This document shows, one piece after another, positions 1 through 64,000 of a stretch of 64,000 nt of DNA. Source of the DNA: Acidobacterium sp. (GTDB taxonomy: Bacteria; Acidobacteriota; Terriglobia; Terriglobales; Acidobacteriaceae); assembly GCA_003166955.1 (NCBI GenBank), contig PMUI01000019.1, forward strand, positions 124,001-188,000. Direction: 5' to 3'. The notes under the pieces are model-generated. The model was not told the DNA's origin, searched no databases, and saw only the letters and a program-made list of their open reading frames with translations. Made by a program: the position numbers and the translations under genes. Position 1 is the stretch's first letter. Every line of letters starts with the position of its first letter.

Positions 1-651
1 TCCGGTACCCCGGTCACCGAATACGAAATGATGGTCTGGTTCCGGGACGCCATGCACCGCGCCGGCCTCACCACCGACCACGGCCCCAACGTCTCGGTCG
101 ACGAAAACAGCTCCGACTCCCACTACGAGCCCACCGCACAGTCCAGCCGCCCCATCCGCTCCGGGTCATTTCTGCTCATCGATATCTGGGCGCGCGTCGA
201 TCGCCCCGGCACCTGCTGGTACGACATCACCTGGACCGGCGTCGTGAACCGCGAGCCCACCGAGAAGGAGCGCGTCATCTTCGCCATCGTCCGCGATGCG
301 CGCGATGCCGCTATTGAGGCCGTGCGCTCCGCGTTCGCCGACGGTGGCCATCCCATCGCAGGCTTCGAAGCCGACGACGCTGCTCGCTCCGTCATCCGCC
401 AGGCCGGTTACGCCCAGTACTTCACCCATCGCACCGGCCACAACATCGGTGCGGAGCTCCACGGCAGCGGCGCGCACCTCGACAATCTCGAAACCCACGA
501 CGAGCGCCGCATCCTGCCCTTCACCTGCTTCTCCGTCGAACCCGGCATTTATCTGCCCGAATTCGGCGTCCGCAGCGAGGTCAACATGATCACCACCAAA
601 GACCACGCCGTCGTCACCGGCCGCATCCAGCGCGACCTCGTCCGAATCTAA
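1..651 (+). CDS. M24 family metallopeptidase (Xaa-Pro peptidase type), 5' partial
   Basis: The frame is open from the first base, so the N-terminal part lies outside the window; 216 codons remain. The visible part is the C-terminal pita-bread catalytic domain. The expected metal ligands can be placed: Asp in LLIDIW, Asp in YDITWTG, His in HRTGHNIG, Glu in FSVEPGIY and Glu in VRSEVNMI. Family members remove an N-terminal residue next to proline or act as related creatinase-fold hydrolases, usually in the cytoplasm with two divalent metals. Exact substrate cannot be told from this half. The next gene follows on the same strand after 61 bases. Confidence 0.9.
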   Translation, partial: SGTPVTEYEMMVWFRDAMHRAGLTTDHGPNVSVDENSSDSHYEPTAQSSRPIRSGSFLLIDIWARVDRPGTCWYDITWTGVVNREPTEKERVIFAIVRDARDAAIEAVRSAFADGGHPIAGFEADDAARSVIRQAGYAQYFTHRTGHNIGAELHGSGAHLDNLETHDERRILPFTCFSVEPGIYLPEFGVRSEVNMITTKDHAVVTGRIQRDLVRI

Positions 652-712
652 AAAGGCCAGGCCGCCGCCAGCGACAATCCTGCCGCCGCATTCATTTATA
701 GTCATAGGAAGC

Positions 713-1117
713 ATGGCCTCGAAAGCGCAGACCCCCACTCCACCCAAACCCCAGGGCTTTGTTTACTCGGCGCTGATCCTCGGCTGGCTCGTTCCCGGCG
801 CAGGCCACCTGCTCACCCGCCACTGGATCCGCGCCCTCGTCCTCTTCGTCGCCATTACCGCTATGTTTTCGCTCGGCTTGGCGATGCAGGCCAAGGTCTA
901 CGTCCCCAATACCGGCGACCCTCTTGACATCCTCGGCTTTGCCGGCGATCTCGGCGCAGGGGCGCTCTACTTCATCGCGCGCATCTTCTCTCTCGGTCAG
1001 AGCACCGTGCAACTCGTCACCGCGGATTACGGCACAAAATTCGTCGTCGTCGCGGGTCTCCTGAATTTCGTCGCGGCCGTCGACGCGCACAACCTCCGCA
1101 TCGGGAGGAAGGTCTAG
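713..1117 (+). CDS. Small multi-pass membrane protein (DUF6677-like)
   Basis: A 134-residue protein starts at an ATG preceded by AGGAA. A proline-rich N-terminus is followed by hydrophobic segments at about residues 17-30 and 42-57, a glycine/alanine-rich stretch near 80-95 and another segment near 110-122. The opening (VYSALILGWLVPGAGH) resembles small proteins common in Acidobacteria, often called DUF6677; this is family recall, not a search. Its stop codon overlaps the start of the next gene, so the two are probably translationally coupled. Function is unknown. Confidence 0.75.
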   Translation: MASKAQTPTPPKPQGFVYSALILGWLVPGAGHLLTRHWIRALVLFVAITAMFSLGLAMQAKVYVPNTGDPLDILGFAGDLGAGALYFIARIFSLGQSTVQLVTADYGTKFVVVAGLLNFVAAVDAHNLRIGRKV

Positions 1118-1296
1118 TGCTCACGCCCTCCCACTTCACCGCGGTCCTGCTCTTCGCCACCTGCACCTCGGCAGTCTTCGGCATCACGCAGCGCACCACC
1201 CCGCGCGGCATGGTCCGCTACGGAATCTACTGCTGGGTCCTGTTCGTCGCCTCCGTCATCGCAGCCAGCTGGCTCATGTGGCTCATCAAGCGCTAG
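1117..1296 (+). CDS. 59-residue two-helix membrane protein, overlapping start
   Basis: A GTG start at 1117 shares its G with the TAG stop of the preceding gene, and a strong ribosome-binding sequence (GGGAGGAAGG) lies at 1103-1112. The frame runs to TAG at 1294-1296. The product has two hydrophobic helices (about residues 7-23 and 38-56) separated by a short basic loop (QRTTPRGMVR), and ends in basic residues. The coupling and spacing argue for a real gene, probably a partner of the upstream membrane protein. I recognise no family. Confidence 0.6.
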   Translation: MLTPSHFTAVLLFATCTSAVFGITQRTTPRGMVRYGIYCWVLFVASVIAASWLMWLIKR

Positions 1297-1306
1297 CGAA
1301 CAGCCG

Positions 1307-1530
1307 ACCAAGTCCCGATTTTGATGAGGAACGAGAGACGCGCAGCCTGAAGCTCTGCAGAAAAAAGCCACACCCCCCCAACGCAGAGGCGGCCAGGTTC
1401 ACCCCATAGCAAGAAGCGGACTCTTCTGCCACTCGAAAGTCAATAGAACTCGATTCTGCTTTCACTCGAAAGTACTGTCTCGAACCGTTTTGGGAAAAAG
1501 CACCATCTCAACTCTGCCCCTTGCCCTTTT
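1307..1530. repeat. Dispersed intergenic repeat family A, copy 1
   Basis: This gene-free stretch between convergent genes matches two other gene-free stretches, at 11262-11385 and 14443-14675. Shared blocks are CGACCAAGTC near 1307, GGCCAGGTTCACCCCATAGC at about 1392-1411, CGATTCTGC near 1452, AAGTACTGT near 1470 and TTTTGGGAAA near 1487. Copies 1 and 3 keep all blocks in the same order and spacing. I see no open frame shared by all copies and no strong hairpin. The rest of 1297-1630 holds nothing else I can recognise. Confidence 0.75.
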
Positions 1531-1630
1531 CCGCAAGCTCTTTATCGTGCCGCAAAGTCAACCAGCCTTTAGCCCCTGAGAGATAATCCCGACTGCCAAA
1601 TGACAGGACCCTCAGCTTCGAACCCCCGCA

Positions 1631-2593
1631 TCAACTCCCCGGCGCAACCGTTCGAATCCCAAACACCGACCCCCGCGCCCCAACAAACAAAGTCCGCCGG
1701 TCCTTCCCTCCGAATACAAGACTCCCCGGCCGCTCCGGAACCTCGAGCACGCCCGCCGGCTTCCCATCGTGGTCGTAGACGAACACTTGATCCCCAGCGA
1801 TATACACATTCCCCGCCGCATCGGAAACCACCGAAGTCCCGCCCCGCTCCGCAAACATCTGCGTCGATATCCGGCCGTCGGCGTCCAACTTCCCTCGCCA
1901 CGTCTTCCCATCGTCGCTCACGATCAGCCGCGTCTCTCCCGCCGCAAATCGCGCCAGCTGGCTGCTCTCATGCAGCGAACGGAACATCGGAACCGGCATC
2001 GCCGGCATCGCCACATCGCCTTCCGTCGAGTAAAAGTAAGCCTCCGGCAAATCCTCCAGCCTGCTCCGCAACGCCGTGTTGCTCCCCACCCGATACCGGT
2101 AGCCTTTGTGCTCCACCAGCAGCGTCAGCTTTTCGAGCGCGCTGTGCAGACCCACCGGCAGCACCAGCGCCGTCCCCGGCCGCAGAGGCCCGCTCGTGCT
2201 CTCAAGCACCGTCACCGCTCCCCCACCTGATCCGGAACCCGTAGCAATCTCGCTCGCGCTTGTGTCCCGATTGAGCGCCACCAGCTTCCCCGGCGCAACC
2301 CATCCCAGCGCCATCGGCGACTGCGGCACCTCCACCACCACCTCCGCTTTCTTCTCCTCCGGAACCAGCCTGTACACGGTGTTCTTCGCCGCGTCGGTGA
2401 AATAAGCCACGCCCGCCTCATCCGCCGTCAGTCCTGAAGCGTTGCTGAACCCAGTAGCCACGCGATCCAGAGTCGCCCCCGCCGCAAACGCCGCAGGCAG
2501 CGGCAAAGGCGCACCCTTCTTCACATCCGGCCCCAGCGCAAAATGCACGAAATGATGCGCGCGCGCCTCCACGCCGCTCCCCTCATCCACCAA
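1631..2593 (-). CDS. C-terminal part of frameshifted secreted pectate-lyase-fold protein
   Basis: This open frame carries the last ~320 residues of the gene that begins at 4575. The upstream frame reads LAFDNT and then nonsense; this frame picks up with VDEGSGVEARAHHF. Putting one base between 2593 and 2596 restores a continuous product of about 980 residues. The segment looks like a beta-propeller or sugar-lactonase-like tail (ASGLTADEAGVAYFTD, SVVSDAAGNVYIAGDQ). The first in-frame start is a TTG inside the broken region with no ribosome-binding site, so it is unlikely to be translated alone. Confidence 0.65.
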   Translation of the reverse strand: MVDEGSGVEARAHHFVHFALGPDVKKGAPLPLPAAFAAGATLDRVATGFSNASGLTADEAGVAYFTDAAKNTVYRLVPEEKKAEVVVEVPQSPMALGWVAPGKLVALNRDTSASEIATGSGSGGGAVTVLESTSGPLRPGTALVLPVGLHSALEKLTLLVEHKGYRYRVGSNTALRSRLEDLPEAYFYSTEGDVAMPAMPVPMFRSLHESSQLARFAAGETRLIVSDDGKTWRGKLDADGRISTQMFAERGGTSVVSDAAGNVYIAGDQVFVYDHDGKPAGVLEVPERPGSLVFGGKDRRTLFVGARGSVFGIRTVAPGS

Positions 2594-4575
2594 GTGTTAT
2601 CGAAAGCCAGCCGCGTCTGGCTGAACACCTTCACGTTGTCGAACTCCACCCCCGTAGAATCATGCGCCAACACAGCGGACCCCTTCGGCAGCACCGTCCG
2701 CGACACCCGATACATATACGTGTTCGCGAACAACACATCGTGCGCCGACTCCAGTTCCACCGGCACCGCGTCCTGGCCTTCCGGGTTCTCCTCCTCCGTC
2801 TGCAGATCGTAAATCTTCCAGTTCGCCACATGATCCAGCCGTACCTCGTTGCGCATGTGGTGCTCGCACGAGAACTGATAGATCGCGCCCGGGGTCGACG
2901 TGTTCTCGATCAGCAATCCAGCCTTCGCCGTCCCGCCATGCGACCAGATCCCGCGCAGAATCCCGCCCCCGCCGTCCTTCACCCACAAACTCGGATACTG
3001 CGCGTCCAGCTGCATCGGCGGCCTCTGCCCCGGAGGCAACGGCACGGGCGCCATCGGCTCCAGAGCCTTCACGTACTCGCTCCTTCCCCGCCAAAAATCC
3101 ACGTCGTCCAGCAGCGACGTCGCGCCGGCCATCCACACCACCCCCGCTGCGCGCGGATTCGCGTTGCCCGTCGCGAATCCAATCCCGGAAACAATGTTCG
3201 TGCCCCCGCGCGGCGCAATCACCAGCGGAATCGCCGACCCCTCTCCCTGGAAGTGCGGGTCGTTGTCCGTCAAAATGAACTGCGTCGTAAACGGACTAAA
3301 CCCGATCAGCGCGGTATTCGCGCGCAAATGCAGCGAGCCTGTCAGCCGATAGAAACCGCTGGGAAAATACAGCGATACATGCGCGTCAATCGCCTGCTGC
3401 AACACCGCCGTGTCATCCGTGCCGCCATCGCCCTTCGCGCCAAGGTCCTGCACATTCACCCACGAACGCATTGGCGGCAGCGCGGGAATATCGTTCGGCG
3501 CTCTCGCTCTCAACCCCTCCGGATGGCTTTCCCGATGACGCAGCACCACCCCCCGCTCCCGCCCGTCGGCCCCAATCTCCAGGCCCAGCGTGAACCGCTC
3601 CTCAATAAACGACGGTCCCGGCGGCCGCAGGTCGCCTCCCGGCGTGCCCGCGGCAAAGCCACCCACCTGCCCGCATCGAACATCCTCCAGCGTGATCTCG
3701 TTCCGCAGATTCTCCCTGTCCCCCAGCTGCAAAACCGTCCGCGTAACGTTCCACATCTCCAGATTCCGCCCGTACAGCTGCTCCACCTCGCCCGCCGGAA
3801 TCTCCACCGCCACCGGCACATCCTCGAAGTGGTCCCGCACCAGCGTCATTCCCGCTTCGTGCGTCTCGATCGCCGCCACCTTCTGCCCTTCGAAACTCGA
3901 ATCCATCAGCAGGAACTGCCATGCAGGCGACGTCTTCCCCGTCACGATCCCGTACTGCCCGCCGTCAATATGGATATCGCTCGCCTGGTTCCCCACCTGT
4001 TCGATGGCCGCCCGCGCCGTGCCCAGGCGAAAATTCGCGTGCGAGATAAAACTGTGTTGCGCCACGTTGAAGCGAATCGCTACCGCCGCCGGATTCCCTT
4101 CCCCAATCTCGAAGTCGATATTCGAAAGCGCGCTGAAGAAGGTGAACTCGCTGGCGTCGGCAATCGGCTGCCCTTCAGGCGTCCGCTCATCGGTGAACCA
4201 AAGCAAATACCGGTCAGCGCCCTCCTGAAAGCCCGGAGTATTCGGCGCCAGCACAAACACCGGCCGCTGTCCCCCGTACCCGATCAGCCGAATCCCCGCC
4301 CAAACGTGGACAGTCCGCGTCAGCCGGTACCGCCCTTCCGGCACAAACACGATCCCGTGGTGCACCGTCTCCTGCACCCGATCGATGGCATGCTGCAGCG
4401 CATCGGAATCGTCGGCCTCGCCATCCCCCAGCGCGCCAAAATCGTGCCGCGTCAGATAAACAGCGTGCGCATCCTCCAGCTTCACCGGATAAACCGATTG
4501 TGCGAGCGCCGCGCAACCACCCAAAAGCGCAACCGCTACAGGAAAGAACAAGACCCGCCGCGACAAGGTAGCCAT
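2521..4575 (-). CDS. Secreted protein with two pectate-lyase-superfamily (GH28-related) domains, frameshifted near 2594
   Basis: The start at 4575 is followed by a signal peptide (FFPVAVALLGGCAALAQ); LLGGC could also be a lipobox. Two repeats of the right-handed beta-helix domain of the pectate lyase superfamily open with the same motif: HDFGALGDGEADDSDALQ near residue 45 and VQDLGAKGDGGTDDTAVLQ near residue 376. Such proteins bind or cleave polysaccharides outside the cytoplasm. The frame is lost near 2594; the ~24 codons down to 2521 are out of frame and the true C-terminus continues in 1631-2593. This is either a decayed gene or a one-base sequence error. Confidence 0.8.
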   Translation of the reverse strand: MATLSRRVLFFPVAVALLGGCAALAQSVYPVKLEDAHAVYLTRHDFGALGDGEADDSDALQHAIDRVQETVHHGIVFVPEGRYRLTRTVHVWAGIRLIGYGGQRPVFVLAPNTPGFQEGADRYLLWFTDERTPEGQPIADASEFTFFSALSNIDFEIGEGNPAAVAIRFNVAQHSFISHANFRLGTARAAIEQVGNQASDIHIDGGQYGIVTGKTSPAWQFLLMDSSFEGQKVAAIETHEAGMTLVRDHFEDVPVAVEIPAGEVEQLYGRNLEMWNVTRTVLQLGDRENLRNEITLEDVRCGQVGGFAAGTPGGDLRPPGPSFIEERFTLGLEIGADGRERGVVLRHRESHPEGLRARAPNDIPALPPMRSWVNVQDLGAKGDGGTDDTAVLQQAIDAHVSLYFPSGFYRLTGSLHLRANTALIGFSPFTTQFILTDNDPHFQGEGSAIPLVIAPRGGTNIVSGIGFATGNANPRAAGVVWMAGATSLLDDVDFWRGRSEYVKALEPMAPVPLPPGQRPPMQLDAQYPSLWVKDGGGGILRGIWSHGGTAKAGLLIENTSTPGAIYQFSCEHHMRNEVRLDHVANWKIYDLQTEEENPEGQDAVPVELESAHDVLFANTYMYRVSRTVLPKGSAVLAHDSTGVEFDNVKVFSQTRLAFDNTWWMRGAAWRRARIISCILRWGRM

Positions 4576-4791
4576 TGCAGTCAGATTACGACCAAATCAA
4601 CACCACGCCCCCATGCCACTCCGGCAAAACTCGTCGAAACCAACAAAGGCCTCAGGCACATCCTTCGTGCAGCCGTTCCCCGCCAACAGCAACCCGCTAC
4701 CAGCTCCCAGCTGATTCTCGCTTGTTTGGATTGACAGTTTGCAGGGGGAGTGGTTCTTCAGTAAGCCCGCGGGTCGCCGTCGACCCGGACC

Positions 4792-5124
4792 TCAAGTCGC
4801 CTTCAGCGCATGAGCCATCGCCTGCGTGATCGTCGCCCACTGCTCGGTCTCAACACCGGCCTGCCGCTCGCCCGCTTTGGTTCTCCGATAGAACTTAGCG
4901 CGCCGGTTGTTTTCCGACTCGCCCCAGAACGAGGTCAGCCATCCTGCCTCTTCCATCCGGTGCAGCGCCGGAAACAGCGAGCCCGGCTTCACCTGGAAGG
5001 TCCCCCGCGTGATCTGCTCAATCCGCCGCGAGATGCCCAGCCCGTGCAGCTCGCCATCGCCAACGGCTCGCAGGATCAGCAGATCCAGCGTGCCCTGCAA
5101 AAGATTGGTCTGATTCTTTCCCAC
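4792..5124 (-). CDS. PadR family transcriptional regulator
   Basis: A 110-residue winged-helix protein with the PadR opening (LLQGTLDLLILRAV), the HGLGISRRIEQ helix, the PGSLFPALHRMEEAGWL recognition region and a basic wing (ENNRRAKFYRRT). The length is right for the short PadR class. In Acidobacteria this class is often encoded beside ADOP-type ABC permeases, but none is adjacent here. A promoter with an overlapping inverted repeat lies just upstream (5141-5193), which suggests autoregulation. The regulated target is unknown. Confidence 0.9.
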   Translation of the reverse strand: MGKNQTNLLQGTLDLLILRAVGDGELHGLGISRRIEQITRGTFQVKPGSLFPALHRMEEAGWLTSFWGESENNRRAKFYRRTKAGERQAGVETEQWATITQAMAHALKAT

Positions 5125-5140
5125 GCGGCCCGGCCACTTC

Positions 5141-5193
5141 TCCTATCGAATGACTATAGGAGCCAGTATCCCGCCTCTCCTGCAGAATGTCAA
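5141..5193 (-). promoter_or_regulatory. Promoter and probable operator of the padR gene
   Basis: On the minus strand TTGACA (5193-5188) and GATACT (5170-5165) are separated by exactly 17 bases, a near-consensus sigma-70 promoter. Just downstream, over the expected transcription start, is the inverted repeat TCCTAT-N9-ATAGGA (5141-5161). A third ATAGGA half-site overlaps the -35 edge (5193-5198). PadR proteins bind such dyads as dimers, so feedback repression is the simple reading. Confidence 0.7.
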
Positions 5194-5221
5194 TAGGAAG
5201 CCGCCCAGGGCGCAGAGAAGC

Positions 5222-6145
5222 TCAGTAGACGTGCAAATCCCCTTCCATCTTCGGCCCGTGCACTAAAAGCCCCAGTTCCCCGGCCATCCGCTCCAGGAAC
5301 GCCCGCGTTCCCGCCGAAACCGGAACCATCGGCAGCCGGTAATGTTCCTCCAGCTTGCCCATCATCGCAAGGATCGCCTTCGCCGGCCCAGGACTCGTCT
5401 CCCTGAAAATTCCCTGCATCAGCCGGAAATACTTCCTGTTGATCCGCCGGGCCGTCGTCCACTCATTGGCCAGCGCCGCCTTCACCATCTCCGCCATCTC
5501 GGCCGGAATGATGTTCGACACCACTGAAATTAAACCGCTTCCACCCACGCCCAGCACGCCCAGCGTCATCCCATCGTCTCCGGAATAAACCCTGAAATCC
5601 TTCCTCGCCTGCGTGATCAGTTCCGTGATCTGCACCAGGTTCCCACTCGACTCCTTCACCGCCTCGATATTCGGTGCGGCCTCAATCAACCGCAGCACCG
5701 TCGCCGGCTCCAGGTTCGCCGCCGAGCGCCCAGGAATGTTGTAGAGCACCACCGGCAGCTTCACCGCCTCGGCGACCGCCCTAAAGTGCTGAAACTGCCC
5801 CTCTTGCGTCGGCTTGTTGTACCAGGGATTCGCCGTCAGAATCGCCGTGACGCCCTCGACCTGCGCCGCCGTCCGCGCCCGCGCCACCGCCTGCTTCGTC
5901 GCGTTGTGCGAGCACCCGGCCCACACCGGCACGCGGCCCCCCGCCGCATCCGCGACAATGCGGATCACTTCCAGCCATTCGCCTTCATCCAGCGTGGGGG
6001 TTTCAGCAGTGGTCCCGCAGGCGACCAGCCAGTCGATCCCGCTCTCCACCTGCCAGCGGGCCAGGTCGTACAATGCCCGCTCATCGATGCTGCCGTCCGC
6101 GCGAAACGGCGTGACCAACGCCGTCCCGCAGCCCTGCAGGTTCAT
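5222..6145 (-). CDS. dapA: 4-hydroxy-tetrahydrodipicolinate synthase
   Basis: A 307-residue class I aldolase (TIM barrel) that condenses pyruvate with aspartate semialdehyde, the first committed step to diaminopimelate and lysine. Visible marks are the N-terminal GTALVTPF, the substrate loop GTTAE, the catalytic-triad tyrosine in LYNIPGRS and the Schiff-base lysine in EAVKESSGN. Length is normal. It is the last gene of the minus-strand run asd-lysC-dapB-dapA, 35 bases behind dapB, so the genes are probably co-transcribed. Confidence 0.96.
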   Translation of the reverse strand: MNLQGCGTALVTPFRADGSIDERALYDLARWQVESGIDWLVACGTTAETPTLDEGEWLEVIRIVADAAGGRVPVWAGCSHNATKQAVARARTAAQVEGVTAILTANPWYNKPTQEGQFQHFRAVAEAVKLPVVLYNIPGRSAANLEPATVLRLIEAAPNIEAVKESSGNLVQITELITQARKDFRVYSGDDGMTLGVLGVGGSGLISVVSNIIPAEMAEMVKAALANEWTTARRINRKYFRLMQGIFRETSPGPAKAILAMMGKLEEHYRLPMVPVSAGTRAFLERMAGELGLLVHGPKMEGDLHVY

Positions 6146-6180
6146 ATCATGTCGAGTCTACACCGGCGAAAGCTGCGCGC

Positions 6181-6864
6181 TTAGCCGACTTTCCCCACGA
6201 TCTCCTCGAAATCCCAGCAGCCCGTCTTTCCTTCGATCCATTCCGCCGCCCGCACTGCGCCCTCCGCAAACCCTCTGCGCGAAAACGCTTCGTGCTTCAC
6301 CAAAATAGAATCGTTTTCGGATCGCGCCTCGATCTCGTGAATGCCCGCCACTTCGCCTTCCCGCTTCGACGCAATCTCCACATCCAGCCCCGGACTCGCG
6401 GCCTCGAGAATCTTCTTCAGCGACAGCGCTGTCCCCGAAGGCGCATCCTTCTTCGTGGCGTGATGCGTCTCCGTGATGCTGAAACGATACCCAGGCGCCG
6501 CAAGCGCGAGTTGCCGCGCCACCTTGAACAGTGCATGCACTCCGATGGAAAAATTCGGACTGTACACCAGCGCCCCACCCCGCCGCGCGCACAGCGCTTT
6601 CATATCGTCCAGATGCGAATACCACCCCGTCGTCCCCACCACCATGCGCGCCCCGGTCGCCAGGCACGCCCGCATATTCTGCACCGCCGCTTCCGGAGTC
6701 GTGAAGTCGATCACCGCATCGAATCCCGCCAGCACCGGAGCCGTCAGCGCCGCCGCGTTGCGATTCTCCTCTTCGCCCACCACGCGCACGCCATGGCCGC
6801 GCTCGTGCGCCACCTCCGCCACCAGACTGCCCGTCCTGCCACGTCCCAGTACCAGGAACAGCAT
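6181..6864 (-). CDS. dapB: 4-hydroxy-tetrahydrodipicolinate reductase
   Basis: A 227-residue NAD(P)H-dependent reductase for the second step of the diaminopimelate pathway. The N-terminal dinucleotide fold shows GRGRTGSLV, the middle has VVGTTGW, and the signature THHATKKDAPSGTALSL carries the catalytic histidine and lysine. It is slightly shorter than many DapB proteins (about 240-270 residues). It lies between lysC and dapA in one run of aspartate-family genes with short gaps. Confidence 0.94.
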   Translation of the reverse strand: MLFLVLGRGRTGSLVAEVAHERGHGVRVVGEEENRNAAALTAPVLAGFDAVIDFTTPEAAVQNMRACLATGARMVVGTTGWYSHLDDMKALCARRGGALVYSPNFSIGVHALFKVARQLALAAPGYRFSITETHHATKKDAPSGTALSLKKILEAASPGLDVEIASKREGEVAGIHEIEARSENDSILVKHEAFSRRGFAEGAVRAAEWIEGKTGCWDFEEIVGKVG

Positions 6865-6892
6865 TTCTTCGCCCTCGCTCCCCCGGTCAACC

Positions 6893-8359
6893 CTATTCCC
6901 TACTCCCTACTCCCTGCCTTATCGCTTCCAGATCGAAGACCGCGGGATCCGGATCGCTGAAGAATTCCGCATGCAGCGACCGCACCGCCTCATCCGCATC
7001 ATCTTCCTCGACCATGAAACTCATGTTGATTTCCGAAGCCCCCTGCGAAATCATCCGCAGATTTACGTGCCGCACGCTCTGAAACACCCGCGCCGCAATG
7101 CCGTTTTGCCCTCGAATATTCTCGCCCACCATGCACACCAGCGCCTTGCGCCCTTCGTACTTCACATCCGCCAGCTTGCTCAGGTCAGCCGCAACCGCCG
7201 GCAGCTTCTCGTTGGAGTCGAGGCTGATCGAAACGCTGACCTCCGACGTCGACACCATGTCGATCGGGCATTTGTGCTTGTCGAAAACGTCGAAAATCGC
7301 CTTCAGATATCCATGCGACATCAGCATCCGGCTCGCCACCACATCCATAATCGTCAGCCGCTTCTTCACCGCGATCGACTTAAAGGGGCTGCGGCAGTGC
7401 GTCGCCAGCGCCGTGATGCGCGTTCCGCTGTTCTCCGGGTTCCTCGAGTTCAGCACGTGAACCGAGATGTTCTTCTTCACCGCCGGCAAAATCGTCGCCG
7501 GGTGGAGCACCTTCGCGCCGAAATACGCCAGCTCCGCCGCCTCTTCAAAACTGATCGTCTTCACCCGCAGCGCGTCCGGACAAACCCGCGGGTCCGCAGT
7601 CATGATGCCGTTCACATCCGTCCAGATCTCAATCGCGCCCGCATCGATCCCGCCGCCCACCAGCGCCGCCGTAAAGTCCGACCCGCCGCGCCCCAGCGTC
7701 GTCGTCACGCCCTGCTCCGTCGATCCGATGAACCCGCCCATCACCGGCACCCGCCCCTCCGCCAGCAGCGGCACCACCTGCTCCTTCAGCCGCCGTTCAA
7801 TCAGCGCGTCCTGCGGGATCGCCTTGCCATACTGCGCGTCCGTAATAATGCACTGCCGCGCGTCGACATACACCGCATTCAGCCCGCAGCGCGTGAACGC
7901 CTCCGTGATCATGCGGCTCGAAATGCGCTCCCCATACGACACAATCATGTCGCTGATTCGCGGCGTCAGCTCGCCCACCACCGCCAGCCCGCGCAAAATC
8001 TCCTCGAGCCCATCGAACTCCTTCTCCATCCACGCATGCGTCGCCGTCAGCTCGCTGTCCGACCGCGTCGCTGCCAGCGGATCCTCGCGCAGTTCCCGCC
8101 CCAGAGCCAGTTGTGTCGCCGTATCGTGATGCCGGATCCGCAGCCGCTCCGTGATCGCCAGCGCGCTCGCGCGATCCCCCTTCGCCGCCGTGGCCGCGGC
8201 CGACAACAACAGGTCCGTGACCTTCGCCATCGCGCTCACCACCACCACCGGCTCGAGCCCCTTGGCCACGCGACCCGCCACAATCTGCGCCGTGCGCAGA
8301 ATCGCCGCCGCGTCTTCGACGGAGGTCCCGCCGAACTTCATCACCACCAGCCGGTTCAT
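6893..8359 (-). CDS. lysC: Aspartate kinase
   Basis: A 488-residue kinase that phosphorylates aspartate, the entry to lysine, threonine and methionine synthesis. KFGGTSV opens the amino-acid-kinase domain, GRGGSDFTAAL marks the active site, and the C-terminal third holds paired ACT domains (LTIMDVVASRML, MVGENIRGQNGIAARVF) that usually give feedback inhibition. The ATG overlaps the stop of asd by four bases (ATGA), so translation is coupled. The last codons are written in a GGGAGTA-type heptamer tract that runs up to the stop. Confidence 0.96.
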   Translation of the reverse strand: MNRLVVMKFGGTSVEDAAAILRTAQIVAGRVAKGLEPVVVVSAMAKVTDLLLSAAATAAKGDRASALAITERLRIRHHDTATQLALGRELREDPLAATRSDSELTATHAWMEKEFDGLEEILRGLAVVGELTPRISDMIVSYGERISSRMITEAFTRCGLNAVYVDARQCIITDAQYGKAIPQDALIERRLKEQVVPLLAEGRVPVMGGFIGSTEQGVTTTLGRGGSDFTAALVGGGIDAGAIEIWTDVNGIMTADPRVCPDALRVKTISFEEAAELAYFGAKVLHPATILPAVKKNISVHVLNSRNPENSGTRITALATHCRSPFKSIAVKKRLTIMDVVASRMLMSHGYLKAIFDVFDKHKCPIDMVSTSEVSVSISLDSNEKLPAVAADLSKLADVKYEGRKALVCMVGENIRGQNGIAARVFQSVRHVNLRMISQGASEINMSFMVEEDDADEAVRSLHAEFFSDPDPAVFDLEAIRQGVGSRE

Positions 8360-9417
8360 GCCGGAACTGCCACCGGATCGAGCTTGCCCAGCGACACCAG
8401 CAGCTCAGCGTTCAGCAAAGCAGCGCCCGCCGCTCCGCGAATCGTGTTGTGCGACAGCACCGTGAACTTCCAGTCCAGCAGTCCACACGGCCGCAGCCGT
8501 CCCACCGTCGCTGCCATCCCCGCCCCGCGCATCCGGTCCAGCCGCGGCTGCGGCCGATCCTCCGCCGCCACAAACTCCACCGGCTGCTCCGGAGCCGTCG
8601 GCAAATCCTTCCCCTTGAGCGGCACAAACTCCGCCCACGCCGCAATCATCTCCTCGCGCGTCGCCTTCTTCCCCAGCTTGATGCTCACGCTCTCCGTGTG
8701 CCCGTCCTCCACCGCCACGCGATTGCAGTGCGCCGTCATCTTCGCCGCCAGCGGCTCCACCACCCGCCCATTCAGCCGCCCCAGCAGCTTCAGCGTCTCC
8801 GCCTCCATCTTCTCTTCTTCATTTTTGATGAACGGCACCACGTTCCCCAAAATATCCAGCGACGCCACGCCCGGATACCCCGCGCCGCTCACCGCCTGCA
8901 TCGTGCTCACGAAAATCGCTTCCACCCCAAACCGCTCCACGATCGGCTTCAGCGCCATCACCAACCCAATCGCCGAGCAGTTCGGATTCGTCACGATGTA
9001 CCCGCCCGACTCCTTCCGCCACATCTGGTTCTCCACCAGCGCCAGATGGTCCGCGTTCACCTCCGGAATCACCAGCGGCACCGACGGCTGCATGCGAAAC
9101 GCGCTCGAGTTCGTGATCACCGCGCACCCCGCGGCCGCAAACTGCGGCTCCAACTCCCGCGCAATATCCGCGTCGAGCGCCGCGAAGATCACCCGTGGCG
9201 CTCCCTCCGGCGCAGCAGGAGAAACCGGCATCGCAGCCACCCGCTCCGGCAGCGGAGTATCCAGCTTCCACCGCACGGCCTCGCCGTACAGCTTCCCACT
9301 CGACCGGTCGCTCGCCGCCAGCCACGCCACTTCAAACCACGGATGGTTCTCCAGCAACTGAATGAACCGCTGCCCGACCATCCCGGTCGCGCCCAAAATC
9401 CCAACCCTCTGCCGCAT
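8356..9417 (-). CDS. asd: Aspartate-semialdehyde dehydrogenase
   Basis: This enzyme reduces aspartyl phosphate to the semialdehyde that feeds dapA. The chosen ATG at 9417 is preceded by GAAGAAGG and leads straight into VGILGATGMVGQRF, the NADP-binding turn; a GTG 24 bases upstream is also open. The catalytic cysteine lies in VTNPNCSAIG, and the C-terminal HTESVS and LRPCGLLDWKF regions fit the archaeal/fungal-like branch. It is the first gene of asd-lysC-dapB-dapA. I see no lysine riboswitch upstream. Confidence 0.94.
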   Translation of the reverse strand: MRQRVGILGATGMVGQRFIQLLENHPWFEVAWLAASDRSSGKLYGEAVRWKLDTPLPERVAAMPVSPAAPEGAPRVIFAALDADIARELEPQFAAAGCAVITNSSAFRMQPSVPLVIPEVNADHLALVENQMWRKESGGYIVTNPNCSAIGLVMALKPIVERFGVEAIFVSTMQAVSGAGYPGVASLDILGNVVPFIKNEEEKMEAETLKLLGRLNGRVVEPLAAKMTAHCNRVAVEDGHTESVSIKLGKKATREEMIAAWAEFVPLKGKDLPTAPEQPVEFVAAEDRPQPRLDRMRGAGMAATVGRLRPCGLLDWKFTVLSHNTIRGAAGAALLNAELLVSLGKLDPVAVPA

Positions 9418-9524
9418 CGCCGTCGCCTTCTTCAGATACACGCCACCAGCCGCACCAACTCAAAAAGCGGCCTGCCCATTGGCTATGACGACAGTGTAAA
9501 TGCTGAGGCGCTCTGCTTTTGTAT

Positions 9525-9592
9525 AAGGCCACGAGTTCAGTCGTGCCGTAGAAGCCCAAAAGTAATTGGGGCTTCAGCCCCTGTGGGCGCAC
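9525..9592. repeat. REP-like double-hairpin repeat family B, copy 1
   Basis: Two inverted repeats lie in series: a CACGA...TCGTG hairpin near 9529-9546 and GGGGCTTCAGCCCC near 9569-9582. The same two-part layout recurs at 14705-14766 and 18596-18660. The remainder of 9442-9875 contains no gene I can support; only the hairpin over the next gene's ribosome-binding site (9854-9869) is notable. Confidence 0.65.
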
Positions 9593-9853
9593 ACTCGAAC
9601 CGCTGAAATCCTGCACGCCTGGCTGGCCCGGATCTCGCCTTTGAGACCCGGGAGAGCGCGAAGCGCCCGCCCTTATCCAACGCCTATCCTCAGCGGGCTC
9701 TCACTCCACTACGACTCAGCCCCGATTGGCTGGCCCGGATGCAGCACCACTTCCACTTGTGATGCCCGTCACTGACTTTTTGGTCAAGTAAGAGCCATAT
9801 CCTTGGGTAAGTACGGGGCCTACGGAAGGCCGAGTCGATCCCTGACCCACTGC

Positions 9854-9869
9854 CCTCCAGACCTGGAGG
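9854..9869 (+). promoter_or_regulatory. Hairpin that can hide the ribosome-binding site of the ankyrin gene
   Basis: CCTCCAG (9854-9860) is the exact reverse complement of CTGGAGG (9863-9869). The downstream arm contains GGAGG (9865-9869), six bases before the ATG at 9876. In RNA the pair could form a tight stem, most likely six pairs with a four-base loop, and mask the ribosome-binding site. Confidence 0.4.
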
Positions 9870-9875
9870 CGCCCA

Positions 9876-10853
9876 ATGCGTAATATTTCTTGTTGGCTGC
9901 CGCCACGCTGCCCGTCGCTGGCGCTTGAACCCAACCCCACGCGCAAGAGCCCCGTTCACATTCAGTCGCTGCTCACCACGGCCGCCCGGCCCGCTGCAAA
10001 AATCATCCTGCTGCTGTCAATTCTGTTTGCCTCGATCATTCCAGCGAGTGCGCAAAATACCGTTTCATTTGATAACCAGTCCGGCGAGCCGGCCCTAGCG
10101 AAACTGATCGGCCCGACCTCCAGCGAAATTGAAGTACCCAATGGCACAAAGCAGAGTGTCCGGGCGTCGGCTGGGAAATACTTCATCAAGGTCAGGTACG
10201 GCATTCCGGGCAAATACTACTACATGAAAGGACAGGAGTTCACAGTTGACGAGACGGCTGCAACACCATCGAAAATCACAATCACCCTCCATAAAGTAGC
10301 GAACGGAAACGACGGGAGTCCCATCACCGAGCAGGAATTTGGTGCGGGCGTTCTGGCAGAAACACAGCCCAGTGCACAAGGGGACGCGGCGTTGATGTTT
10401 GCGTCGGAGAATGACCACCTGGAGGTAGTGGGGGCACTGCTCGACGCCAAGGCCGATGTGAACGCCAAGCGGGACGACGACGTCACGGCGTTGATGATTG
10501 CGTCGGAGAATGATCACCCGGAGGTAGTGCGAGCGTTACTCGACGCTAAGGCCGATGTGAACGCCAAGCAGCACCAGAGTGCCACGGCGTTGATCATTGC
10601 GTCGCGGAAGGGTTACCTGGAGGTGGTGCGCGCGCGAAGCGGCTCCTTACCCCGCCCGCATGAATCCCACTCCCACACCCCCTCATCTTGCATAGGGAGG
10701 AACATACTTTGCCCGACTATCTTCCCCTCACCGCCGTCCACCCCGACGCCTTCGACCCCGGTACCGCGCAAACCCCAGGCTCGCTCCGCCTCGCAGCCAT
10801 CGACCACGACCACGGCATCACCACCGGCCTCTGGGGCGGAACCTTCCTCGTAA
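9876..10853 (+). CDS. Secreted ankyrin-repeat protein, truncated after about 2.5 repeats
   Basis: The N-terminus holds a long leader and then a signal peptide (IILLLSILFASIIPASAQ) near residues 43-60. A small beta-rich domain follows (EVPNGTKQSVRASAGKYF). Ankyrin repeats start near residue 168 (ALMFASENDHLEVVGALLD; ALMIASENDHPEVVRALLD) and break off in the third (ALIIASRKGYLEVVRA) near 10631. Beyond that the frame reads low-complexity Pro/Ser/Thr sequence and runs through the start of the cupin gene in another frame, so the last ~70 codons look like accidental read-through. Part of the gene was probably deleted. Confidence 0.7.
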   Translation: MRNISCWLPPRCPSLALEPNPTRKSPVHIQSLLTTAARPAAKIILLLSILFASIIPASAQNTVSFDNQSGEPALAKLIGPTSSEIEVPNGTKQSVRASAGKYFIKVRYGIPGKYYYMKGQEFTVDETAATPSKITITLHKVANGNDGSPITEQEFGAGVLAETQPSAQGDAALMFASENDHLEVVGALLDAKADVNAKRDDDVTALMIASENDHPEVVRALLDAKADVNAKQHQSATALIIASRKGYLEVVRARSGSLPRPHESHSHTPSSCIGRNILCPTIFPSPPSTPTPSTPVPRKPQARSASQPSTTTTASPPASGAEPSS

Positions 10854-11113
10854 AAGCCGGCGCGCGCACCGGCATCCACCATCACGGCAAACAGGAAACC
10901 GTTGTCTATGTTCTCGAAGGCGAGTCGCTCGTCCGCTGGGGCGAACACGGCGAAACCGAAGCCTTAGTCCGCGCCGGCGATTTCCTGCACGTCCCCGCAT
11001 GGACGCCCCACATGGAGATCAACCCCTCCCAGGAGCATCCCTTCCGCTGGATCGTAGTCCGCAGCACGCCGGATCCGATCGTCGTGAACCTACCCGACAA
11101 CTACTGGGGATGA
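10709..11113 (+). CDS. Cupin-domain protein
   Basis: The chosen TTG at 10709 follows AGGGAGGA (10694-10701) with ideal spacing, giving a 134-residue protein; an in-frame TTG at 10688 lacks such a site. It is a single small cupin barrel. Motif 1 shows the metal-binding histidines in GIHHHGKQETVVYVLEGE and motif 2 is AGDFLHVPAWTPHMEIN. Related proteins are metal-dependent oxygenases, isomerases or sugar/auxin-binding proteins, so the substrate cannot be assigned. The end of the truncated ankyrin frame overlaps its first 145 bases in a different frame. Confidence 0.85.
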   Translation: MPDYLPLTAVHPDAFDPGTAQTPGSLRLAAIDHDHGITTGLWGGTFLVKAGARTGIHHHGKQETVVYVLEGESLVRWGEHGETEALVRAGDFLHVPAWTPHMEINPSQEHPFRWIVVRSTPDPIVVNLPDNYWG

Positions 11114-11261
11114 TCGTGTGCACAAGAGTACGCGCAACGCAGAGCGGCTACCGGACCTAAGGCTTCCGAACCCTGACCCCGCACCAGCCCCGACCAGCAC
11201 TGCCATCCACTTGGACCCGCGGCGCAATCACCCCTGGATCCGCACCGCACCAAACAGCGCC

Positions 11262-11385
11262 CCGAAGGCACGCCAGGTTCACCCCACAGCAAGAAGCGTG
11301 CTCGCCCGCAGTCCCATCATCAATACGAATCCATCTGCGCTTCAGCCGAAAGTACTGCCTTCACCCATTTTGGGAAAGCCCAGCG
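11262..11385. repeat. Dispersed intergenic repeat family A, copy 2
   Basis: This is the most diverged copy. It keeps CCAGGTTCACCCCACAGCAA at about 11273-11292, then CAATACGAATCCATCTGCGC, GAAAGTACTG and CATTTTGGGAAAG in the same order as copies 1 and 3. It again lies between convergent genes, directly up to the stop of the minus-strand lipoprotein gene. 11114-11261 holds nothing else recognisable. Confidence 0.6.
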
Positions 11386-12171
11386 TCACGGCTGCGTAGT
11401 TCCCGCCCCATTCCCATAAGTGAAGTCCTGCGTCACCGTCCCCTTCGCAGGCACCGTTACCGTAGCGATCTTCTGCCCCAACTCTTCCTGATCCGCCACC
11501 AGCGTATAAGTCCCCGGCGGCAGACCCTTGATGAAATACCGCCCCGACACATCCGACACCGCGAAGAACGGATTCGCCGACACATTAATAAACGCCTGCA
11601 TCCACGGATGGTTGTTGCAGCGCACCGGCATCATCAGCTCCGGCGACTTAAACGTGCGCTCGTCCTGCGCACCGTTCGCACCATTCGCCGGAGGCTGCGA
11701 AATATCCACCGCCTGGTTTCCCGCCACCGTCGGCACCATGTGCACGTTGTGCATCGTCGGATCGCTGTTCGTGAACCGCACCGGCTGCCCCACCATCACC
11801 CCCACCACATGCGGCACATACCGGCAGCCCTTCTGGTCGATGTCCACCGGCGTGGTCGGCGCCGCATACACCCGGTTCCCCAGCCCATCCTTTATATAGA
11901 TAAAGACATTTCCGAAACCCCCGCCATTGCTCACCACATACTGCTCGCTGTATAGCGTCGGACCCAGCGTGCAAGCCGGATCCTGATTCATGTCGATCTC
12001 AATCGCCTTCGGTGGCGACTTCACATAATGAACCGTCCCCTGAATCGCACCCGCCGTCGACCAGTCAATCGTCGTGAACACCGGAGCCGAACCCGTCCCC
12101 GCGCTCTCCTTCTTGCACCCGCCCACCGCCAGCAGGATCACGCACGCCGCAACCAATCGTCCAGGTTTCAT
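11386..12171 (-). CDS. Lipoprotein with cupredoxin-like and carboxypeptidase-regulatory-like domains
   Basis: A 261-residue protein with a signal sequence and lipobox (LLAVGGC), so probably membrane-anchored and exported. Residues ~40-205 look like a plastocyanin-type fold: VRFTNSDPTMHNVH supplies one histidine, and the spaced Cys, His and Met of VRCNNHPWMQAF are in the arrangement of a blue-copper site. The C-terminus is a carboxypeptidase-D regulatory-like beta domain (VSDVSGRYFIKGLPPGTY). A role in electron transfer or copper handling is inferred only from these ligands. Confidence 0.75.
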   Translation of the reverse strand: MKPGRLVAACVILLAVGGCKKESAGTGSAPVFTTIDWSTAGAIQGTVHYVKSPPKAIEIDMNQDPACTLGPTLYSEQYVVSNGGGFGNVFIYIKDGLGNRVYAAPTTPVDIDQKGCRYVPHVVGVMVGQPVRFTNSDPTMHNVHMVPTVAGNQAVDISQPPANGANGAQDERTFKSPELMMPVRCNNHPWMQAFINVSANPFFAVSDVSGRYFIKGLPPGTYTLVADQEELGQKIATVTVPAKGTVTQDFTYGNGAGTTQP

Positions 12172-12212
12172 TGTTTTCCCCTCTGTGTCCTCTGTGCTCT
12201 CTGTAGTGAGTT

Positions 12213-13220
12213 CTACCCCAGCGCTGCAATGACCCCGTCCGCAAACGCCCGAGTCCCCGCCGACCCGCCCACATCCCGCGTCAGCGTCTTCTTCTCCACA
12301 TAAGTCTTCTCAAGCGCCGCCATCAACTTGTCCGCCGCCGCCGCCTCATTCAGATGATGCAGCATCAAAATCGCCGACTGCAGCAGCGCCGTCGGATTCG
12401 CAATATCCTTCCCCGCAATATCCGGCGCCGACCCATGCACCGCCTCAAAAATTGAAGCCTCGGCCCCGATGTTCGCGCCCGGCACCAATCCCAGCCCACC
12501 CACAAACGCCGCGCACAAATCGCTGACGATATCCCCGTACAAATTCTCCAGCAGCAGCGTGTCGTACTGGTAAGGATTCATCACCAGCTGCATACAAGTG
12601 TTATCGATAATGTGCTCGCCGTACACAATGTCCGGATACCCCTTCGACACATCGCGCGCGCACCGCAAAAACAACCCATCCGACATCTTCATGATGTTCG
12701 CTTTGTGGATCGCGTGAATCTTCCGCCGCCCATGCTTCGCCGCGTACTCAAACGCGAACTTCGCTATTCGCGTCGACGCCTTCTCCGTGATGACCTTCAG
12801 CGACTCGATCACCCCCGGCACCACCTCATGCTCCAGGCCCACATACAACCCTTCGGTGTTCTCGCGAATGATGATCAAATCCACGCCCGGATACCGCGTC
12901 TCCAGCCCCGGCAAATTTTTAATCGGACGAAAATTCGCGTACAGCTCAAACTTCTTCCGCAGCGTCACGTTGATCGACGGAAATCCCCCGCCCACCGGCG
13001 TCGTCACTGGCCCCTTCAGCGCAACCCGGTTCCGCTCGATAGACGCAACCAACTCCTTCGGGATGTACTCCCCATGCTTCTCAAACGCACCCGCACCCGC
13101 AGCGAACCGCTCCCATGAGAACTTCACACCCGTGGCTTCCAGTATCCTCACCACAGCATCGGTCACCTCCGGCCCAATGCCATCCCCCGGAATCAGCGTT
13201 ATCGTATGCGTCTTCCCCAC
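12213..13220 (-). CDS. NAD-dependent isocitrate dehydrogenase (isocitrate/isopropylmalate dehydrogenase family)
   Basis: A 335-residue decarboxylating dehydrogenase. ITLIPGDGIGPEV is the family opening; NVTLRKKFELYANFRPIK and RENTEGLYVGLEH match the NAD-IDH/homoisocitrate branch better than leuB; NLYGDIVSDL binds metal and substrate. The GTG at 13220 is preferred because AAGGAG lies just upstream (13230-13225). A GTG at 13247 is also open but would add residues encoded by a 15-bp tandem repeat. It follows nrdR on the same strand. Confidence 0.87.
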   Translation of the reverse strand: MGKTHTITLIPGDGIGPEVTDAVVRILEATGVKFSWERFAAGAGAFEKHGEYIPKELVASIERNRVALKGPVTTPVGGGFPSINVTLRKKFELYANFRPIKNLPGLETRYPGVDLIIIRENTEGLYVGLEHEVVPGVIESLKVITEKASTRIAKFAFEYAAKHGRRKIHAIHKANIMKMSDGLFLRCARDVSKGYPDIVYGEHIIDNTCMQLVMNPYQYDTLLLENLYGDIVSDLCAAFVGGLGLVPGANIGAEASIFEAVHGSAPDIAGKDIANPTALLQSAILMLHHLNEAAAADKLMAALEKTYVEKKTLTRDVGGSAGTRAFADGVIAALG

Positions 13221-13234
13221 TTCTCTCCTTAAAC

Positions 13235-13307
13235 GACCGCTTCTCACGAACGGCTTCTCGCTGACCGCTTTTTAGCTAACCGCCTTTTAGCTGACCGCTT
13301 CTTAGCT
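13235..13307. repeat. 15-bp tandem repeat array 1 between nrdR and the isocitrate dehydrogenase gene
   Basis: Almost five units with consensus GACCGCTTCTTAGCT follow each other at 13307-13293, 13292-13278, 13277-13263, 13262-13248 and 13247-13235 (last unit 13 bases). The first three units are nearly identical. The array starts five bases past the nrdR stop codon. The same unit forms a second array at 46952-47011. Confidence 0.85.
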
Positions 13308-13311
13308 GCAA

Positions 13312-13794
13312 CTAGCCCTTCCCCTTCTTCCCCTTATCCGAATGATGCGTCAACAACTGCTCCAGCTCTTCCTTAAACTCCCCCACATCCTTAAAGTCCC
13401 GATAAACACTGGCGAATCGGATATACGACACCGTGTCCAGCCCCTTCAGCCGATCCATGATCAGTTCCCCAATCTCGGCCGTCGTCCGCTCCCGCTCCGT
13501 CGACTCGGTCACGTACGTCTCCACCTCATCCACCACCTGCTCCAGTTTCACCGCCGAAACGGGTCGCTTCTGGCACGCGCGCATCAGCCCTTCCAGCACC
13601 TTCCGGCGCTCAAACTTCTCCCGCCGCCCATCCTTCTTCGCCACCATGTAGGGGATTTCGTCGATGCGCTCGTACGTCGTAAACCGGCGCCCGCACTTCT
13701 CGCACTCACGCCGCCTGCGGATCGAGTCGGCTTCCCTGCTCTCCCGCGAATCGATCACGCGGTCCTGCCCAAACCCGCAATAGGGACATTTCAT
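13312..13794 (-). CDS. nrdR: Transcriptional repressor NrdR
   Basis: A 160-residue ATP/dATP-sensing repressor of ribonucleotide reductase genes. The N-terminal zinc ribbon has [19 protein letters not shown] and [13 protein letters not shown], and the ATP-cone follows ([20 protein letters not shown]). The C-terminus ends in a Lys/Gly-rich tail (SDKGKKGKG). Length and motifs are those of the family. No ribonucleotide reductase gene is in the window, so its targets are elsewhere. It stands upstream of the isocitrate dehydrogenase gene on the same strand. Confidence 0.95.
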
Positions 13795-13864
13795 CGCTTT
13801 CCATCGATTCTAGCAGCGCAAGTTCGGTCCATTAGCTCGCACCGATGCTCGTCTTGCCTCGTCG

Positions 13865-13905
13865 CTCCAAGCTCCAGGCTCCCAGCTCCAGGCTCCCAGC
13901 TCCCC
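13865..13905. repeat. 14-bp tandem repeat upstream of nrdR
   Basis: AGCTCCAGGCTCCC occurs twice back to back (13870-13883 and 13884-13897), flanked by partial copies on both sides. It lies in the 172-base gap between the divergent nrdR and the DUF1440-like gene. Confidence 0.7.
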
Positions 13906-13966
13906 GAGCACCATTGTCAGCCCACCCACGCAGGACTATCTTTGTCCACAACGCATCTTACCCACC

Positions 13967-14434
13967 ATGAGCACGACTAACCGCAAACGCAGCATCGCCA
14001 AAGGCGCCCTCGCCGGACTCATCGGAGGCCTCGCCGGATCCGGCGCAAAAATCATTGCCGAAAAAATCTTCCCGCCGCGCACCGAGGGCCAAACTCCACC
14101 CCCCGTCGTCCTCGCCGAAAACGTCGCCCACCGCCGCCTCCCCGAGCGCGAACGCGAGCTCGCCCTCCAGGGCATCCACTTCATCTTCGGAGCCCTCGCC
14201 GGAGCCGTCTACGGCGCGCTCGTCGAAGTCGAGCCCTCCCTCGCCGCCTGGCGCGGCGCAGCCTTCGGCATCACCCTCAACCGCATCACCCACGAATCGC
14301 TGCTGCCGAAACTCGGCCTCACCGCCCCTCCCGGACAGCAGCCCACCCAGGAGCGCATCAGCGAATGGGTCACGCACGCCGCCTACGGAGTCACTACCGA
14401 CACCGTCCGCCGTGCGGTCCGCCGCACCCTCTAG
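13967..14434 (+). CDS. YagU/DUF1440-like membrane protein
   Basis: A 155-residue protein with an N-terminal glycine-rich membrane segment (AKGALAGLIGGLAGSGAKI), a polar stretch with paired Arg/Glu residues (RRLPERERELALQ), a second hydrophobic segment (IFGALAGAVYGALVE) and a final segment ending in AAYGVTTDTVRRAVRR. This pattern of gly-rich helices and a conserved H near ITHES resembles the DUF1440/YagU family, an inner-membrane family of unclear role. Family assignment is from memory. A family-A repeat begins eight bases past its stop. Confidence 0.7.
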   Translation: MSTTNRKRSIAKGALAGLIGGLAGSGAKIIAEKIFPPRTEGQTPPPVVLAENVAHRRLPERERELALQGIHFIFGALAGAVYGALVEVEPSLAAWRGAAFGITLNRITHESLLPKLGLTAPPGQQPTQERISEWVTHAAYGVTTDTVRRAVRRTL

Positions 14435-14442
14435 TCAGCCTC

Positions 14443-14675
14443 CGACCAAGTCTCGGTCCTAAAGGGCCACGGCTTCACATCTAGCCCCCAAAAACCCACA
14501 CCCCCAATGCGGAGACGGCCAGGTTCACCCCATAGCAAGAAGCAGACTCCCCTGCGGCCCGAACGTCAATGCGAATCGATTCTGCGTTCACCCCGAAGTA
14601 CTGTGTTGCACCAATTTTGGGAAAACAGCACAGTCTCAACTCCGCCCATGCACTCTCCCGCACGCTGTCCAGCTT
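14443..14675. repeat. Dispersed intergenic repeat family A, copy 3
   Basis: It aligns over most of its length with copy 1 (1307-1530): CGACCAAGTC near 14443, GGCCAGGTTCACCCCATAGC at about 14517-14536, CGATTCTGCGTTCACC, GAAGTACTGT, TTTTGGGAAAA and a shared CTCAACTC tail. As with the others, it lies between a plus-strand and a minus-strand gene that converge. Confidence 0.75.
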
Positions 14676-14704
14676 TTCTCCGGCTCTTCGGCGCGCAGCT
14701 TTGA

Positions 14705-14766
14705 AGGGGCACGGCTTCAGGTGCCGCACAACCAGCCAAATCGTACGGACTTTAGCCCCCGCGGGA
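14705..14766. repeat. REP-like double-hairpin repeat family B, copy 2
   Basis: GGGGCACGGCTTCAGGTGCC near 14706 is the first hairpin half-pair and GGACTTTAGCCCCCGCGGG near 14747 the second, in the order and spacing of the copies at 9525 and 18596. Together with the family-A copy it fills the 362-base gap 14435-14796; no gene is seen there. Confidence 0.55.
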
Positions 14767-14796
14767 TGGTTCGCCACTTAATCAGAGGTTCTCCGG

Positions 14797-15588
14797 TCAG
14801 CGCTTGCGCAGCCGCACCGACTCCCAGCTCGCATCCGCCGCCCACCCGCCGTCCACCGACAGCGTGTGCCCGTTCACAAACCCGCTCTCCCCCTCGTCCG
14901 CCAGAAAAGCAATCGCCCGCGCAACATCGTCCGGACTCGCGAACCGCCCCATCGGCACACGCCCCGTAATGTCCGCATCGGTGTAACTCCCACCCACCTG
15001 ATCCGCGGCGTCCATCTCCGTCTTCACCCACCCCGGACAAACCGCGTTCACGCGAACGCCGCGGCCGCCCCACTCCGCCGCCAGCGTGCGCGTCAATCCA
15101 ATCAGCCCATGCTTCGACGCGTTATAAGCCGCGCGATCCGACACCGCCATCAACCCCGCAATCGAAGCAACATTAATAATCGAGCCCCGCCGCGCCTCCA
15201 GCATCCTTCTCCCAAAAGCACGCGCCATCAAAAACGGCGCCACCAAATTCACCTCCATCACCCGCCGATACTCACCCGCCGTCGTCTCCTCCGCAGCGCG
15301 AATCAGGCTGATCCCCGCATTGTTCACCAGCGCATCCACCCGTCCGTAGCGCTCGAACACCACCTCCGTAAATCGATCCACCACCTCTTCGACGCAGGCG
15401 TCTCCCACATATCCCAGCGCCTCGCCACCCCGCGTCTCGATGGCGCGAATCGTCGCCGCAGGCTCCTGCAAGTCGAGAATCGCAATCCGCCACCCGCGCT
15501 CCGCCAGCAGCTCCGCCGTCCTGCGCCCAATCCCCTGCGCCCCGCCCGTGATAACCGCAACCCGCGCCTGTCCGCTCATACTCCGCAT
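14797..15588 (-). CDS. SDR family NAD(P)-dependent oxidoreductase
   Basis: A 263-residue classical short-chain dehydrogenase. The cofactor turn is TGGAQGIGRRTAE, NNAG is at LVNNAGIS, the catalytic Ser is in INVASIAG, and YNASK provides Tyr and Lys. The C-terminal GHTLSVDGGW is typical of the 3-oxoacyl-reductase-like group. Asp in ILDLQ favours NAD(H) over NADP(H). Substrate is unknown. It is divergent from ku with only 32 bases between start codons, so the two must share a regulatory region. Confidence 0.92.
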   Translation of the reverse strand: MRSMSGQARVAVITGGAQGIGRRTAELLAERGWRIAILDLQEPAATIRAIETRGGEALGYVGDACVEEVVDRFTEVVFERYGRVDALVNNAGISLIRAAEETTAGEYRRVMEVNLVAPFLMARAFGRRMLEARRGSIINVASIAGLMAVSDRAAYNASKHGLIGLTRTLAAEWGGRGVRVNAVCPGWVKTEMDAADQVGGSYTDADITGRVPMGRFASPDDVARAIAFLADEGESGFVNGHTLSVDGGWAADASWESVRLRKR

Positions 15589-15620
15589 CGTAGTTCATAC
15601 TTGTTTTCGAAGGAGCCGCA

Positions 15621-16454
15621 ATGCCCGCACGTCCTACCTGGTCCGGATCCATTCAGATCTCCCTCGTCTCCATCGCTGTCCGCATCTTCCCCGCTACCAA
15701 TCCCGGCCGCCAGGTTGAATTCCACCTCATCGATCGCCGCACCCACCAGCGCGTGCACCACCGCAACATCGACGAATCCGGCGAAGTCGACAATGCCGAC
15801 ATCGTCAAAGGCTACGAGTACGCCCGCGACAAATACATCGAGATCGATCCCGACGAGCTCAAGTCCCTCCGCCTCCCCACCGCAACCACCATGCAGATTC
15901 AGCAGTTCGTCAAAGCGGATGACCTGCCCGCAACCATCTTCGACCGTCCGTACTTCGTCGCGCCCAAAGACGACACCCAAGCCAAAGCCCTCACCGTCAT
16001 GCGCGAAGCTCTGGAGCAGACCGCCACGCTCGGCATCGGCGAAATCGCCTTCAGCGGCCGCGAGCACCTCGTCGCCATCGGCGCGCCTCCCGATCCCAAA
16101 CAAGAGGGCCTCATGCTCTACTTACTTCGCTACGCCGAAGAGCTGCGCGACCCGAAGTCCATACTCTCCGGCGTGAAAGAGCCCTCCGTCAACGCGCAGG
16201 AACTCAACCTCGCGAAGCAGCTCATCCACGCCAGCACCTCGAAGTTCGATCTCTCCGCCTACAAGGACGACTACGAAGCCGCAGTCGCAAAACTCGTCAA
16301 CGCAAAGAGAAAAGGCAAACCCCTCCCCGAGCCAGAGCCAGCGCAGCCGCGCGCCAAAGTCGTCAACATCATGGACGCCCTCCGCAAGAGCCTCGCCACC
16401 GCCGATCATCCCGCGAAGCAAAAGAAAAGCGCAAAACGAAAAACCGCAGCATAG
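15621..16454 (+). CDS. ku: Ku protein (non-homologous end joining)
   Basis: A 277-residue homodimeric DNA-end-binding protein. The Ku core opens with WSGSIQISLVSIAVRIFPAT and shows FHLIDRRTHQRVHHRNI, GYEYARDKYIEID and a helical arm with GREHLVAIGAP and LMLYLLRYAEELR. A Lys-rich C-terminal tail (PAKQKKSAKRKTAA) is common in bacterial Ku and aids DNA binding. AAGGAG precedes the ATG. The usual partner ligase LigD is not in the window. Confidence 0.95.
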   Translation: MPARPTWSGSIQISLVSIAVRIFPATNPGRQVEFHLIDRRTHQRVHHRNIDESGEVDNADIVKGYEYARDKYIEIDPDELKSLRLPTATTMQIQQFVKADDLPATIFDRPYFVAPKDDTQAKALTVMREALEQTATLGIGEIAFSGREHLVAIGAPPDPKQEGLMLYLLRYAEELRDPKSILSGVKEPSVNAQELNLAKQLIHASTSKFDLSAYKDDYEAAVAKLVNAKRKGKPLPEPEPAQPRAKVVNIMDALRKSLATADHPAKQKKSAKRKTAA

Positions 16455-16559
16455 CTCCGCCGCGTTGCTGCGCCGCAGACCTCCGTGCTACTCTGCACTC
16501 TCCTTCGTCCCCGGGTCCGAGATCCTTCCAGAATTCCATCACCAGAATGGAGTAAGACC

Positions 16560-18512
16560 ATGCGTTTCGCCTGGACTCTGCTTGCCGGTTGCACAACTCT
16601 GCTCGCTGGCTGCGCCGCAGCACCCATTGCAAAAAAGCAACCCGCATCCATTCCCCAACCCGCTGCCGCCAAAAATGTCCCCCTCCACGGCACAGTCCAC
16701 GGCGGCCAACAACCCATCAATGGAGCCGCTGTCTACCTCTTCGCCCTCGCCACCGGCAACTACGGCTAGCAGTCCAGCTCTCTGCTCGTCAACACAGACA
16801 ACACCACAGGCGACACGCACCAGGACGGAAGCGGCAATTACTACGTCACCACCAACGCCACCGGCGGATTCACCATCGCCTCCGGCGACTACGGCTGCAA
16901 CTCCGGCCAGCAGGTCTATCTCTATGCCGTCGGCGGTGACTCAGGCTTCGGCCCCAACTTCGCCGCCGCACTCATGGCCGTCCTCGGTCAGTGCGGATCC
17001 GCCAACAGCTTCTCCAACCTGCCACCTTCCATCCAGATGGACGAAGTCACCACCGTCGCCGCCGCTTACGCCCTCGCCGGCTTCGCCACCGACGCCACTG
17101 ACATGTCAGGCTCGAACTCCAACCTGGCCGCCACCGGCATGGCCAACGCGGCCGCCAGTACACTCAATCTCGTCAACCTCGGCACCGGCCTCGCGCAAAC
17201 CAGCACCCAGGGCGGCAACGGATCAGTACCGCAATCCGAAATCAACACCCTCGCCAACATCCTTGCCGCCTGCGTCAACTCCAGCGGCCCCGGTTCCGCC
17301 GGCTGCAGCACGCTGTTCAGCAATGCCGAAAACAATGGCAATCCGCCGTCCGACACCGCCACCGCCGCCATCAACATCGCCCACAACCCCAGTGCCAACG
17401 TCTCCGCGCTGTGGGGCCTCTCCACCTCCACCGCGCCTTTCCAACCCTCGCTGAGCGGCGCCCCCAATGACTGGACCCTCGCCATCACCTACAGCGGCGG
17501 TTCCCTCCACGGACCCCTCGGCCTCGCCATCGACGGCAACGGCTACGTCTGGGTCGCCAACGCTTCCGCCTTTTGCATCTCGCAATACAACTCCAACGGC
17601 GTGCCCGGCCCCGAAGACGGCTTTACCGGCAACGGCGCCGAGCCCAGTTCATGCGGCGTAGGGATCACTAGTGGCGGCGGCATCTCCGGCCCCTCCTACA
17701 TCGCCTTTGCCCCGTCCGGAAATATCTGGCTGGCCAATGACTACGACAGCCTCACCGTCTTCGACTTTGCTCCTTACCTCGGAAACGAAAGCTTCCTCTA
17801 CGCCGACCCCTCCAGCCCCTGCACCGGCGGCGGGCTCAATCTTCCTGCCGGCATTGCCTTCGACACCGGCGGCAACGCATGGATCCCCAACGAGGGCTAC
17901 AACGCCAACAGCATTAGCGAGTTCACCTCCTGCGGCTCCGGCACCAGCTTTACCAGCGCCAGCATGGACGGCCCCAGCGCCCTCGCCATCGACACTTCCG
18001 ACAACATCTGGGTCGCGAACACCGACGGCAACACCATCGAAAAAATTAGTCCCATCGGCGCAACCCTCGGCACATACTACGGCGTAGAGTCGGGCACCGC
18101 AGTCGCCATCGATGCCGGCGGCAACGTTTGGGTTACAGGCCGCATCACTGACAGCCTCGCGAAATTCAATTCCGGCGGCGCAGAACTCGCCTACTCATCC
18201 GGTATCGGCGGCCTCGATTATCCCCAGGGCATCGCCATCGACGGCGTCGGCCACGTCTGGACCGCGAATACCCTCAACAACAGCATCGGCGAATTCGACT
18301 CCAACGCCAACGCGCTTTCCGGCAGCAACGGATTCCAGGGCGGTCTAAGCAGACCCCAACAATTAGCAATCGACCCCTCCGGCAACGTCTGGGTCCCCGA
18401 CTACAACAACGGCTCCGGCAACGCCCTCACAGAATTCGTAGGCGCGGCAGCCCCCGTCGTCACACCCGCCATCGCAGCCCTGCAAAATAACAAGCTCGGC
18501 GCACGACCTTAG
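16560..18512 (+). pseudogene. Secreted NHL-repeat lipoprotein interrupted by an in-frame amber codon
   Basis: The ATG at 16560 opens a lipoprotein signal (LAGCTTLLAGC). The frame meets TAG at 16767-16769 (ATGNYG-stop-QSSSLL) and then stays open for 580 codons to 18512. The early domain (VPLHGTVHGGQQPINGAAVYL) is followed by an alpha/beta region (MDEVTTVAAAYALAGF) and a beta-propeller of NHL-type repeats (GLAIDGNGYVWVANAS, ALAIDTSDNIWVANTDG, GIAIDGVGHVWTAN). Sense on both sides of one stop suggests a recent nonsense change or a base-call error. Other TAG codons end intact genes here, so recoding is unlikely. A shorter product could start at 16974 but would lack a signal peptide. Confidence 0.75.
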
Positions 18513-18595
18513 GGAAACTCTGATGAAGCCGCTGTTTTGAAGGGACACAGCTTCACAGCTTGCGGAAAAATGCCGGAACGAGCCGCTTTTGTGAC

Positions 18596-18660
18596 AGGGC
18601 ACGACCTTGGTCGTGCCGTAAATGGCCCTAAATCGAATGGGCTTCAGCCCCTGAGGGCCT
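18596..18660. repeat. REP-like double-hairpin repeat family B, copy 3
   Basis: The cleanest copy: CACGACCTTGGTCGTG (18600-18615) forms a six-pair hairpin, then GGGCTTCAGCCC (18640-18651) forms a second, each followed by short conserved flanks. It lies between the two NHL-repeat genes on the plus strand. Confidence 0.7.
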
Positions 18661-18925
18661 TCTTCGAGCCACTTCGATTCCGTCGAATGACTCAATGAAC
18701 TTCAAAGGCAGGACGCCAGGACCGCCGTGCATCTGCAGGATCCCGAAAATCAGGGAATGACCGGCAGGGAAACGGCTTCACTTGTCGTATCTATACTTGC
18801 GTGTTTCCCCCAAAAACGGGCAGCGGACCAGGCGAGGCGACGAGGCTTGGTTCGGACTTCCAGGCTGCGCTCTCGTTATCAGCACCGGCCCCATAGAAAC
18901 CCTGGGCAGGGTCGGAGGTGTGGGG

Positions 18926-20320
18926 ATGACGGTCGACGCTGTGCGAGCCTGCGGCACCAGGAGGAGCTTAGACCAAACCACCGTTGCAGCCCCCATTCCG
19001 GAGTCCGCCGCAGCCCTGTCGTTCTCACGGCTGAACACGGTGCAACCTAAATATCAAAAGAGGCTGGCGGCAGGACTTCTTCTGGGAACGCTGTTCGCCG
19101 GCTTGGCCCTCCCTTCGCTCCACGCCCAGGCTGCATATTTCGCCGGTCCAGTCACGCCGCTCGGCGGTGGCTTCAGCAATCCCCTGGGCGTAGCGGTGGA
19201 CAGCAGCGGCAACGTCTATGTCACCGATGCCGGCAACGCCGCGGTGAAGGTGATTTCCCCCGGGTGTACCTCGTCCGCCTGCGTCACAACCCTGGGCGGC
19301 GGCTTCACCTACCTCTGGGGCGTGGCAGTGGACCTCAACGGCAACATCTATGTCACCGACGTCAACGACCACGGTGACAGTTGGGTGAAGGAAATGCCCC
19401 CCGGTTGCGCTTCGTCCAGTTGCGTCACAACGCTGGGCGGCGGCTTCAGCTATCCCGAAGGACTGGCGGTGGACGAACTGGGCAACGTCTATGTCGCCGA
19501 CTACAGAAACACCGCGGTGAAGGAGATCCCCCCCGGTTGCGCTTCGGCTAGTTGCGTTACGACGCTGGGCGGCGGTTTCCACGCCGTCACCAGCGTGGCG
19601 GTCGACCGGGACGGCAACGTTTATGTCGCCGATCCCTTCAACAACAACGCGGTCAAAAAGATGCCCTCAGGCTGCACTTCCGCCAATTACACCAACCACC
19701 TTTGCGCGATCACCACCCTCGGCGGGGGGTTCGACACTCCCTACGGCGTGGCGGCCGACGGCAGCGGCAACGTCTATGTCGCCGATTCCAGCGACAACAC
19801 GCTGAAGAAGATACCCTCAGGCTGTACTTCCTCCAGTTGCGTCACGGGGCTGGGCGGCGGCTTTAACGCGCCCAAAGGCGTGGCGGTCGACCAGAGCATG
19901 CACGTCTACGTCGCCGATACCGGCAACAATGCGGTGGAGGAGGTTATTTCGCGCGCAGTAAACTTCGGCACCGTTGCCGTGGGAGCCACATCGACCGCCC
20001 TCACCTTCTACCTCAACTTCATCGCCGGCGACAGCGGCATCACCGCGTCTGCACTCACTCAGGGCGCCACGGGCCTCGATTTTACCGACCCCGGCACCGG
20101 TACCTGCGATACCAACGGGACCAGCCATACTTACAACGTCGGCGATTCCTGCACAGTGGATGTCACTCGCACCGAAGTTCGCCGGTGCGCGCTACGGAGC
20201 CGTGCAACTGTCCGACGCCACCGGCGTGATCGCAACAGCGTTAGTCGACGGAACCGGCCAGGCCCCGCAACTCGTCTTCCCGGGCAATCCGGCCATCCAG
20301 CCGATCGGCGGCGGCTTTAA
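18926..20320 (+). CDS. Secreted NHL-repeat beta-propeller protein, 5' segment of a frameshifted gene
   Basis: The ATG at 18926 has GGAGG six to ten bases upstream and is preferred to an open ATG at 18782. After about 40 residues comes a signal peptide (LLLGTLFAGLALPSLHAQA). Near-identical 40-45-residue repeats follow, each with LGGGF, GVAVDSSGNVYVTDAGN and PPGC/SSxCVTT. Three cysteines per unit are unusual and may cross-link blades outside the cell. The frame is lost between 20167 and 20168 inside SCTVDVT; the last ~50 codons to 20320 are nonsense. The gene continues in 20169-21923. Confidence 0.75.
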   Translation: MTVDAVRACGTRRSLDQTTVAAPIPESAAALSFSRLNTVQPKYQKRLAAGLLLGTLFAGLALPSLHAQAAYFAGPVTPLGGGFSNPLGVAVDSSGNVYVTDAGNAAVKVISPGCTSSACVTTLGGGFTYLWGVAVDLNGNIYVTDVNDHGDSWVKEMPPGCASSSCVTTLGGGFSYPEGLAVDELGNVYVADYRNTAVKEIPPGCASASCVTTLGGGFHAVTSVAVDRDGNVYVADPFNNNAVKKMPSGCTSANYTNHLCAITTLGGGFDTPYGVAADGSGNVYVADSSDNTLKKIPSGCTSSSCVTGLGGGFNAPKGVAVDQSMHVYVADTGNNAVEEVISRAVNFGTVAVGATSTALTFYLNFIAGDSGITASALTQGATGLDFTDPGTGTCDTNGTSHTYNVGDSCTVDVTRTEVRRCALRSRATVRRHRRDRNSVSRRNRPGPATRLPGQSGHPADRRRL

Positions 20321-21923
20321 CTACCCAGATGGCTTAGCGGTGGACGCACGCGGCAACGTCTATGTCGCCGATGCCGGCAACGGCTTGGTGAAGGAGATTC
20401 CCCCCGGTTGCGTATCCTCCAGTTGCGTCACAACCCTGGGTGGCGGCTTCGCCGGTCCCCGGGACGTGGCGGTGGACGGCAGCGGCAACGTTTATGTCCT
20501 CGATGACGAGAACAGCACGCTGAAGGAGATGCCGCCAGGTTGCGCTTCCTCCAGTTGCGTCACACTGTTGAATAGCGACTTTTTCCATCCCTCTGGCATG
20601 GCGGTGGACAGCAACGGCACCGTATTTGTCATCGACTACGGCAACAATGAGGTGAAGGTAGTACCGCCGGGTTGCACTTCATCCTTTTGCATCACCGCGA
20701 TGGACCACGTCACCGGCCTGGGCATGGCGGTCGATCAGAGCGGCAACGTCTATCTCGCCGGTACCTTCTTTAACGGCACGATTAGAGAGATACCCTCCGG
20801 CTGTACTTCATCCAGTTGCGTCGTCAACGTGGGCGGCGGCTTCGACTACACCACAAGCGTGGCCGTGGACGGCGCCGGGAACATCTATGTCACCGATGCC
20901 GGCACGGTGAAGGAGATGCCCCCCGGCTGTACCACCTCCAGTTGCGTCACGACCCTGGGCGACGGCGGCTTCAACGAACCCGAGGGCCTGGCGGTGGATG
21001 GAAGGGGCAACGTCTATGTCGCCGATTACGACAGCAATTTAGTGGATGAGATGCCCCTCGCCACTCCGCCCAACTTAACCTTCGCTAACACCACCGTCGG
21101 CTATCAAAGCACCGACAGCCCGAAAACAGTAACGCTGAAAAACATTGGCAATGCCCCGCTGACCTTCCTGACTCCGGCGACCGGCGAAAATCCCAGCGTC
21201 TCCGCCAACTTCACCCTCGACGCATCCACCACCTGCCCTGTGCTCACTCCGTCAGCTCCGCCGGCCACCCTGGCCCCGGAAGCAGCCTGCGACCTCGCCG
21301 TGGACTTCGTTCCTACCACCTCCGGACCCATCACTGGCTCCGCCGTTCTGACCGACGACAACCTCAACACCACCTCCGCGACCCAGACCATCCCCCTCAG
21401 CAGCGGCTTCTACACCGTGTGGATCGTCGACGGAACCGGAGGTATCAGCGAACTCAACGATAACGGCGGCGATGTCACCTCCGCAGCCGATCCCGGTCAA
21501 AACATCGCCCTCGCCATCGACTCTTTTGGCGACACCTGGACCATCGGCTCCGGCACCTCGCCCCTCGAAGAGACAAACGCCTCCGGCACCTTGCTGAATC
21601 AGATCGGCACAAACGCCAGCGACTCCGGTGGCCTGATATCGCCCGCCGCCATCGCCATTGACGGAGCCAGCCAGGTCTGGACCGCCAACAGCAACAACAG
21701 CATTAGCCTCTTCGCAAACTCCGGTGTAGCCCTCTCACCAGCCTATACCGGCTTCACTGACCCATCGCTCTCCACGCCCTCCGGCATCACCATCGACCGC
21801 GCCGGAAGCGTATGGATCACGAACAAAAGCAACAACAGCATGACGCGAATCCTCGGCGCAGCCGCCCCAGTAGCCCCCATCGCCACATCCGTAGCGAACA
21901 ACACCACAGGGGCGAAACCATAA
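20169..21923 (+). CDS. NHL-repeat protein, 3' segment of the frameshifted gene
   Basis: This frame resumes with APKFAGARYGAVQLSDATG, the second half of an Ig-like domain begun in the upstream frame (VDVT). More Cys-bearing NHL repeats follow (GLAVDARGNVYVADAGN with KEIPPGC), then another Ig-like domain (VTLKNIGNAPLTFLTP ... AACDLAVDFVPTTSGP) and a last propeller part ending at SVWITNKSNNSMTRILG. Two missing bases (TT would restore VTFAPK) explain the break. Together the segments encode about 1,000 residues. Confidence 0.75.
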   Translation, partial: APKFAGARYGAVQLSDATGVIATALVDGTGQAPQLVFPGNPAIQPIGGGFNYPDGLAVDARGNVYVADAGNGLVKEIPPGCVSSSCVTTLGGGFAGPRDVAVDGSGNVYVLDDENSTLKEMPPGCASSSCVTLLNSDFFHPSGMAVDSNGTVFVIDYGNNEVKVVPPGCTSSFCITAMDHVTGLGMAVDQSGNVYLAGTFFNGTIREIPSGCTSSSCVVNVGGGFDYTTSVAVDGAGNIYVTDAGTVKEMPPGCTTSSCVTTLGDGGFNEPEGLAVDGRGNVYVADYDSNLVDEMPLATPPNLTFANTTVGYQSTDSPKTVTLKNIGNAPLTFLTPATGENPSVSANFTLDASTTCPVLTPSAPPATLAPEAACDLAVDFVPTTSGPITGSAVLTDDNLNTTSATQTIPLSSGFYTVWIVDGTGGISELNDNGGDVTSAADPGQNIALAIDSFGDTWTIGSGTSPLEETNASGTLLNQIGTNASDSGGLISPAAIAIDGASQVWTANSNNSISLFANSGVALSPAYTGFTDPSLSTPSGITIDRAGSVWITNKSNNSMTRILGAAAPVAPIATSVANNTTGAKP

Positions 21924-21985
21924 TGTGGGTGCCCCATTCAAGCCTGCTATTGGCTTGAGTGGGCTCAGACGCACCACCCATTACT
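21924..21985. repeat. Imperfect inverted-repeat element after the NHL gene
   Basis: CAAGCC-TGCTATT-GGCTTG (about 21939-21957) forms a hairpin, framed by TGGGTG (near 21926) and CACCCA (near 21976). Such nested dyads are typical of REP-like intergenic elements; only this one copy is in the window. Confidence 0.45.
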
Positions 21986-22058
21986 TAAGTTTCCCCGCGA
22001 TGCACTTTCTTCTTGCGATCGCACGCAGCACGCGTAACACTATCAATGAAACCTGAAG

Positions 22059-22085
22059 AAGGACTCGCCATCGCGAGTCCTTTTT
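22059..22085 (+). terminator. Rho-independent terminator
   Basis: AAGGACTCGC (22059-22068), loop CATC, GCGAGTCCTT (22073-22082), then further T to 22085: a ten-pair perfect stem with a T run. It lies 136 bases past the NHL gene. Nothing coding is evident between them, so either the transcript has a long 3' end or a short RNA lies there. Confidence 0.8.
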
Positions 22086-22199
22086 CGTTCCAGGCCGAAC
22101 TCGGGTCCCAGGACCCCATGCGCAAGGCGCGCATGTCAGCTCTTTCTGATCGCCGCCGAAGGATCTCTCGGTCTCTGTGCCCGGTGCTCTGACTTCAAG

Positions 22200-22414
22200 G
22201 CCGAGTCTCTATCAAACCCGTCCAGGTTTGCAGTTAACCCGGCCGCCTTTGACGCAAACTCAGCCGAGTCCCCGTCAAACGCAGCCGAGTGTGACGCAAA
22301 CACAGCCGAGTCGGATCTGACACCGCCTGAATCATCTAACCCTCGACAAAGCCGAGTTTGAATCAAACAAAGGCCGAGCTTGACGCAAAGGCAGCCAGGT
22401 ATCCATCTGACAGA
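22200..22414. repeat. Degenerate 21-bp tandem repeat
   Basis: GCCGAGT-like unit starts fall at 22200, 22221, 22242, 22263, 22284 and 22305, exactly 21 bases apart, and again at 22351, 22373 and 22394. The unit is roughly GCCGAGTNTGACGCAAACNCA. Read on the minus strand, the regular part encodes a heptapeptide (DSAVFAS, HSAAFDG, DSAEFAS), but the frame is not kept across the whole array. It occupies much of the 591-base gap 21924-22514, in which I see no convincing gene. Confidence 0.75.
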
Positions 22415-22514
22415 ATCCAAGTCACATCCCGGAGGTATCCAGGGCCATCGCCTCGCTAAACGGCTGAAAACAAGTCAACGCGAGTTTTTCGGGAGGGTCA
22501 CTTTTTCGCCGCCG

Positions 22515-23591
22515 TCAGCCGACCGCGTTTTCCCCGACTCCGCTCGAATGCGCCAGCTCTTCCCCAGCATGCTCGCTTTCCTCGGTCACTTTCCTCAGCG
22601 AGATGTCCTCGAACCGCGCCCAAATCAACCCGACAGGCACAATTCCGAGGAAAGTCACCAGCAGAAGCGTCGCCGCGCAGCCCGTCGCCGCTTCCGGAGC
22701 AGCTCCAAAGAACTTCGAAATCGCCCCCGCGACCAGCCCGATTTGCGTGAACCAGCCCAAAACCGGCAACTGAATCACGCTCGCGCCGCCGCTCACGATC
22801 ATCAGCAGAACGCCTTTCGCCGGCGTCATCGCCGCCAGCTCCGGGCTAGCCACAAACGCCAGCGTCGTCTCGAGATACGCGAACGCAATCATCAGCCACA
22901 TCCCTAGCGAAAGCCCGGTCGTGACTGCGAAATCGGAGAACGACCGCATTGTGTCCAGCCCCGTATGAAAGGCCTGGATCTTCTCCTCCAACGCTCGCCC
23001 AAAGCCTTTGGAGACCAGCCCAAATGCGCTTCCCATCAGCATCGCGACCTTGTCGCCCCACAGCCGCACCGCCAACAAAAACAGCCCGCCCGCAATCGTC
23101 AGAGCAAGTCCCCAATATCCGGCCCTTCTCAAGATCTCTGGATGCGGCAACGAACCAGCCGGCGCCAGCAGGATCACCGAAGACGTGATCAGTGCCATCG
23201 AGCCCGCATCGAAGAGTCGTTCCACGATATAAACAGCAATCTGCGAACTCAGCGGTAGACCCGTTTTCTTCGCCACCAGATAAGGCCGTACCAGATCCGC
23301 CACTCGCCCGATCAGCGCAACCGCGGTAAAGCCGATCACCTGCGTGCCCAGCAGCGACAGCAGCCCCATCTTTTTCTTGTGCCGAAGCAGCCAAACCCAT
23401 CGAACCGACCGCACGACATAGCAGATGTAAATGGCCGCAAGCCCAAACCCAATCCTGCGCCAGTCCGCCATGCGCAACTGTTGCCCGAAGACCTGCCAGT
23501 CAAAATGAATGCGATGACGTCCGAACCAAACCAGCGCGACCACCGCCAGCAACACGATGACCGCAAGAATCCGGTTTCTGTTCGATTTCAA
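22515..23591 (-). CDS. Flippase-like integral membrane protein (LPG synthase TM / UPF0104 family)
   Basis: A 358-residue protein starting at a TTG with GGAG upstream. Eight or so hydrophobic segments begin with ILAVIVLLAVVALVWF. The family signature region is present: VVRSVRWVWLLR, TQVIGFTAVALIGRVADLVRPYLVAKKTG and VERLFDAGSM. The fold is the membrane half of lysylphosphatidylglycerol synthase, also found in stand-alone proteins that move or modify lipids. No aminoacyl-transfer domain is present, so lysyl-lipid synthesis cannot be claimed. It is the last gene of a minus-strand run. Confidence 0.85.
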   Translation of the reverse strand: MKSNRNRILAVIVLLAVVALVWFGRHRIHFDWQVFGQQLRMADWRRIGFGLAAIYICYVVRSVRWVWLLRHKKKMGLLSLLGTQVIGFTAVALIGRVADLVRPYLVAKKTGLPLSSQIAVYIVERLFDAGSMALITSSVILLAPAGSLPHPEILRRAGYWGLALTIAGGLFLLAVRLWGDKVAMLMGSAFGLVSKGFGRALEEKIQAFHTGLDTMRSFSDFAVTTGLSLGMWLMIAFAYLETTLAFVASPELAAMTPAKGVLLMIVSGGASVIQLPVLGWFTQIGLVAGAISKFFGAAPEAATGCAATLLLVTFLGIVPVGLIWARFEDISLRKVTEESEHAGEELAHSSGVGENAVG

Positions 23592-23630
23592 ATCAGAACT
23601 CCACGGAAAGAAAGGAAGGGCAAACGGGCA

Positions 23631-24356
23631 TCACCGCGTGACCGCGGACCGCAACTCAGCCGGGTGCCGCAGCGCGTAGCGCCGGTTGTATTCGCGAATC
23701 ACGCGCGCCACATAAGCGCGGGTTTCCCGATAGGGTGGAATCCCATGCCAGTGGTCCACAGCCGCCGGGCCAGCGTTGTACGCGGCCAGCGCCAGCGCCA
23801 GATTATCGTTGTATCTCTTGAGCAGCGCATCCAAATAAGCCGTTCCGCCCCGGATGTTTTCCGTCGGAGCAAAACTGTCGGCCACGCCCAGATCGTTCGC
23901 CGTTCCGGGCATTAGCTGCATCAATCCCTGCGCGCCCACGCGGCTCACCGCCCGCGCATGACCGCCGCTCTCCGCGCGCACCACGCTCGCCAGCAGATCG
24001 GCGTCGACGTTGTACGTCGTCCCCGCCCTCGTCAGCATCGGCTGCAGGTCCGCGTCCGACAGTTTCTCAGGCACGGCCGCTCTCGCTGCGATCGCCGTGG
24101 TCTTCGGCACCTCGGTTGCGACCGGCTTCGGCCAGTCAACCTGTTCAGCCGAAACGATGTCGGAAGCATCGACCTCCAGAAAGCTCGACCCGGCCGCATC
24201 CACATACAGCCGCACTTTCTGGCCATTCGCTTCGCGATGATCGCAGAAAAGGTCGAATCCGTTCCTAAGCGTGATGTGTTCAGCGGCGTGCGCCGCCGTC
24301 CCCAGGCACCCCAAGGTCAGCGCGACACACAACGATCCTCTGCCGAAGCGGCGCAT
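23631..24356 (-). CDS. Lytic transglycosylase (SLT domain), secreted
   Basis: A 241-residue protein with a signal peptide (CVALTLGCLGTAAHAA). A short beta-rich region with HITLRNGFDLFCDHRE and VDASDIVSAE precedes the transglycosylase domain. Catalytic Glu is in VVRAESGGHARAVS, followed by GAQGLMQLMPGTANDLGV and ALAAYNAGPAAV, the three classic SLT motifs. It should cleave peptidoglycan with formation of anhydro-muramyl ends in the periplasm. It lies between the HAD gene and the membrane-protein gene with gaps of about 40 bases. Confidence 0.92.
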   Translation of the reverse strand: MRRFGRGSLCVALTLGCLGTAAHAAEHITLRNGFDLFCDHREANGQKVRLYVDAAGSSFLEVDASDIVSAEQVDWPKPVATEVPKTTAIAARAAVPEKLSDADLQPMLTRAGTTYNVDADLLASVVRAESGGHARAVSRVGAQGLMQLMPGTANDLGVADSFAPTENIRGGTAYLDALLKRYNDNLALALAAYNAGPAAVDHWHGIPPYRETRAYVARVIREYNRRYALRHPAELRSAVTR

Positions 24357-24402
24357 TTCTCTCTACTCTACCATTCTCAGACGCAGAACCAAGCCAAAGC
24401 GT

Positions 24403-25338
24403 TCACTTCCCCGCCAGACGGTAACTGGTTACTAATGTTGGATTTACACCCGTAGCCGGTCCAACATCAGAATGTTCGGCCGCCAGCAGGGCTTCAATCA
24501 CCGCCGCCACTCCATCCTCGTCGTTGGCCGGCGCAATCTCCCACCGCCGCCGTCGCGCCAGCTCGACCAGATCAGGAGCGCCATTCGCCACCACCACCGG
24601 ACGACCCGCAAACTCCAGCATCTCCAGGTCGTTCCAGTTGTCGCCGATGGCTACAACCTCCTCCGGCGCCAAACCCCGCTGCTTCGCCAGGCGTCGCAGC
24701 GCCGCGCCCTTCGAGCAACCCGGCGGCAAAATGTCGAGGATGGTCAGATCCCGCGAGGGGTACTCCGTCCGATGCATCTCAATGAAAGGAGCCAGATCTC
24801 TCTTCGTCAGCCACTCCTCTGCGCGCCGCATCTCCTCCACGCCGCCGCAAACCATTCCCTGCACCGGAGCCTCGCCGTCGTCGAAAGCTCGCTCCAGCGG
24901 ACGCACTTCGCGAATCCACGGCCGATTCGCCTCGACCCAAAGAGAGACGCGCGCGTTCAGCGCCTCCACTGACTCGAGGACGAGTTCGCCAGGCCCCTCC
25001 CGATCGAAGGTGAACACCGTCGTCCCAAACGGCCGCAGCGCCGGACACAGCGCACGCGCGGTCTCGACCGGCAAAAGGAACCGATCGATCCCTTGCCCGG
25101 CCATCGTTCGCGTCACTGTTCCATTCGAGGTGATGAACACTGTCTCCGGTTTTAGGCCGACAGGCTCGATCAACGGCATCGCATAGGCCTGGCGTCGGCC
25201 CGTAGCAATGACGATTTCAATCCCTGCAGCCTCCGCATCCCGCAGCGCGCGACAGTTGCGCGGGCTCACCAGCGTCCCCGGAGACGGCAGCAGCGTCCCG
25301 TCAATGTCGACTGCAACCATCCTGACTGAAAGTGTCAT
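24403..25338 (-). CDS. Cof-type HAD-IIB phosphatase
   Basis: A 311-residue haloacid-dehalogenase-family hydrolase. Motif I is MVAVDIDGTLLPSPG with the nucleophile and acid/base aspartates, motif II is VIATGRR, and motifs III/IV are KGAALRRLAKQRG and VVAIGDNWNDLEMLEFAG. The insert between them is the large C2B cap of Cof/YkrA-like sugar-phosphate phosphatases. An ATG 18 bases further in would start right at motif I and is a fair alternative start. Substrate is unknown. Confidence 0.9.
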   Translation of the reverse strand: MTLSVRMVAVDIDGTLLPSPGTLVSPRNCRALRDAEAAGIEIVIATGRRQAYAMPLIEPVGLKPETVFITSNGTVTRTMAGQGIDRFLLPVETARALCPALRPFGTTVFTFDREGPGELVLESVEALNARVSLWVEANRPWIREVRPLERAFDDGEAPVQGMVCGGVEEMRRAEEWLTKRDLAPFIEMHRTEYPSRDLTILDILPPGCSKGAALRRLAKQRGLAPEEVVAIGDNWNDLEMLEFAGRPVVVANGAPDLVELARRRRWEIAPANDEDGVAAVIEALLAAEHSDVGPATGVNPTLVTSYRLAGK

Positions 25339-25362
25339 CCACTCCAGTGTAGGCTGAGCCCC

Positions 25363-25812
25363 TCAGCGCCGCTCGCGGAAGAATTCACGAAGCAGTCCTC
25401 CGCATTCCTCCGCAAGAACTCCCGATGTCACCGCCATCTGATGATTCAGCTTCGGATGATTCAATACTTCGAGGACCGATCCCGCAGCGCCAGCCTTCGG
25501 ATCGGCGGCCCCATAGATCAGTCTCCCCAGCCGTGCGTGAATCATCGCTCCCGCACACATCGCACATGGCTCCAGCGTGACGTAGAGCTCGCAATCAACC
25601 AGCCTGTAATTCCCGATCGCTCGCGCAGCGCCGCGCATAGCTACGATCTCCGCGTGCGCCGTTGGATCCACGTCCCGCAGGACTCGATTCTGCCCTCGCG
25701 CAACGATCTCCCCTTCGATCGCGGCCACCACACCGATGGGGACCTCTCCTGCTTCAGCAGAGGCACGCGCCTCTTCGAGCGCCGCTTGCATCAAAAGCTC
25801 ATCCGCAGTCAT
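25363..25812 (-). CDS. tadA: tRNA-specific adenosine-34 deaminase
   Basis: A 149-residue zinc deaminase that makes inosine at the wobble position of tRNA-Arg(ACG). TAHAEIVAM holds the zinc ligand His and the catalytic Glu; EPCAMCAGAMIHARL holds the two zinc cysteines. Length and the RLIYGAADPKAGAAGS segment fit TadA better than guanine or cytosine deaminases. Its ATG overlaps the stop of the agmatine deiminase gene by four bases, so translation is coupled to a polyamine gene. Confidence 0.93.
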   Translation of the reverse strand: MTADELLMQAALEEARASAEAGEVPIGVVAAIEGEIVARGQNRVLRDVDPTAHAEIVAMRGAARAIGNYRLVDCELYVTLEPCAMCAGAMIHARLGRLIYGAADPKAGAAGSVLEVLNHPKLNHQMAVTSGVLAEECGGLLREFFRERR

Positions 25813-26945
25813 GGCGCATCAGCCCTTGGTTGCTGCTGGGTCATGCAGTGCAGCGCGCCCAGCCCCCAGATCAGATCTCCGCAGTAGATGCCCACCACCT
25901 CGCGCAACGGAAACACCTCCGAGAGAACGCTGAGGGCCCTGCGATCGGTGGAACGGTTGAAGGTTGGAACCAGCACAAGCTCGTTGACAGTGTAGAAATT
26001 CGCGTAGCTCGCCGGCAGACGCTGCCTCCGAAAGACGATCGGAGGCGGCATCGGCAATTCGACAATCTCAAACGGCTTTCCGTCGAGATTGCGCGCCGAC
26101 TTCAGCCGATCCAGATTCTCCTCAAGCGGCAAATGGTTTTCGTCCTCGCGATTCGGCTCAACCACTGTGACAATTGTGTTTGGTCCCACGAATCGCGTGA
26201 TGTCGTCGACGTGCCCGTGCGTATCATCGCCCGCAATCCCACGATTCATCCACAGCACCTGGTCGATTCCCAGATAATCGTGGAGCACTTGTTCCAGTTG
26301 GTCGCGGCTGACCCCGGGATTTCGCTGCTGCACCTCGCTTAGAAGGCATTCTTCTGTCGTAATCAGGGTGCCGGCCCCATTCACGTCGATGGATCCGCCC
26401 TCCAGCACTATGCGATGCGGGCCGTTCGATGTTTCCACGGTCGGCATCCACAGTGGCATTCCCAGCAATTCAGCCACCTTTTCAGGAAGTTTGTCGTCCA
26501 GATGCCAGTCCGCATACTTCGCCCAGGCATTAAACTTCCAATTTGTAACAGCTACTGGTGCAGAAAACTCGCGCGCCAGCGCGAGATCCGTATTTTCGGA
26601 ATCCGGCTGTCGCTGGATGCTCCTTTTTACGAAAATCGGTCCCGAATCCCGCGTCCAAACCCGGTCCGTCGGCCACGCGTGGAAGTGCAGCCGCGATAAA
26701 TTCACACCGGTCTTGTTCAGAACGCCGCGTGCCCGCTTTTCTGCCGCAGCGTCATCCACCAGGATGTGGACGTCTTCGACCCGTGCCAACTGCCCCACGA
26801 TTTCCGCGTAGACCCAGGGAATCGGCTTAAATTTCCCGGGCCAGTCTTCCGGATTGTGCGGCCACGCAATCCACGTCGCTTCGTGTGGTTCCCACTCGGC
26901 CGGCATCCGGTAGCCCAGCGCGCGCGGCGTGTTATATAAGCTCAT
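25809..26945 (-). CDS. aguA: Agmatine deiminase family protein
   Basis: It converts agmatine to N-carbamoylputrescine and ammonia. The ATG at 26945 is chosen because MSLYNTPRALGYRMPAEW leads directly to the family opening; an open TTG at 27002 would overlap a small upstream gene. Visible motifs are EPHEATWIAWPHN, RDSGPIFV, GGSIDVNG, GDDTHGHVDDITRFV and the C-terminal GLGALHCMTQQQP with the nucleophilic cysteine. Neighbours encode the enzymes before and after it in putrescine synthesis. Confidence 0.92.
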   Translation of the reverse strand: MSLYNTPRALGYRMPAEWEPHEATWIAWPHNPEDWPGKFKPIPWVYAEIVGQLARVEDVHILVDDAAAEKRARGVLNKTGVNLSRLHFHAWPTDRVWTRDSGPIFVKRSIQRQPDSENTDLALAREFSAPVAVTNWKFNAWAKYADWHLDDKLPEKVAELLGMPLWMPTVETSNGPHRIVLEGGSIDVNGAGTLITTEECLLSEVQQRNPGVSRDQLEQVLHDYLGIDQVLWMNRGIAGDDTHGHVDDITRFVGPNTIVTVVEPNREDENHLPLEENLDRLKSARNLDGKPFEIVELPMPPPIVFRRQRLPASYANFYTVNELVLVPTFNRSTDRRALSVLSEVFPLREVVGIYCGDLIWGLGALHCMTQQQPRADAP

Positions 26946-26949
26946 CTCA

Positions 26950-27117
26950 TCACCGCGCATACAGAAGCGACCGAACCAATAAGCATCCGAAAAATACCCC
27001 AAATCCTATGTACAAAACTCCAGTAATCGCCGAGGCGGTGCGTTTCTTGGCATAACCGTCGCGCAGCAGCAGGGCCTTCTTTGCTCCGACGAAAACCCTG
27101 TCAATTGCAACCGCCAT
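26950..27117 (-). CDS. Possible 55-residue membrane protein between the polyamine genes
   Basis: An ATG at 27117 opens a 55-codon frame ending in TGA at 26952-26950, four bases before the aguA ATG. The product has a basic stretch (GAKKALLLRDGYAKKR) and a hydrophobic helix (ITGVLYIGFGVFFGCLLV). The frame stays open upstream to a TAA and would add another hydrophobic stretch (FLGSALFIVQGVLHIASPN), but no start codon is present there. It may be a real small gene or the 3' end of a decayed two-helix protein. No family recognised. Confidence 0.4.
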   Translation of the reverse strand: MAVAIDRVFVGAKKALLLRDGYAKKRTASAITGVLYIGFGVFFGCLLVRSLLYAR

Positions 27118-27206
27118 ATTGGGCGAAGCAATGTGTAGAACGCCCTGGACTATAAAGAGAGCTGACCCGAGAAATCCAAAGGATTAAACAAACACGGCAA
27201 AATACC

Positions 27207-28124
<918 letters not shown>

Positions 28125-28211
28125 ATTTGTGCGTTCTGCAGTTACGAATCGCCAGCAGAAGCAAAAAGCGCAGGCCATTTGGCCCACGCCCCGCTCAATT
28201 TCTGCCTCCGA

Positions 28212-28769
28212 TTACTCGAAAATCAGAATGGCCGCCGCGATCGTCGTCGTCCAGAGCCCGCGCTTGTCTCCAATCGCCGATTGCGTGACGTTTAGGGTAC
28301 GGACAATCTTGTTCGAGATGCGATAAATCTCTTTCTTTTCGTCCCAGCTCTTGTCGGGGTCGAAATCCACGTCCAGTGTAGTCGCCAGCATCTCCGCCGC
28401 TAGCTCCTCGGCATATTCTCCGGCCTGCTCTTCCGTTTCCCCAAAGCTGTGGTGCTCGCTTAAGTAACCGTAAGTGTTACGATCACTCGGAATCGCCACT
28501 CCAATACTGGACGCCACGAGCCGATGCGGTTCGCGGGTGGAGTTTTCCGCGACGACCGCGAAGACCACTTCACCGGGACTCAGGTATTTCAGCCCCTCTT
28601 TGCGCCCGATCAGTTTGGCCTGCGGAGGAAAAATTGACGATACGCGCACCAGATTCTGCGCCGCAATGCCGGCATCGCGTAATGCCAGCTCAAACGAGGT
28701 CAGCCGTTCCTTGTGTTTTCCCACACCCTTGGTGAAAAACAGCCGCCTCGGGACCATGCTCTTTCCCAA
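28212..28769 (-). CDS. Pyruvoyl-dependent arginine decarboxylase
   Basis: A 185-residue protein of the archaeal-type PvlArgDC family, which makes agmatine from arginine. The proenzyme is expected to self-cleave between the two serines of [11 protein letters not shown], turning the second serine into the pyruvoyl cofactor. The active-site region continues with [13 protein letters not shown] and [18 protein letters not shown]. The TTG start at 28769 is backed by GGAGGAG seven bases upstream. It is the first gene of the putrescine run. Confidence 0.93.
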
Positions 28770-28898
28770 TTCTCAACTCCTCCGAAGTCCTGATGCCCCG
28801 GCACACTCATCCCGGAGCAAAACAACGCCACGCTGAAACTTATCACAAGGAAGACGCCAACGGGCATGCTGGCTGGATGAAATTCACATCGTTTTCAA

Positions 28899-29825
28899 TC
28901 ATACGGCACTACGGGCCCGCAGGGAGCCGGTCTCGTGATCGCGCTTCCTGAAGGGCTGGGTAGCAATCTCCAGAAACTCCTGGGCCGCCTTCGACAACTG
29001 CCGATCCTTGCGGAACACCAGCGCAAGGTCCCGCGCCAAACGGACGCCATCCAGTGCCAGTGGGTACAGCGCGCCTGCTTGTTCCTCTTCCGCAATATTG
29101 GTGCGGGGAAGAAATCCCAGCCCCAACCCCACCTCGATATACCTCTTCAGCATTTCGCTGGATTCCACTTCCATCGCAACTCGCGGCACAACTTCATTCA
29201 CGCGGAAAAGCTCGTCCAGCTGCTCGCGCCGCCGCCCATGCGCGGGCAGCAAAAGCGGATACTTCACAGCCTCCTGCAATCGCACCGTCCCGCGGCCGGC
29301 CAACGCATGCCCCTGCGGCGCCACCAGAGCCAGCTCATCCTTGTGGATCGGCTCTACGATCAGCCGCCCGTCGCGCACCGGCATGGAGACGACACCGAAA
29401 TCCACCTCCCGGTTCGCGACATTCTCCAGCGTACGCAACCGCTCCGCCCGCACCACGCTCAGCATCACTCGCGGATACTGCCGCCGAAACTGAGCGAATA
29501 CCTGTGGCAACACGTAAAGGTGGGTCGCCTCGTTCGCGCTGATCGCCAGCTCGCCGCGCGGCGAGCGCTCCTGCTCGGCAATGGCCAGCAAAATATGTTT
29601 CTGCCGTTCCACGCAGTATTCGGCGAACGGCTCGAAAAGCCGGCCCGCGGCGGTGAACGTCACCTTGCCGCCATCGCGGTCAAACAGGCGAGCGCCTATC
29701 TCCTGCTCCAGAGTACGAATCTGCGCGGAAATGGCCGGCTGTGTACGGAGCAGTTTCTGCGCGGCTCGCGAGAAGCTCTTCAGGCGGCTGACTTCCAGAA
29801 ATGTCCGAAGGTTTTCGAAATCCAT
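28899..29825 (-). CDS. LysR family transcriptional regulator
   Basis: A 308-residue regulator. The N-terminal winged helix is typical: MDFENLRTFLEVSRLKSFSR, then RTQPAISAQIRTLEQEIG and LFDRDGGKVTFTAAG. The effector domain follows (LYVLPQVFAQFRRQYP, VGLGLGFLPRTNIAEE). It lies 57 bases downstream of the DHA2 efflux gene on the same strand, so the two may be co-transcribed or the regulator may control the pump. Effector is unknown. Confidence 0.92.
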   Translation of the reverse strand: MDFENLRTFLEVSRLKSFSRAAQKLLRTQPAISAQIRTLEQEIGARLFDRDGGKVTFTAAGRLFEPFAEYCVERQKHILLAIAEQERSPRGELAISANEATHLYVLPQVFAQFRRQYPRVMLSVVRAERLRTLENVANREVDFGVVSMPVRDGRLIVEPIHKDELALVAPQGHALAGRGTVRLQEAVKYPLLLPAHGRRREQLDELFRVNEVVPRVAMEVESSEMLKRYIEVGLGLGFLPRTNIAEEEQAGALYPLALDGVRLARDLALVFRKDRQLSKAAQEFLEIATQPFRKRDHETGSLRARSAV

Positions 29826-29881
29826 CGTCGATCCATTAAGGATATGCCAAAAGCGGCGGTCTCAAGCGTTTTCACGCGGCG

Positions 29882-31480
29882 TTAATGCCCGCCCATCTCC
29901 TCCGGCGCCGGCTGCCGGCGCGGCGGGCGCCGCATGATGAACGGCAGCGGGATCAGGCACGCGATGATCAGACTCAGCCCCCAAAATGCATTCTGGTAGC
30001 TCAACATCTGCGCCTGCCGGTTGAGAGTTTGCCAGGCATCCCCAATGGCAAACTGCTTCGCGGCATCGCTGCTTTGCCCCAGCCGCGTCAGCGCATCGCG
30101 GGTCATATCCACAAAGCGCGAATATTGCAGGCTTCCCGGCACAACATGCGCGCTGAGAGCTGCGATGTGCGTCTGCGTGGTCCTCTGCAGGAATGTCGTC
30201 AGCAGTGCCGTGCCCACCGAACCGCCGATGTTGCGTGCGAAATTCGAGAAGCTCGAAATCTGATTGTTCTTGTTGCGCGGCACGCCCAGATAATTCAGTG
30301 TGCTGATGGGGATAAACACAAACGACAGCCCCATGACCTGGTAGGCGCGCCACAATGTAATCTGGCCAAACGACACACCCAGATCGAGCCGTGTCAGATT
30401 GAACAAACCCACCGCCGTGATCGCGTAGCCAATGGCCACCAGCAGCCGCGGATCGAGTTTCCCCGAGCTGACCAGGCGCCCGGCGATCGGCATCGTCAAC
30501 ATCAGAACCAGCGCCCCCGGCGACAACACCATCCCCGCCCGCTCGGCCGTATAACCCAGCAGGACCTGGAGAAACTGCGGGATCAACACCGTCGTCCCAA
30601 ATAGCACCATGCCCAGCACAAATTGCAGGAACACCGCCGTCCCAAAGTTGCGATTCTTGAGCAGCCGGATGTCCACGATGGGATCTTCGTGCCGCCACTC
30701 CCACCAGACAAACGTCACCAGCGTGAACGCCGCGATCACTGCAAATGCCGTGATGTTCGGGTCGCCGAACCAGTCCTTCTCCTGTCCCTTGTCCAGCACG
30801 AACTCAAGGCAGCCGACGCCGACTGAGATCAATCCCAGTCCCATAAAATCCACGCGGCCGGTCCGCGACTGTTCCTCTTTTAGATACGGCGGATCCTCCA
30901 CCATGCGCTGTGTAAGGAACAGAGACAGCAGACCGACCGGCAGGTTGATGAAGAAGATCCAGTGCCAGTTGAAGTTGTCCGTGATCCACCCCCCCAGCGT
31001 TGGCCCGATCGCCGGAGCCACCACCACTGCCATCCCATATACCGCGAAAGCCTGCCCGCGCTTGCTCACGGGAAACGTATCGGCAAGAATTGCCTGCTCG
31101 CTGGGCGCCAGACCTCCACCGCCGACCCCCTGCATCACGCGAAACAAAACCAGCAGAGGCAGCGAAGTCGCCAGCCCGCACAACATGGAGCAAATCGTGA
31201 ACAGCATCACGCACGTCATGTAGAAGCGCTTCCGCCCCATGCGCGCCATCAGCCATCCCGAGATCGGCAGAATCACGGCGCTCGAGACCAGGTAGCTGGT
31301 CAGAACCCAAGTGGCCTCTTCCTGGCTGGCGCCCAGCGTGCCCGCCATGTGCGGCAGCGCGACGTTCGCGATCGAGGTGTCCAGCACCTCCATGAAAGTC
31401 GCCAGGGTGACGGTCAGTGCCACCAGCCACGGGTTATGGCTCGGCTTCCAGTTGGCCTCGTCGTAATGCAGTTCCGCCAA
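29882..31480 (-). CDS. DHA2 family (EmrB/QacA) MFS efflux transporter
   Basis: A 532-residue protein with about 14 hydrophobic segments, the number expected for the DHA2 proton-drug antiporters. Family motifs are FMEVLDTSIANVALPHMAG in helix 1, GWLMARMGRKRFY (motif A), LFRVMQGVGGGGLAPSEQAI (motif B) and APAIGPTLGGWI (motif C). The start is a TTG without a clear ribosome-binding site. No membrane-fusion (EmrA/HlyD) gene is adjacent. A LysR gene follows it. Confidence 0.93.
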   Translation of the reverse strand: MAELHYDEANWKPSHNPWLVALTVTLATFMEVLDTSIANVALPHMAGTLGASQEEATWVLTSYLVSSAVILPISGWLMARMGRKRFYMTCVMLFTICSMLCGLATSLPLLVLFRVMQGVGGGGLAPSEQAILADTFPVSKRGQAFAVYGMAVVVAPAIGPTLGGWITDNFNWHWIFFINLPVGLLSLFLTQRMVEDPPYLKEEQSRTGRVDFMGLGLISVGVGCLEFVLDKGQEKDWFGDPNITAFAVIAAFTLVTFVWWEWRHEDPIVDIRLLKNRNFGTAVFLQFVLGMVLFGTTVLIPQFLQVLLGYTAERAGMVLSPGALVLMLTMPIAGRLVSSGKLDPRLLVAIGYAITAVGLFNLTRLDLGVSFGQITLWRAYQVMGLSFVFIPISTLNYLGVPRNKNNQISSFSNFARNIGGSVGTALLTTFLQRTTQTHIAALSAHVVPGSLQYSRFVDMTRDALTRLGQSSDAAKQFAIGDAWQTLNRQAQMLSYQNAFWGLSLIIACLIPLPFIMRRPPRRQPAPEEMGGH

Positions 31481-31652
31481 AAGACCGTCCGCGTCGCAGA
31501 GTAATTTCCGCCGCCCTTCTCAGGCGTGGAGCCCAGCACAATCCCTGAGAATTCTGCAGAGCAGCGGGAACGCCACAGAATGCAAGGGGATGAAATTGCT
31601 GAGTGGGACAGTGTTTAGATTAGCAGTAGGGTTCCGAGGTTCAGGATTGATT

Positions 31653-31684
31653 GCGCGAAGCGCGTCCGCCTGGACGGCTAGTCC
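31653..31684. repeat. Short dispersed repeat family C, copy 1
   Basis: GCGCGAAGCGCGTCCGCCTG and the adjoining GACGGCTAGTCC directly abut the stop codon of the SurA-like gene. A second copy at 53833-53866 shares GTCCGCCTGGACGGC exactly and most flanking bases. GTCC-GCCT-GGAC can pair. Nothing else is evident in the 204-base gap. Confidence 0.55.
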
Positions 31685-32776
31685 TTATTGCGCCCCGTTC
31701 CTGAAAACCTCTTCCGCGTAGTAATTCTCCACGCGCGCCTGGTCGCGCAGCATCTCCAGAAACGCGTTCTTCAGCAACTGCTCGCGGCTGTCGCGCAACT
31801 GCTGCCGGATCGTCTGCTGCACCCGCGGATCATTCAGCTGCCGCTGCCCCGCCACCTCGCGGTCGATCAACTTATAGATCGCGTACCCCGCAACCTGTTT
31901 CGAAGGCCCACCGTAAACCGGCAGAATATCGGTGACCTGTCCCGGCTTCAGCTTCGCAATGGCTGCGTAGACCTCCGGGTCGCCGCGCAACTGCGACTCC
32001 GAAACAAATCCCATGTCGCCACCGTTCCCCGCCGTGTTCGGATTCTCGGAGAAGTTCATCGCCAGCGCAGCAAAATCCTCGCCGCTTTCCAGACGGTTGT
32101 GCAGCATCTCGATCTTGCGCTTCGCGTCAGCCTCGTTCATCGCCTTGCTGTTCTGCAGATTGCCCACCTGCTGCGGCGCCATCGGCGCGGCCGTCACAAT
32201 GATCTGCGCCAGATGGTAATTCGGCTCGATCAGATTGAAGTCCGCCTTGTGCTCGTTGTAGTAGGCGGCGATATCGGCGTCCGTAATGTTGATCCGCGAC
32301 GTGATCTCCTTGTTGAACAACTTCTCTTCCGTGCGATTTCTCCGGATCTCCCGCTTCAGATCGTCCAGTGTCAGATGCTGCGAATCCAGCCGCTTCTGAA
32401 ATTCCTCCTGCGTGAATGGCGCCTTGATCTCGTTCAGCCGGTCCGACACTTCCTCATCCGTCGCCACCAGATTCTGCTTGGCCGCCCGCTGCATCACGAT
32501 CTCTTCATCGATCAGCTGGCGCAGGATGTTCAGGCGCATGATCTCCGCCTGCACCTTCGACGGTGTCTGGTGCGACTCGCCCAGATTGTTCTCGTAAATC
32601 TTCTCGACTTCGGAGCGCTCAATGCCCTTGCCATTCACCGTGGCGACGGTGTTCGCATCGTGCGCCCTTTGGCAGCCGAGGCAAAAAGCCAGCGCCACCG
32701 CCAGCCCTGCGAGCCTGAATTTGCCGTTGAAAAGCTCAGCGCCCCACGCGCCGGATGAATCCGATTGAGACGTCAA
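31685..32776 (-). CDS. SurA/parvulin-type peptidyl-prolyl isomerase lipoprotein
   Basis: A 363-residue exported chaperone. The TTG at 32776 is chosen because AGGGAG lies five bases upstream; a TTG 27 bases earlier has no site. The signal ends in a lipobox (ALAFCLGCQRA), so it is probably anchored to a membrane. A SurA-N-like helical domain (TVATVNGKGIERSEVEKIYE ... RQLIDEEIVMQRA) precedes one parvulin domain (HLAQIIVTAAP ... FAALAMNFSENP and GGDMGFVSESQL). It follows the DsbA-like and lptD genes, a setting that suggests outer-membrane protein assembly. Confidence 0.88.
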   Translation of the reverse strand: MTSQSDSSGAWGAELFNGKFRLAGLAVALAFCLGCQRAHDANTVATVNGKGIERSEVEKIYENNLGESHQTPSKVQAEIMRLNILRQLIDEEIVMQRAAKQNLVATDEEVSDRLNEIKAPFTQEEFQKRLDSQHLTLDDLKREIRRNRTEEKLFNKEITSRINITDADIAAYYNEHKADFNLIEPNYHLAQIIVTAAPMAPQQVGNLQNSKAMNEADAKRKIEMLHNRLESGEDFAALAMNFSENPNTAGNGGDMGFVSESQLRGDPEVYAAIAKLKPGQVTDILPVYGGPSKQVAGYAIYKLIDREVAGQRQLNDPRVQQTIRQQLRDSREQLLKNAFLEMLRDQARVENYYAEEVFRNGAQ

Positions 32777-32859
32777 ACGGTTCTCCCTGCAGCGGCGCCG
32801 CAAATCGGGGGGCGGCGCTCACGTTTCAGCATAAATGCCCTCCCTCGCCCTGCATAGGC

Positions 32860-33888
32860 TCATTGCCCCGGCTTCGCTGCCGGCTGCGTGCTCGCCGCCG
32901 GCTGTGCAGGCAGCGGAGCAATTCCCTGCTCCGTCAGCGCGCGATCGATCATGATCCACAGCTGATGTTCCTCCAGCTGTCCGGCCCAGCGCTCCCCGCT
33001 GACAAAAAACGTCGGCGTCGCATTTACGCCCACCTTATCGCCCGCCTTCATCTCCGCAATAATCTTGCTGTCGTCCTGTTTCGCCACGCACGCATCCAGC
33101 TTCCCTGCGTCCAGCTGCTCCTTCGCGCCTTCCTGATCCGCCAGCTTGTCCAGCATCCCCGTCGACTTCGCCAGATCTCTGTCCGGCCCGTTCACGTCCT
33201 GCCCATGCGTGTGCAGATAGTCGACGTAATTCCAGTACGCCGTCGCGTTCTGCGCCGCAAGGCAATTCGCGTTCACTGCCGCGTGCATCGCCCACGGATG
33301 AATCTCCACCAGCGGATAGTCCATGTAGACGAACTTCACCAGCCCCTTGTAGTGGTCCAGCGTCGCCGGAAAGAACTCCGCATGCATCTGCGCGCAGTAT
33401 GGGCATTCCAGATCGTCGAAGTTCACGATCGTCACCTTCGCATCCGGATTCCCGCGCACCGGCCTCCCGTCCGCTGGCAATATCCCCGCCGGATCGGGTC
33501 CGATATCCCACTTTGAGAGCCTCGCCAGCGTGCTCGAATCTTTTGACAGCAGAAACTCTACCGTCTGCTTCTTCTGCGGCTGGCTGGGCAGCGAAAATGT
33601 AACCGCGATGGTGTCATATCCATTCACATCGCTCTTCTGCCGCGGTCCAATCGCGATCTCATACTGCGGCGGCACGTTCAGTTCGGAGCGAATCATGATC
33701 TCGATCTTGCGCTCCAGCGCCGGTACTGCGACCGGGGCCGCAGCCGCCGCTCCCGTCGCGCTTGCCGCCCCTCCAGCCGCCGGGACCGGCGCTGTCGCGG
33801 GCGGAGCCGGATTGGGGGGATTCTGCTGCGCTGCGCAACTGGCCGCCGCTATCACAAGCACGAAGCCCGCAGAGATAAACTTCTTCAC
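32860..33888 (-). CDS. DsbA-like thioredoxin-fold protein
   Basis: A secreted thiol oxidoreductase or isomerase. A GTG at 33888 gives a protein that starts directly at a signal peptide (VKKFISAGFVLVIAAASCAAQ); the frame is open to 34041 but that would overlap lptD. An Ala/Pro-rich linker and a small domain precede the DsbA domain, which has the CXXC site in DDLECPYCAQMHAEF and the cis-proline in GVNATPTFFVSGERW. CPYC resembles DsbA-family and DsbC-like sites. It lies between lptD and the SurA-like gene. Confidence 0.88.
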   Translation of the reverse strand: MKKFISAGFVLVIAAASCAAQQNPPNPAPPATAPVPAAGGAASATGAAAAAPVAVPALERKIEIMIRSELNVPPQYEIAIGPRQKSDVNGYDTIAVTFSLPSQPQKKQTVEFLLSKDSSTLARLSKWDIGPDPAGILPADGRPVRGNPDAKVTIVNFDDLECPYCAQMHAEFFPATLDHYKGLVKFVYMDYPLVEIHPWAMHAAVNANCLAAQNATAYWNYVDYLHTHGQDVNGPDRDLAKSTGMLDKLADQEGAKEQLDAGKLDACVAKQDDSKIIAEMKAGDKVGVNATPTFFVSGERWAGQLEEHQLWIMIDRALTEQGIAPLPAQPAASTQPAAKPGQ

Positions 33889-34003
33889 CAGAAAAACCGC
33901 CTTCTTCGGCCCTAAGCCGTCACCATCGAAAATGCTCTGTTCATTATCGCAGTTTGCACTCCCGCCCCGTCCTCCGCTGCCTGTTCCCTGTTCCCTGCTC
34001 TTA

Positions 34004-36556
34004 TCAGAACAGGCTGATCCGGTGCGCCAGGTCGCCCACATTCGAGAACCCGGCGAAGTTCACGCTGTAGAAATACTCCGTATCGTCACGAATCGATCCC
34101 AACGAGAACCGCCGGTACTGAAAATCGAACCCGCAGCAGTTCCAGTTGTATTGCGTCTGCACCGCCCCATACTGCAGTTGCTGATGAACGAGATCGTAGG
34201 CCGCATTCACCCCAAAGCTCGGCCCCAGCTTGCTCGCCGCTCCGTAAATTGCCGCCATATGGATTTGGTTGTACGGGTTCGGTGCGTTTGGCGAACCCGG
34301 CGGCGTCTTCGCCGTCGTCAGCGGAGTCGTTCCCAGCGGCACGTTGAGGTACGAATCCCCAAACTGCAATCGGTAAAACCCGTGCTGATACCCGGCAAAC
34401 ACGTTGCTGGAGGTTATCTTCCCCTCCTTCGCGTCGTAATCCAGATCCCACTCAACATCCGTAGCCGTCGTTGTCCGCATCCGCAGCCGCGAAATCACCG
34501 GCGTTGTGTGCCGCGCTTCGGTCAGAAAATCGATGCCCGTAAAATCCAGCGTCGTGTCCAGCGGATTCGGCGTCCCCCGCGTGATCGCATGATCGAAGTC
34601 CGGCTCAAAATAGTATTTCTGCGCCACACGCCACGTGATCCAGTCTCGCGTCCCACCTCCACACTCCGACTCCGGACGAGGCCCCAAGGCACCACCCCGC
34701 CCGGTATTGGCTCTCTGCGATGCCACCGCTTCATCTCCCTCGCACGGTTGCGGACCCACATGCCGCAGAAATAACCGCTGCGTCAGCCCATACTCCAGCT
34801 CGTTGGTGTTGCTGCCTATATCCGTGTCATCGAAACGAAGGATCTCTCGAAAATTGTTGATGCCCGTCACGTATCGATACTCCACCTCCGGCTCGATCGT
34901 GTGCCGCACCTCGCCGCCCACCAGATGCACCAGCCAGGGCGAACTGAAGTCGCGCTCCAGCGCCGGCGGCCGCAACTCGAATCCCGCTTCCGCATCCGTC
35001 CGCGAAGTCCCGGCCGCGCGCACCTGCGGAATCTGATCCAGATTCACAGGGAACTGACTCTTTCCGTACCACGTCTCCCGAAACGCCGCATTCGGCCGAA
35101 ACATCCAGCCGAAGAAGTGCAGCGGCATCGACACACGCGGATAAAAGTCCACCCGCGGAACCTCTGCCGTGGTCCGAAAGCTCGGATAGTCGTGCCGCGA
35201 CAGTGCCCCGGCTGATCCGCTGAATCCCCACCACACCGGAGAAACGCTCATCGCGCCGCCCAGCCGCCGGTCCGCCGACTCCACATCGACCTCCGGCAGA
35301 TGCAGGATTCTTACTTCATCGCCCACAACCGCGGCGCTCTGGAAGTCCTGGTACCGGTTCGCCCGCAGGCTCGCCCAGAAATCGTGATCTTCGTGCGTCG
35401 CAAACACCTGCGACTTCACCTCGGAGTTGATCGCGATCGCGTAGTCTTCCTCAAACACCAGCCGATAAATGTACGAACTCAGATACTCCGCGTCGACCAC
35501 TCCCGTCGTGTGCGGCGAAAAATCATAGCGCCCGTCCGCGCTGATATCGACTCCGCCCTGGTTGATCGGTTTCCCTCCCGGGTTCGCCAGGCCCCGGTCC
35601 AGCAGGCTGTGAAAGTGAACCGTCCCGAAATCCTCACCCGCCCCCCGGTATCGAAACATCCCGTTCGGCGCCCATCCGCGCTTCGAGTAATACTGCGACG
35701 CCAATGTCAGATCCGCGCTTCGCCCCAGCGTCAGATAGAACCCCTCCCCGAGAATCAATCCCTTGCTCGTGTTGTTGCCGACGTAAGGCAACAGAATCCC
35801 CGACTCCCGCTGCACATCCACCGCATGCGTGGCAAACGGCAAGTACAGCAGCGGCATATGAAACATCTCGAAATACCCGTTGCTGGTCTTCGCCACGCCG
35901 TTGTTCAGTTCCATCGTCTGCGCAATGATCCGCCAGTCCGGCCGCGGCAACCGGCACGACGTCATCGTGCCGTGGATCACCCGGTAATGCCCCTGCCCCA
36001 GTTGCAGCACTTCGCGCCCGGTCAGCGCAAACGGATTCGGCGCCGTGAACACCATCCGCCCGCGCGGATTGCGCTCCACGCCCAGCGTTCCCACCACATC
36101 AAAAAAATCGCCCGTATTCGCAAACACATTGATCGTGCCGTGATCCGCGATAAAGTGCTCATCATCGGGGCCGCCATCGATCATCATGTGTCCCCGGGCC
36201 TCGATCACCCCGCTCGCGTCGTTCCAGGTCGCATGATCCGCATGCACGATGTAGTTGCGGTAGTAAATCACCACATCGCCGTCCAGCGTATAGAGGTTGG
36301 CATGCGGCAGAGACTCCCGCTTCTGATCGTTCGCCTTGATCTGGACCGGCACGCCGGCCTCCGGCTGCGGCACCACGTGGGCTTCCGGCAAAGTGCTTTG
36401 CAGGCTCGGCTCGTCAGGCAGATTGTCGGCGGAGCTGACAGGGGCAGCGCCCCGCGAGGGCGGGGCGAGGGGAAGCTCTGTGGTAACCGCCTGCGCCCAA
36501 AGCCGCGGCTGCAACAGCAGATACAGCGTGATACACCAAAGCAGGCGGATTCTCAT
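34004..36556 (-). CDS. lptD: LPS-assembly protein LptD
   Basis: An 850-residue outer-membrane beta-barrel that inserts lipopolysaccharide. The ATG at 36556 begins a signal peptide (MRIRLLWCITLYLLLQPRLW). The OstA/LptA-like periplasmic domain follows (YTLDGDVVIYYRNYIVHADH, IEARGHMMI), then the long LptD barrel. A cysteine pair (NWNCCGFDFQ, about residues 806-807) sits where E. coli LptD has the CC pair used for its essential disulfides; other cysteines occur near residues 200, 605 and 629. The gene is divergent from the RDD gene. Confidence 0.93.
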   Translation of the reverse strand: MRIRLLWCITLYLLLQPRLWAQAVTTELPLAPPSRGAAPVSSADNLPDEPSLQSTLPEAHVVPQPEAGVPVQIKANDQKRESLPHANLYTLDGDVVIYYRNYIVHADHATWNDASGVIEARGHMMIDGGPDDEHFIADHGTINVFANTGDFFDVVGTLGVERNPRGRMVFTAPNPFALTGREVLQLGQGHYRVIHGTMTSCRLPRPDWRIIAQTMELNNGVAKTSNGYFEMFHMPLLYLPFATHAVDVQRESGILLPYVGNNTSKGLILGEGFYLTLGRSADLTLASQYYSKRGWAPNGMFRYRGAGEDFGTVHFHSLLDRGLANPGGKPINQGGVDISADGRYDFSPHTTGVVDAEYLSSYIYRLVFEEDYAIAINSEVKSQVFATHEDHDFWASLRANRYQDFQSAAVVGDEVRILHLPEVDVESADRRLGGAMSVSPVWWGFSGSAGALSRHDYPSFRTTAEVPRVDFYPRVSMPLHFFGWMFRPNAAFRETWYGKSQFPVNLDQIPQVRAAGTSRTDAEAGFELRPPALERDFSSPWLVHLVGGEVRHTIEPEVEYRYVTGINNFREILRFDDTDIGSNTNELEYGLTQRLFLRHVGPQPCEGDEAVASQRANTGRGGALGPRPESECGGGTRDWITWRVAQKYYFEPDFDHAITRGTPNPLDTTLDFTGIDFLTEARHTTPVISRLRMRTTTATDVEWDLDYDAKEGKITSSNVFAGYQHGFYRLQFGDSYLNVPLGTTPLTTAKTPPGSPNAPNPYNQIHMAAIYGAASKLGPSFGVNAAYDLVHQQLQYGAVQTQYNWNCCGFDFQYRRFSLGSIRDDTEYFYSVNFAGFSNVGDLAHRISLF

Positions 36557-36719
36557 TGCGCGCGGCAACTCCAGCATAGCAAAGCGGAATGCTGAGGCTT
36601 CGCCGCGCAAAGCGCCATGCAGTTTCCTTGCGACCGTCGTTCTTGTTCCGGGTTCAGCCTCAATAAGTTCACAGACGCGGTTCCGGCCCCTTAGTTTCTC
36701 CGCCGAATGCGTGCAGAAT

Positions 36720-38039
36720 ATGAATGAGGACGAATTGACCGGCTCAACTTCCAATCCGGACTCGCTCGCCCCCGAGGCGCAGTCACCCGGGCAGCCGGAA
36801 CCTCCTGCAATCGTCCAGCCCTGGAAGGACGAAATCCCCGCCCGCGTCCGCGCCCATCGCACCCGCAACCGCGTGCCCCCCAATCAGCCCGCGCTGCCTG
36901 GCATGGAAGAAGCGGCCTCACCCACATCGATCGCCGCTCGCGTCGCCGAGCGCTATGCTCGGCTCCCCTCCTACCGAGAAACGCTGGCCGCCCAGGCCGC
37001 CCCAGAATCCACCCCCAAGTCCCCCGCCTCCGCACGCTCAGCGCCCCCTTCCGAAGCCACGCCTCCTCAACTCACCCTGAGCCCGTCAGCCGCGGAGCCT
37101 GAACCCGCCTCCGCCCAATCCGCCCCCGAGCCGTATCAGCCTGCGCTCATCCGCTATTCGGTCAGCAGCGATTCGCTGCCCACCCCGCGCTCCACCCCGC
37201 CAGAAGCGCGTATCGAGAGCGCTGCCCTTTCACAGGACCCTGAATTCGCTCCGATCGATCCCTTAGAGGCCGCGGTCGTCGAACCCACCCGGCCGCTGCC
37301 CGCCAGCGTCATCACTTCTCCCCGCGAACTCGTAGCGCCCTTCAAAGCGCGTCCCCGTCTCGCCGAAGGACCCCTGCGAGACGACCCGTCCGCGCAACCA
37401 GCAGCCTCCGAGCCAATGTCGCTTGCCGACGAACAACCGACCGTGGCAAACTCACCAGCGGAAAACACGGATTTCCGAGTTGCCCCAACCGCGCCCGAAT
37501 CCGGTTCTCCCGCGCCCAACCCGTCCACTTCCATCCCGCCCGAGTGGCGCTCGATTCACCTGGATACGGAGCCTCCCATCCCCGAGCCACAGACATCCTC
37601 CGCGCTCATCGACGAAACGCCTCTGCACGTCGCCTCGCTCAAAGACCGCGCCCAAGCCGCCCTCATCGACTGCGCCCTGATCCTCTCCGCCTTTCTGCTG
37701 TTCTGCGCAGTCTTCGTGATTTGCTCCACCAGCCTGCCTCATGGCCGCATCGCCCTCATCGGCGCGGGCGCGATTCTGTTCGCCACCTGGCTCCTCTACC
37801 AGCTCTTGTTCTTCACTCTCACTGACGCGACACCCGGCATGCGCTACGCCCATATCGCGCTCTGCACCTTCGATGACGAGAATCCCAGCCGTCCCCAGCT
37901 GCGCGGCCGTATCGCGGCTCTCCTGCTCTCCGCCCTGCCTCTCGGCCTCGGCTTTCTCTGGGCCGTTTTCGACGAGGATTCCCTCGGCTGGCACGACCGC
38001 ATCACACAGACCTACCAGCGCAGCTATCGCGAACAGTGA
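36720..38039 (+). CDS. RDD family membrane protein with long Pro-rich N-terminus
   Basis: A 439-residue protein. Residues 1-300 are a low-complexity, Pro/Ala/Ser/Glu-rich, probably disordered cytoplasmic region (for instance QPALPGMEEAASPTSIAARV). From about residue 305 an RDD domain follows: DRAQAALIDCALILSAFLLF, helix 2 near LIGAGAILFATWLLYQ, TLTDATPGMRYAHIAL and a last helix ending in DEDSLGWHDRITQT. RDD proteins are thought to act in transport, partly as cation/proton antiporters. The ATG at 36720 is divergent from lptD by 163 bases. Confidence 0.85.
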   Translation: MNEDELTGSTSNPDSLAPEAQSPGQPEPPAIVQPWKDEIPARVRAHRTRNRVPPNQPALPGMEEAASPTSIAARVAERYARLPSYRETLAAQAAPESTPKSPASARSAPPSEATPPQLTLSPSAAEPEPASAQSAPEPYQPALIRYSVSSDSLPTPRSTPPEARIESAALSQDPEFAPIDPLEAAVVEPTRPLPASVITSPRELVAPFKARPRLAEGPLRDDPSAQPAASEPMSLADEQPTVANSPAENTDFRVAPTAPESGSPAPNPSTSIPPEWRSIHLDTEPPIPEPQTSSALIDETPLHVASLKDRAQAALIDCALILSAFLLFCAVFVICSTSLPHGRIALIGAGAILFATWLLYQLLFFTLTDATPGMRYAHIALCTFDDENPSRPQLRGRIAALLLSALPLGLGFLWAVFDEDSLGWHDRITQTYQRSYREQ

Positions 38040-38099
38040 TTTAGTGTGGTTCGTAACCACGACCGCGACTTTTGACCCAAAATTCGCATCTGATTTTCC

Positions 38100-38492
38100 G
38101 TGACGACTACAACGATGGCTACCGCTGCCCCCGATTTAGGACCCTGGCACGGTCAGTTCGAAGGTCATGCCCGCGTCTATATGGTTCTTGCCCTTGTCGA
38201 AGCTGCTTCCCTGGTGATCTCTCCCTGGATCCTTGGCTGGATCGCCATCCTTCATCATCGCGGTCGCGTCCTCGCCGGCGATTTGCCCGTTTCGCCTGGC
38301 TGGCTTGCGGTCATCGATTTCCTCGGCATCATCCTCGCCTACGCCTGGTTTTCCCTCTACCGCCGCCTCAGCGCGAAGATCGCCGAAGGCGCCCCCGGCT
38401 ACCCGTTCCTCGACCGAATCCGCCTAACGATTTCCCTGCTCGCCCAGAACGTGCTCGCGCTCGTGATCCTGATCGCCATCAAAGTCCGATGA
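38100..38492 (+). CDS. Small three-helix membrane protein
   Basis: About 130 residues; a GTG at 38100 or an ATG at 38115 could start it, and neither has a clear ribosome-binding site. Hydrophobic segments lie near residues 28-48 (MVLALVEAASLVISPWILGW), 69-85 (WLAVIDFLGIILAYAWF) and 110-127 (LTISLLAQNVLALVILIA). It follows the RDD gene by 60 bases. No family recognised; codon use matches its neighbours. Confidence 0.65.
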   Translation: MTTTTMATAAPDLGPWHGQFEGHARVYMVLALVEAASLVISPWILGWIAILHHRGRVLAGDLPVSPGWLAVIDFLGIILAYAWFSLYRRLSAKIAEGAPGYPFLDRIRLTISLLAQNVLALVILIAIKVR

Positions 38493-38522
38493 TGCCTCAG
38501 TTTCCCGATCACTGATCTCTGA

Positions 38523-41500
38523 TCACTGCACCGGCATTTCGTGCGCCGGCCGATAATCGAACAACCACCGCTGCCGCCGATCGCCCGACTCATACCGGTT
38601 GTTCCACTCCAGCCAGTACCGATCCGCGTCCCGCGTCTCCGGATAATGCTCCTTCGCCGGATACGGATACCGGCTCATCCCATGGAACGGCATCTGCGCC
38701 ACCGTAAATGGCGACGCCTCCCACCAGTCCATGTCCTTCACAAATCCGTTCGCGTAGAAGAAGTAGTCCCGCTTCCATCCCGCCGGTAGCGCCGGCAATG
38801 AACCCGCGCTGAACTCCGCGTCGATCTCCTCGCCCGTCCCAAAAATCACGTACCGATTGTCGATACGCTGCAGCAGTGGTGTCACATCCCCATACCGTGT
38901 GTACACGCCCCGCGCCCACAGGAACGGCCCTGTGGCGCTGATCTGGTTGTAGTCGTACGTCAAATCGCCCGGAGTTGCGCCTTCAATCTGTTTCGGGTAG
39001 CCACGAAACGCCAGATGCGCCATCGCCAGCGGCACTTCTGTCCGACGCACATCCGACGCGGCCTCCGGCCCGTTATCCACCCGCACCCGATCCCAGTAGA
39101 TCTGCAGATTTGTCGTGATCCGAATCTTCCGCGCGCCCGCCGGCAGCTTCCCCGTCAGATCCACCACAATCGTCCGCTCGAGGCCCGCAGGAAATCCCAT
39201 GTCCTCGACAACGCGTTTCCAGCCCCCGTCAGACATTTGCACATCCACACGCGGCGGCACCGGCTGCAACCCCGCCTGCCACGCCGCATACATCGAGCTC
39301 GCGCTGAAGTACTCGATATACCCATCCATCAACAGCCGCAGCGGACGCGACGGCGACCACGCCCCCACATCCAGCGTCAGCGTGTGCTGGTTCGCAAACC
39401 CCGCATAGCTCAGGTTCGTGAAGTCCCGCACGAACCGGTGATCCTTGTCTGCCAGCAGCTCCCGCACATCGCCACCCTTGTCGTCCCACGCACCCGCCAC
39501 CGGCCGCGCGTCTGACACGGCCACCGTTTTGCCCGAAGCAAACGGCGGCTCACTCAAAAACCGCTCATCGGGATAAACCTCCGTCCCCGCCTCATGATCC
39601 ACTGCCACCAGCCGCAGCTGGTCGATGTAGTTGACCTCCTCCATCGGCTCGCCAATCCGCAGGCTCAGCATCGGGGTCCCTGACGCGCCCGATGTTGGCG
39701 CGCCGGGGCGGAGCTGCCCATTCCGCGCCCGCAGCTTGTCGCCACCCACCTTCACCCACTCGTCAGGATCATTCTGGTTCGTCGCCACCGGCGAGACCCA
39801 GTGTCCGACAACCGCCGCGCCAATCACGTCCGACACGAACTGATACTGCTTCCCATCCCACGCAAACAGCGTCGGACACGAACTCCCTCTCCGATCCAGC
39901 TCCTTCAGAGCCAGCTGTTTCGTCGCATCAATATCAATCTCGTCCTGCGGAACCCCCGTCGGCCACAGCAGCCGCACTACATCGGCCTTCGCCGCCAGTC
40001 CCAACCCCGCCACAATCTCCGTCGAACCCTGGCTCAAATAACCCGACGCGCCCGCAACCTCAAACTTCTGCCACTGCCCGCCGGCGAGAACCTCCACCTT
40101 CGTCCCAATCGCCGTTTTGTTGTCCGCCAGCCCCGTCAGCGCAATCCGCAGCGAATGATTCTTGTTCCCGCCCACATTCCGCAGCAGCACCGGCGGCGAG
40201 TACAGCTGCGTCACAATCAAATCCGTCGCTCCATCCCCATCCACATCCGCCGCAATCACCGACCGCACTTCGCCCAGCTTCACCCCGTCAAGCCCCAGCG
40301 AAGAACTAACATCCTCAAATCCCTGGGTTCCGGATTTCGGTCCCAGGTTGCGGAACACGCGCACCTCCGCCCCGTGTGCCGTGTGGAACAGCACCGCAAG
40401 ATCGATCCATCCGTCATTGTCCACGTCGATCGGCGTCGCGCTCCAGGCCCCGAGTACGTCCGCTGGCACTGGCAAGGGCACCCGCTCGAACCTCTTCCCC
40501 TCAATGTTCCGCCACAGGCTCACGTAGGGCGGAGCCATGCTTGTCACAGCTACATCCATCCAGCCATCTTTGTCGAAATCAAAGACGGCGATGCCACCCC
40601 CGCCCCGCACGCTGTCGTCTGGATACAGGCGCACCGGCTTGAAAGGCCCCTCCCGCTGGTTCTCGTAGATCACCGGCCCCGACGGCGAACCGGCTACCAC
40701 CAGATCGACCGCGCGGTCGTTGTTGATGTCCGAAAGAATCGCCTGCGACGTGCTGCCCTCTCCCGCCAGCCCCGTTGGCCCCGTCCACTCCGTGAATGTC
40801 GAATTCCCGTTGTTCCGCCACATCACGTTCGGGCCCTTCCCCTTCTCTGCCGAACCGGTCACAAAAAGGTCCAGGTCCCCGTCGTGATCGAAATCGACAA
40901 ACGTCAATCCCATCGGCCAATTCAACTGCTGAATCCCAACCTTCGCCGTCACATCCTCAAACTTCCCGCCACCCAGGTTATGAAACAGAATCACCTGATG
41001 CTTCATCGACACCGCGACATCCGGCAGCCCGTCGTTGTCGAAATCTCCCACGGCGCATGCGATTCCTTCGCCCCTTGCATCCAGCCCCGTTTCATTCGGA
41101 GACACCAGTTCGAATGACCCGTTGCCCAGATTCCGATACGTCCGAATGGCATGCTCCCCGGCATCCATAGCGATCAGATCCTGATGCCCGGGGCCGAAGA
41201 TGTCCGCAATGCACCCGCCTCCCCCTGGACCCGCACCGATATCCCCCTTCGGCGACGGCCCCGGCAGTTCCTTCGCCTCAAACCGCACCGGGATCATCGC
41301 CCCCACCGGCGACGGCGCCACCGTCATCTCCTCCATCGTCGAATAGTGCCCCCGCTCGCCATACCCTACGCTCAGCGGCGCCGCGATCTTCGTCTGCGTG
41401 AAGTGCTGGAAAACCTTCAGGTGCTCATGCGCCTCGTCCACGCGTCCCGCCCGCTGCAGCGCCCGCGCCAAACCAAACTCCGCCGAAGCATGCCGCGGCT

Positions 41501-42041
41501 GCAGCTTCAACGCCATCTCAAACTCCGTGATCGCTCCGTTCATATCGCCGAGGCTCATATCCAGCGACCCTACAAAATAATGCGCATCCGCGTCGTTGGG
41601 ATCGATTGCCACCACCTTTCGCATGTCCTCGATTGCGTCTTTCTGATCCGCCTCGTCCATCTGCGTCAGGCCCAGGTTGTACCAGACCCGCGGATTGTCC
41701 GGCGCCATCGTCCCCCCCTGCCGCAGCGCCTTTTCCGCCTCGGACAGCTTCTGCAGATACAGCAGCGCAATCCCCCGGTTCAGCACCGGAATAGCCGACT
41801 TCGGATCGGCCGCCTGCGCCTCTTCGAACTTCGCCGCCGACTTTTCCGTCAGCTGCTGATTCATCAGCGCCACGCCAATCGCATTCAGCCGCGCCGCTTC
41901 GGTTGTGTTGGGGTTCTCTGCCGCAGGCCGCGCCGTCAGCGCAGTCAAAGCGCCGATCAGCACAATGCCTGGAACAACAAAGCTAAGAAACGTGAGCCGA
42001 GCCTTGCGACTGGAGATCAGAGGAGTTTTCCTGGATGGCAT
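38523..42041 (-). CDS. Large secreted TPR + FG-GAP/VCBS + ASPIC/UnbV protein
   Basis: About 1,170 residues. After an N-terminal membrane anchor (LTFLSFVVPGIVLIGALTAL) come TPR repeats (NPRVWYNLGLTQMDEADQKD, DADAHYFVGSLDMSLGDMNG). A seven-bladed FG-GAP propeller follows, with calcium-binding-like loops DFDNDGLPDVAV, DFDHDGDLDLFV, DFDKDGWMDVAV and DVDGDGATDLIV. An ASPIC/UnbV domain (IGTKVEVLAGGQWQKFEV) and a long C-terminal domain with CPTLFAWDGKQYQFVSD complete it. Such proteins are common in Acidobacteria; their role outside the cell is not known. The ATG at 42041 precedes the anchor; the frame is open to 42083. Confidence 0.88.
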   Translation of the reverse strand: MPSRKTPLISSRKARLTFLSFVVPGIVLIGALTALTARPAAENPNTTEAARLNAIGVALMNQQLTEKSAAKFEEAQAADPKSAIPVLNRGIALLYLQKLSEAEKALRQGGTMAPDNPRVWYNLGLTQMDEADQKDAIEDMRKVVAIDPNDADAHYFVGSLDMSLGDMNGAITEFEMALKLQPRHASAEFGLARALQRAGRVDEAHEHLKVFQHFTQTKIAAPLSVGYGERGHYSTMEEMTVAPSPVGAMIPVRFEAKELPGPSPKGDIGAGPGGGGCIADIFGPGHQDLIAMDAGEHAIRTYRNLGNGSFELVSPNETGLDARGEGIACAVGDFDNDGLPDVAVSMKHQVILFHNLGGGKFEDVTAKVGIQQLNWPMGLTFVDFDHDGDLDLFVTGSAEKGKGPNVMWRNNGNSTFTEWTGPTGLAGEGSTSQAILSDINNDRAVDLVVAGSPSGPVIYENQREGPFKPVRLYPDDSVRGGGGIAVFDFDKDGWMDVAVTSMAPPYVSLWRNIEGKRFERVPLPVPADVLGAWSATPIDVDNDGWIDLAVLFHTAHGAEVRVFRNLGPKSGTQGFEDVSSSLGLDGVKLGEVRSVIAADVDGDGATDLIVTQLYSPPVLLRNVGGNKNHSLRIALTGLADNKTAIGTKVEVLAGGQWQKFEVAGASGYLSQGSTEIVAGLGLAAKADVVRLLWPTGVPQDEIDIDATKQLALKELDRRGSSCPTLFAWDGKQYQFVSDVIGAAVVGHWVSPVATNQNDPDEWVKVGGDKLRARNGQLRPGAPTSGASGTPMLSLRIGEPMEEVNYIDQLRLVAVDHEAGTEVYPDERFLSEPPFASGKTVAVSDARPVAGAWDDKGGDVRELLADKDHRFVRDFTNLSYAGFANQHTLTLDVGAWSPSRPLRLLMDGYIEYFSASSMYAAWQAGLQPVPPRVDVQMSDGGWKRVVEDMGFPAGLERTIVVDLTGKLPAGARKIRITTNLQIYWDRVRVDNGPEAASDVRRTEVPLAMAHLAFRGYPKQIEGATPGDLTYDYNQISATGPFLWARGVYTRYGDVTPLLQRIDNRYVIFGTGEEIDAEFSAGSLPALPAGWKRDYFFYANGFVKDMDWWEASPFTVAQMPFHGMSRYPYPAKEHYPETRDADRYWLEWNNRYESGDRRQRWLFDYRPAHEMPVQ

Positions 42042-42090
42042 GATTCGCCGTCCATTATATGGATCGACGAATACGCTTCGCACGGGTCTT

Positions 42091-42122
42091 TCTATTCCCT
42101 ATTCCCTGTTGCCTATTCCCTG
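42091..42122. repeat. Heptamer tandem repeat (TATTCCC) after moaA
   Basis: TATTCCC units, with one TGTTGCC variant, repeat with a period of seven just past the moaA stop. A nearly identical tract lies at 48091-48122, and related tracts at 33977-34000 (after lptD) and 6892-6917 (end of lysC). Confidence 0.75.
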
Positions 42123-42126
42123 CTTC

Positions 42127-43167
42127 TCAGCCGCCGATGTGCACCATGCTCCGCGAAGGCTTCAGGAATCCCGGCTCCCCGATATGATGCCGAGATTCCT
42201 TCTGCTCCACCGTTTGACGGATGAACCGCACCAGGTCCTCATCGCTGCCGCCGCGCTGCATCACGCCATACAGGTCGTGATCGCTCTGCGAAAACAGACA
42301 AGTCCGGATCTTCCCGTCCGACGTCAGCCGCACCCGGCTGCAGGCCCCGCAAAATGCCTGGGTCACCGGCGCGATAATCCCAATCTCCCCCACCCCATCA
42401 TCGAACGTGTATCGCACCGCCGTCTCGCTCGCCGCATTGGGCGCCATCCGCACCACCGGCCGAAAACGCCCCAGCGCCTCCACAATCTCCTTCATCGAAA
42501 CCACCGACGCCAGGGTCCACAGCCGATCCTCTTCGAGCGGCATGAACTCGATGAACCGCACGATCACGTCCTCATCTCGCGAGAACCGCGCGAACTCCAC
42601 GATTTGATCCTCGTTGAAACCGCGCAGCAGCACGCAGTTCACCTTCACCGGCTTCAGACCAGCCTTCTGCGCCGCGCGAATCCCCGCCCGAACGCGCTCG
42701 TAGCTGCCCGGCACGCGCGTGATGCGCGCAAACTTCTCCGCATCCACCGCGTCCATGCTCACCGTAATGCGGCTCAGCCCCGCATCGCGCAGCGGCTCAG
42801 CCATCTCCTCCAGAAGATGCCCATTCGTTGTCAGCGCCAGGTCCAGCGCACCGCCATCGAGCGTCCGCAGCCCGCTCAACTCCCGCACCAAATCCGTCAG
42901 ACCGCGCCGCAGCAGCGGCTCGCCTCCGGTCAGCCGGATCTTCTCGATCCCCAACCCCACAAACACCCGCGCAATGCGTAGATAATCCGCAATCGGCAGC
43001 TCCGCATACACAGCGCCTTCATTCCCGGTCCGGCAATAAACGCACTTGTAGTTGCACCGATCCGTCACCGAAATCCGCAAATCGGCGATCACCCGCCCAT
43101 GCTTGTCGATCAGCCGCTCGGCCTTCCCGGCCGCGTCACTCTGGATTGGGTCAAGAACGGTAGGCAT
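42127..43167 (-). CDS. moaA: GTP 3',8-cyclase (molybdenum cofactor synthesis)
   Basis: A 346-residue radical-SAM enzyme that begins molybdopterin synthesis by rearranging GTP. The SAM-binding 4Fe-4S cluster motif is RISVTDRCNYKCVYCRTG; the GTP-binding second cluster is FCGACSRVRLTSDGKIRTCLF. RLTGGEPLLR and VNCVLLRGFNEDQI are also typical. The usual C-terminal GG is kept (SRSMVHIGG), as needed for activity with MoaC. No other moa gene is adjacent; a zinc-ribbon peptide gene lies 40 bases upstream. Confidence 0.95.
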   Translation of the reverse strand: MPTVLDPIQSDAAGKAERLIDKHGRVIADLRISVTDRCNYKCVYCRTGNEGAVYAELPIADYLRIARVFVGLGIEKIRLTGGEPLLRRGLTDLVRELSGLRTLDGGALDLALTTNGHLLEEMAEPLRDAGLSRITVSMDAVDAEKFARITRVPGSYERVRAGIRAAQKAGLKPVKVNCVLLRGFNEDQIVEFARFSRDEDVIVRFIEFMPLEEDRLWTLASVVSMKEIVEALGRFRPVVRMAPNAASETAVRYTFDDGVGEIGIIAPVTQAFCGACSRVRLTSDGKIRTCLFSQSDHDLYGVMQRGGSDEDLVRFIRQTVEQKESRHHIGEPGFLKPSRSMVHIGG

Positions 43168-43207
43168 GAGCTTCTACTCTATTCGATGCGCCCGGCAACC
43201 GTCAGCT

Positions 43208-43390
43208 TCAGCCGGTTTTCCCGGCATTGGGATGTTCCACGACTACCGGCAAAGGCCTCATCGAATAAAACCTCCTCCGGCAATGACGGCAACGGTAAGC
43301 CTTCAGACCAAGAACGCGAAAGAACGCGTCGAACCACCGCCGGTGCGAGTGCCGCAGACCATCCGACCCCGAGCACCGCGGGCATTTCAT
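43208..43390 (-). CDS. 60-residue zinc-ribbon protein
   Basis: A short protein with MKCPRCSGSDGL at its N-terminus and YRCRHCRRRFYS later, i.e. two CXXC knuckles about 32 residues apart, joined by a basic/hydrophobic stretch (SHRRWFDAFFRVLGLKA). The ATG at 43390 is preferred to one 15 bases upstream because it starts at the first knuckle. Similar tiny ribbon proteins are frequent in Acidobacteria (recall). It precedes moaA on the same strand. Function is unknown. Confidence 0.65.
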   Translation of the reverse strand: MKCPRCSGSDGLRHSHRRWFDAFFRVLGLKAYRCRHCRRRFYSMRPLPVVVEHPNAGKTG

Positions 43391-43569
43391 TACCCCTCTG
43401 CTCATCCGAAACTCCTCGTTCGTCGCCGGCAGGCTTCAGCCCGCGACGACTTCTAACAGGAGCGTTTCCTCAGCAGGTTGGCAATTCCCCCATGGACGCT
43501 TCTGGTTGACCCGACCACCAATATGGCATGCACAAAATGCCGGCGTAAATGAAAACTTTGATTCCCCGG

Positions 43570-45420
43570 CTACATCCCGTCGTAGTTCGGCCCCCCACCG
43601 CCCTCCGGGGGAACCCACCGGATGATCTGATACGGATCCATAATGTCGCACGTCTTGCAGTGCACGCAGTTCGTGAAATTGATCCGCAACTCCTTTGTTG
43701 GCGCGCTCCCGGGCTCGTGTCCGACGGCGTCAGACAAATGACTCTCCGTGTCAGACAAAGGACGCACCGTGTCCGACGCGGACGCCTCCACCATCTCGTA
43801 CACCGCTGCCGGACAGAAATATTGGCACGGATTCCCAAACTCCCGCGCACACCGCGTGCTGCAGATGTTCAGATCCTCCACCACCAGATGCACCGGCTGA
43901 TCTTCATCGTGCCGTGTTCCCGAATGAAACACATCCGTCAGCCGGTCAAAAGTCAGCTTCCCATCCCCGCGAGCGTTCCCAATCATCTGCGCGCGCTTCT
44001 CATCCGCCGGACCCATCGCGTCCACCCGCTCCATCCGCGTGTAGCCCGCATGATTCTTCGCATCCGGCCCCAGATTCCCCCCGCGCAACACCTGCTGGAT
44101 CCCCGCCTTCACCATGCCTTCCAGCATCCCGTGCTCAAATCCCTGATGGAAATTCCGCACCGGCCACAATTCTTCTCGAATCCAGCTCCGATCCACCCCC
44201 GCCTTGTATTCGCTCAGCGTGTCGGCCGAGCTGTCGCCGCTCAGCATCGCGTCGAACGCCGTCTCCGCCGCCAGCATCCCGCTCTTGATCGCCAGATGAA
44301 TCCCCTTCAGCCGCTGCGAATTCAAAAAGCTCGCCGAATCCCCCAGCAGCATCCACCCATTCCCATAAATCCGAGGCATCGTCAGCCACCCGCCGTACGG
44401 CAGGCTCTTCGCCCCGTACCGGATCATCTTCCCGCCATCCAGAATCCGCCGCGCCAACCGGTGTTCTTTGAAACTCTGGAACACATGATGCGGATCGGTC
44501 CGCGGGTCCTCGTAATCGAGCCCCGTCACATACCCCACCGACACCAGTGTGTCCGTGATCCCATACACCCACGCCCCGCCGTACTCCCTCGCCGTCAGCG
44601 GATACCCCAGGGTGTAAATCACCTCGCCTTTCGCCACCCGGCCCGCTGGAATCTCCCACAACTCCTTGATCCCCACGCCGTACGTCTGCGCATGCTCCGG
44701 ATCCTCGAGCCCCAGCCGCCCAATCACCTCCTTCGCGCAATTCCCACGCGTCCCCTCTGCCAGAATCGTGATCTTCGCCCGCAGTTCGTATCCGGGCTCG
44801 AAATTCCCCTTCGGCCGCCCCTCCTTGTCCACACCCTTGTCATCGGTCAGCACACCCGCCACGCGCGCGGTTTCAACATCCCGGCTCGCATCGGCCCACA
44901 ACACCTCCGACCCCGCGAACCCCGTAAACACCGTGATCCCGGCTTCCTCCACCTTCTGCCCCATCCACTTCACGAACTTGTTAATCGAGATGACGTAGTT
45001 TCCGTGATCCCGGAAAGGCGGCGGCACAATCGGCAATTTGTGCTGCCCGTTGCGCGTCAGGAACCAAACCGACTCCTTCTTCACCTCGGCATCAATCGGC
45101 GCTTCCTTCTCAAACCCGGGCAGCAATTCCTTCATCGAACGAGGATCGAGCAGCGCCCCCGACAAACAGTGCTGCCCCACCTCGCGCGACTTCTCGAGCA
45201 CGTAGATGTTTTCCTTCGACAACGGCGAAGTCGGGGCCCCCGACGCGCCCGGTTTTGGCGCGGTGGGGTGATCATCGACGCCCGAAGCATTGTGCGCATC
45301 GATCAGCTGCGCCAGCCGCAGCGCGCACGCCATCCCCGCCGGCCCCCCGCCGACAATCACCACGTCCGCCTCCATCTGCGGCCGCTCCACACCATCAACC
45401 GGTTTTCGAAAATGAATCAT
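43570..45420 (-). CDS. Electron transfer flavoprotein-ubiquinone oxidoreductase
   Basis: About 616 residues; it passes electrons from reduced ETF to the membrane quinone. The FAD-binding turn is VVIVGGGPAGMACALRLAQL, followed by GQHCLSGALLDP and GYPLTAREYGGAWVYG. The C-terminus holds the 4Fe-4S ligands, with FTNCVHCKTCDIMDP and a preceding GNPCQYFCPAAVYE. The ATG at 45420 is chosen since it starts just before the FAD fold; the frame is open to 45474. An MFS gene separates it from etfA. Confidence 0.94.
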   Translation of the reverse strand: MIHFRKPVDGVERPQMEADVVIVGGGPAGMACALRLAQLIDAHNASGVDDHPTAPKPGASGAPTSPLSKENIYVLEKSREVGQHCLSGALLDPRSMKELLPGFEKEAPIDAEVKKESVWFLTRNGQHKLPIVPPPFRDHGNYVISINKFVKWMGQKVEEAGITVFTGFAGSEVLWADASRDVETARVAGVLTDDKGVDKEGRPKGNFEPGYELRAKITILAEGTRGNCAKEVIGRLGLEDPEHAQTYGVGIKELWEIPAGRVAKGEVIYTLGYPLTAREYGGAWVYGITDTLVSVGYVTGLDYEDPRTDPHHVFQSFKEHRLARRILDGGKMIRYGAKSLPYGGWLTMPRIYGNGWMLLGDSASFLNSQRLKGIHLAIKSGMLAAETAFDAMLSGDSSADTLSEYKAGVDRSWIREELWPVRNFHQGFEHGMLEGMVKAGIQQVLRGGNLGPDAKNHAGYTRMERVDAMGPADEKRAQMIGNARGDGKLTFDRLTDVFHSGTRHDEDQPVHLVVEDLNICSTRCAREFGNPCQYFCPAAVYEMVEASASDTVRPLSDTESHLSDAVGHEPGSAPTKELRINFTNCVHCKTCDIMDPYQIIRWVPPEGGGGPNYDGM

Positions 45421-45518
45421 AAGAATCAGAGTCTCAGATGCACCCGCGCTTCCGCGTGAATGCCGGACCCTCATTTCTATGGGAGAAACACGAGACTGCG
45501 CAACTCAATCGCCGGACG

Positions 45519-46889
45519 TCAGTCAGCCCGCAGCGCCATTCGCCCCGGAGGCCACTTCCGCCAAAGGATCACCATCAACCCCGCCGCCAACAGCGACGGC
45601 AGCGCAATCGTCAGCAGCCCGCGCTGCAAAGTGCCCGTAGCGTCCTTCGACACGCCCATCCAGTACGGCCCCACAAAGCCGCCCAGAATCGCGATCATGT
45701 TAATGGTCGCCACGCCCGCCGCGGCCGACTTCCCCTGCAAGAACTCCGCTGGAATCGTCCACACCGGCCCGTGCACCGCCGCGTTGCCCCCAACCACCAG
45801 CACCAGCGCCGGCAGCACAATCATCGGCGACACCGACAGCCCCACCATTACGTAGCCCGCGGCCATCAGCACCAGCGGCGTCACGATATGCCAGAACCGC
45901 TCCCCCGTGCGGTCAGAATCCCATCCGTTCCCCAGCATCGCCAGCGCGCCCGCCACGCCCAGCCCCGCGATGATGAACCCCACCAGCGTCGTGCTCAATC
46001 CCGTCACCTGCTGCACCAGCGCCGGAGCCGAAAACGCGTACCCATACCACGCCAGCAGCACGCAGAAGAAGAACCCTCCCAGCAGCCATACGCGCCCGTC
46101 GCTGAACGCCTCCGCCAATCCATGCCGCCCGTGCCCGCGCGCTTCAGACTCCTCCATCAGCTTCTGCAAAATCCAGGCTCGCTCATCCTCCGTCAGCCAC
46201 CTGGCCTTCACCGGACTATCCGGCAGCCCCAGCAAAAACACCGCGCTCATCAGCACCGCCGGCAAACCCTCAGCCAGCAACAGCCACTGCCAACCCGCCA
46301 GATGCAGCCGCCCGTCTTGATGCATCAGCCAGCCCGCCAGCCCTCCCATCACCGTCGACGCCAGCGGCCACGCGATATAAAAACGGCTCACCGCCTTCGC
46401 GCGCTGTCCGGCCGGAAACCACTGCATCAGATAAAAAATCACGCCAGGAAAGAACCCGGCCTCCGCCGTGCCCAGCAGCAGTCGCATCACGCAAAACTCG
46501 ACCGGCGTCCGGACAAAAATCATCGCCATCGAGATCAGGCCCCACGTCACCATGATCCGCGCCAGCCAACGCCGCGCTCCAAACCGCATCAGCAGCAGGT
46601 TCGATGGAATCTCGAACACCGCATAGCTCAGAAAAAACAGTCCCGCCCCCAACCCAAACACCGTCGCAGAAAAGTTCAGCTGCCGATTCATCTGCAGAGC
46701 GGCAAAGCTCACATTCACGCGATCCATGTACGCAATGCCGTACCCCAGCCCGATCAGCGGCAGCAACCGCAAGCTGGCCTTGCGCAGCGCCGACCGCCCA
46801 ATCGCAGCCTCGCGCGCCTCCTCCGTCAACGGAGGCACCACCGCCAACCCCGGATTCTCGGGTTTCCGCGCAGCCTGGGTTTTCAGCAT
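45519..46889 (-). CDS. MFS transporter, anion:cation symporter-like
   Basis: About 456 residues with 12 hydrophobic segments. IAYMDRVNVSFAALQMNRQL in helix 1 and LLGTAEAGFFPGVIFYLMQWFP in helix 4 are typical of the ACS family, which takes up organic acids such as phthalate, tartrate or hexuronates. The start at 46889 is favoured since it lies just before a charged N-terminal tail; the frame is open to 46928. Its location between etfA and ETF-QO suggests a substrate oxidised through the ETF route, but that is inference. Confidence 0.88.
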   Translation of the reverse strand: MLKTQAARKPENPGLAVVPPLTEEAREAAIGRSALRKASLRLLPLIGLGYGIAYMDRVNVSFAALQMNRQLNFSATVFGLGAGLFFLSYAVFEIPSNLLLMRFGARRWLARIMVTWGLISMAMIFVRTPVEFCVMRLLLGTAEAGFFPGVIFYLMQWFPAGQRAKAVSRFYIAWPLASTVMGGLAGWLMHQDGRLHLAGWQWLLLAEGLPAVLMSAVFLLGLPDSPVKARWLTEDERAWILQKLMEESEARGHGRHGLAEAFSDGRVWLLGGFFFCVLLAWYGYAFSAPALVQQVTGLSTTLVGFIIAGLGVAGALAMLGNGWDSDRTGERFWHIVTPLVLMAAGYVMVGLSVSPMIVLPALVLVVGGNAAVHGPVWTIPAEFLQGKSAAAGVATINMIAILGGFVGPYWMGVSKDATGTLQRGLLTIALPSLLAAGLMVILWRKWPPGRMALRAD

Positions 46890-46951
46890 AGGGAACGGAG
46901 GGGATGGCAGATAGTAGCACACGCTCAACAGAACAAGTTCAGCTCCGGGCT

Positions 46952-47011
46952 GACCGCCTCTTAGCTAACCGGTCTTTAGCTGACCGCCTCTTAGCTAGCC
47001 GCCTCTTAGCT
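46952..47011. repeat. 15-bp tandem repeat array 2 after etfA
   Basis: Four adjoining 15-base units (GACCGCCTCTTAGCT, AACCGGTCTTTAGCT, GACCGCCTCTTAGCT, AGCCGCCTCTTAGCT) have the same consensus as the array at 13235-13307. They lead straight into a 19-base duplication that includes the end of etfA: GCCCTTCGCCTTCTTAGCT at 47012-47030 and again from 47031. Confidence 0.85.
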
Positions 47012-47024
47012 GCCCTTCGCCTTC

Positions 47025-48053
47025 TTAGCTGCCCTTCGCCTTCTTAATCTCTTCCGTCAGCGCAGGCACCACCTGAAACAAATCCCCCACCACCGCCACA
47101 TCCGCAATCTCAAAAATAGGCGCCTCAGGATCCTTATTGATGGCCACAATCGTCCGCGCGCCCTTCATGCCCACAATATGCTGGATCGCCCCGCTCACCC
47201 CCAGCGCGATGTACAGCTTCGGCGCGACGGTCTGCCCCGACGACCCAATCTGCCGCTCCAGCGGCAGCCATCCGTTGTCGCAGATCGGACGCGAAGCCGC
47301 CACCTCGCCCCCCAGCGCCGCCGCCAGATTCTCCGCCAGCACCATGTTCTTCTGCTCTTTGATCCCTCGCCCCACCGCCACAATCACTTCCGCCTGCGAC
47401 AAATCCACGGTTTGCTTTGCTTCCTGGAAAACCTCATGCGGCGTCACGCGTGCCGGTCCATCTGCAACCATGGCCGTTACACTTTCAACTGGCACTGACC
47501 CATCGGAAGAAAAAGCCTGATCCCCGCGAAACGCCCCAATCTGCACCGTCGCCATCCATGGAGCATCCCCGCCAAACGAAACATCGGCCGCAAACTTCCC
47601 CTGGAACATCTGCCGCGTAAACTTGAGCGCCCCACCCTCGAACTTGTACCCCGTCGCGTCAGAAATCAGCGTCCGATCCAGCGCCAGCGCCAGCCGCGGC
47701 GCAAAATCCCGCACCTGATACGTGTGCGGAAACAGCACCAGCTTCGGCTGCTTCTCCCCGATGAACGTCTTCAGCGCGTGAACATAAGCATCCGACGTAT
47801 ACGCCGCCAGCGCATCCGCCTCCAGCGCATAGACCTTCCCCACCGCCTTCGCCGCCAACTCCTGCGCCAACCCCGCAATCCCGCTGCCTGGCAGCACCAC
47901 CTCCACCGCCCAGCCGGTTTCCTTCGCAATCGCCTGCGCCGCCGCCACCGTCTCAAACGAGACGCGGTTCAGCTTCCCCCCGGGGCCCCCAGCGAGCTGG
48001 TTCGCTGGGGTGGCATCTCGCTGCTCCGCCACCACAAGAATCAAATCCGCCAT
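47025..48053 (-). CDS. etfA: Electron transfer flavoprotein alpha subunit
   Basis: About 342 residues; it binds FAD and pairs with EtfB to collect electrons from acyl-CoA and related dehydrogenases. The ATG at 48053 starts MADLILVVAEQRD. The FAD domain has ASRPICDNGWLPLERQIGSSG, LYIALGVSGAIQHIVGMKGA and VAINKDPEAPIFEIADVAVVGD, all typical. The stop lies inside a 19-base tandem duplication, so the codons KAKGS-stop are echoed downstream. A small membrane protein gene lies between it and etfB. Confidence 0.94.
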   Translation of the reverse strand: MADLILVVAEQRDATPANQLAGGPGGKLNRVSFETVAAAQAIAKETGWAVEVVLPGSGIAGLAQELAAKAVGKVYALEADALAAYTSDAYVHALKTFIGEKQPKLVLFPHTYQVRDFAPRLALALDRTLISDATGYKFEGGALKFTRQMFQGKFAADVSFGGDAPWMATVQIGAFRGDQAFSSDGSVPVESVTAMVADGPARVTPHEVFQEAKQTVDLSQAEVIVAVGRGIKEQKNMVLAENLAAALGGEVAASRPICDNGWLPLERQIGSSGQTVAPKLYIALGVSGAIQHIVGMKGARTIVAINKDPEAPIFEIADVAVVGDLFQVVPALTEEIKKAKGS

Positions 48054-48090
48054 ACACAAGTCAGGGGAGCCGAAGCTCCCCATCATCCTC

Positions 48091-48122
48091 TCTATTCCCT
48101 ATTCCCTGTTCCCTATTCCCTG
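48091..48122. repeat. Heptamer tandem repeat (TATTCCC) between the small membrane gene and etfA
   Basis: Four to five TATTCCC/TGTTCCC units, ending in TGCTCTTCAG, fill the gap between the stop of the 92-residue gene and the start of etfA. The match to the tract at 42091-42122 is nearly base for base. Confidence 0.75.
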
Positions 48123-48126
48123 CTCT

Positions 48127-48405
48127 TCAGTATTCGTGCACCTGCCCGCGCCGCAGATACGTCCCATACAGCCCGAACACCACCGCCACCAGGCCCATCA
48201 GCACGTTGAAATAAAACATCGGATGCACCCATCCCGGTGAATACGTCAAATCCTGTCCCGTCCACAACAGCAGCAGCACCGCGAAAAATGCGAATTGCCC
48301 CGCGACCACCTGAAACACCAGCCCCCATCGCCGCCGCTTGTCGAGCACCTCCACCTGCGCCGGGCTCAGGTTCCGCTCAAACTCAGGGATACTCATATTC
48401 GCCAT
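48127..48405 (-). CDS. 92-residue two-helix membrane protein
   Basis: The N-terminal part is charged and helical (SIPEFERNLSPAQVEVLDKRRRW), followed by two hydrophobic segments (VFQVVAGQFAFFAVLLLLW and MFYFNVLMGLVAVVFGLYGTY) and a charged end. It lies between etfB and etfA on the same strand, which suggests a link to the ETF system, perhaps docking at the membrane; that is inference only. No family recognised. Confidence 0.75.
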   Translation of the reverse strand: MANMSIPEFERNLSPAQVEVLDKRRRWGLVFQVVAGQFAFFAVLLLLWTGQDLTYSPGWVHPMFYFNVLMGLVAVVFGLYGTYLRRGQVHEY

Positions 48406-48584
48406 CTTTGCTTCTCTCTCCTTCAGAGCGTCCGATACCAGAATCAGCTTTTCGGGAATCGCCGCATCGAACTAGCGACCTTACGCGACTTCACCGCCAG
48501 CTTACCAAAATCACCACCGCCCACGCTCGGTCGCGTTTCGCTAAACCCTAATCCCTATACCCTAAACCCTGACTGCACGCGTCC

Positions 48585-49355
48585 TCACAGGACACGTGCA
48601 GTCTCCTTCAAATACTCCACCACCTGCTTCGCCGCCTCGCCCGCAGGAGCCTCAATCTTCCGCGTCTTCTTTTGGCTCCCCGGCACATACAGCTTCTCAA
48701 TCTTCTGCACGCTCTTCGACAACTTCCCCTCGACCTCCGCCCACGCCACCTTCCGCATCGGCTTCATCTTCGCCTGTTTGATGCCAATCAGCGTCGCATA
48801 CCGCAGCTTGTTGATTCCGCTCTGAATCGTCAGCACCGCCGGCATCGTCATCTCGATGTGTTGATAATGCCCCGCCTCCAGCTCGCGCTTCAGCTTCAGC
48901 CCCGTGTCGGTCTTCTCAATCCCAATGATGATCGTCGCGTGCGGAATCCCTAAAATCTCCGCCAGCAGCACGCCCGTCTGCGCCGCCCCAAAATCGTCAG
49001 ACTGCAGGCCGGTCACAATCAGGTCGAAATTCTCTCCCTCGATTGCCGCCGCCAGAGCCCGCGCCGTGTTCGCCGCATCCATCTGCGCAAACCGGTCGTC
49101 CTCCAGATGAATCGCCCGATCCGCGCCCTTGGCCAGCGCCTCCCGCAGCACCTGCTGCGACCGCGCCGGGCCCGCCGTGATCACCGCAACCTCGCCGCCG
49201 TGCTTTTCCTTCTGCCGTAGCGCCTCTTCCAGCGCGTACGCGTCCGGCTCGTTCGTCTCCCACGAGACGTCATCCCGAATCCAAGTCCCCTCGGGGTTCA
49301 GCCGCAGCGGCGCATCCTTCTGCGGAACCTGCTTGATGCAAACCAGGATCTTCAT
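48585..49355 (-). CDS. etfB: Electron transfer flavoprotein beta subunit
   Basis: About 256 residues with AMP-binding ETF-beta fold. The ATG at 49355 starts MKILVCIKQVPQKDAPLRL. NEPDAYALEEALR, VITAGPARSQQVLREALAKG and the signature region VTGLQSDDFGAAQTGVLLAE are typical. The C-terminus ends in AGEAAKQVVEYLKE. It heads the run etfB - small membrane protein - etfA - MFS - ETF-QO. Confidence 0.94.
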   Translation of the reverse strand: MKILVCIKQVPQKDAPLRLNPEGTWIRDDVSWETNEPDAYALEEALRQKEKHGGEVAVITAGPARSQQVLREALAKGADRAIHLEDDRFAQMDAANTARALAAAIEGENFDLIVTGLQSDDFGAAQTGVLLAEILGIPHATIIIGIEKTDTGLKLKRELEAGHYQHIEMTMPAVLTIQSGINKLRYATLIGIKQAKMKPMRKVAWAEVEGKLSKSVQKIEKLYVPGSQKKTRKIEAPAGEAAKQVVEYLKETARVL

Positions 49356-49427
49356 CGCAAGTGCAAAGTATAGCGGACGGCTCAAGAGCCCGGAAAACGT
49401 CCGCAACCCGCGTTATCATCAACGCGC

Positions 49428-49791
49428 ATGTCCCGCCTTCTCAGTGCCCACCCCACCCTGCGCGCCCGCAACATCAAAGCGCTCGCCGAGTGGTACCGCG
49501 ACATTCTGGGGTTCGAGATCCGGCTTCTCTGGGAGGACCCAGTCACCTTCTCCATCGTCGAACGGGACTCGGCCCGCTTCGGCATCTGCTCAGCGCGATG
49601 CGGCCTTCGGCCCGGTTGCCGCCTACGTCATCGTGGCGGACGTCGACGCCCTTTACGCCCAGTTCCTCGCCCGCCGTGTGTCCATCAACCGTCCCCTCGA
49701 AACAACGGATTACGCGATGAAGGACTTCGACCTCTTCGACCCTGAGGACAATCGCATCTGCTTCGGCCAGGGCGTCGACCCGGAACCCTAA
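49428..49791 (+). pseudogene. VOC/glyoxalase-fold protein with a frameshift
   Basis: The first frame gives LLSAHPTLRARNIKALAEWY and ILGFEIRLLWEDP, the first beta-alpha-beta unit of a VOC domain, up to ARFGI near 49583. The next frame gives AQRDAAFGPVAAYVIVADVD, MKDFDLFDPEDNRICFGQ and stops at 49789-49791. One surplus base near 49586 (or two missing) explains the split. Restored, the protein has about 120 residues, normal for this family. It could be a young pseudogene or a base-call error. Confidence 0.7.
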
Positions 49792-49798
49792 CCAGTTC

Positions 49799-50680
49799 CT
49801 ACTGCGGAACCGTCAGCTTCTTCCTCGGCGCAGACGCAGCAGACTGCGCATCCGAGTTCGCCGCCTGACCCTGATCCGCCCCACTCGCCGGATTTGCGCC
49901 ATCACCGGACATCGAAGCCAGCTCCGACTTCCGATACTTCGGCGCGCTCACATAGCCGTGAATGTGGTCCTTCGTGATGTCATTGATCACCAGCTGAATC
50001 GGCTGCTCGGTGTCCGGCTGATAAAACATCACCGGCTGATCGAGATTCACGTGCTTCTGCACCAGGTCGCGATCCTCCACCATCAACTCTAGGTCGGCAT
50101 ACTGATGTTTCAGGTTCGCCTTCCTCAAACTCACGCCCACCGGCCCTTCATGCGTGAAGGCCTTCGACCTCTGCAGATCGAATTCAAAGTAGCTGCGCTC
50201 GCCCCTCTTCTCCAGCACCACCAGCTCGTCGTGCGTCTTCGCAATCGATCCCGTCAGCTCCGTGCGCGTGCTCGCAAGATCGCCCTGCGCCTCCTCGATC
50301 GCTTTGCCCTGCGCATCCAGCTGCGCCTGCATCTTCGTCAGCCGCGGCTCCGCCGCCCGGCTCGCGCGAGGCTTCCCCGCCGCCCTGGCTCCCGTCACGA
50401 CCGCGGGCGTCGACGCCGGCGCAGCTGCCGCTGCAGGAGTCGCCGCCTGTGCCTCGCTGCGCACCGAAAGCTCACTCACCTTCGCCGTCAGCTGGTTCAG
50501 CTGACTCTGTGTCGCGCTCAACTGCGCTGTCACCTGCTGATTCTGCGCCGCCAGTTGTTCCGCCGCATGATGCTCATGCACCGCATAGCCCACTCCAGCC
50601 CCCGCAACCGCGACGGCCGCGATCAGCGGCGCGATGAACTTCACTACCGGGGATCCCGTTTGCATAGGGGAGTCTTCCAT
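49799..50680 (-). CDS. Membrane-anchored coiled-coil protein of unknown function
   Basis: About 293 residues from the ATG at 50680. A membrane helix (FIAPLIAAVAVAGAGVGYAV) is followed by a Gln-rich coiled coil (QNQQVTAQLSATQSQLNQL), an Ala-rich linker, and a second coiled coil (MQAQLDAQGKAIEEAQ). The C-terminal half contains a beta-rich domain (ERSYFEFDLQRSKAF, GVSLRKANLKHQYADLELMV) and a disordered tail. The IS1595 element inserted about 93 bases upstream of this start, so its promoter may have been displaced. Confidence 0.75.
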   Translation of the reverse strand: MEDSPMQTGSPVVKFIAPLIAAVAVAGAGVGYAVHEHHAAEQLAAQNQQVTAQLSATQSQLNQLTAKVSELSVRSEAQAATPAAAAAPASTPAVVTGARAAGKPRASRAAEPRLTKMQAQLDAQGKAIEEAQGDLASTRTELTGSIAKTHDELVVLEKRGERSYFEFDLQRSKAFTHEGPVGVSLRKANLKHQYADLELMVEDRDLVQKHVNLDQPVMFYQPDTEQPIQLVINDITKDHIHGYVSAPKYRKSELASMSGDGANPASGADQGQAANSDAQSAASAPRKKLTVPQ

Positions 50681-50772
50681 TTGCGTGCCTCCAAAGACAA
50701 AAATCCTTGCCCATGCAGCAAGCACGCCCCGTTCCACCCATGCTCATCAGTGAACCAGTGACTCTTCAATAA

Positions 50773-50780
50773 CTTGCCGG
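50773..50780. repeat. Target-site duplication, left copy
   Basis: CTTGCCGG directly precedes the left inverted repeat and is repeated exactly at 53616-53623 after the right one. Eight bases is the duplication length known for IS1595-family elements. Confidence 0.9.
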
Positions 50781-50805
50781 GGCAATAATATACTTGCCGA
50801 ATCAA
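50781..50805 (+). repeat. Left terminal inverted repeat of the IS1595 element
   Basis: GGCAATAATATACTTG continues with CCGAATCAA. Against the reverse complement of the right end it differs at positions 13, 17 and 19 only. Confidence 0.9.
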
Positions 50806-50959
50806 ACCCATTGGCGGATGATGGGGGTGGGAACGATGGGGATGGTGACGGGGATGCAGCCGGGGGCGCGTCGTGAAGCGCCCTCGCGTCTACCTGGATT
50901 TGGGCGCTCTCTCTCGCGCAATTTGGGGATCGCGCTATCTTGAGGAGAAATATTTTGCC

Positions 50960-51844
50960 ATGATCTCACCACTTCTCACTTCCTACCTTGATGAAAGCGC
51001 CGACAAAGAGCGCAAGGAGGTCCTATGCGTTGGGGGCATCCTGATAAACGAGAATATCCTTAGGCACATTCAGCCAGCGTGGGATGCCTGTCTCAACACC
51101 GCTGAGATTGCCTATTTTAGTTATTCGGATTGCAAGGGGCTTAACGAAGAATTCTTTCCCTACCGCGACAAATATAAGGACGGAGCTCACGATAAGGCTG
51201 CGACTGCCCTGGAGAACTTCGAGAACATATTGATTTCAGCACCTTGGGTGGGGTTTGGATTGGCAGTTATCTCATCAGACTATGCTGGGGTTCTCCGCGA
51301 CCGTCCGGCAGCATCTGTCTTCTTCAGGGAGAGTCCGACTGAATCAGCCTACGGCCAGATCATGTGCGAAATCGCTCGCGAGGTTAGGAAAAATGCAAAG
51401 GGTCATCAGGTCGCATATTTTATCGACGATTCGTCTGATTATCCGAAGATTGCGGATGTATTCCGCAGCATAAAGATCAATCAGCCAGTCCTCGGAACGA
51501 CTATGGTGAGCGTTGGCCCTCTGGATGATAAGCAGACTCCAGCATTACAGATGGCCGACTTGGTTGTAGGTATGACACGTGCGGCCTTTATGAATTGGAT
51601 TGCTCGCGGGAGGCCCAACACTCCAATTCTGGAGCACAAATGGTGGGATCACATAGAAGCGACATGGATATGGGACAGGGCGCACATGCTCAGGAATCTC
51701 CGCACCACGTTAAATAGTTCGCGGCTAAGGAAGGGTACCATCGCAGTGCGGCCATTACCCGAGCCCTCCAGCGCTGCACTTCGCAGACAGGAAAAAGCCA
51801 GAAGGAAAAAACTTGTGAAGGCGAGAAATGACAAGAAATCCTGA
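50960..51844 (+). CDS. DUF3800 domain protein (transposon cargo)
   Basis: About 294 residues from the ATG at 50960, chosen because DUF3800 proteins open with an acidic motif after a short beta strand, here LLTSYLDESADKE; a GTG at 50873 is also open. Other conserved points are VGGILINE, FSYSDCKGLNEEFF, VAYFIDDSSDYP and PALQMADLVVG. The spaced acidic residues (DES, DD, QMAD) suggest an RNase H-like nuclease fold, which is inference. The C-terminus is strongly basic. The next gene overlaps its end by 17 bases. Confidence 0.85.
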   Translation: MISPLLTSYLDESADKERKEVLCVGGILINENILRHIQPAWDACLNTAEIAYFSYSDCKGLNEEFFPYRDKYKDGAHDKAATALENFENILISAPWVGFGLAVISSDYAGVLRDRPAASVFFRESPTESAYGQIMCEIAREVRKNAKGHQVAYFIDDSSDYPKIADVFRSIKINQPVLGTTMVSVGPLDDKQTPALQMADLVVGMTRAAFMNWIARGRPNTPILEHKWWDHIEATWIWDRAHMLRNLRTTLNSSRLRKGTIAVRPLPEPSSAALRRQEKARRKKLVKARNDKKS

Positions 51845-51989
51845 ATACAAGAAGTTCAACAAAGCAATGGATACGATTCTCCGCGCCGATCCGAAGGCGG
51901 TGAAAGAAGCAATGGAGGCCGACAAACAGGCCAACGCCGAGAAGCGAAAAGCGAAGGCGGCAAAGCAGAAGGCGGATAGCCCAAAATGA
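51828..51989 (+). CDS. 53-residue basic protein overlapping the DUF3800 gene
   Basis: ATG at 51828 lies inside the end of the DUF3800 gene, and the TGA at 51987-51989 overlaps the next ATG (ATGA). The product begins TRNPEYKKFNKAMDTILRAD and continues as a charged, Lys/Ala/Glu-rich helix (AMEADKQANAEKRKAKAAKQ). I recall similar short proteins beside DUF3800 genes (a 'YxxFxxAlxxvL' opening), but this was not searched. Tight overlap on both sides supports co-translation with its neighbours. Confidence 0.7.
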   Translation: MTRNPEYKKFNKAMDTILRADPKAVKEAMEADKQANAEKRKAKAAKQKADSPK

Positions 51990-52264
51990 ACGCTCTACGA
52001 GCAGCCGCGTGGTTGTGCCTGATGGTTACAGTGATCGCATCGGGCTATTTGTGCTACGCGCTTTATGACAACGAAATCAACCTCGCATCTGTGAAGCAGA
52101 ACGAAGACTGCCTGGAGCTAGAAATGCGATACGGCGAGAATTATCCCTGCAAGACCGCTAACCACGCGCTGGAATATGGCGTGTCGGGCGGGATTGCAGT
52201 AGTCGGCCTGATTTCCTCATTAGCCATTCTTTGGGGCGGCGAAATCGAAACCGGGGGGGGCTAA
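51986..52264 (+). CDS. 92-residue membrane protein (transposon cargo)
   Basis: Two hydrophobic helices (AAAWLCLMVTVIASGYLCYAL and GVSGGIAVVGLISSLAIL) flank a polar loop with two cysteines (QNEDCLELEMRYGENYPCKT) that could form a disulfide outside the membrane. The gene ends in a run of eight Gs (52253-52260). Its ATG overlaps the stop of the 53-residue gene. No family recognised. Confidence 0.7.
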   Translation: MNALRAAAWLCLMVTVIASGYLCYALYDNEINLASVKQNEDCLELEMRYGENYPCKTANHALEYGVSGGIAVVGLISSLAILWGGEIETGGG

Positions 52265-52268
52265 AGCA

Positions 52269-52598
52269 TTGACGCGCCAGAATAAGCAGCTGATGGAACT
52301 GTCGGACATCCTCGCCTTCACGCTGACCTGTAAAGCCTGTGGCCTGTCCGTATCAGTCCCAACCGCTGAAAGGCAAGCGAGAGGGATGCTGAAAGAGAAC
52401 AGGCTGGATAAATGCCCAGCCTGCGATGAGGCATGGTTGACGAGTCCTAACGGCACCACGCTGACTCTCAGTTTCGATCAGATGCGTAGTTCTTTGGAGA
52501 CAATGACTCTCGCAATGAAAGAGCGGGCATTGTCAAAAGGCGGGTTCACACTTGCTCTGGAGATTTCTTCGGACCCCGCTTCTTCCGCCACGGATTAG
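52269..52598 (+). CDS. Zinc-ribbon protein (transposon cargo)
   Basis: About 109 residues from a TTG at 52269, or 101 from the ATG at 52293; neither has a clear ribosome-binding site apart from the G run upstream. LTCKACGLSVSVPT and DKCPACDEAWLTS give a four-cysteine zinc knuckle. The rest is mostly alpha-helical and polar. Its stop overlaps the convergent transposase stop. Function is unknown; regulation or nucleic-acid binding is possible. Confidence 0.65.
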   Translation: MTRQNKQLMELSDILAFTLTCKACGLSVSVPTAERQARGMLKENRLDKCPACDEAWLTSPNGTTLTLSFDQMRSSLETMTLAMKERALSKGGFTLALEISSDPASSATD

Positions 52599-53566
52599 AA
52601 GGGCGTGGCCTCCACCTTGCCGGTGAGTTCGGCATAGGTGAGCCGTTTCCCGGCAAGTTGCATCAGGAGAGCGGAGAAACGGTCAGCATCGTTCAGCGGG
52701 TTGTCTTTGGTAGCGCGATTGTTATAACGAAACATCTGCTCGTCAAGGTAACGGTCAAGATGAAAAGGTTCCACCGCAACGTAAGTTCCGCTCAGAGTCC
52801 GCTTCAGGAGCGACCAGAAGTTTTCGATGCCCTGAGTGTGAATCTGGCCACGCACATACTCTTCGACGTGGTTCACGGTTTCGTGGATGTATTCCTTCGC
52901 CGCCAGATTGTCGTATCCGGGATAGCCATCGGTGTAGACGGTGGTACCGCCTTCGATCTGGCTCAGGATGGCATTCTGGAGAGTCTCGCGTTTCACGTTC
53001 GGGATCACACGGGCACGCACCTGGCGGCTCTCCCGGTCCAACATCCCCATGACGATGGTTTTCTGATTCGCCTTCTCTGCGGTCTGCATTCTCAGGCGGC
53101 GCTCGCGGTGCATGTTTTTTGGCTTGCCGCCCACGAAAGTCTCATCGACTTCGACGGGGCCGGAATCATTGCCGCCCATCTTCAGGAGCGATCCGTTGGC
53201 CATCGCCTTGCGGATGCGATGCAGCATGAACCAGGCGGTTTTCTGAGTAACGCCCAGCGCCCGGTGAAGCTCATAGGAGCTGATCCCATTTTTCGAGTTG
53301 GCGACCATCCACACTGCCGGAAGCCACTTTTCAAGACCCAGCGGGGAATCCTCAAACACGGTGCCCACCTTGGCGGTGAACTGCCGCTTGGCATGGGCGC
53401 TCTTGCACTGCCACTTCCGCTGGGTCTTCAGGAAGGACACATCGGTGCGGCCACAGGTCGGGCAAACGACGCCAGAGGGCCAGCGGTGCGCGGCCATGTA
53501 CTCCAGGCAGTTGTCGGGGTCTGCGAAGTAGATTATGGCGTCCTGAAGAGTTTTTGGGTCTTTCAT
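52595..53566 (-). CDS. IS1595 family transposase
   Basis: About 323 residues from the ATG at 53566. The N-terminal zinc ribbon (VVCPTCGRTDVSFLKTQRKW) is followed by TVFEDSPLGLEKWLPAVWMV and the helix-turn-helix SSYELHRALGVTQKTAWFML. The ISXO2-like DDE domain has PVEVDETFVGGKPKN (first D), TTVYTDGYPGYDNLA (second D) and QGIENFWSLLKRTLSGTY (catalytic E with N). All parts are intact, so the enzyme may be active. An open frame extends to a TTG in the inverted repeat but starts outside the promoter. Confidence 0.95.
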   Translation of the reverse strand: MKDPKTLQDAIIYFADPDNCLEYMAAHRWPSGVVCPTCGRTDVSFLKTQRKWQCKSAHAKRQFTAKVGTVFEDSPLGLEKWLPAVWMVANSKNGISSYELHRALGVTQKTAWFMLHRIRKAMANGSLLKMGGNDSGPVEVDETFVGGKPKNMHRERRLRMQTAEKANQKTIVMGMLDRESRQVRARVIPNVKRETLQNAILSQIEGGTTVYTDGYPGYDNLAAKEYIHETVNHVEEYVRGQIHTQGIENFWSLLKRTLSGTYVAVEPFHLDRYLDEQMFRYNNRATKDNPLNDADRFSALLMQLAGKRLTYAELTGKVEATPF

Positions 53567-53573
53567 ATAAAAG

Positions 53574-53602
53574 ACTTTAACTCTTCGGAGTTGATTTGTC
53601 AA
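53574..53602 (-). promoter_or_regulatory. Transposase promoter in the right inverted repeat
   Basis: TTGACA (53602-53597) and TAAAGT (53579-53574) are 17 bases apart. The -10 box ends seven bases before the ATG at 53566, so transcripts may be leaderless. The -35 box lies within the inverted repeat; the matching bases at the left end read TTGCCG, so only this end forms the box. Confidence 0.5.
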
Positions 53603-53615
53603 CTATATTATTGCC
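53591..53615 (-). repeat. Right terminal inverted repeat of the IS1595 element
   Basis: On the minus strand it reads GGCAATAATATAGTTG then ACAAATCAA, matching the left end at 22 of 25 positions. It is followed at 53616-53623 by the second copy of the CTTGCCGG target duplication. Confidence 0.9.
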
Positions 53616-53832
53616 CTTGCCGGACTACGCAGCACTGCGGTCACCAGCAGAAATTCCCCGCCTCAGGAAAATCTTGCTCAACCAGGTTCTCGAATCCTCC
53701 CCAATCTCCTGCCCAAAACTCAGCAGTATCCGTTCGGATCTCGAACCGCTCCTTTGTTCGTCGCATGTCCTTCGTTTCCAATATCGGTATCAGCGCCAAA
53801 AATCGCATTCACGCCTCGTCCCTCGATACGAC

Positions 53833-53866
53833 AATTCGCGAGGCGAGTCCGCCTGGACGGCCAGTC
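53833..53866. repeat. Short dispersed repeat family C, copy 2
   Basis: TTCGCGAGGCGAGTCCGCCT and then GGACGGCCAGTCC match the copy at 31653-31684. It lies about 40 bases before the ABC-F start codon. The rest of 53624-53907 shows no gene. Confidence 0.55.
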
Positions 53867-53907
53867 CTCGAATAAAATAGAAGCATCCCTGATTCATTGA
53901 GAGCTGC

Positions 53908-55515
<1,608 letters not shown>

Positions 55516-55668
55516 CCGGGCGGTGTCATCCCGAGAAGCCGGTGCTCTGTACCCGTACTCTGCGCCTTGAACCCTTCGCTCGCACCCTCAATTCCGGCCC
55601 GGCCCTTGTTGCCGAGCCGCAACCGCAGGTACGATGAGGCCCAACCCCTTTGGCGCGGAACTCATACG

Positions 55669-57084
55669 ATGCCGGATTTTCCCAACCCGGTCAGGACGCC
55701 GCCCGCTCGGCATCACCATGAGCCGCTAGCCGCCAAGATCGGCCGATTCCGAATCGAGGCGCTCCTCGGTTCCGGCGGCATGGGTGAGGTTTATCGCGCC
55801 TTCGATACCGCGCTGCAGCGCCCCGTCGCTATCAAGCGCATGTTCGCGCGCGACCAGGATGCCGCCCAGGATCGCAGCCTCTTCCTCCGCGAAGGCCAGC
55901 GCGCCTCTGCCCTCAGTCACCCCAACATCGCCGCCATCTACGACGTGATCGAAGAGAAGGACGACGTCCTGCTCATCATGGAGTTTGTCGCCGGCTCCAC
56001 CCTGCGCGAACAGCTTGGCGCCCCGGTGCCCCTCGATCGCTTCTTCTCCATCGCCCTCCAGTGCGTCGACGCTCTGGGCGCCGCGCATGCCAAAGGCATT
56101 CTCCACGGCGATGTCAAGCCGGAAAACATCATGCTCACCACTGCCGGCCAGGTCAAGCTGCTCGACTTCGGAGTCGCCCGCCGCCTTCCCGGCTCCGATC
56201 CCGCCTGGGCCACGGCAACCACCCAGACTCTCTCCGAACGGCGCGTCATGGCCGGCACGCCCGTCTACATGGCCCCCGAAGTGCTCCGCGGCGAGTCGCC
56301 CGACGCTCGCGCCGACATCTTCGCGCTCGGCATCGTCTTCTACGAGATGCTCTCCGGTAAGCATCCCTTCCGCGGCTCTACCATCACGGTTACCACCGCC
56401 GAAATCCTCAACGAGCGCGAAGCGGGTGATCTGGATCGGCCTCCGGTAAAGATCCCCCGCAAGCTCGCCGCCGTCGTGGCCCACGCCCTGCGCAAGGATC
56501 CAACCCGCCGCTATGCCGACACCAACGAGCTGCGCCGCGATCTCGATATCGTGCGCCACGGCGGCCGTCCCGCCCGCGCCCCCCGCACGCCCCGCCCCCT
56601 GCCCCCTGCCCCAATGGATCGGATTCGCGGCAGGCTTGGTCGCCATTGTCGCCATTCTCGCTTTCCTTCCAGCCTCGCGCTCCCGCATCGCCGCCTCGTG
56701 GAAGCATCTCCGCTCGGCCTCCATTACCGCCGCGCCTCGCCTCGCTGTGCTGTCCCCGCGTGTCGATGGAACCAGTCCCGAGCTCACCGCATTCGCCGAC
56801 GGCCTCTCCGCCACCCTCGCCACCAGCCTTTCCACCCTCTCCCAGAATCACGATTTACGCATCATCGACTCTACCCGTGTCGAGAGAGCGCGCGCCGCCG
56901 ACCCCAGCCAGGCAATGAATGCCCTGGGAGCCAATCTCGCCCTCCAGCTCGAGGTCCAGCAATCTGCGCAGATGAATCGTGTCGTCTGGACCCTCACCAG
57001 CGCCCAAACCGGCCAGCCCGTCGCCAGCCACACCCTCACCGCTCCCAAATCCGATCCCTTCTCTCTCGAGGATCAGGTCGCTGA
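55669..57084 (+). CDS. Serine/threonine protein kinase, 5' segment of a frameshifted kinase-TPR gene
   Basis: The ATG at 55669 is chosen since it precedes the kinase domain closely. The Gly loop is LLGSGGMGEVYRAFD (residue ~34), the lysine is in VAIKRM (~54), the catalytic loop is HGDVKPENIML (~146), then LLDFGVARR and GTPVYMAPEVL. The kinase ends near RRDLDIVRHG. After a C-rich tract (56581-56612) the reading frame is lost; codons beyond ~56612 to 57084 are nonsense. The real protein continues in the +1 frame with a membrane helix and TPR domain. Confidence 0.85.
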   Translation: MPDFPNPVRTPPARHHHEPLAAKIGRFRIEALLGSGGMGEVYRAFDTALQRPVAIKRMFARDQDAAQDRSLFLREGQRASALSHPNIAAIYDVIEEKDDVLLIMEFVAGSTLREQLGAPVPLDRFFSIALQCVDALGAAHAKGILHGDVKPENIMLTTAGQVKLLDFGVARRLPGSDPAWATATTQTLSERRVMAGTPVYMAPEVLRGESPDARADIFALGIVFYEMLSGKHPFRGSTITVTTAEILNEREAGDLDRPPVKIPRKLAAVVAHALRKDPTRRYADTNELRRDLDIVRHGGRPARAPRTPRPLPPAPMDRIRGRLGRHCRHSRFPSSLALPHRRLVEASPLGLHYRRASPRCAVPACRWNQSRAHRIRRRPLRHPRHQPFHPLPESRFTHHRLYPCRESARRRPQPGNECPGSQSRPPARGPAICADESCRLDPHQRPNRPARRQPHPHRSQIRSLLSRGSGR

Positions 57085-58324
57085 CGAAATTGTCCAGGCC
57101 CTCCGCATCAACCTACGCTCCGACGAGCGGGCCGCGCTCGCCGTCCACGGCACCACCGATCCTGTCGCCGACGACTACTATCTTCAGGGAAAGGGATACT
57201 TGGAGCGCCAGACGCAGCTACACGCCATCGACAACGCCATTCAGGTGCTCAATCGCGCCATCGACCTCGATCCCAACTTCGGCAGAGCTTACGCCGCTCG
57301 CGGCAGAGCGTACTGGCTCAATTACATCGGAACAAAGCAGACCACCTGGGTCGACAAAGCCCGCGACGATTGCAGCAAAGCCGTCAGCCTCGGCAATGCC
57401 GGCGCTGACGGACATATGTGCATCGGAATGATCGATGCAGGTACCGGGCAATATGAGCAGGCTGCCGAGGAGTACCAGAAAGCCGTCGAGCTGGACCCCA
57501 GCGCCGAACGCGCTTATGTCGGCGTTGCCGATGCTTTTACCAGGCTGAATCGCCTCTCCGACGCCGAAGATGCCTACCGCCATGCCATTGCGGCTAATCC
57601 CAATTCCGCTTTCGTCTACGAGCGCCTCGGCATCTTCTACCTCCAGCAGGCCCAATACGCAAAAGCCGCCGAAACCTTCCAGAAAGCCATCAACCTGGCC
57701 CCGGAAAGCTACGTCCATTACAGTAACCTGGGTGCGGCCGACTTATACCTTGGTGACTACCCCGCAGCAATCGCAGCCTTTGAACAATCGCTCAGGCTGC
57801 GCCCCGCGCCAGGCGCTTACGCCAATCTCGGCACCGCCTACTATCAGTCTCGGCGTTTCGCCGACGCTGCGAGCAACTACCAGCGGGCTCTCGGTTATAA
57901 CCAGCACGATCCCGATCTGTGGGGCAATCTCGCAGACGCGTATCATTTCAGCGGGCAGCAGCCAAAGGCTCTCGACGCATACAAAAAACAGTTAGCCCTG
58001 CTGAACGATCAGCTCAAAGTCAATCCCCGCGATGCCCAACTGCAGGGAGAGGTCGCTTCCTGCTATGCCAGCCTCGGTGACAAGTCCCAGGCGACCGCCC
58101 ACCTGGCCCTCTCGCTCGAATATGGCCGCGGCAACAAGGATCTGCTTTTCAATGCTGCCGTGGTGTATAACGATCTCGGCGAAACGGGCGACGCTCTGGA
58201 GTGGCTGCACAAATCCCTTCTTGCCGGCTACTCCGCTTCCATCGTCCGCGACTCCCCGGAATTCGACAACCTTCGCGGCAATCCGCAATTTGAGCAGTTA
58301 CTTAGTCAGTCCCTTAAAAAATAG
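56612..58324 (+). CDS. Membrane helix, TolB/FlgO-like and TPR half of the kinase gene
   Basis: From 56612 this frame gives a membrane helix (WIGFAAGLVAIVAILAFLP), a domain like the N-terminal part of TolB/FlgO (ITAAPRLAVLSPRVDGTSP, LRIIDSTRVERARAADPSQA) and then TPR repeats (NAIQVLNRAIDLDPNFGRAY, AAEEYQKAVELDPSAERAYV, AAETFQKAINLAPESYVHYS). This layout after an N-terminal kinase is common in Acidobacteria, so both frames belong to one ~880-residue receptor-like kinase with its sensor part outside. One surplus C (or two missing bases) breaks the frame. Confidence 0.82.
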   Translation, partial: QWIGFAAGLVAIVAILAFLPASRSRIAASWKHLRSASITAAPRLAVLSPRVDGTSPELTAFADGLSATLATSLSTLSQNHDLRIIDSTRVERARAADPSQAMNALGANLALQLEVQQSAQMNRVVWTLTSAQTGQPVASHTLTAPKSDPFSLEDQVADEIVQALRINLRSDERAALAVHGTTDPVADDYYLQGKGYLERQTQLHAIDNAIQVLNRAIDLDPNFGRAYAARGRAYWLNYIGTKQTTWVDKARDDCSKAVSLGNAGADGHMCIGMIDAGTGQYEQAAEEYQKAVELDPSAERAYVGVADAFTRLNRLSDAEDAYRHAIAANPNSAFVYERLGIFYLQQAQYAKAAETFQKAINLAPESYVHYSNLGAADLYLGDYPAAIAAFEQSLRLRPAPGAYANLGTAYYQSRRFADAASNYQRALGYNQHDPDLWGNLADAYHFSGQQPKALDAYKKQLALLNDQLKVNPRDAQLQGEVASCYASLGDKSQATAHLALSLEYGRGNKDLLFNAAVVYNDLGETGDALEWLHKSLLAGYSASIVRDSPEFDNLRGNPQFEQLLSQSLKK

Positions 58325-58456
58325 TTGCCCAATAGGCTTTTGCGGTTTGGTTCCTGATTCCTCTGACTGCGGCTATCCTTCGTTGCCCGGAACCCCCGCT
58401 CCGCGGTCTCTGGCTACAGCAGCTATCCTCACGCTTTCCTGCCGAAAGGAGCAGTT

Positions 58457-59026
58457 ATGCAGCAACGTCAGTTCAATGTTTTCAGTCCCCTCGTCGTCCT
58501 CTTCCCGGGCGAGACATTCCAGTGGATTATGAACAAGGCCGAAGGCCCGTCGGTGACCGTGCAGCCCTCGCCTGGAACCTCATGGCCGCTGGATAAGCCC
58601 TCGTATGTCGTTGCTCCGAACGCACCCGCCACCGCCAAAGTCATCGGCGGTACCAATGCCACCTTCGCCTGCACCCCGCCCGCCAACAACGTCACCACGC
58701 AGAAGATCATCTTAACCGCCCGTGTCGCCGGCCCCGCGTGCGACGGCGCAAGCGTAGAGCCTGGCGGCTACTTCATCATGCTCAACGAGTCCGCTGAAAC
58801 CCTGATGATCGCGCCCGATCCGGCGAATGCCAACTACTGGCCTCTTCCACAGCCGAGGTATGCGGTTCCGCCCAACAGCTGGATTGCTGTCGCTGTTCCC
58901 TCCGACGCCGCCAACGGCAGTTACCCTGTCACCGTCACCGACAAACTCGGAGTACCCCAGTGCCCCCAGCAGGGCCAGCCCATCATCATCGTGCAGCCGG
59001 GCGGAATTGAAGGGCGCAAACGCTGA
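58457..59026 (+). CDS. Hypothetical beta-rich protein
   Basis: A 189-residue protein from an ATG with AAAGGAG upstream (58445-58451). No signal peptide or membrane helix is seen. The sequence alternates short beta-like stretches and Pro/Asn-rich turns (SYVVAPNAPATAKVIGGTN, ILTARVAGPACDG, GYFIMLNESAETLMIAPDP, WIAVAVPSDAANGSYPVTV). Four cysteines are spread along the chain. No family recognised. It stands alone between the kinase gene and convergent epimerase genes. Confidence 0.65.
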   Translation: MQQRQFNVFSPLVVLFPGETFQWIMNKAEGPSVTVQPSPGTSWPLDKPSYVVAPNAPATAKVIGGTNATFACTPPANNVTTQKIILTARVAGPACDGASVEPGGYFIMLNESAETLMIAPDPANANYWPLPQPRYAVPPNSWIAVAVPSDAANGSYPVTVTDKLGVPQCPQQGQPIIIVQPGGIEGRKR

Positions 59027-59085
59027 GTTGCTCGTCTTGAGTCCTGCAATCAGCGGAATTCTGGCGCGGAGGCAAATCAACGTCC

Positions 59086-59742
59086 CTACCCCCGCGCCAG
59101 CTGATTAATATCCCGAGCCTCCAAAATCTGTTTCGGATACCCCGCCGTCACACACCGAATCATCGCCCGCCCCACATCCTCGAGCGTGCTCACATAATTC
59201 GGGATCACCACGCGCAGCACCGGATACAACCAGCCGATCGCCTTGTAGGGCCCCGGAAGATGCCGCTGCCCCGGCATAGCCCGCATAAACCCAGGCCGAA
59301 AATTGTAGGCCGCACGAAATCCCACCCGCGTCAGAGCATTCTCCGTCCGCCCCTTCACCCGCGCCCACATCGTGCGCCCCTTTTCGGTGCTGTCCGTCCC
59401 CATCCCCGACACATAAGTGAACACCATCCCAGGATTCACCCTCGCCACAGTCTCCGCAAAGTGCAGCGTCGTGTCGTACGTGATCAGCGTGTACTCCGCC
59501 TTACTCTTCCCCACACTGCTCACGCCGGCACAAAAGAAGCAAGCATCGTATCCGGTCAGTTGCTGTGCCACATCCTCCACCTTCATAAAATCCGGCACAA
59601 TGCATTCCCTCAACTTTGGAAACGAAGCCCCATAAGGCCGCCGGCTCACCGACAACACCTCGTCCACCTCCGGATGCGCGAGGCATTCCAGCATCACGCC
59701 CTCGCCAACCATGCCCGTCGCGCCCGTGATGATGACGTTCAA
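59086..59742 (-). CDS. NAD(P)-binding epimerase/dehydratase-like protein
   Basis: About 218 residues. A TTG at 59742 overlaps the TGA of the upstream gene (TTGA) and leads at once into NVIITGATGMVGEGVMLECL, the Rossmann turn, so it is preferred to the open frame to 59841. Other marks are VSRRPYG, FFCAGVSSVGKSKAEYTLIT, YVSGMGTDSTEKGRTMWARV and NFRPGFMRAMPG. The usual YxxxK is replaced by a W-x-R-x-K pattern, typical of the atypical NmrA/TMR-like group. Substrate unknown. It is translationally coupled to the upstream reductase gene. Confidence 0.85.
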   Translation of the reverse strand: MNVIITGATGMVGEGVMLECLAHPEVDEVLSVSRRPYGASFPKLRECIVPDFMKVEDVAQQLTGYDACFFCAGVSSVGKSKAEYTLITYDTTLHFAETVARVNPGMVFTYVSGMGTDSTEKGRTMWARVKGRTENALTRVGFRAAYNFRPGFMRAMPGQRHLPGPYKAIGWLYPVLRVVIPNYVSTLEDVGRAMIRCVTAGYPKQILEARDINQLARG

Positions 59743-60791
59743 TGTTGTTCCTGCACTTTCCTGCTGTCCTTCAGCAGCCCCAGCCGCACCAGGCTCTCCG
59801 CCGTCGCCACAATCGCTTCTTCGCTCGATCGCGGCTCCCACCCCAGCAACTTCCTCGCATGCTCGTTGGTCGCGTTCTTCCGCTTACCCAGCTCCGGCAC
59901 AATCTGCTTTGCGGCCGGATCGCGCATCGCCACCAGCCGAACCATCCAGTTCGGCAGCTGCACGGTCGGCACTCGCTTCGCCCACACGCCCATGCGGCTC
60001 TTCAGCACCCGCGCCATCTCCCTCATCGACACGAAGTCTCCAGCCACCGCCAGAAACCGGTCGCCCTTCGCCTCCGGATGCGTCATCGCGCGAATATGCA
60101 AATCCGCCACGTCCCGCACATCCACCACGCCAAACCACAGCTTGGGACACCCCGGCACCGCTCCATCCATCAGCCGCTGCACCAGCATGATCGACGTCGA
60201 GTAGTCCGGCCCCAGCACCGGCCCAAACACGCCCACGGGATTCACCACCGTCAGCTCCAGCCCGCCCCGCTCGCGCCCCATAAAATTCCACGCCTCATGC
60301 TCCGCCACCGTCTTCGACTTCACATAAGGCAGCACCCCGTTGCCCTTGAGATTCGTCCAGTTTTTCTCGCTGAACGGCTCCTTCTGCGGCCTCTGCCCAT
60401 ACCCAATCGCCGCAAACGACGAAGTCAGCACCACCCGCTTCGCCCCCGCATCGCGCGCCGCCCGCAACACCCGCACCGTCCCCTCCACCGCCGGCGCAAT
60501 AATCTCATTCTCGTCCTTGGGTACGCTTGCCGGAAACGGCGACGCTACGTGCAACACGTAATCGCACCCCTTTGCGGCCTCCGCCCAGCCCTCGTCCTTC
60601 AGCAAATCCGCCGCAACACAAGTCAGCCGGCCATCCGCCTCCACCCCGCCCACCTTCACCATCGCCCGCACATCCGCTTCGCGATCGAGAGACCGCACCG
60701 TCGTCCGTACCGTGTGCCCCGCCGACAGCAGCTGCACAATGCAATGGCTCCCAATGAAACCCGAGCCCCCTGTCACCAAAACCGTACTCAT
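59739..60791 (-). CDS. NAD-dependent epimerase/dehydratase (dihydroflavonol-reductase-like aldehyde reductase)
   Basis: A 350-residue extended SDR. The cofactor site is VLVTGGSGFIGSHCIVQLL, with RTTVRS after beta-2 favouring NADPH. DYVLHVASPFP, VVLTSSFAAIGYG, the catalytic YVKSKTVAE and VVNPVGVFGPVLGPD follow. This set is typical of DFR/cinnamoyl-CoA-reductase-like and yeast Gre2-like aldehyde reductases. Natural substrate is unknown. It forms an overlapping pair with the next gene downstream. Confidence 0.92.
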   Translation of the reverse strand: MSTVLVTGGSGFIGSHCIVQLLSAGHTVRTTVRSLDREADVRAMVKVGGVEADGRLTCVAADLLKDEGWAEAAKGCDYVLHVASPFPASVPKDENEIIAPAVEGTVRVLRAARDAGAKRVVLTSSFAAIGYGQRPQKEPFSEKNWTNLKGNGVLPYVKSKTVAEHEAWNFMGRERGGLELTVVNPVGVFGPVLGPDYSTSIMLVQRLMDGAVPGCPKLWFGVVDVRDVADLHIRAMTHPEAKGDRFLAVAGDFVSMREMARVLKSRMGVWAKRVPTVQLPNWMVRLVAMRDPAAKQIVPELGKRKNATNEHARKLLGWEPRSSEEAIVATAESLVRLGLLKDSRKVQEQH

Positions 60792-60957
60792 CCGTTCTTC
60801 CTCGCCGATCAGGTTTCCCTGCGAAGGATTATCTACCCACGCCCCCCACAGGCCGTGTTATTCGTCCGCTGTCATCCCCGTTTCATCACAACAACGCCCA
60901 CACCTGCCCCTTTTCGTTGTAGCTTGATATCTTCATCCCCGGAAGGTTCGCACCTCC

Positions 60958-61341
60958 ATGAACGACGTCCTCGGCGTCTTCGCTGCCGTCGCCCTGCTCA
61001 TCGCCTCCATTGGCATCTACGGCGTCCTGGCCTAGTCCGTCAGCCAGCGCACCGGCGAAATCGGCGTCCGCATGGCCCTCGGCGCAACACGCCGCAATGT
61101 CCTGCGCCTCATCGTCATCGAAGGCATGACCGGCGCCGCCATCGGTGTGGGCTGCGGCCTCCTCGGCGCGCTCGCCCTCGGCCGCGTCCTCGCGAGCCTC
61201 GTCTTCGGAGTCCACGTCCACGACCCGGCCACCTTCACCATCGCCGCCGCGACCCTCACCCTCGTCGCTCTCGCCGCTTCGCTTGTCCCCGCGATGCGCG
61301 CCTGCCGCGTCGACCCCATGGTTGCCCTGCGCCACGAATAG
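60958..61341 (+). pseudogene. C-terminal remnant of a MacB/FtsX-type (ADOP) permease
   Basis: Only the last ~127 codons of an ABC permease are left: FAAVALLIASIGIYGVLA, then an in-frame TAG (61033-61035), then SVSQRTGEIGVRMALGATRR, a helix (AIGVGCGLLGALALGRVLA) and the closing PAMRACRVDPMVALRHE. Intact relatives have a tyrosine where the TAG lies (TAC to TAG is one change). The ~700 upstream residues are missing. The remnant is non-functional and hints that an ADOP/PadR system was once more complete here. Confidence 0.8.
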
Positions 61342-61467
61342 CGCGCGCCCAACCCCGAAGCCCCACTCCGGCCGCCTCATTTCCCCTGCCGTTACCCTTG
61401 TTTCCCATCGGTCGAGGCAACCGGACTCGCAACCAGGTGTGTCTATACGAACAGCCCTGGATGTCCC

Positions 61468-62655
61468 TTGAAAAAAACCCTCATCCCCGCTTTGCTGGCC
61501 TGCCTGGTTCTCTCGGTCCTCACATCCTGCGGCAGCAGTCAGGCCTCCGCCACCCCGCCGCAGACAACATCTCCCACCATCTCCTCCGTATCGGCATCCT
61601 GCACTCCGGCCACCGTCGCCCCCGGCGCAACCTCGCAATGCTCCGCGAGCGTCCAGGGTACCGGCACCTTCAATACCGCCGTCACGTGGTCCGTCACCGG
61701 CGGTGGCGCCATCTCCTCCGCCGGCCTCTTCACCGCGCCCTCCTCTGCGGCCACCCCGACCGTCACCGCCACCAGTACCCAGGACTCGACCAAATCCGGC
61801 ACCGCCTCCATCACCGTGCAGTCCAACCCGCCTCCGCCGCAGATCCCGCAAAGCCACCACGTCGTCCTCGTTATGGAAGAGAACCAAAGCTACTCCACCG
61901 TCGTCGGCGCAACCACCGTCTGGCCGAATCTCAACGCCCTCATCGCTCACGGCGCGCTCGCCACCAACTACTACGCAGACTCCCACCCCTCCATCGGCAA
62001 TTACTTCATGCTGACCACCGGCCAGCTCCTCACCACCGACGACAACTCCACCCAGGTCTTCAACGTCGACAACATCGCGCGCCGCATGCTCTCCACCGGC
62101 GTCTCCTTTCGCGTCTATGCCGAAAGCATCACGCAGGGATACACCGGCGGCAACACCGGCCTCTATCTCATCCGCCACAATCCCTTCGCCATGCTCTCCG
62201 ACGTCGCCGGCAACCAGCAGGTCGCCAACGAGGTTATCTGGCCCTTTTCCCAGTTCGCCACCGACCTCGCCAACAATCAGCTCCCCGACTTCTCCTTCAT
62301 CGTCCCCGACGTCGACGACGACGCGCACGATGGTACGCCGCAACAAGCCGACACCTGGCTGCAAACCAACATCGTCGCCCCACTCTCCGCCAACTCCGCG
62401 TTTCAATCCGGCGGCGACGGCCTCCTCATCGTCGACTTTGACGAAGCCGCCGACAGTGACACAACGAACGGCGGCGGCCACGTCTCCCCAGTCCTCTGGG
62501 GACCGAACGTCAAACCCGGCTACACGCAAACCTCCGCCACCCTCTACCAGCACGAGAGCATGCTGCGCACCGTCATGGAAGCCCTTGGCCTCTCCAACCC
62601 TCCCGCCGCAGCCGCCAATGCTCCTTCCATGACCGAGTTCTTCGTCCAGCAATAA
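61468..62655 (+). CDS. Secreted phosphoesterase-family lipoprotein with Ig-like domain
   Basis: A 395-residue protein from a TTG that leads into a signal peptide with lipobox (LLACLVLSVLTSCGSS). An Ig-like (Big-2 type) domain spans residues ~35-115 (ATVAPGATSQCSASVQG, SSAGLFTAPSSA). The phosphoesterase domain follows, with VVLVMEENQSYSTVVG, NYYADSHPSIGNYFMLTTG, FIVPDVDDDAHDG and VDFDEAADSDTTNGGGHVSP. This family includes acid phosphatases and phospholipase C-like enzymes with a bound metal. It is probably attached to the outer surface. Confidence 0.88.
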   Translation: MKKTLIPALLACLVLSVLTSCGSSQASATPPQTTSPTISSVSASCTPATVAPGATSQCSASVQGTGTFNTAVTWSVTGGGAISSAGLFTAPSSAATPTVTATSTQDSTKSGTASITVQSNPPPPQIPQSHHVVLVMEENQSYSTVVGATTVWPNLNALIAHGALATNYYADSHPSIGNYFMLTTGQLLTTDDNSTQVFNVDNIARRMLSTGVSFRVYAESITQGYTGGNTGLYLIRHNPFAMLSDVAGNQQVANEVIWPFSQFATDLANNQLPDFSFIVPDVDDDAHDGTPQQADTWLQTNIVAPLSANSAFQSGGDGLLIVDFDEAADSDTTNGGGHVSPVLWGPNVKPGYTQTSATLYQHESMLRTVMEALGLSNPPAAAANAPSMTEFFVQQ

Positions 62656-62728
62656 AAACCACCCTCGGCCCCGAACTCCGCTTCTAGCTCCTGGTCCACT
62701 CGTCCCCGCCGCACCGCAGTTCGTCACT

Positions 62729-62763
62729 GAAGACGCTCCCTCGCCGGAGCGTCTTCCTGTTTA
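62729..62763 (+). terminator. Probable transcription terminator hairpin
   Basis: GAAGACGCTCC (62729-62739), loop CTCGCC, GGAGCGTCTTC (62746-62756): an eleven-pair perfect stem followed by CTGTTTA, a weak T tract. It lies 73 bases past the phosphoesterase gene. Confidence 0.65.
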
Positions 62764-62815
62764 CCCGCGCCGATGTTTAGAATTGCAGGCACTGTCCTTT
62801 CAGGAGTCTCCTCGG

Positions 62816-64000
62816 ATGCCGAATGGCCGTGCCGTTCTCTTTCCTTCCCTTGCCCTGGCTTGTCTCACCCTCGGCGCCGCCTGCTTTTACGCACAAAGTC
62901 AGTCCTCAGGTCCCGAAGACAAATACATCTGGCTCGAAGAGGCGACCGGTACCCGTGCCATGGACTGGGTAAAGACGGAAAATGCCCGCACCGCCAAAAT
63001 CCTCGAAGCCGATCCGCGCTTCGCCACCTTCAACGACGAAGCTCTCAAAGTCAGCGAGGACCCCAGTCGCCTGCCCATTCCCGGCCTACGCGGCGACGAT
63101 GTCTACAACTTCTGGAACGATGAGAAAAACGTCCGTGGCCTTTACCGCAAAACAACTCTCTCCGACTACTCCACCCCCACGCCTCACTGGCAGACCGTCC
63201 TCGACATCGACGCCCTCGATAAGCAGGAGAGCACCAGCTGGGTCTTTCACGGCGCCAACTGCCTCTATCCCGGCGACGAATACTGCGTCTTCGATCTCTC
63301 CGTCGGCGGCGAAGACGCCTCCACCGCCCGCGAATTCAACCTCAAACAGAACAAATTCATCGACGGCGGCTTCTCCTCGCCTCACAGCAAACAGGACATC
63401 TCCTGGGAAGATAAAGACACGCTCCTCATCGCCCGCGACTGGGGTGCCGATTCCATGACCAAATCCGGCTACCCCTACGTCATCAAAGAGTGGAAACGCG
63501 GCACGCCCCTCGACACCGCAAAAGAAGTCTTTCGCGGCGAACCCGATGACATCAATGCACAGAGCGCCGTACTGCACGATGCCCAGGGCGAACAAGTCAC
63601 TCTCTTCGAGCGCGGCGTCTCCTTCTTCGAATCCCGCTGGTGGATCAAAACCCCTGACGGCCTGAAGGAACTCAATATCCCTCGCAAAGCGAATCCCGCT
63701 GGCCTGCTCGCCGGATGCCTGCTCATTGACACCCACGAGGACTGGACCCCGGATCCCGCCGGACCGAAATTCATTCAGGGCTCGCTCCTCTCCCTTCGGC
63801 TCGCCGACGTCCTCCGCGACCCCGCCCATCCAAAGCCCACCATCGTCTTCGCCCCCTCCTCCGACGAGTTCCTCAATGGCTATGCCACTACGAAGTCGCG
63901 CCTCATCGTCGCGACCCTCAAGCACGTACTCGGCCGCGCTTACGTCTACACGCCCACCGGCAAAGACGCCTGGACCTTCAAACCCCTCGACGTCCCCGAC
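62816..64000 (+). CDS. S9 family (prolyl oligopeptidase-like) serine peptidase, 3' partial
   Basis: The ATG at 62816 has AGGAG at 62802-62806. A signal peptide (LALACLTLGAACFYAQ) is followed by the family opening YIWLEEATGTRAMDWVKTEN. The 395 codons in the window cover the N-terminal seven-bladed propeller of prolyl oligopeptidase (DDVYNFWNDEKNVRGLYRKT, ISWEDKDTLLIARDWG). The catalytic hydrolase domain with Ser, Asp and His lies beyond the window. It should be a periplasmic or secreted peptidase that cuts after proline or related residues. Confidence 0.88.
   Translation, partial: MPNGRAVLFPSLALACLTLGAACFYAQSQSSGPEDKYIWLEEATGTRAMDWVKTENARTAKILEADPRFATFNDEALKVSEDPSRLPIPGLRGDDVYNFWNDEKNVRGLYRKTTLSDYSTPTPHWQTVLDIDALDKQESTSWVFHGANCLYPGDEYCVFDLSVGGEDASTAREFNLKQNKFIDGGFSSPHSKQDISWEDKDTLLIARDWGADSMTKSGYPYVIKEWKRGTPLDTAKEVFRGEPDDINAQSAVLHDAQGEQVTLFERGVSFFESRWWIKTPDGLKELNIPRKANPAGLLAGCLLIDTHEDWTPDPAGPKFIQGSLLSLRLADVLRDPAHPKPTIVFAPSSDEFLNGYATTKSRLIVATLKHVLGRAYVYTPTGKDAWTFKPLDVPD

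Follow-up and report, generated by a model that had tools for sequence, protein, structure and literature searches.

The element at positions 50,781 to 53,615 of the window (the whole 64,000-nucleotide stretch of DNA that was analysed, to which all coordinates refer) is a "transporter IS" (tIS), a kind of element already described, because its transposase belongs to the IS1595 family and its passenger genes sit inside the ends. The novelty lies in what its relatives show as a group, i.e., a constant backbone with swapped cargo. Our preferred reading, to which we assign a probability of about 0.6, is that the element comes from a group of reusable vehicles with a swappable slot, the cargo of which serves mostly for defence or for retention of the element. 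The elements of this group are found mostly in Acidobacteriota.

Boundaries and insertion site

The element is 2,835 bp long. Its ends, GGCAATAATATACTTGCCGAATCAA and GGCAATAATATAGTTGACAAATCAA, are inverted repeats (left, 50781-50805, + strand; right, 53591-53615, - strand) identical at 22 of 25 positions, and they are flanked by two perfect copies of the 8-bp target duplication CTTGCCGG (50773-50780 and 53616-53623). The same octamer occurs at four further + strand sites in the window, one of them within the element (52616), and of all these copies only the flanking pair abuts the element ends; by a rough estimate, 1e-8 such combinations of ends and duplication are expected by chance per 5-kb stretch. 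The element is present in one copy in its own genome. In another genome of the genus (G008) the two flanks adjoin each other directly, and their junction contains a single diverged copy of the target, TTTGCCG. A sister element from this genus (L020) carries its own duplication, CCGACAAC, has a transposase 82% identical to that of the window and ends at places homologous to the ends of the window element. The transposase frame of L020 departs from the family sequence near its end.

The repeats and the perfect duplication reported in the sequence-only reading were thus both recovered, and its claim of a complete element with exact boundaries is backed by the ends, the duplication, the homologous ends of L020 and the empty site in G008, a kind of site that it had proposed looking for. 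The same reading called the insertion recent: the perfect duplication and the intact frames agree with this, but the G008 site, the only clean empty site found, is about 74% identical at the DNA level and provides no dating.

Genes of the element

The transposase gene occupies 52595-53602 on the - strand. Its product matches PF12762 (1.8e-44, 151.8 bits, cut-off 27), PF12760 (5.8e-12, 45.8 bits, cut-off 25.4) and NF033547 (3.2e-59, 200.4 bits, cut-off 75), all above cut-off, in agreement with the earlier family assignment. It has both the ISXO2-like DDE transposase domain and the N-terminal zinc ribbon of IS1595 enzymes, and the inverted repeats of about 25 bp, the octamer present twice and the empty site also fit this family. 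Residues C47, C50, C66, D153, D225, E260 and K267 are invariant among 17 aligned sequences. The true start is more probably the ATG at 53564-53566, just past a -10-like box, than the TTG. Among phages, the transposase had just two matches (34-36% identity), both to faecal records without annotation. Both the window element and its relatives combine one IS transposase with passengers within one pair of ends, as a tIS does; that these passengers are unrelated to transposition is suggested by the turnover of cargo among relatives.

On the + strand, the first gene (50873-51844, variable cargo) encodes a DUF3800 protein of 323 aa as called (PF12686, 1.4e-5, 26.3 bits, cut-off 21), the start being uncertain between GTG 50873 (323 aa) and ATG 50960 (294 aa). 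It is followed by an overlapping gene for a basic protein of 53 aa (51828-51989), by cargo encoding a 92-aa protein with two hydrophobic stretches and no family match (51986-52264), and by a gene for a 109-aa zinc-ribbon-like protein with two CxxC pairs (52269-52598), whose stop shares 4 nt with that of the transposase gene; all Pfam matches of the latter protein were sub-threshold. The open frames are those listed in the sequence-only reading (DUF3800, overlapping 53-residue, two-helix, zinc-ribbon and transposase genes), which counted the 53-residue and zinc-ribbon genes as cargo. The former is instead a backbone gene, its family being present in 64 of 72 elements, and the latter is better described as a recurrent optional module, found in 4/72 (the window, L098, L106 and L158). 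None of the five proteins matched a PADLOC family at E<=1, so that no known anti-phage system is recognised among them; as regards a possible toxin-antitoxin module, a small gene overlaps its neighbour, and no antitoxin family was matched at cut-off.

The DUF3800 protein models as an RNase HII-like fold. The AF2 model (pLDDT 80.4) has RNase HII as its top Foldseek and VIA matches (Foldseek E 6.6e-5; VIA Z 11.0, rmsd 6.7, 191 aligned), and D40 and D229 are invariant in an alignment of 28 proteins of the DUF3800 cargo family, so the above-threshold score, the conserved acidic residues and the modelled RNase H fold expected of PF12686 are all present. At E 1e-4 the protein matched no phage or plasmid record. 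Profile searches of solved structures by sequence gave weak, unrelated-looking matches only (best E 0.025 for DUF3800, 0.044 for HEPN-like and 0.69 for RusA-like proteins), no PADLOC model matched the DUF3800 proteins of L164, L177 and L193 submitted singly, and Rfam revealed no DUF3800-associated RNA motif in 14 loci (E<=1) or in the whole window (gathering scores).

Related elements and their backbone

Seventy-two distinct elements of 1.6-4.3 kb were delimited, none of them a bare IS. A first scan of 38 stretches (the window, L020 and 36 loci) yielded 21 elements with paired ends, the other 17 stretches, many cut by contig ends, having no end pair; the duplication is exact in 19 of the 20 with both flanks, a count freer of selection and not fully independent, since the pair score also weighed the duplication. 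A second set comprised 80 transposase loci from named genomes, of which 74 had some candidate end pair and 54 passed our thresholds (GG...CC ends, repeat >=17/25, duplication >=7/8); removal of three identical to earlier elements left 51. Over both sets 68 of 71 duplications are exact, a figure not independent for the 51 because 7/8 was required of them. The GG rule cost us L152, whose repeat matches at 21/25 positions and whose duplication is exact but one of whose ends begins with AG, and L163 was left out by name. The end pattern is present in 33 of 200 same-family genomes, with no match of the reversed pattern. The transposases of L087 and L169 are each split across two frames, that of L097 is truncated, and L118 has no transposase match.

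This comparison shows a fixed backbone composed of the 25-bp ends, the transposase and, usually, a basic protein of about 55 residues encoded mostly convergently with the transposase. The 64 elements with the small gene include members of the first 21, which match the profile by construction because it was made from them; reversed small-gene matches numbered 6/64, weak ones included. The stops of the small gene and the transposase overlap by 4 nt in 35 of 58 elements. In 90 same-family genomes, 36 of 56 small-gene matches have an IS1595 transposase no more than 2.5 kb away (0.3 expected), on the opposite strand in 33 cases, and the remaining 20 are not beside one. A Pfam search of 18 small proteins found no family matching more than one of them. 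Since the small protein stays constant while the cargo changes, our guess is that it serves the element, perhaps by DNA or RNA binding and regulation of transposition.

HEPN, RelA/SpoT and PemK, all represented among the cargo described below, are folds familiar from toxins. The elements could be addiction modules in which the cargo is a toxin, the small protein (or the 92-aa or zinc-ribbon protein of the window) is its antidote and loss of the element kills the cell. An in-frame start of the small gene is overlapped by the cargo stop, by 1 or 4 nt, in 15/58 elements, and in two DUF3800 elements (L093 and L137) the two genes form one open frame, both in favour of such a pairing. Plasmids point the same way: of 41 plasmid records matching the transposase six were opened, and two alphaproteobacterial relatives (L203 and L206) have clear ends, exact 8-bp duplications and PIN/VapC genes inside, and, according to PMC7157771, toxin-antitoxin pairs do travel on Tn3 transposons. 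Yet a single small-protein family accompanies a wide range of unrelated cargo folds, which is not the pattern of specific antitoxins, and 8/72 elements lack the small gene, which makes this explanation rather unlikely. The small-gene profile had no match in the six opened plasmid records, and the PIN gene of L203 had none in PADLOC. A further plasmid relative (L205) has similar ends with a 7/8 duplication within an A-run; the other three records (L204, L207 and L208) had no convincing ends.

The cargo slot

The same comparison shows a slot that is usually bounded by the left end on one side and by the small gene on the other. DUF3800 genes fill it in 28 of 72 elements, and HEPN-like, RusA-like, RelA/SpoT, AbiU, GmrSD, PemK, OLD-like and PDC-M63 genes are found in others; because genes were called by longest frame, a number of the short cargo ORFs are likely to be spurious. 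Altogether 51/72 elements carry a toxin- or defence-type gene. The PADLOC matches in sister-element cargo include AbiU (4.8e-171), PDC-S33 (7e-115, 9e-109 and 2.5e-97), a PDC-M63A/B pair and NsnA-like, NsnB/AriA-like and capP-like proteins; PemK was matched in L124 (2e-6), and the nine HEPN-like proteins have an invariant Rx4H.

Cargo is replaced independently of the backbone, as shown by the fact that its type ignores the transposase tree (13 changes of the DUF3800 label; shuffled mean 13.6) and that only 2 of 22 transposase pairs at least 70% identical share a cargo family, while one of the 22 shows cargo similarity detectable by blastp. This bears on the possibility that the slot genes are accessories of transposition, of which each element needs one, with RNase H-fold and RusA-like proteins resolving or processing intermediates. 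The RNase HII-like model of DUF3800 would suit such a role, as would the RusA-like cargo model, the three best Foldseek rows of which are all RusA, with E of only 3e-3 to 1e-2. However, RelA/SpoT, AbiU, HEPN-like, OLD-like and membrane cargo cannot all serve one transposition step, and with cargo type random on the transposase tree we consider this highly improbable.

It is also conceivable that these are ordinary tIS with arbitrary passengers, i.e., that IS1595 elements take any nearby gene and there is no functional theme. Passengers of IS1595 elements are already known (passages of PMC5704250 and PMC3129680), the cargo of 21/72 elements has no toxin or defence reading (membrane proteins, a Clp-like protease, unknowns), and the PADLOC excess over the flanks at E<=1e-20 is modest (8/125 cargo ORFs vs at least 2/125 flanking ORFs). 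Arbitrary sampling of neighbours nevertheless appears unlikely, because 125 cargo ORFs match 18 Pfam families, with DUF3800 in 19 ORFs, vs 127 families, mostly housekeeping among the 25 listed, for 125 flanking ORFs, and because DUF3800, HEPN-like, RusA-like and RelA/SpoT genes jointly account for 45/72 elements. With the local profile DUF3800 was detected in 28/125 cargo vs 1/373 flanking ORFs, a comparison that favours the DUF3800 and HEPN profiles because both were derived from the cargo itself. In the 90 same-family genomes, 10 of 29 DUF3800 genes are near IS1595 transposases (0.2 expected) and 19 are not beside one.

Predicted promoters at the ends

The promoter-like sequences support the view that each end contributes a -35-like box to a promoter facing inwards, the one directed at the transposase being stronger than the one directed at the slot. 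The predicted transposase promoter of the window (53574-53602, - strand) has TTGACA in the right repeat (53597-53602), a 17-bp spacer and TAAAGT (53574-53579); the predicted cargo promoter (50794-50822, + strand) has TTGCCG in the left repeat (50794-50799), a 17-bp spacer and GATGAT (50817-50822). Across the 72 elements, right ends show a peak at this spacing with a mean of 3.83/6 matches to TATAAT, and a -10 of at least 4/6 in 74% vs 7% of controls; at left ends such a -10 occurs near that spacing in 44% vs 8% of control places. In 7 of the 28 DUF3800 elements the left-end promoter cannot drive the DUF3800 gene, because this gene runs towards the left end.

Proposed role and relation to known systems

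In the reusable-vehicle model, the transposon inserts with an 8-bp duplication and keeps its backbone while the slot gene is exchanged, as shown above, and its ends would supply one inward promoter for the transposase and one for the slot. From the families present we infer an anti-phage or toxin function of the cargo: mostly nucleic-acid-cleaving or growth-arresting proteins would protect the cell against phages or other mobile DNA or, alternatively, impose a cost on cells that lose the element. For the window element, DUF3800 would play this part as an RNase H-fold nuclease. A more far-reaching proposal, which is tentative and somewhat doubtful, is that these are 2-4 kb "defence shuttles", the ends being an expression site, the ~55-aa protein a companion for any cargo and the slot a reservoir of new anti-phage genes, DUF3800 nucleases foremost; the companion might then promote cassette exchange or restrain the cargo until the element settles.

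Searches for defence genes usually turn to large islands, prophages and plasmids. If the reusable-vehicle model is true, a compact one-slot transposon with exact ends and fast cargo turnover would be a simple vehicle that moves defence genes, and its ends can be used as a search key: any gene enclosed by such an end and the small gene is a candidate defence or toxin gene, and what DUF3800 and several unnamed families do can thereby be tested directly. In the literature that we searched, which did not include ISfinder, neither DUF3800 cargo of IS1595 elements nor the small gene nor the slot was described.

The window DUF3800 protein resembles the Cas12a2-linked TPR-DUF3800, since passages of PMC10910872 give a predicted RNase H fold for DUF3800 (PF12686) proteins including the latter. 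PDC-S33 and AbiU have near full-length matches in sister-element cargo and PDC-M63A a partial one, none of these being in the window element. The exchange of toxin-type genes at one particular place in the backbone recalls the Tn3-family toxin-antitoxin transposons, as described in parts of PMC7157771, but the transposase family is another one and Tn3 carries toxin-antitoxin pairs, whereas no antitoxin was recognised in the window. The closest parallels are IS1595-family tIS, namely tISCpe8 and MTnSag1/tISSag10. MTnSag1 carries resistance. Passages of PMC5704250 describe these tIS as mobilizable, with the passenger inside the ends, and a title in its reference list presents tISCpe8 as a lincomycin-resistance element; as far as these passages go, both share with the window element the IS1595 DDE transposase, 25-bp repeats, 8-bp duplication and a passenger. 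Unlike in tISCpe8 and MTnSag1, the cargo here consists of DUF3800 and other nuclease- or toxin-type genes, held in a swappable slot beside a constant gene of about 55 codons.

Boundaries and Empty Site of the Window Element

The sequence-only reading had described a complete IS1595-family transposon with exact boundaries at 50781-53615, and its ends bear this out: the 2,835-bp element is bounded by terminal repeats matching at 22 of 25 positions, and CTTGCCGG directly abuts both outer ends as an 8-bp target duplication. The chance expectation for such an end pair within 5 kb is, by a rough estimate, about 1e-8. The G+C content of the element is 54% vs. 61% for the window. A single full copy is present in its own genome, where the seven further matches either cover part of the transposase side, at 68-73%, or are limited to a 35-bp piece (89%); among the 12 genomes of the genus that were searched, no other has a full-length match.

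The empty site that the same reading proposed to look for in relatives is present in one genome, G008. In flank searches of the 12 genus genomes, both flanks lay in order and near each other on one contig (G008:C18). A model with joined flanks aligns to it at 73.6% identity over 363 gapped columns, from 300 bases ahead of the junction to 56 bases beyond it, and a single copy of the target, TTTGCCG, is found there. The flank matches are separated by about 0.8 kb in G009, exceeding the model’s prediction, and are on opposite strands in G001, so neither genome allows a clean comparison.

The surrounding interval (49406-53908), between the gene at 48585-49406 and an ABC-F-like gene at 53908, is variable in the genus. 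In five genomes (G003, G004, G005, G007 and G010) the former gene starts no more than about 80 bp from where the latter matches, too short a distance to accommodate the gene at 49799-50737. A stretch of about 33 bp in the right flank (53837-53869) recurs many times in 10 of 12 genus genomes; its 21-bp core occurs at 8 places in the own genome with at most 2 mismatches, the reversed control of the core had no match there, and RNA folding is unremarkable (z -0.90).

A Family of Elements with a Common Backbone

A sister element of 2,380 bp within the genus (L020, G005:C58) has ends of the same kind, its own target duplication, CCGACAAC, a transposase 82% identical to that of the window element and a 61-aa homologue of the window 53-aa protein; the DUF3800 proteins of the two are 13% identical in the family alignment. 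At the DNA level the alignment is confined to 28 bases at the start, 66 bases in the small gene and 1.06 kb at the end, and thus the backbone is common and the middle is different. The own genome has 11 IS1595 transposase matches in all and another complete member of the group (G000:C17, L106:2001-4400, duplication TCTGCAAG), whose main cargo is unlike the window’s and whose zinc-ribbon gene is of the same kind.

Of 200 family genomes, 33 contained the end pattern with one mismatch allowed, and the reversed pattern had no match. Among 38 stretches examined for paired ends (the window, L020 and 36 further loci), 21 had them; both flanks were available for 20 elements, 19 with an exact 8-bp duplication and the remaining one with 7 of 8 positions. 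For a second, independent set, named genomes were scanned with a transposase alignment, and the best 80 of 574 loci were given to an end finder that was supplied with no motif and sought a repeat and a duplication; 54 passed strict criteria. With three duplicates removed, the two sets together comprise 72 elements of 1,601 to 4,274 bp, none of them a bare IS1595 (about 1.1 kb, as estimated from transposase length). An exact 8-bp duplication was found in 68 of the 71 elements with both flanks, the finder having favoured duplications for 51 of the 72. The targets are A+T-rich (40% G+C vs. 59% in left-hand flanks) and palindrome-like, with C first in 36 and G last in 37 of 68. By record labels, which can be wrong for metagenome bins, 44 of 51 named carriers are Acidobacteriota, nearly all of them such bins, and the remaining seven have the labels Actinobacteria, Acidimicrobiia, Deltaproteobacteria, Nevskia, Binatus, Phenylobacterium and “bacterium”. 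Two alphaproteobacterial plasmids, Methylobacterium oryzae pMOC1 (L203:693-4105) and Roseomonas marmotae p1318-1 (L206:3918-6521), have IS1595 elements with 20/25 ends and exact 8-bp duplications, which contain a gene of about 61 aa together with a PIN/VapC-type gene and a partner gene.

The small-protein profile matches 64 of the 72 elements (E<=0.01) and the transposase profile 71. The small gene is reversed in 6 of the 64; in 35 of the 58 elements where it has the same direction, its stop and that of the convergent transposase have an overlap of exactly 4 nt. In the window element, L098 and L106, the zinc-ribbon gene lies between the two and makes the overlap instead. In 90 family genomes, 36 of 56 small-gene matches have an IS1595 transposase no more than 2.5 kb away (0.3 expected), in 33 of these 36 cases on the opposite strand, and 20 have no such transposase nearby. 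The small gene is thus the mark of a single IS1595 group, only 36 of the 135 IS1595 transposases in these genomes having it nearby. No Pfam family was common to more than one of the 18 small proteins searched. In L093:615-1685 and L137:5993-7177, DUF3800 and the small protein occupy one open frame, in a fusion-like arrangement.

The ends may also contain promoters, as predicted from consensus matches. The right repeat includes TTGAC, and a -10-like hexamer peaks 17 bp inward of it (3.83 of 6 matches), reaching at least 4 of 6 in 74% of elements vs. 7% of control places; the left-end peak is weaker (44% vs. 8%). In the window element, the putative promoter of the transposase is TTGACA-17-TAAAGT and that of the cargo is TTGCCG-17-GATGAT. 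The DUF3800 gene faces the left end in 7 of 28 DUF3800 elements, and therefore the predicted left-end promoter cannot serve those genes.

Cargo Genes

Among 125 cargo ORFs with a length of 100 aa or more, Pfam (E<=1e-3) identified DUF3800 in 19, RelA_SpoT in 3, DUF2513 in 2 and, once each, AIPR, GmrSD_N, SocA_Panacea, PemK, AAA_15, Peptidase_M78, DUF6932, DUF7689, Clp protease and others (owners of Pfam matches were pinned to L100, L096, L104, L124, L197, L199, L154 and L155). A local iterated profile placed DUF3800 in 28 elements; a HEPN-like protein with invariant Rx4H occurs in 9, RusA-like cargo in 5 and RelA/SpoT in 3. The HEPN assignment is suggested by the motif and by weak matches of one member, L087 (Pfam HEPN, 0.049; PADLOC Csx1/Csm6, 5.8e-4), and the putative RusA assignment by a motif and a predicted model (pLDDT 71) for which RusA gave the three best Foldseek rows (E 3.4e-3 to 1.3e-2). 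PADLOC matched AbiU in L100 (4.8e-171), PDC-S33 in L098, L104 and L126 (2.5e-97 to 7.3e-115), PDC-M63A (1.4e-26) adjoining PDC-M63B (4e-4) in L199, NsnA in L096 (1.8e-30), NsnB in L197 (8e-41) and capP in L181 (3.9e-26). By Pfam, profile or PADLOC readings, 51 of the 72 elements have one or more genes of nuclease, toxin or defence type and 21 have none. In one 3.5-kb element, L104:1206-4705, the PDC-S33 RelA/SpoT gene occurs together with a SocA/Panacea-domain gene and a neighbour of 124 aa that had no match.

As a control, 373 ORFs flanking the elements were called by the same method. Local profiles, which were built from cargo and thus favour it, matched DUF3800 once, HEPN once, and RusA and RelA/SpoT in none of them. 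At 1e-20, PADLOC matched 8 of 125 cargo ORFs vs. at least 2 among a random 125 of the 373 (one to Cas3 models, one to SoFic), an excess that is only suggestive; the same random 125 contained 127 Pfam families vs. 18 in the cargo. In the 90 genomes, 10 of 29 DUF3800 genes have an IS1595 transposase no more than 3.5 kb away (0.2 expected) and the other 19 have none at that distance.

The window DUF3800 protein is likely an active nuclease. Its AlphaFold model was built from a 28-row alignment (mean pLDDT 80.4, pTM 0.75). The best Foldseek matches of the model are RNase HII (E 6.6e-5 and 7.9e-5), and RNase HII/H2 proteins, including one RNase H3, occupy the first 11 VIA-align rows (Z 10.0-11.0, 166-191 residues aligned, rmsd 3.6-6.7). 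All 28 DUF3800 proteins in the alignment have D40 (in DES) and D229 (in LQMAD). The RNase H fold of DUF3800 is already predicted in the available part of PMC10910872.

Exchange of Cargo in the Slot

Transposases are at least 70% identical in 22 pairs of elements, of which one (L179 and L190) has cargo similarity detectable by blastp; two pairs have a cargo family in common, DUF3800 (L179-L190 and window-L020), and seven have different labelled families. One of these seven is L177 (DUF3800) and L185 (RusA-like), whose transposases are 86% identical. Between L098 (RelA/SpoT) and L100 (AbiU), the left 65 bases are 83% identical, 95 bases around the small-gene start 75% and parts of the transposase 70-80%, and the intervening DNA has no match. 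On a quick tree of 70 transposases, the DUF3800 label required 13 changes (shuffled mean 13.6; 226 of 500 shuffles as low) and four cargo labels together required 17 (shuffled mean 15.7). Label changes being about as frequent as in shuffled data, the cargo is not inherited with the backbone.

Comparison with Known Systems

From the literature searched, we rate this kind of element as already known, and its cargo, slot and small gene as without a recognised earlier description: the available parts of publications on IS1595 passengers, DUF3800, abortive infection, Acidobacteria and defence genes yielded no recognised report of DUF3800-type cargo, the slot or the small gene in IS1595 elements. 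According to the available parts of PMC5704250 and PMC3129680, IS1595 elements with passengers are known as tIS and have ends of 25 bp and duplications of 8 bp, and the window element likewise has 25-bp ends, an 8-bp duplication and passengers. In Tn3 transposons, according to the part of PMC7157771 available, toxin-antitoxin modules are exchanged at one particular place.
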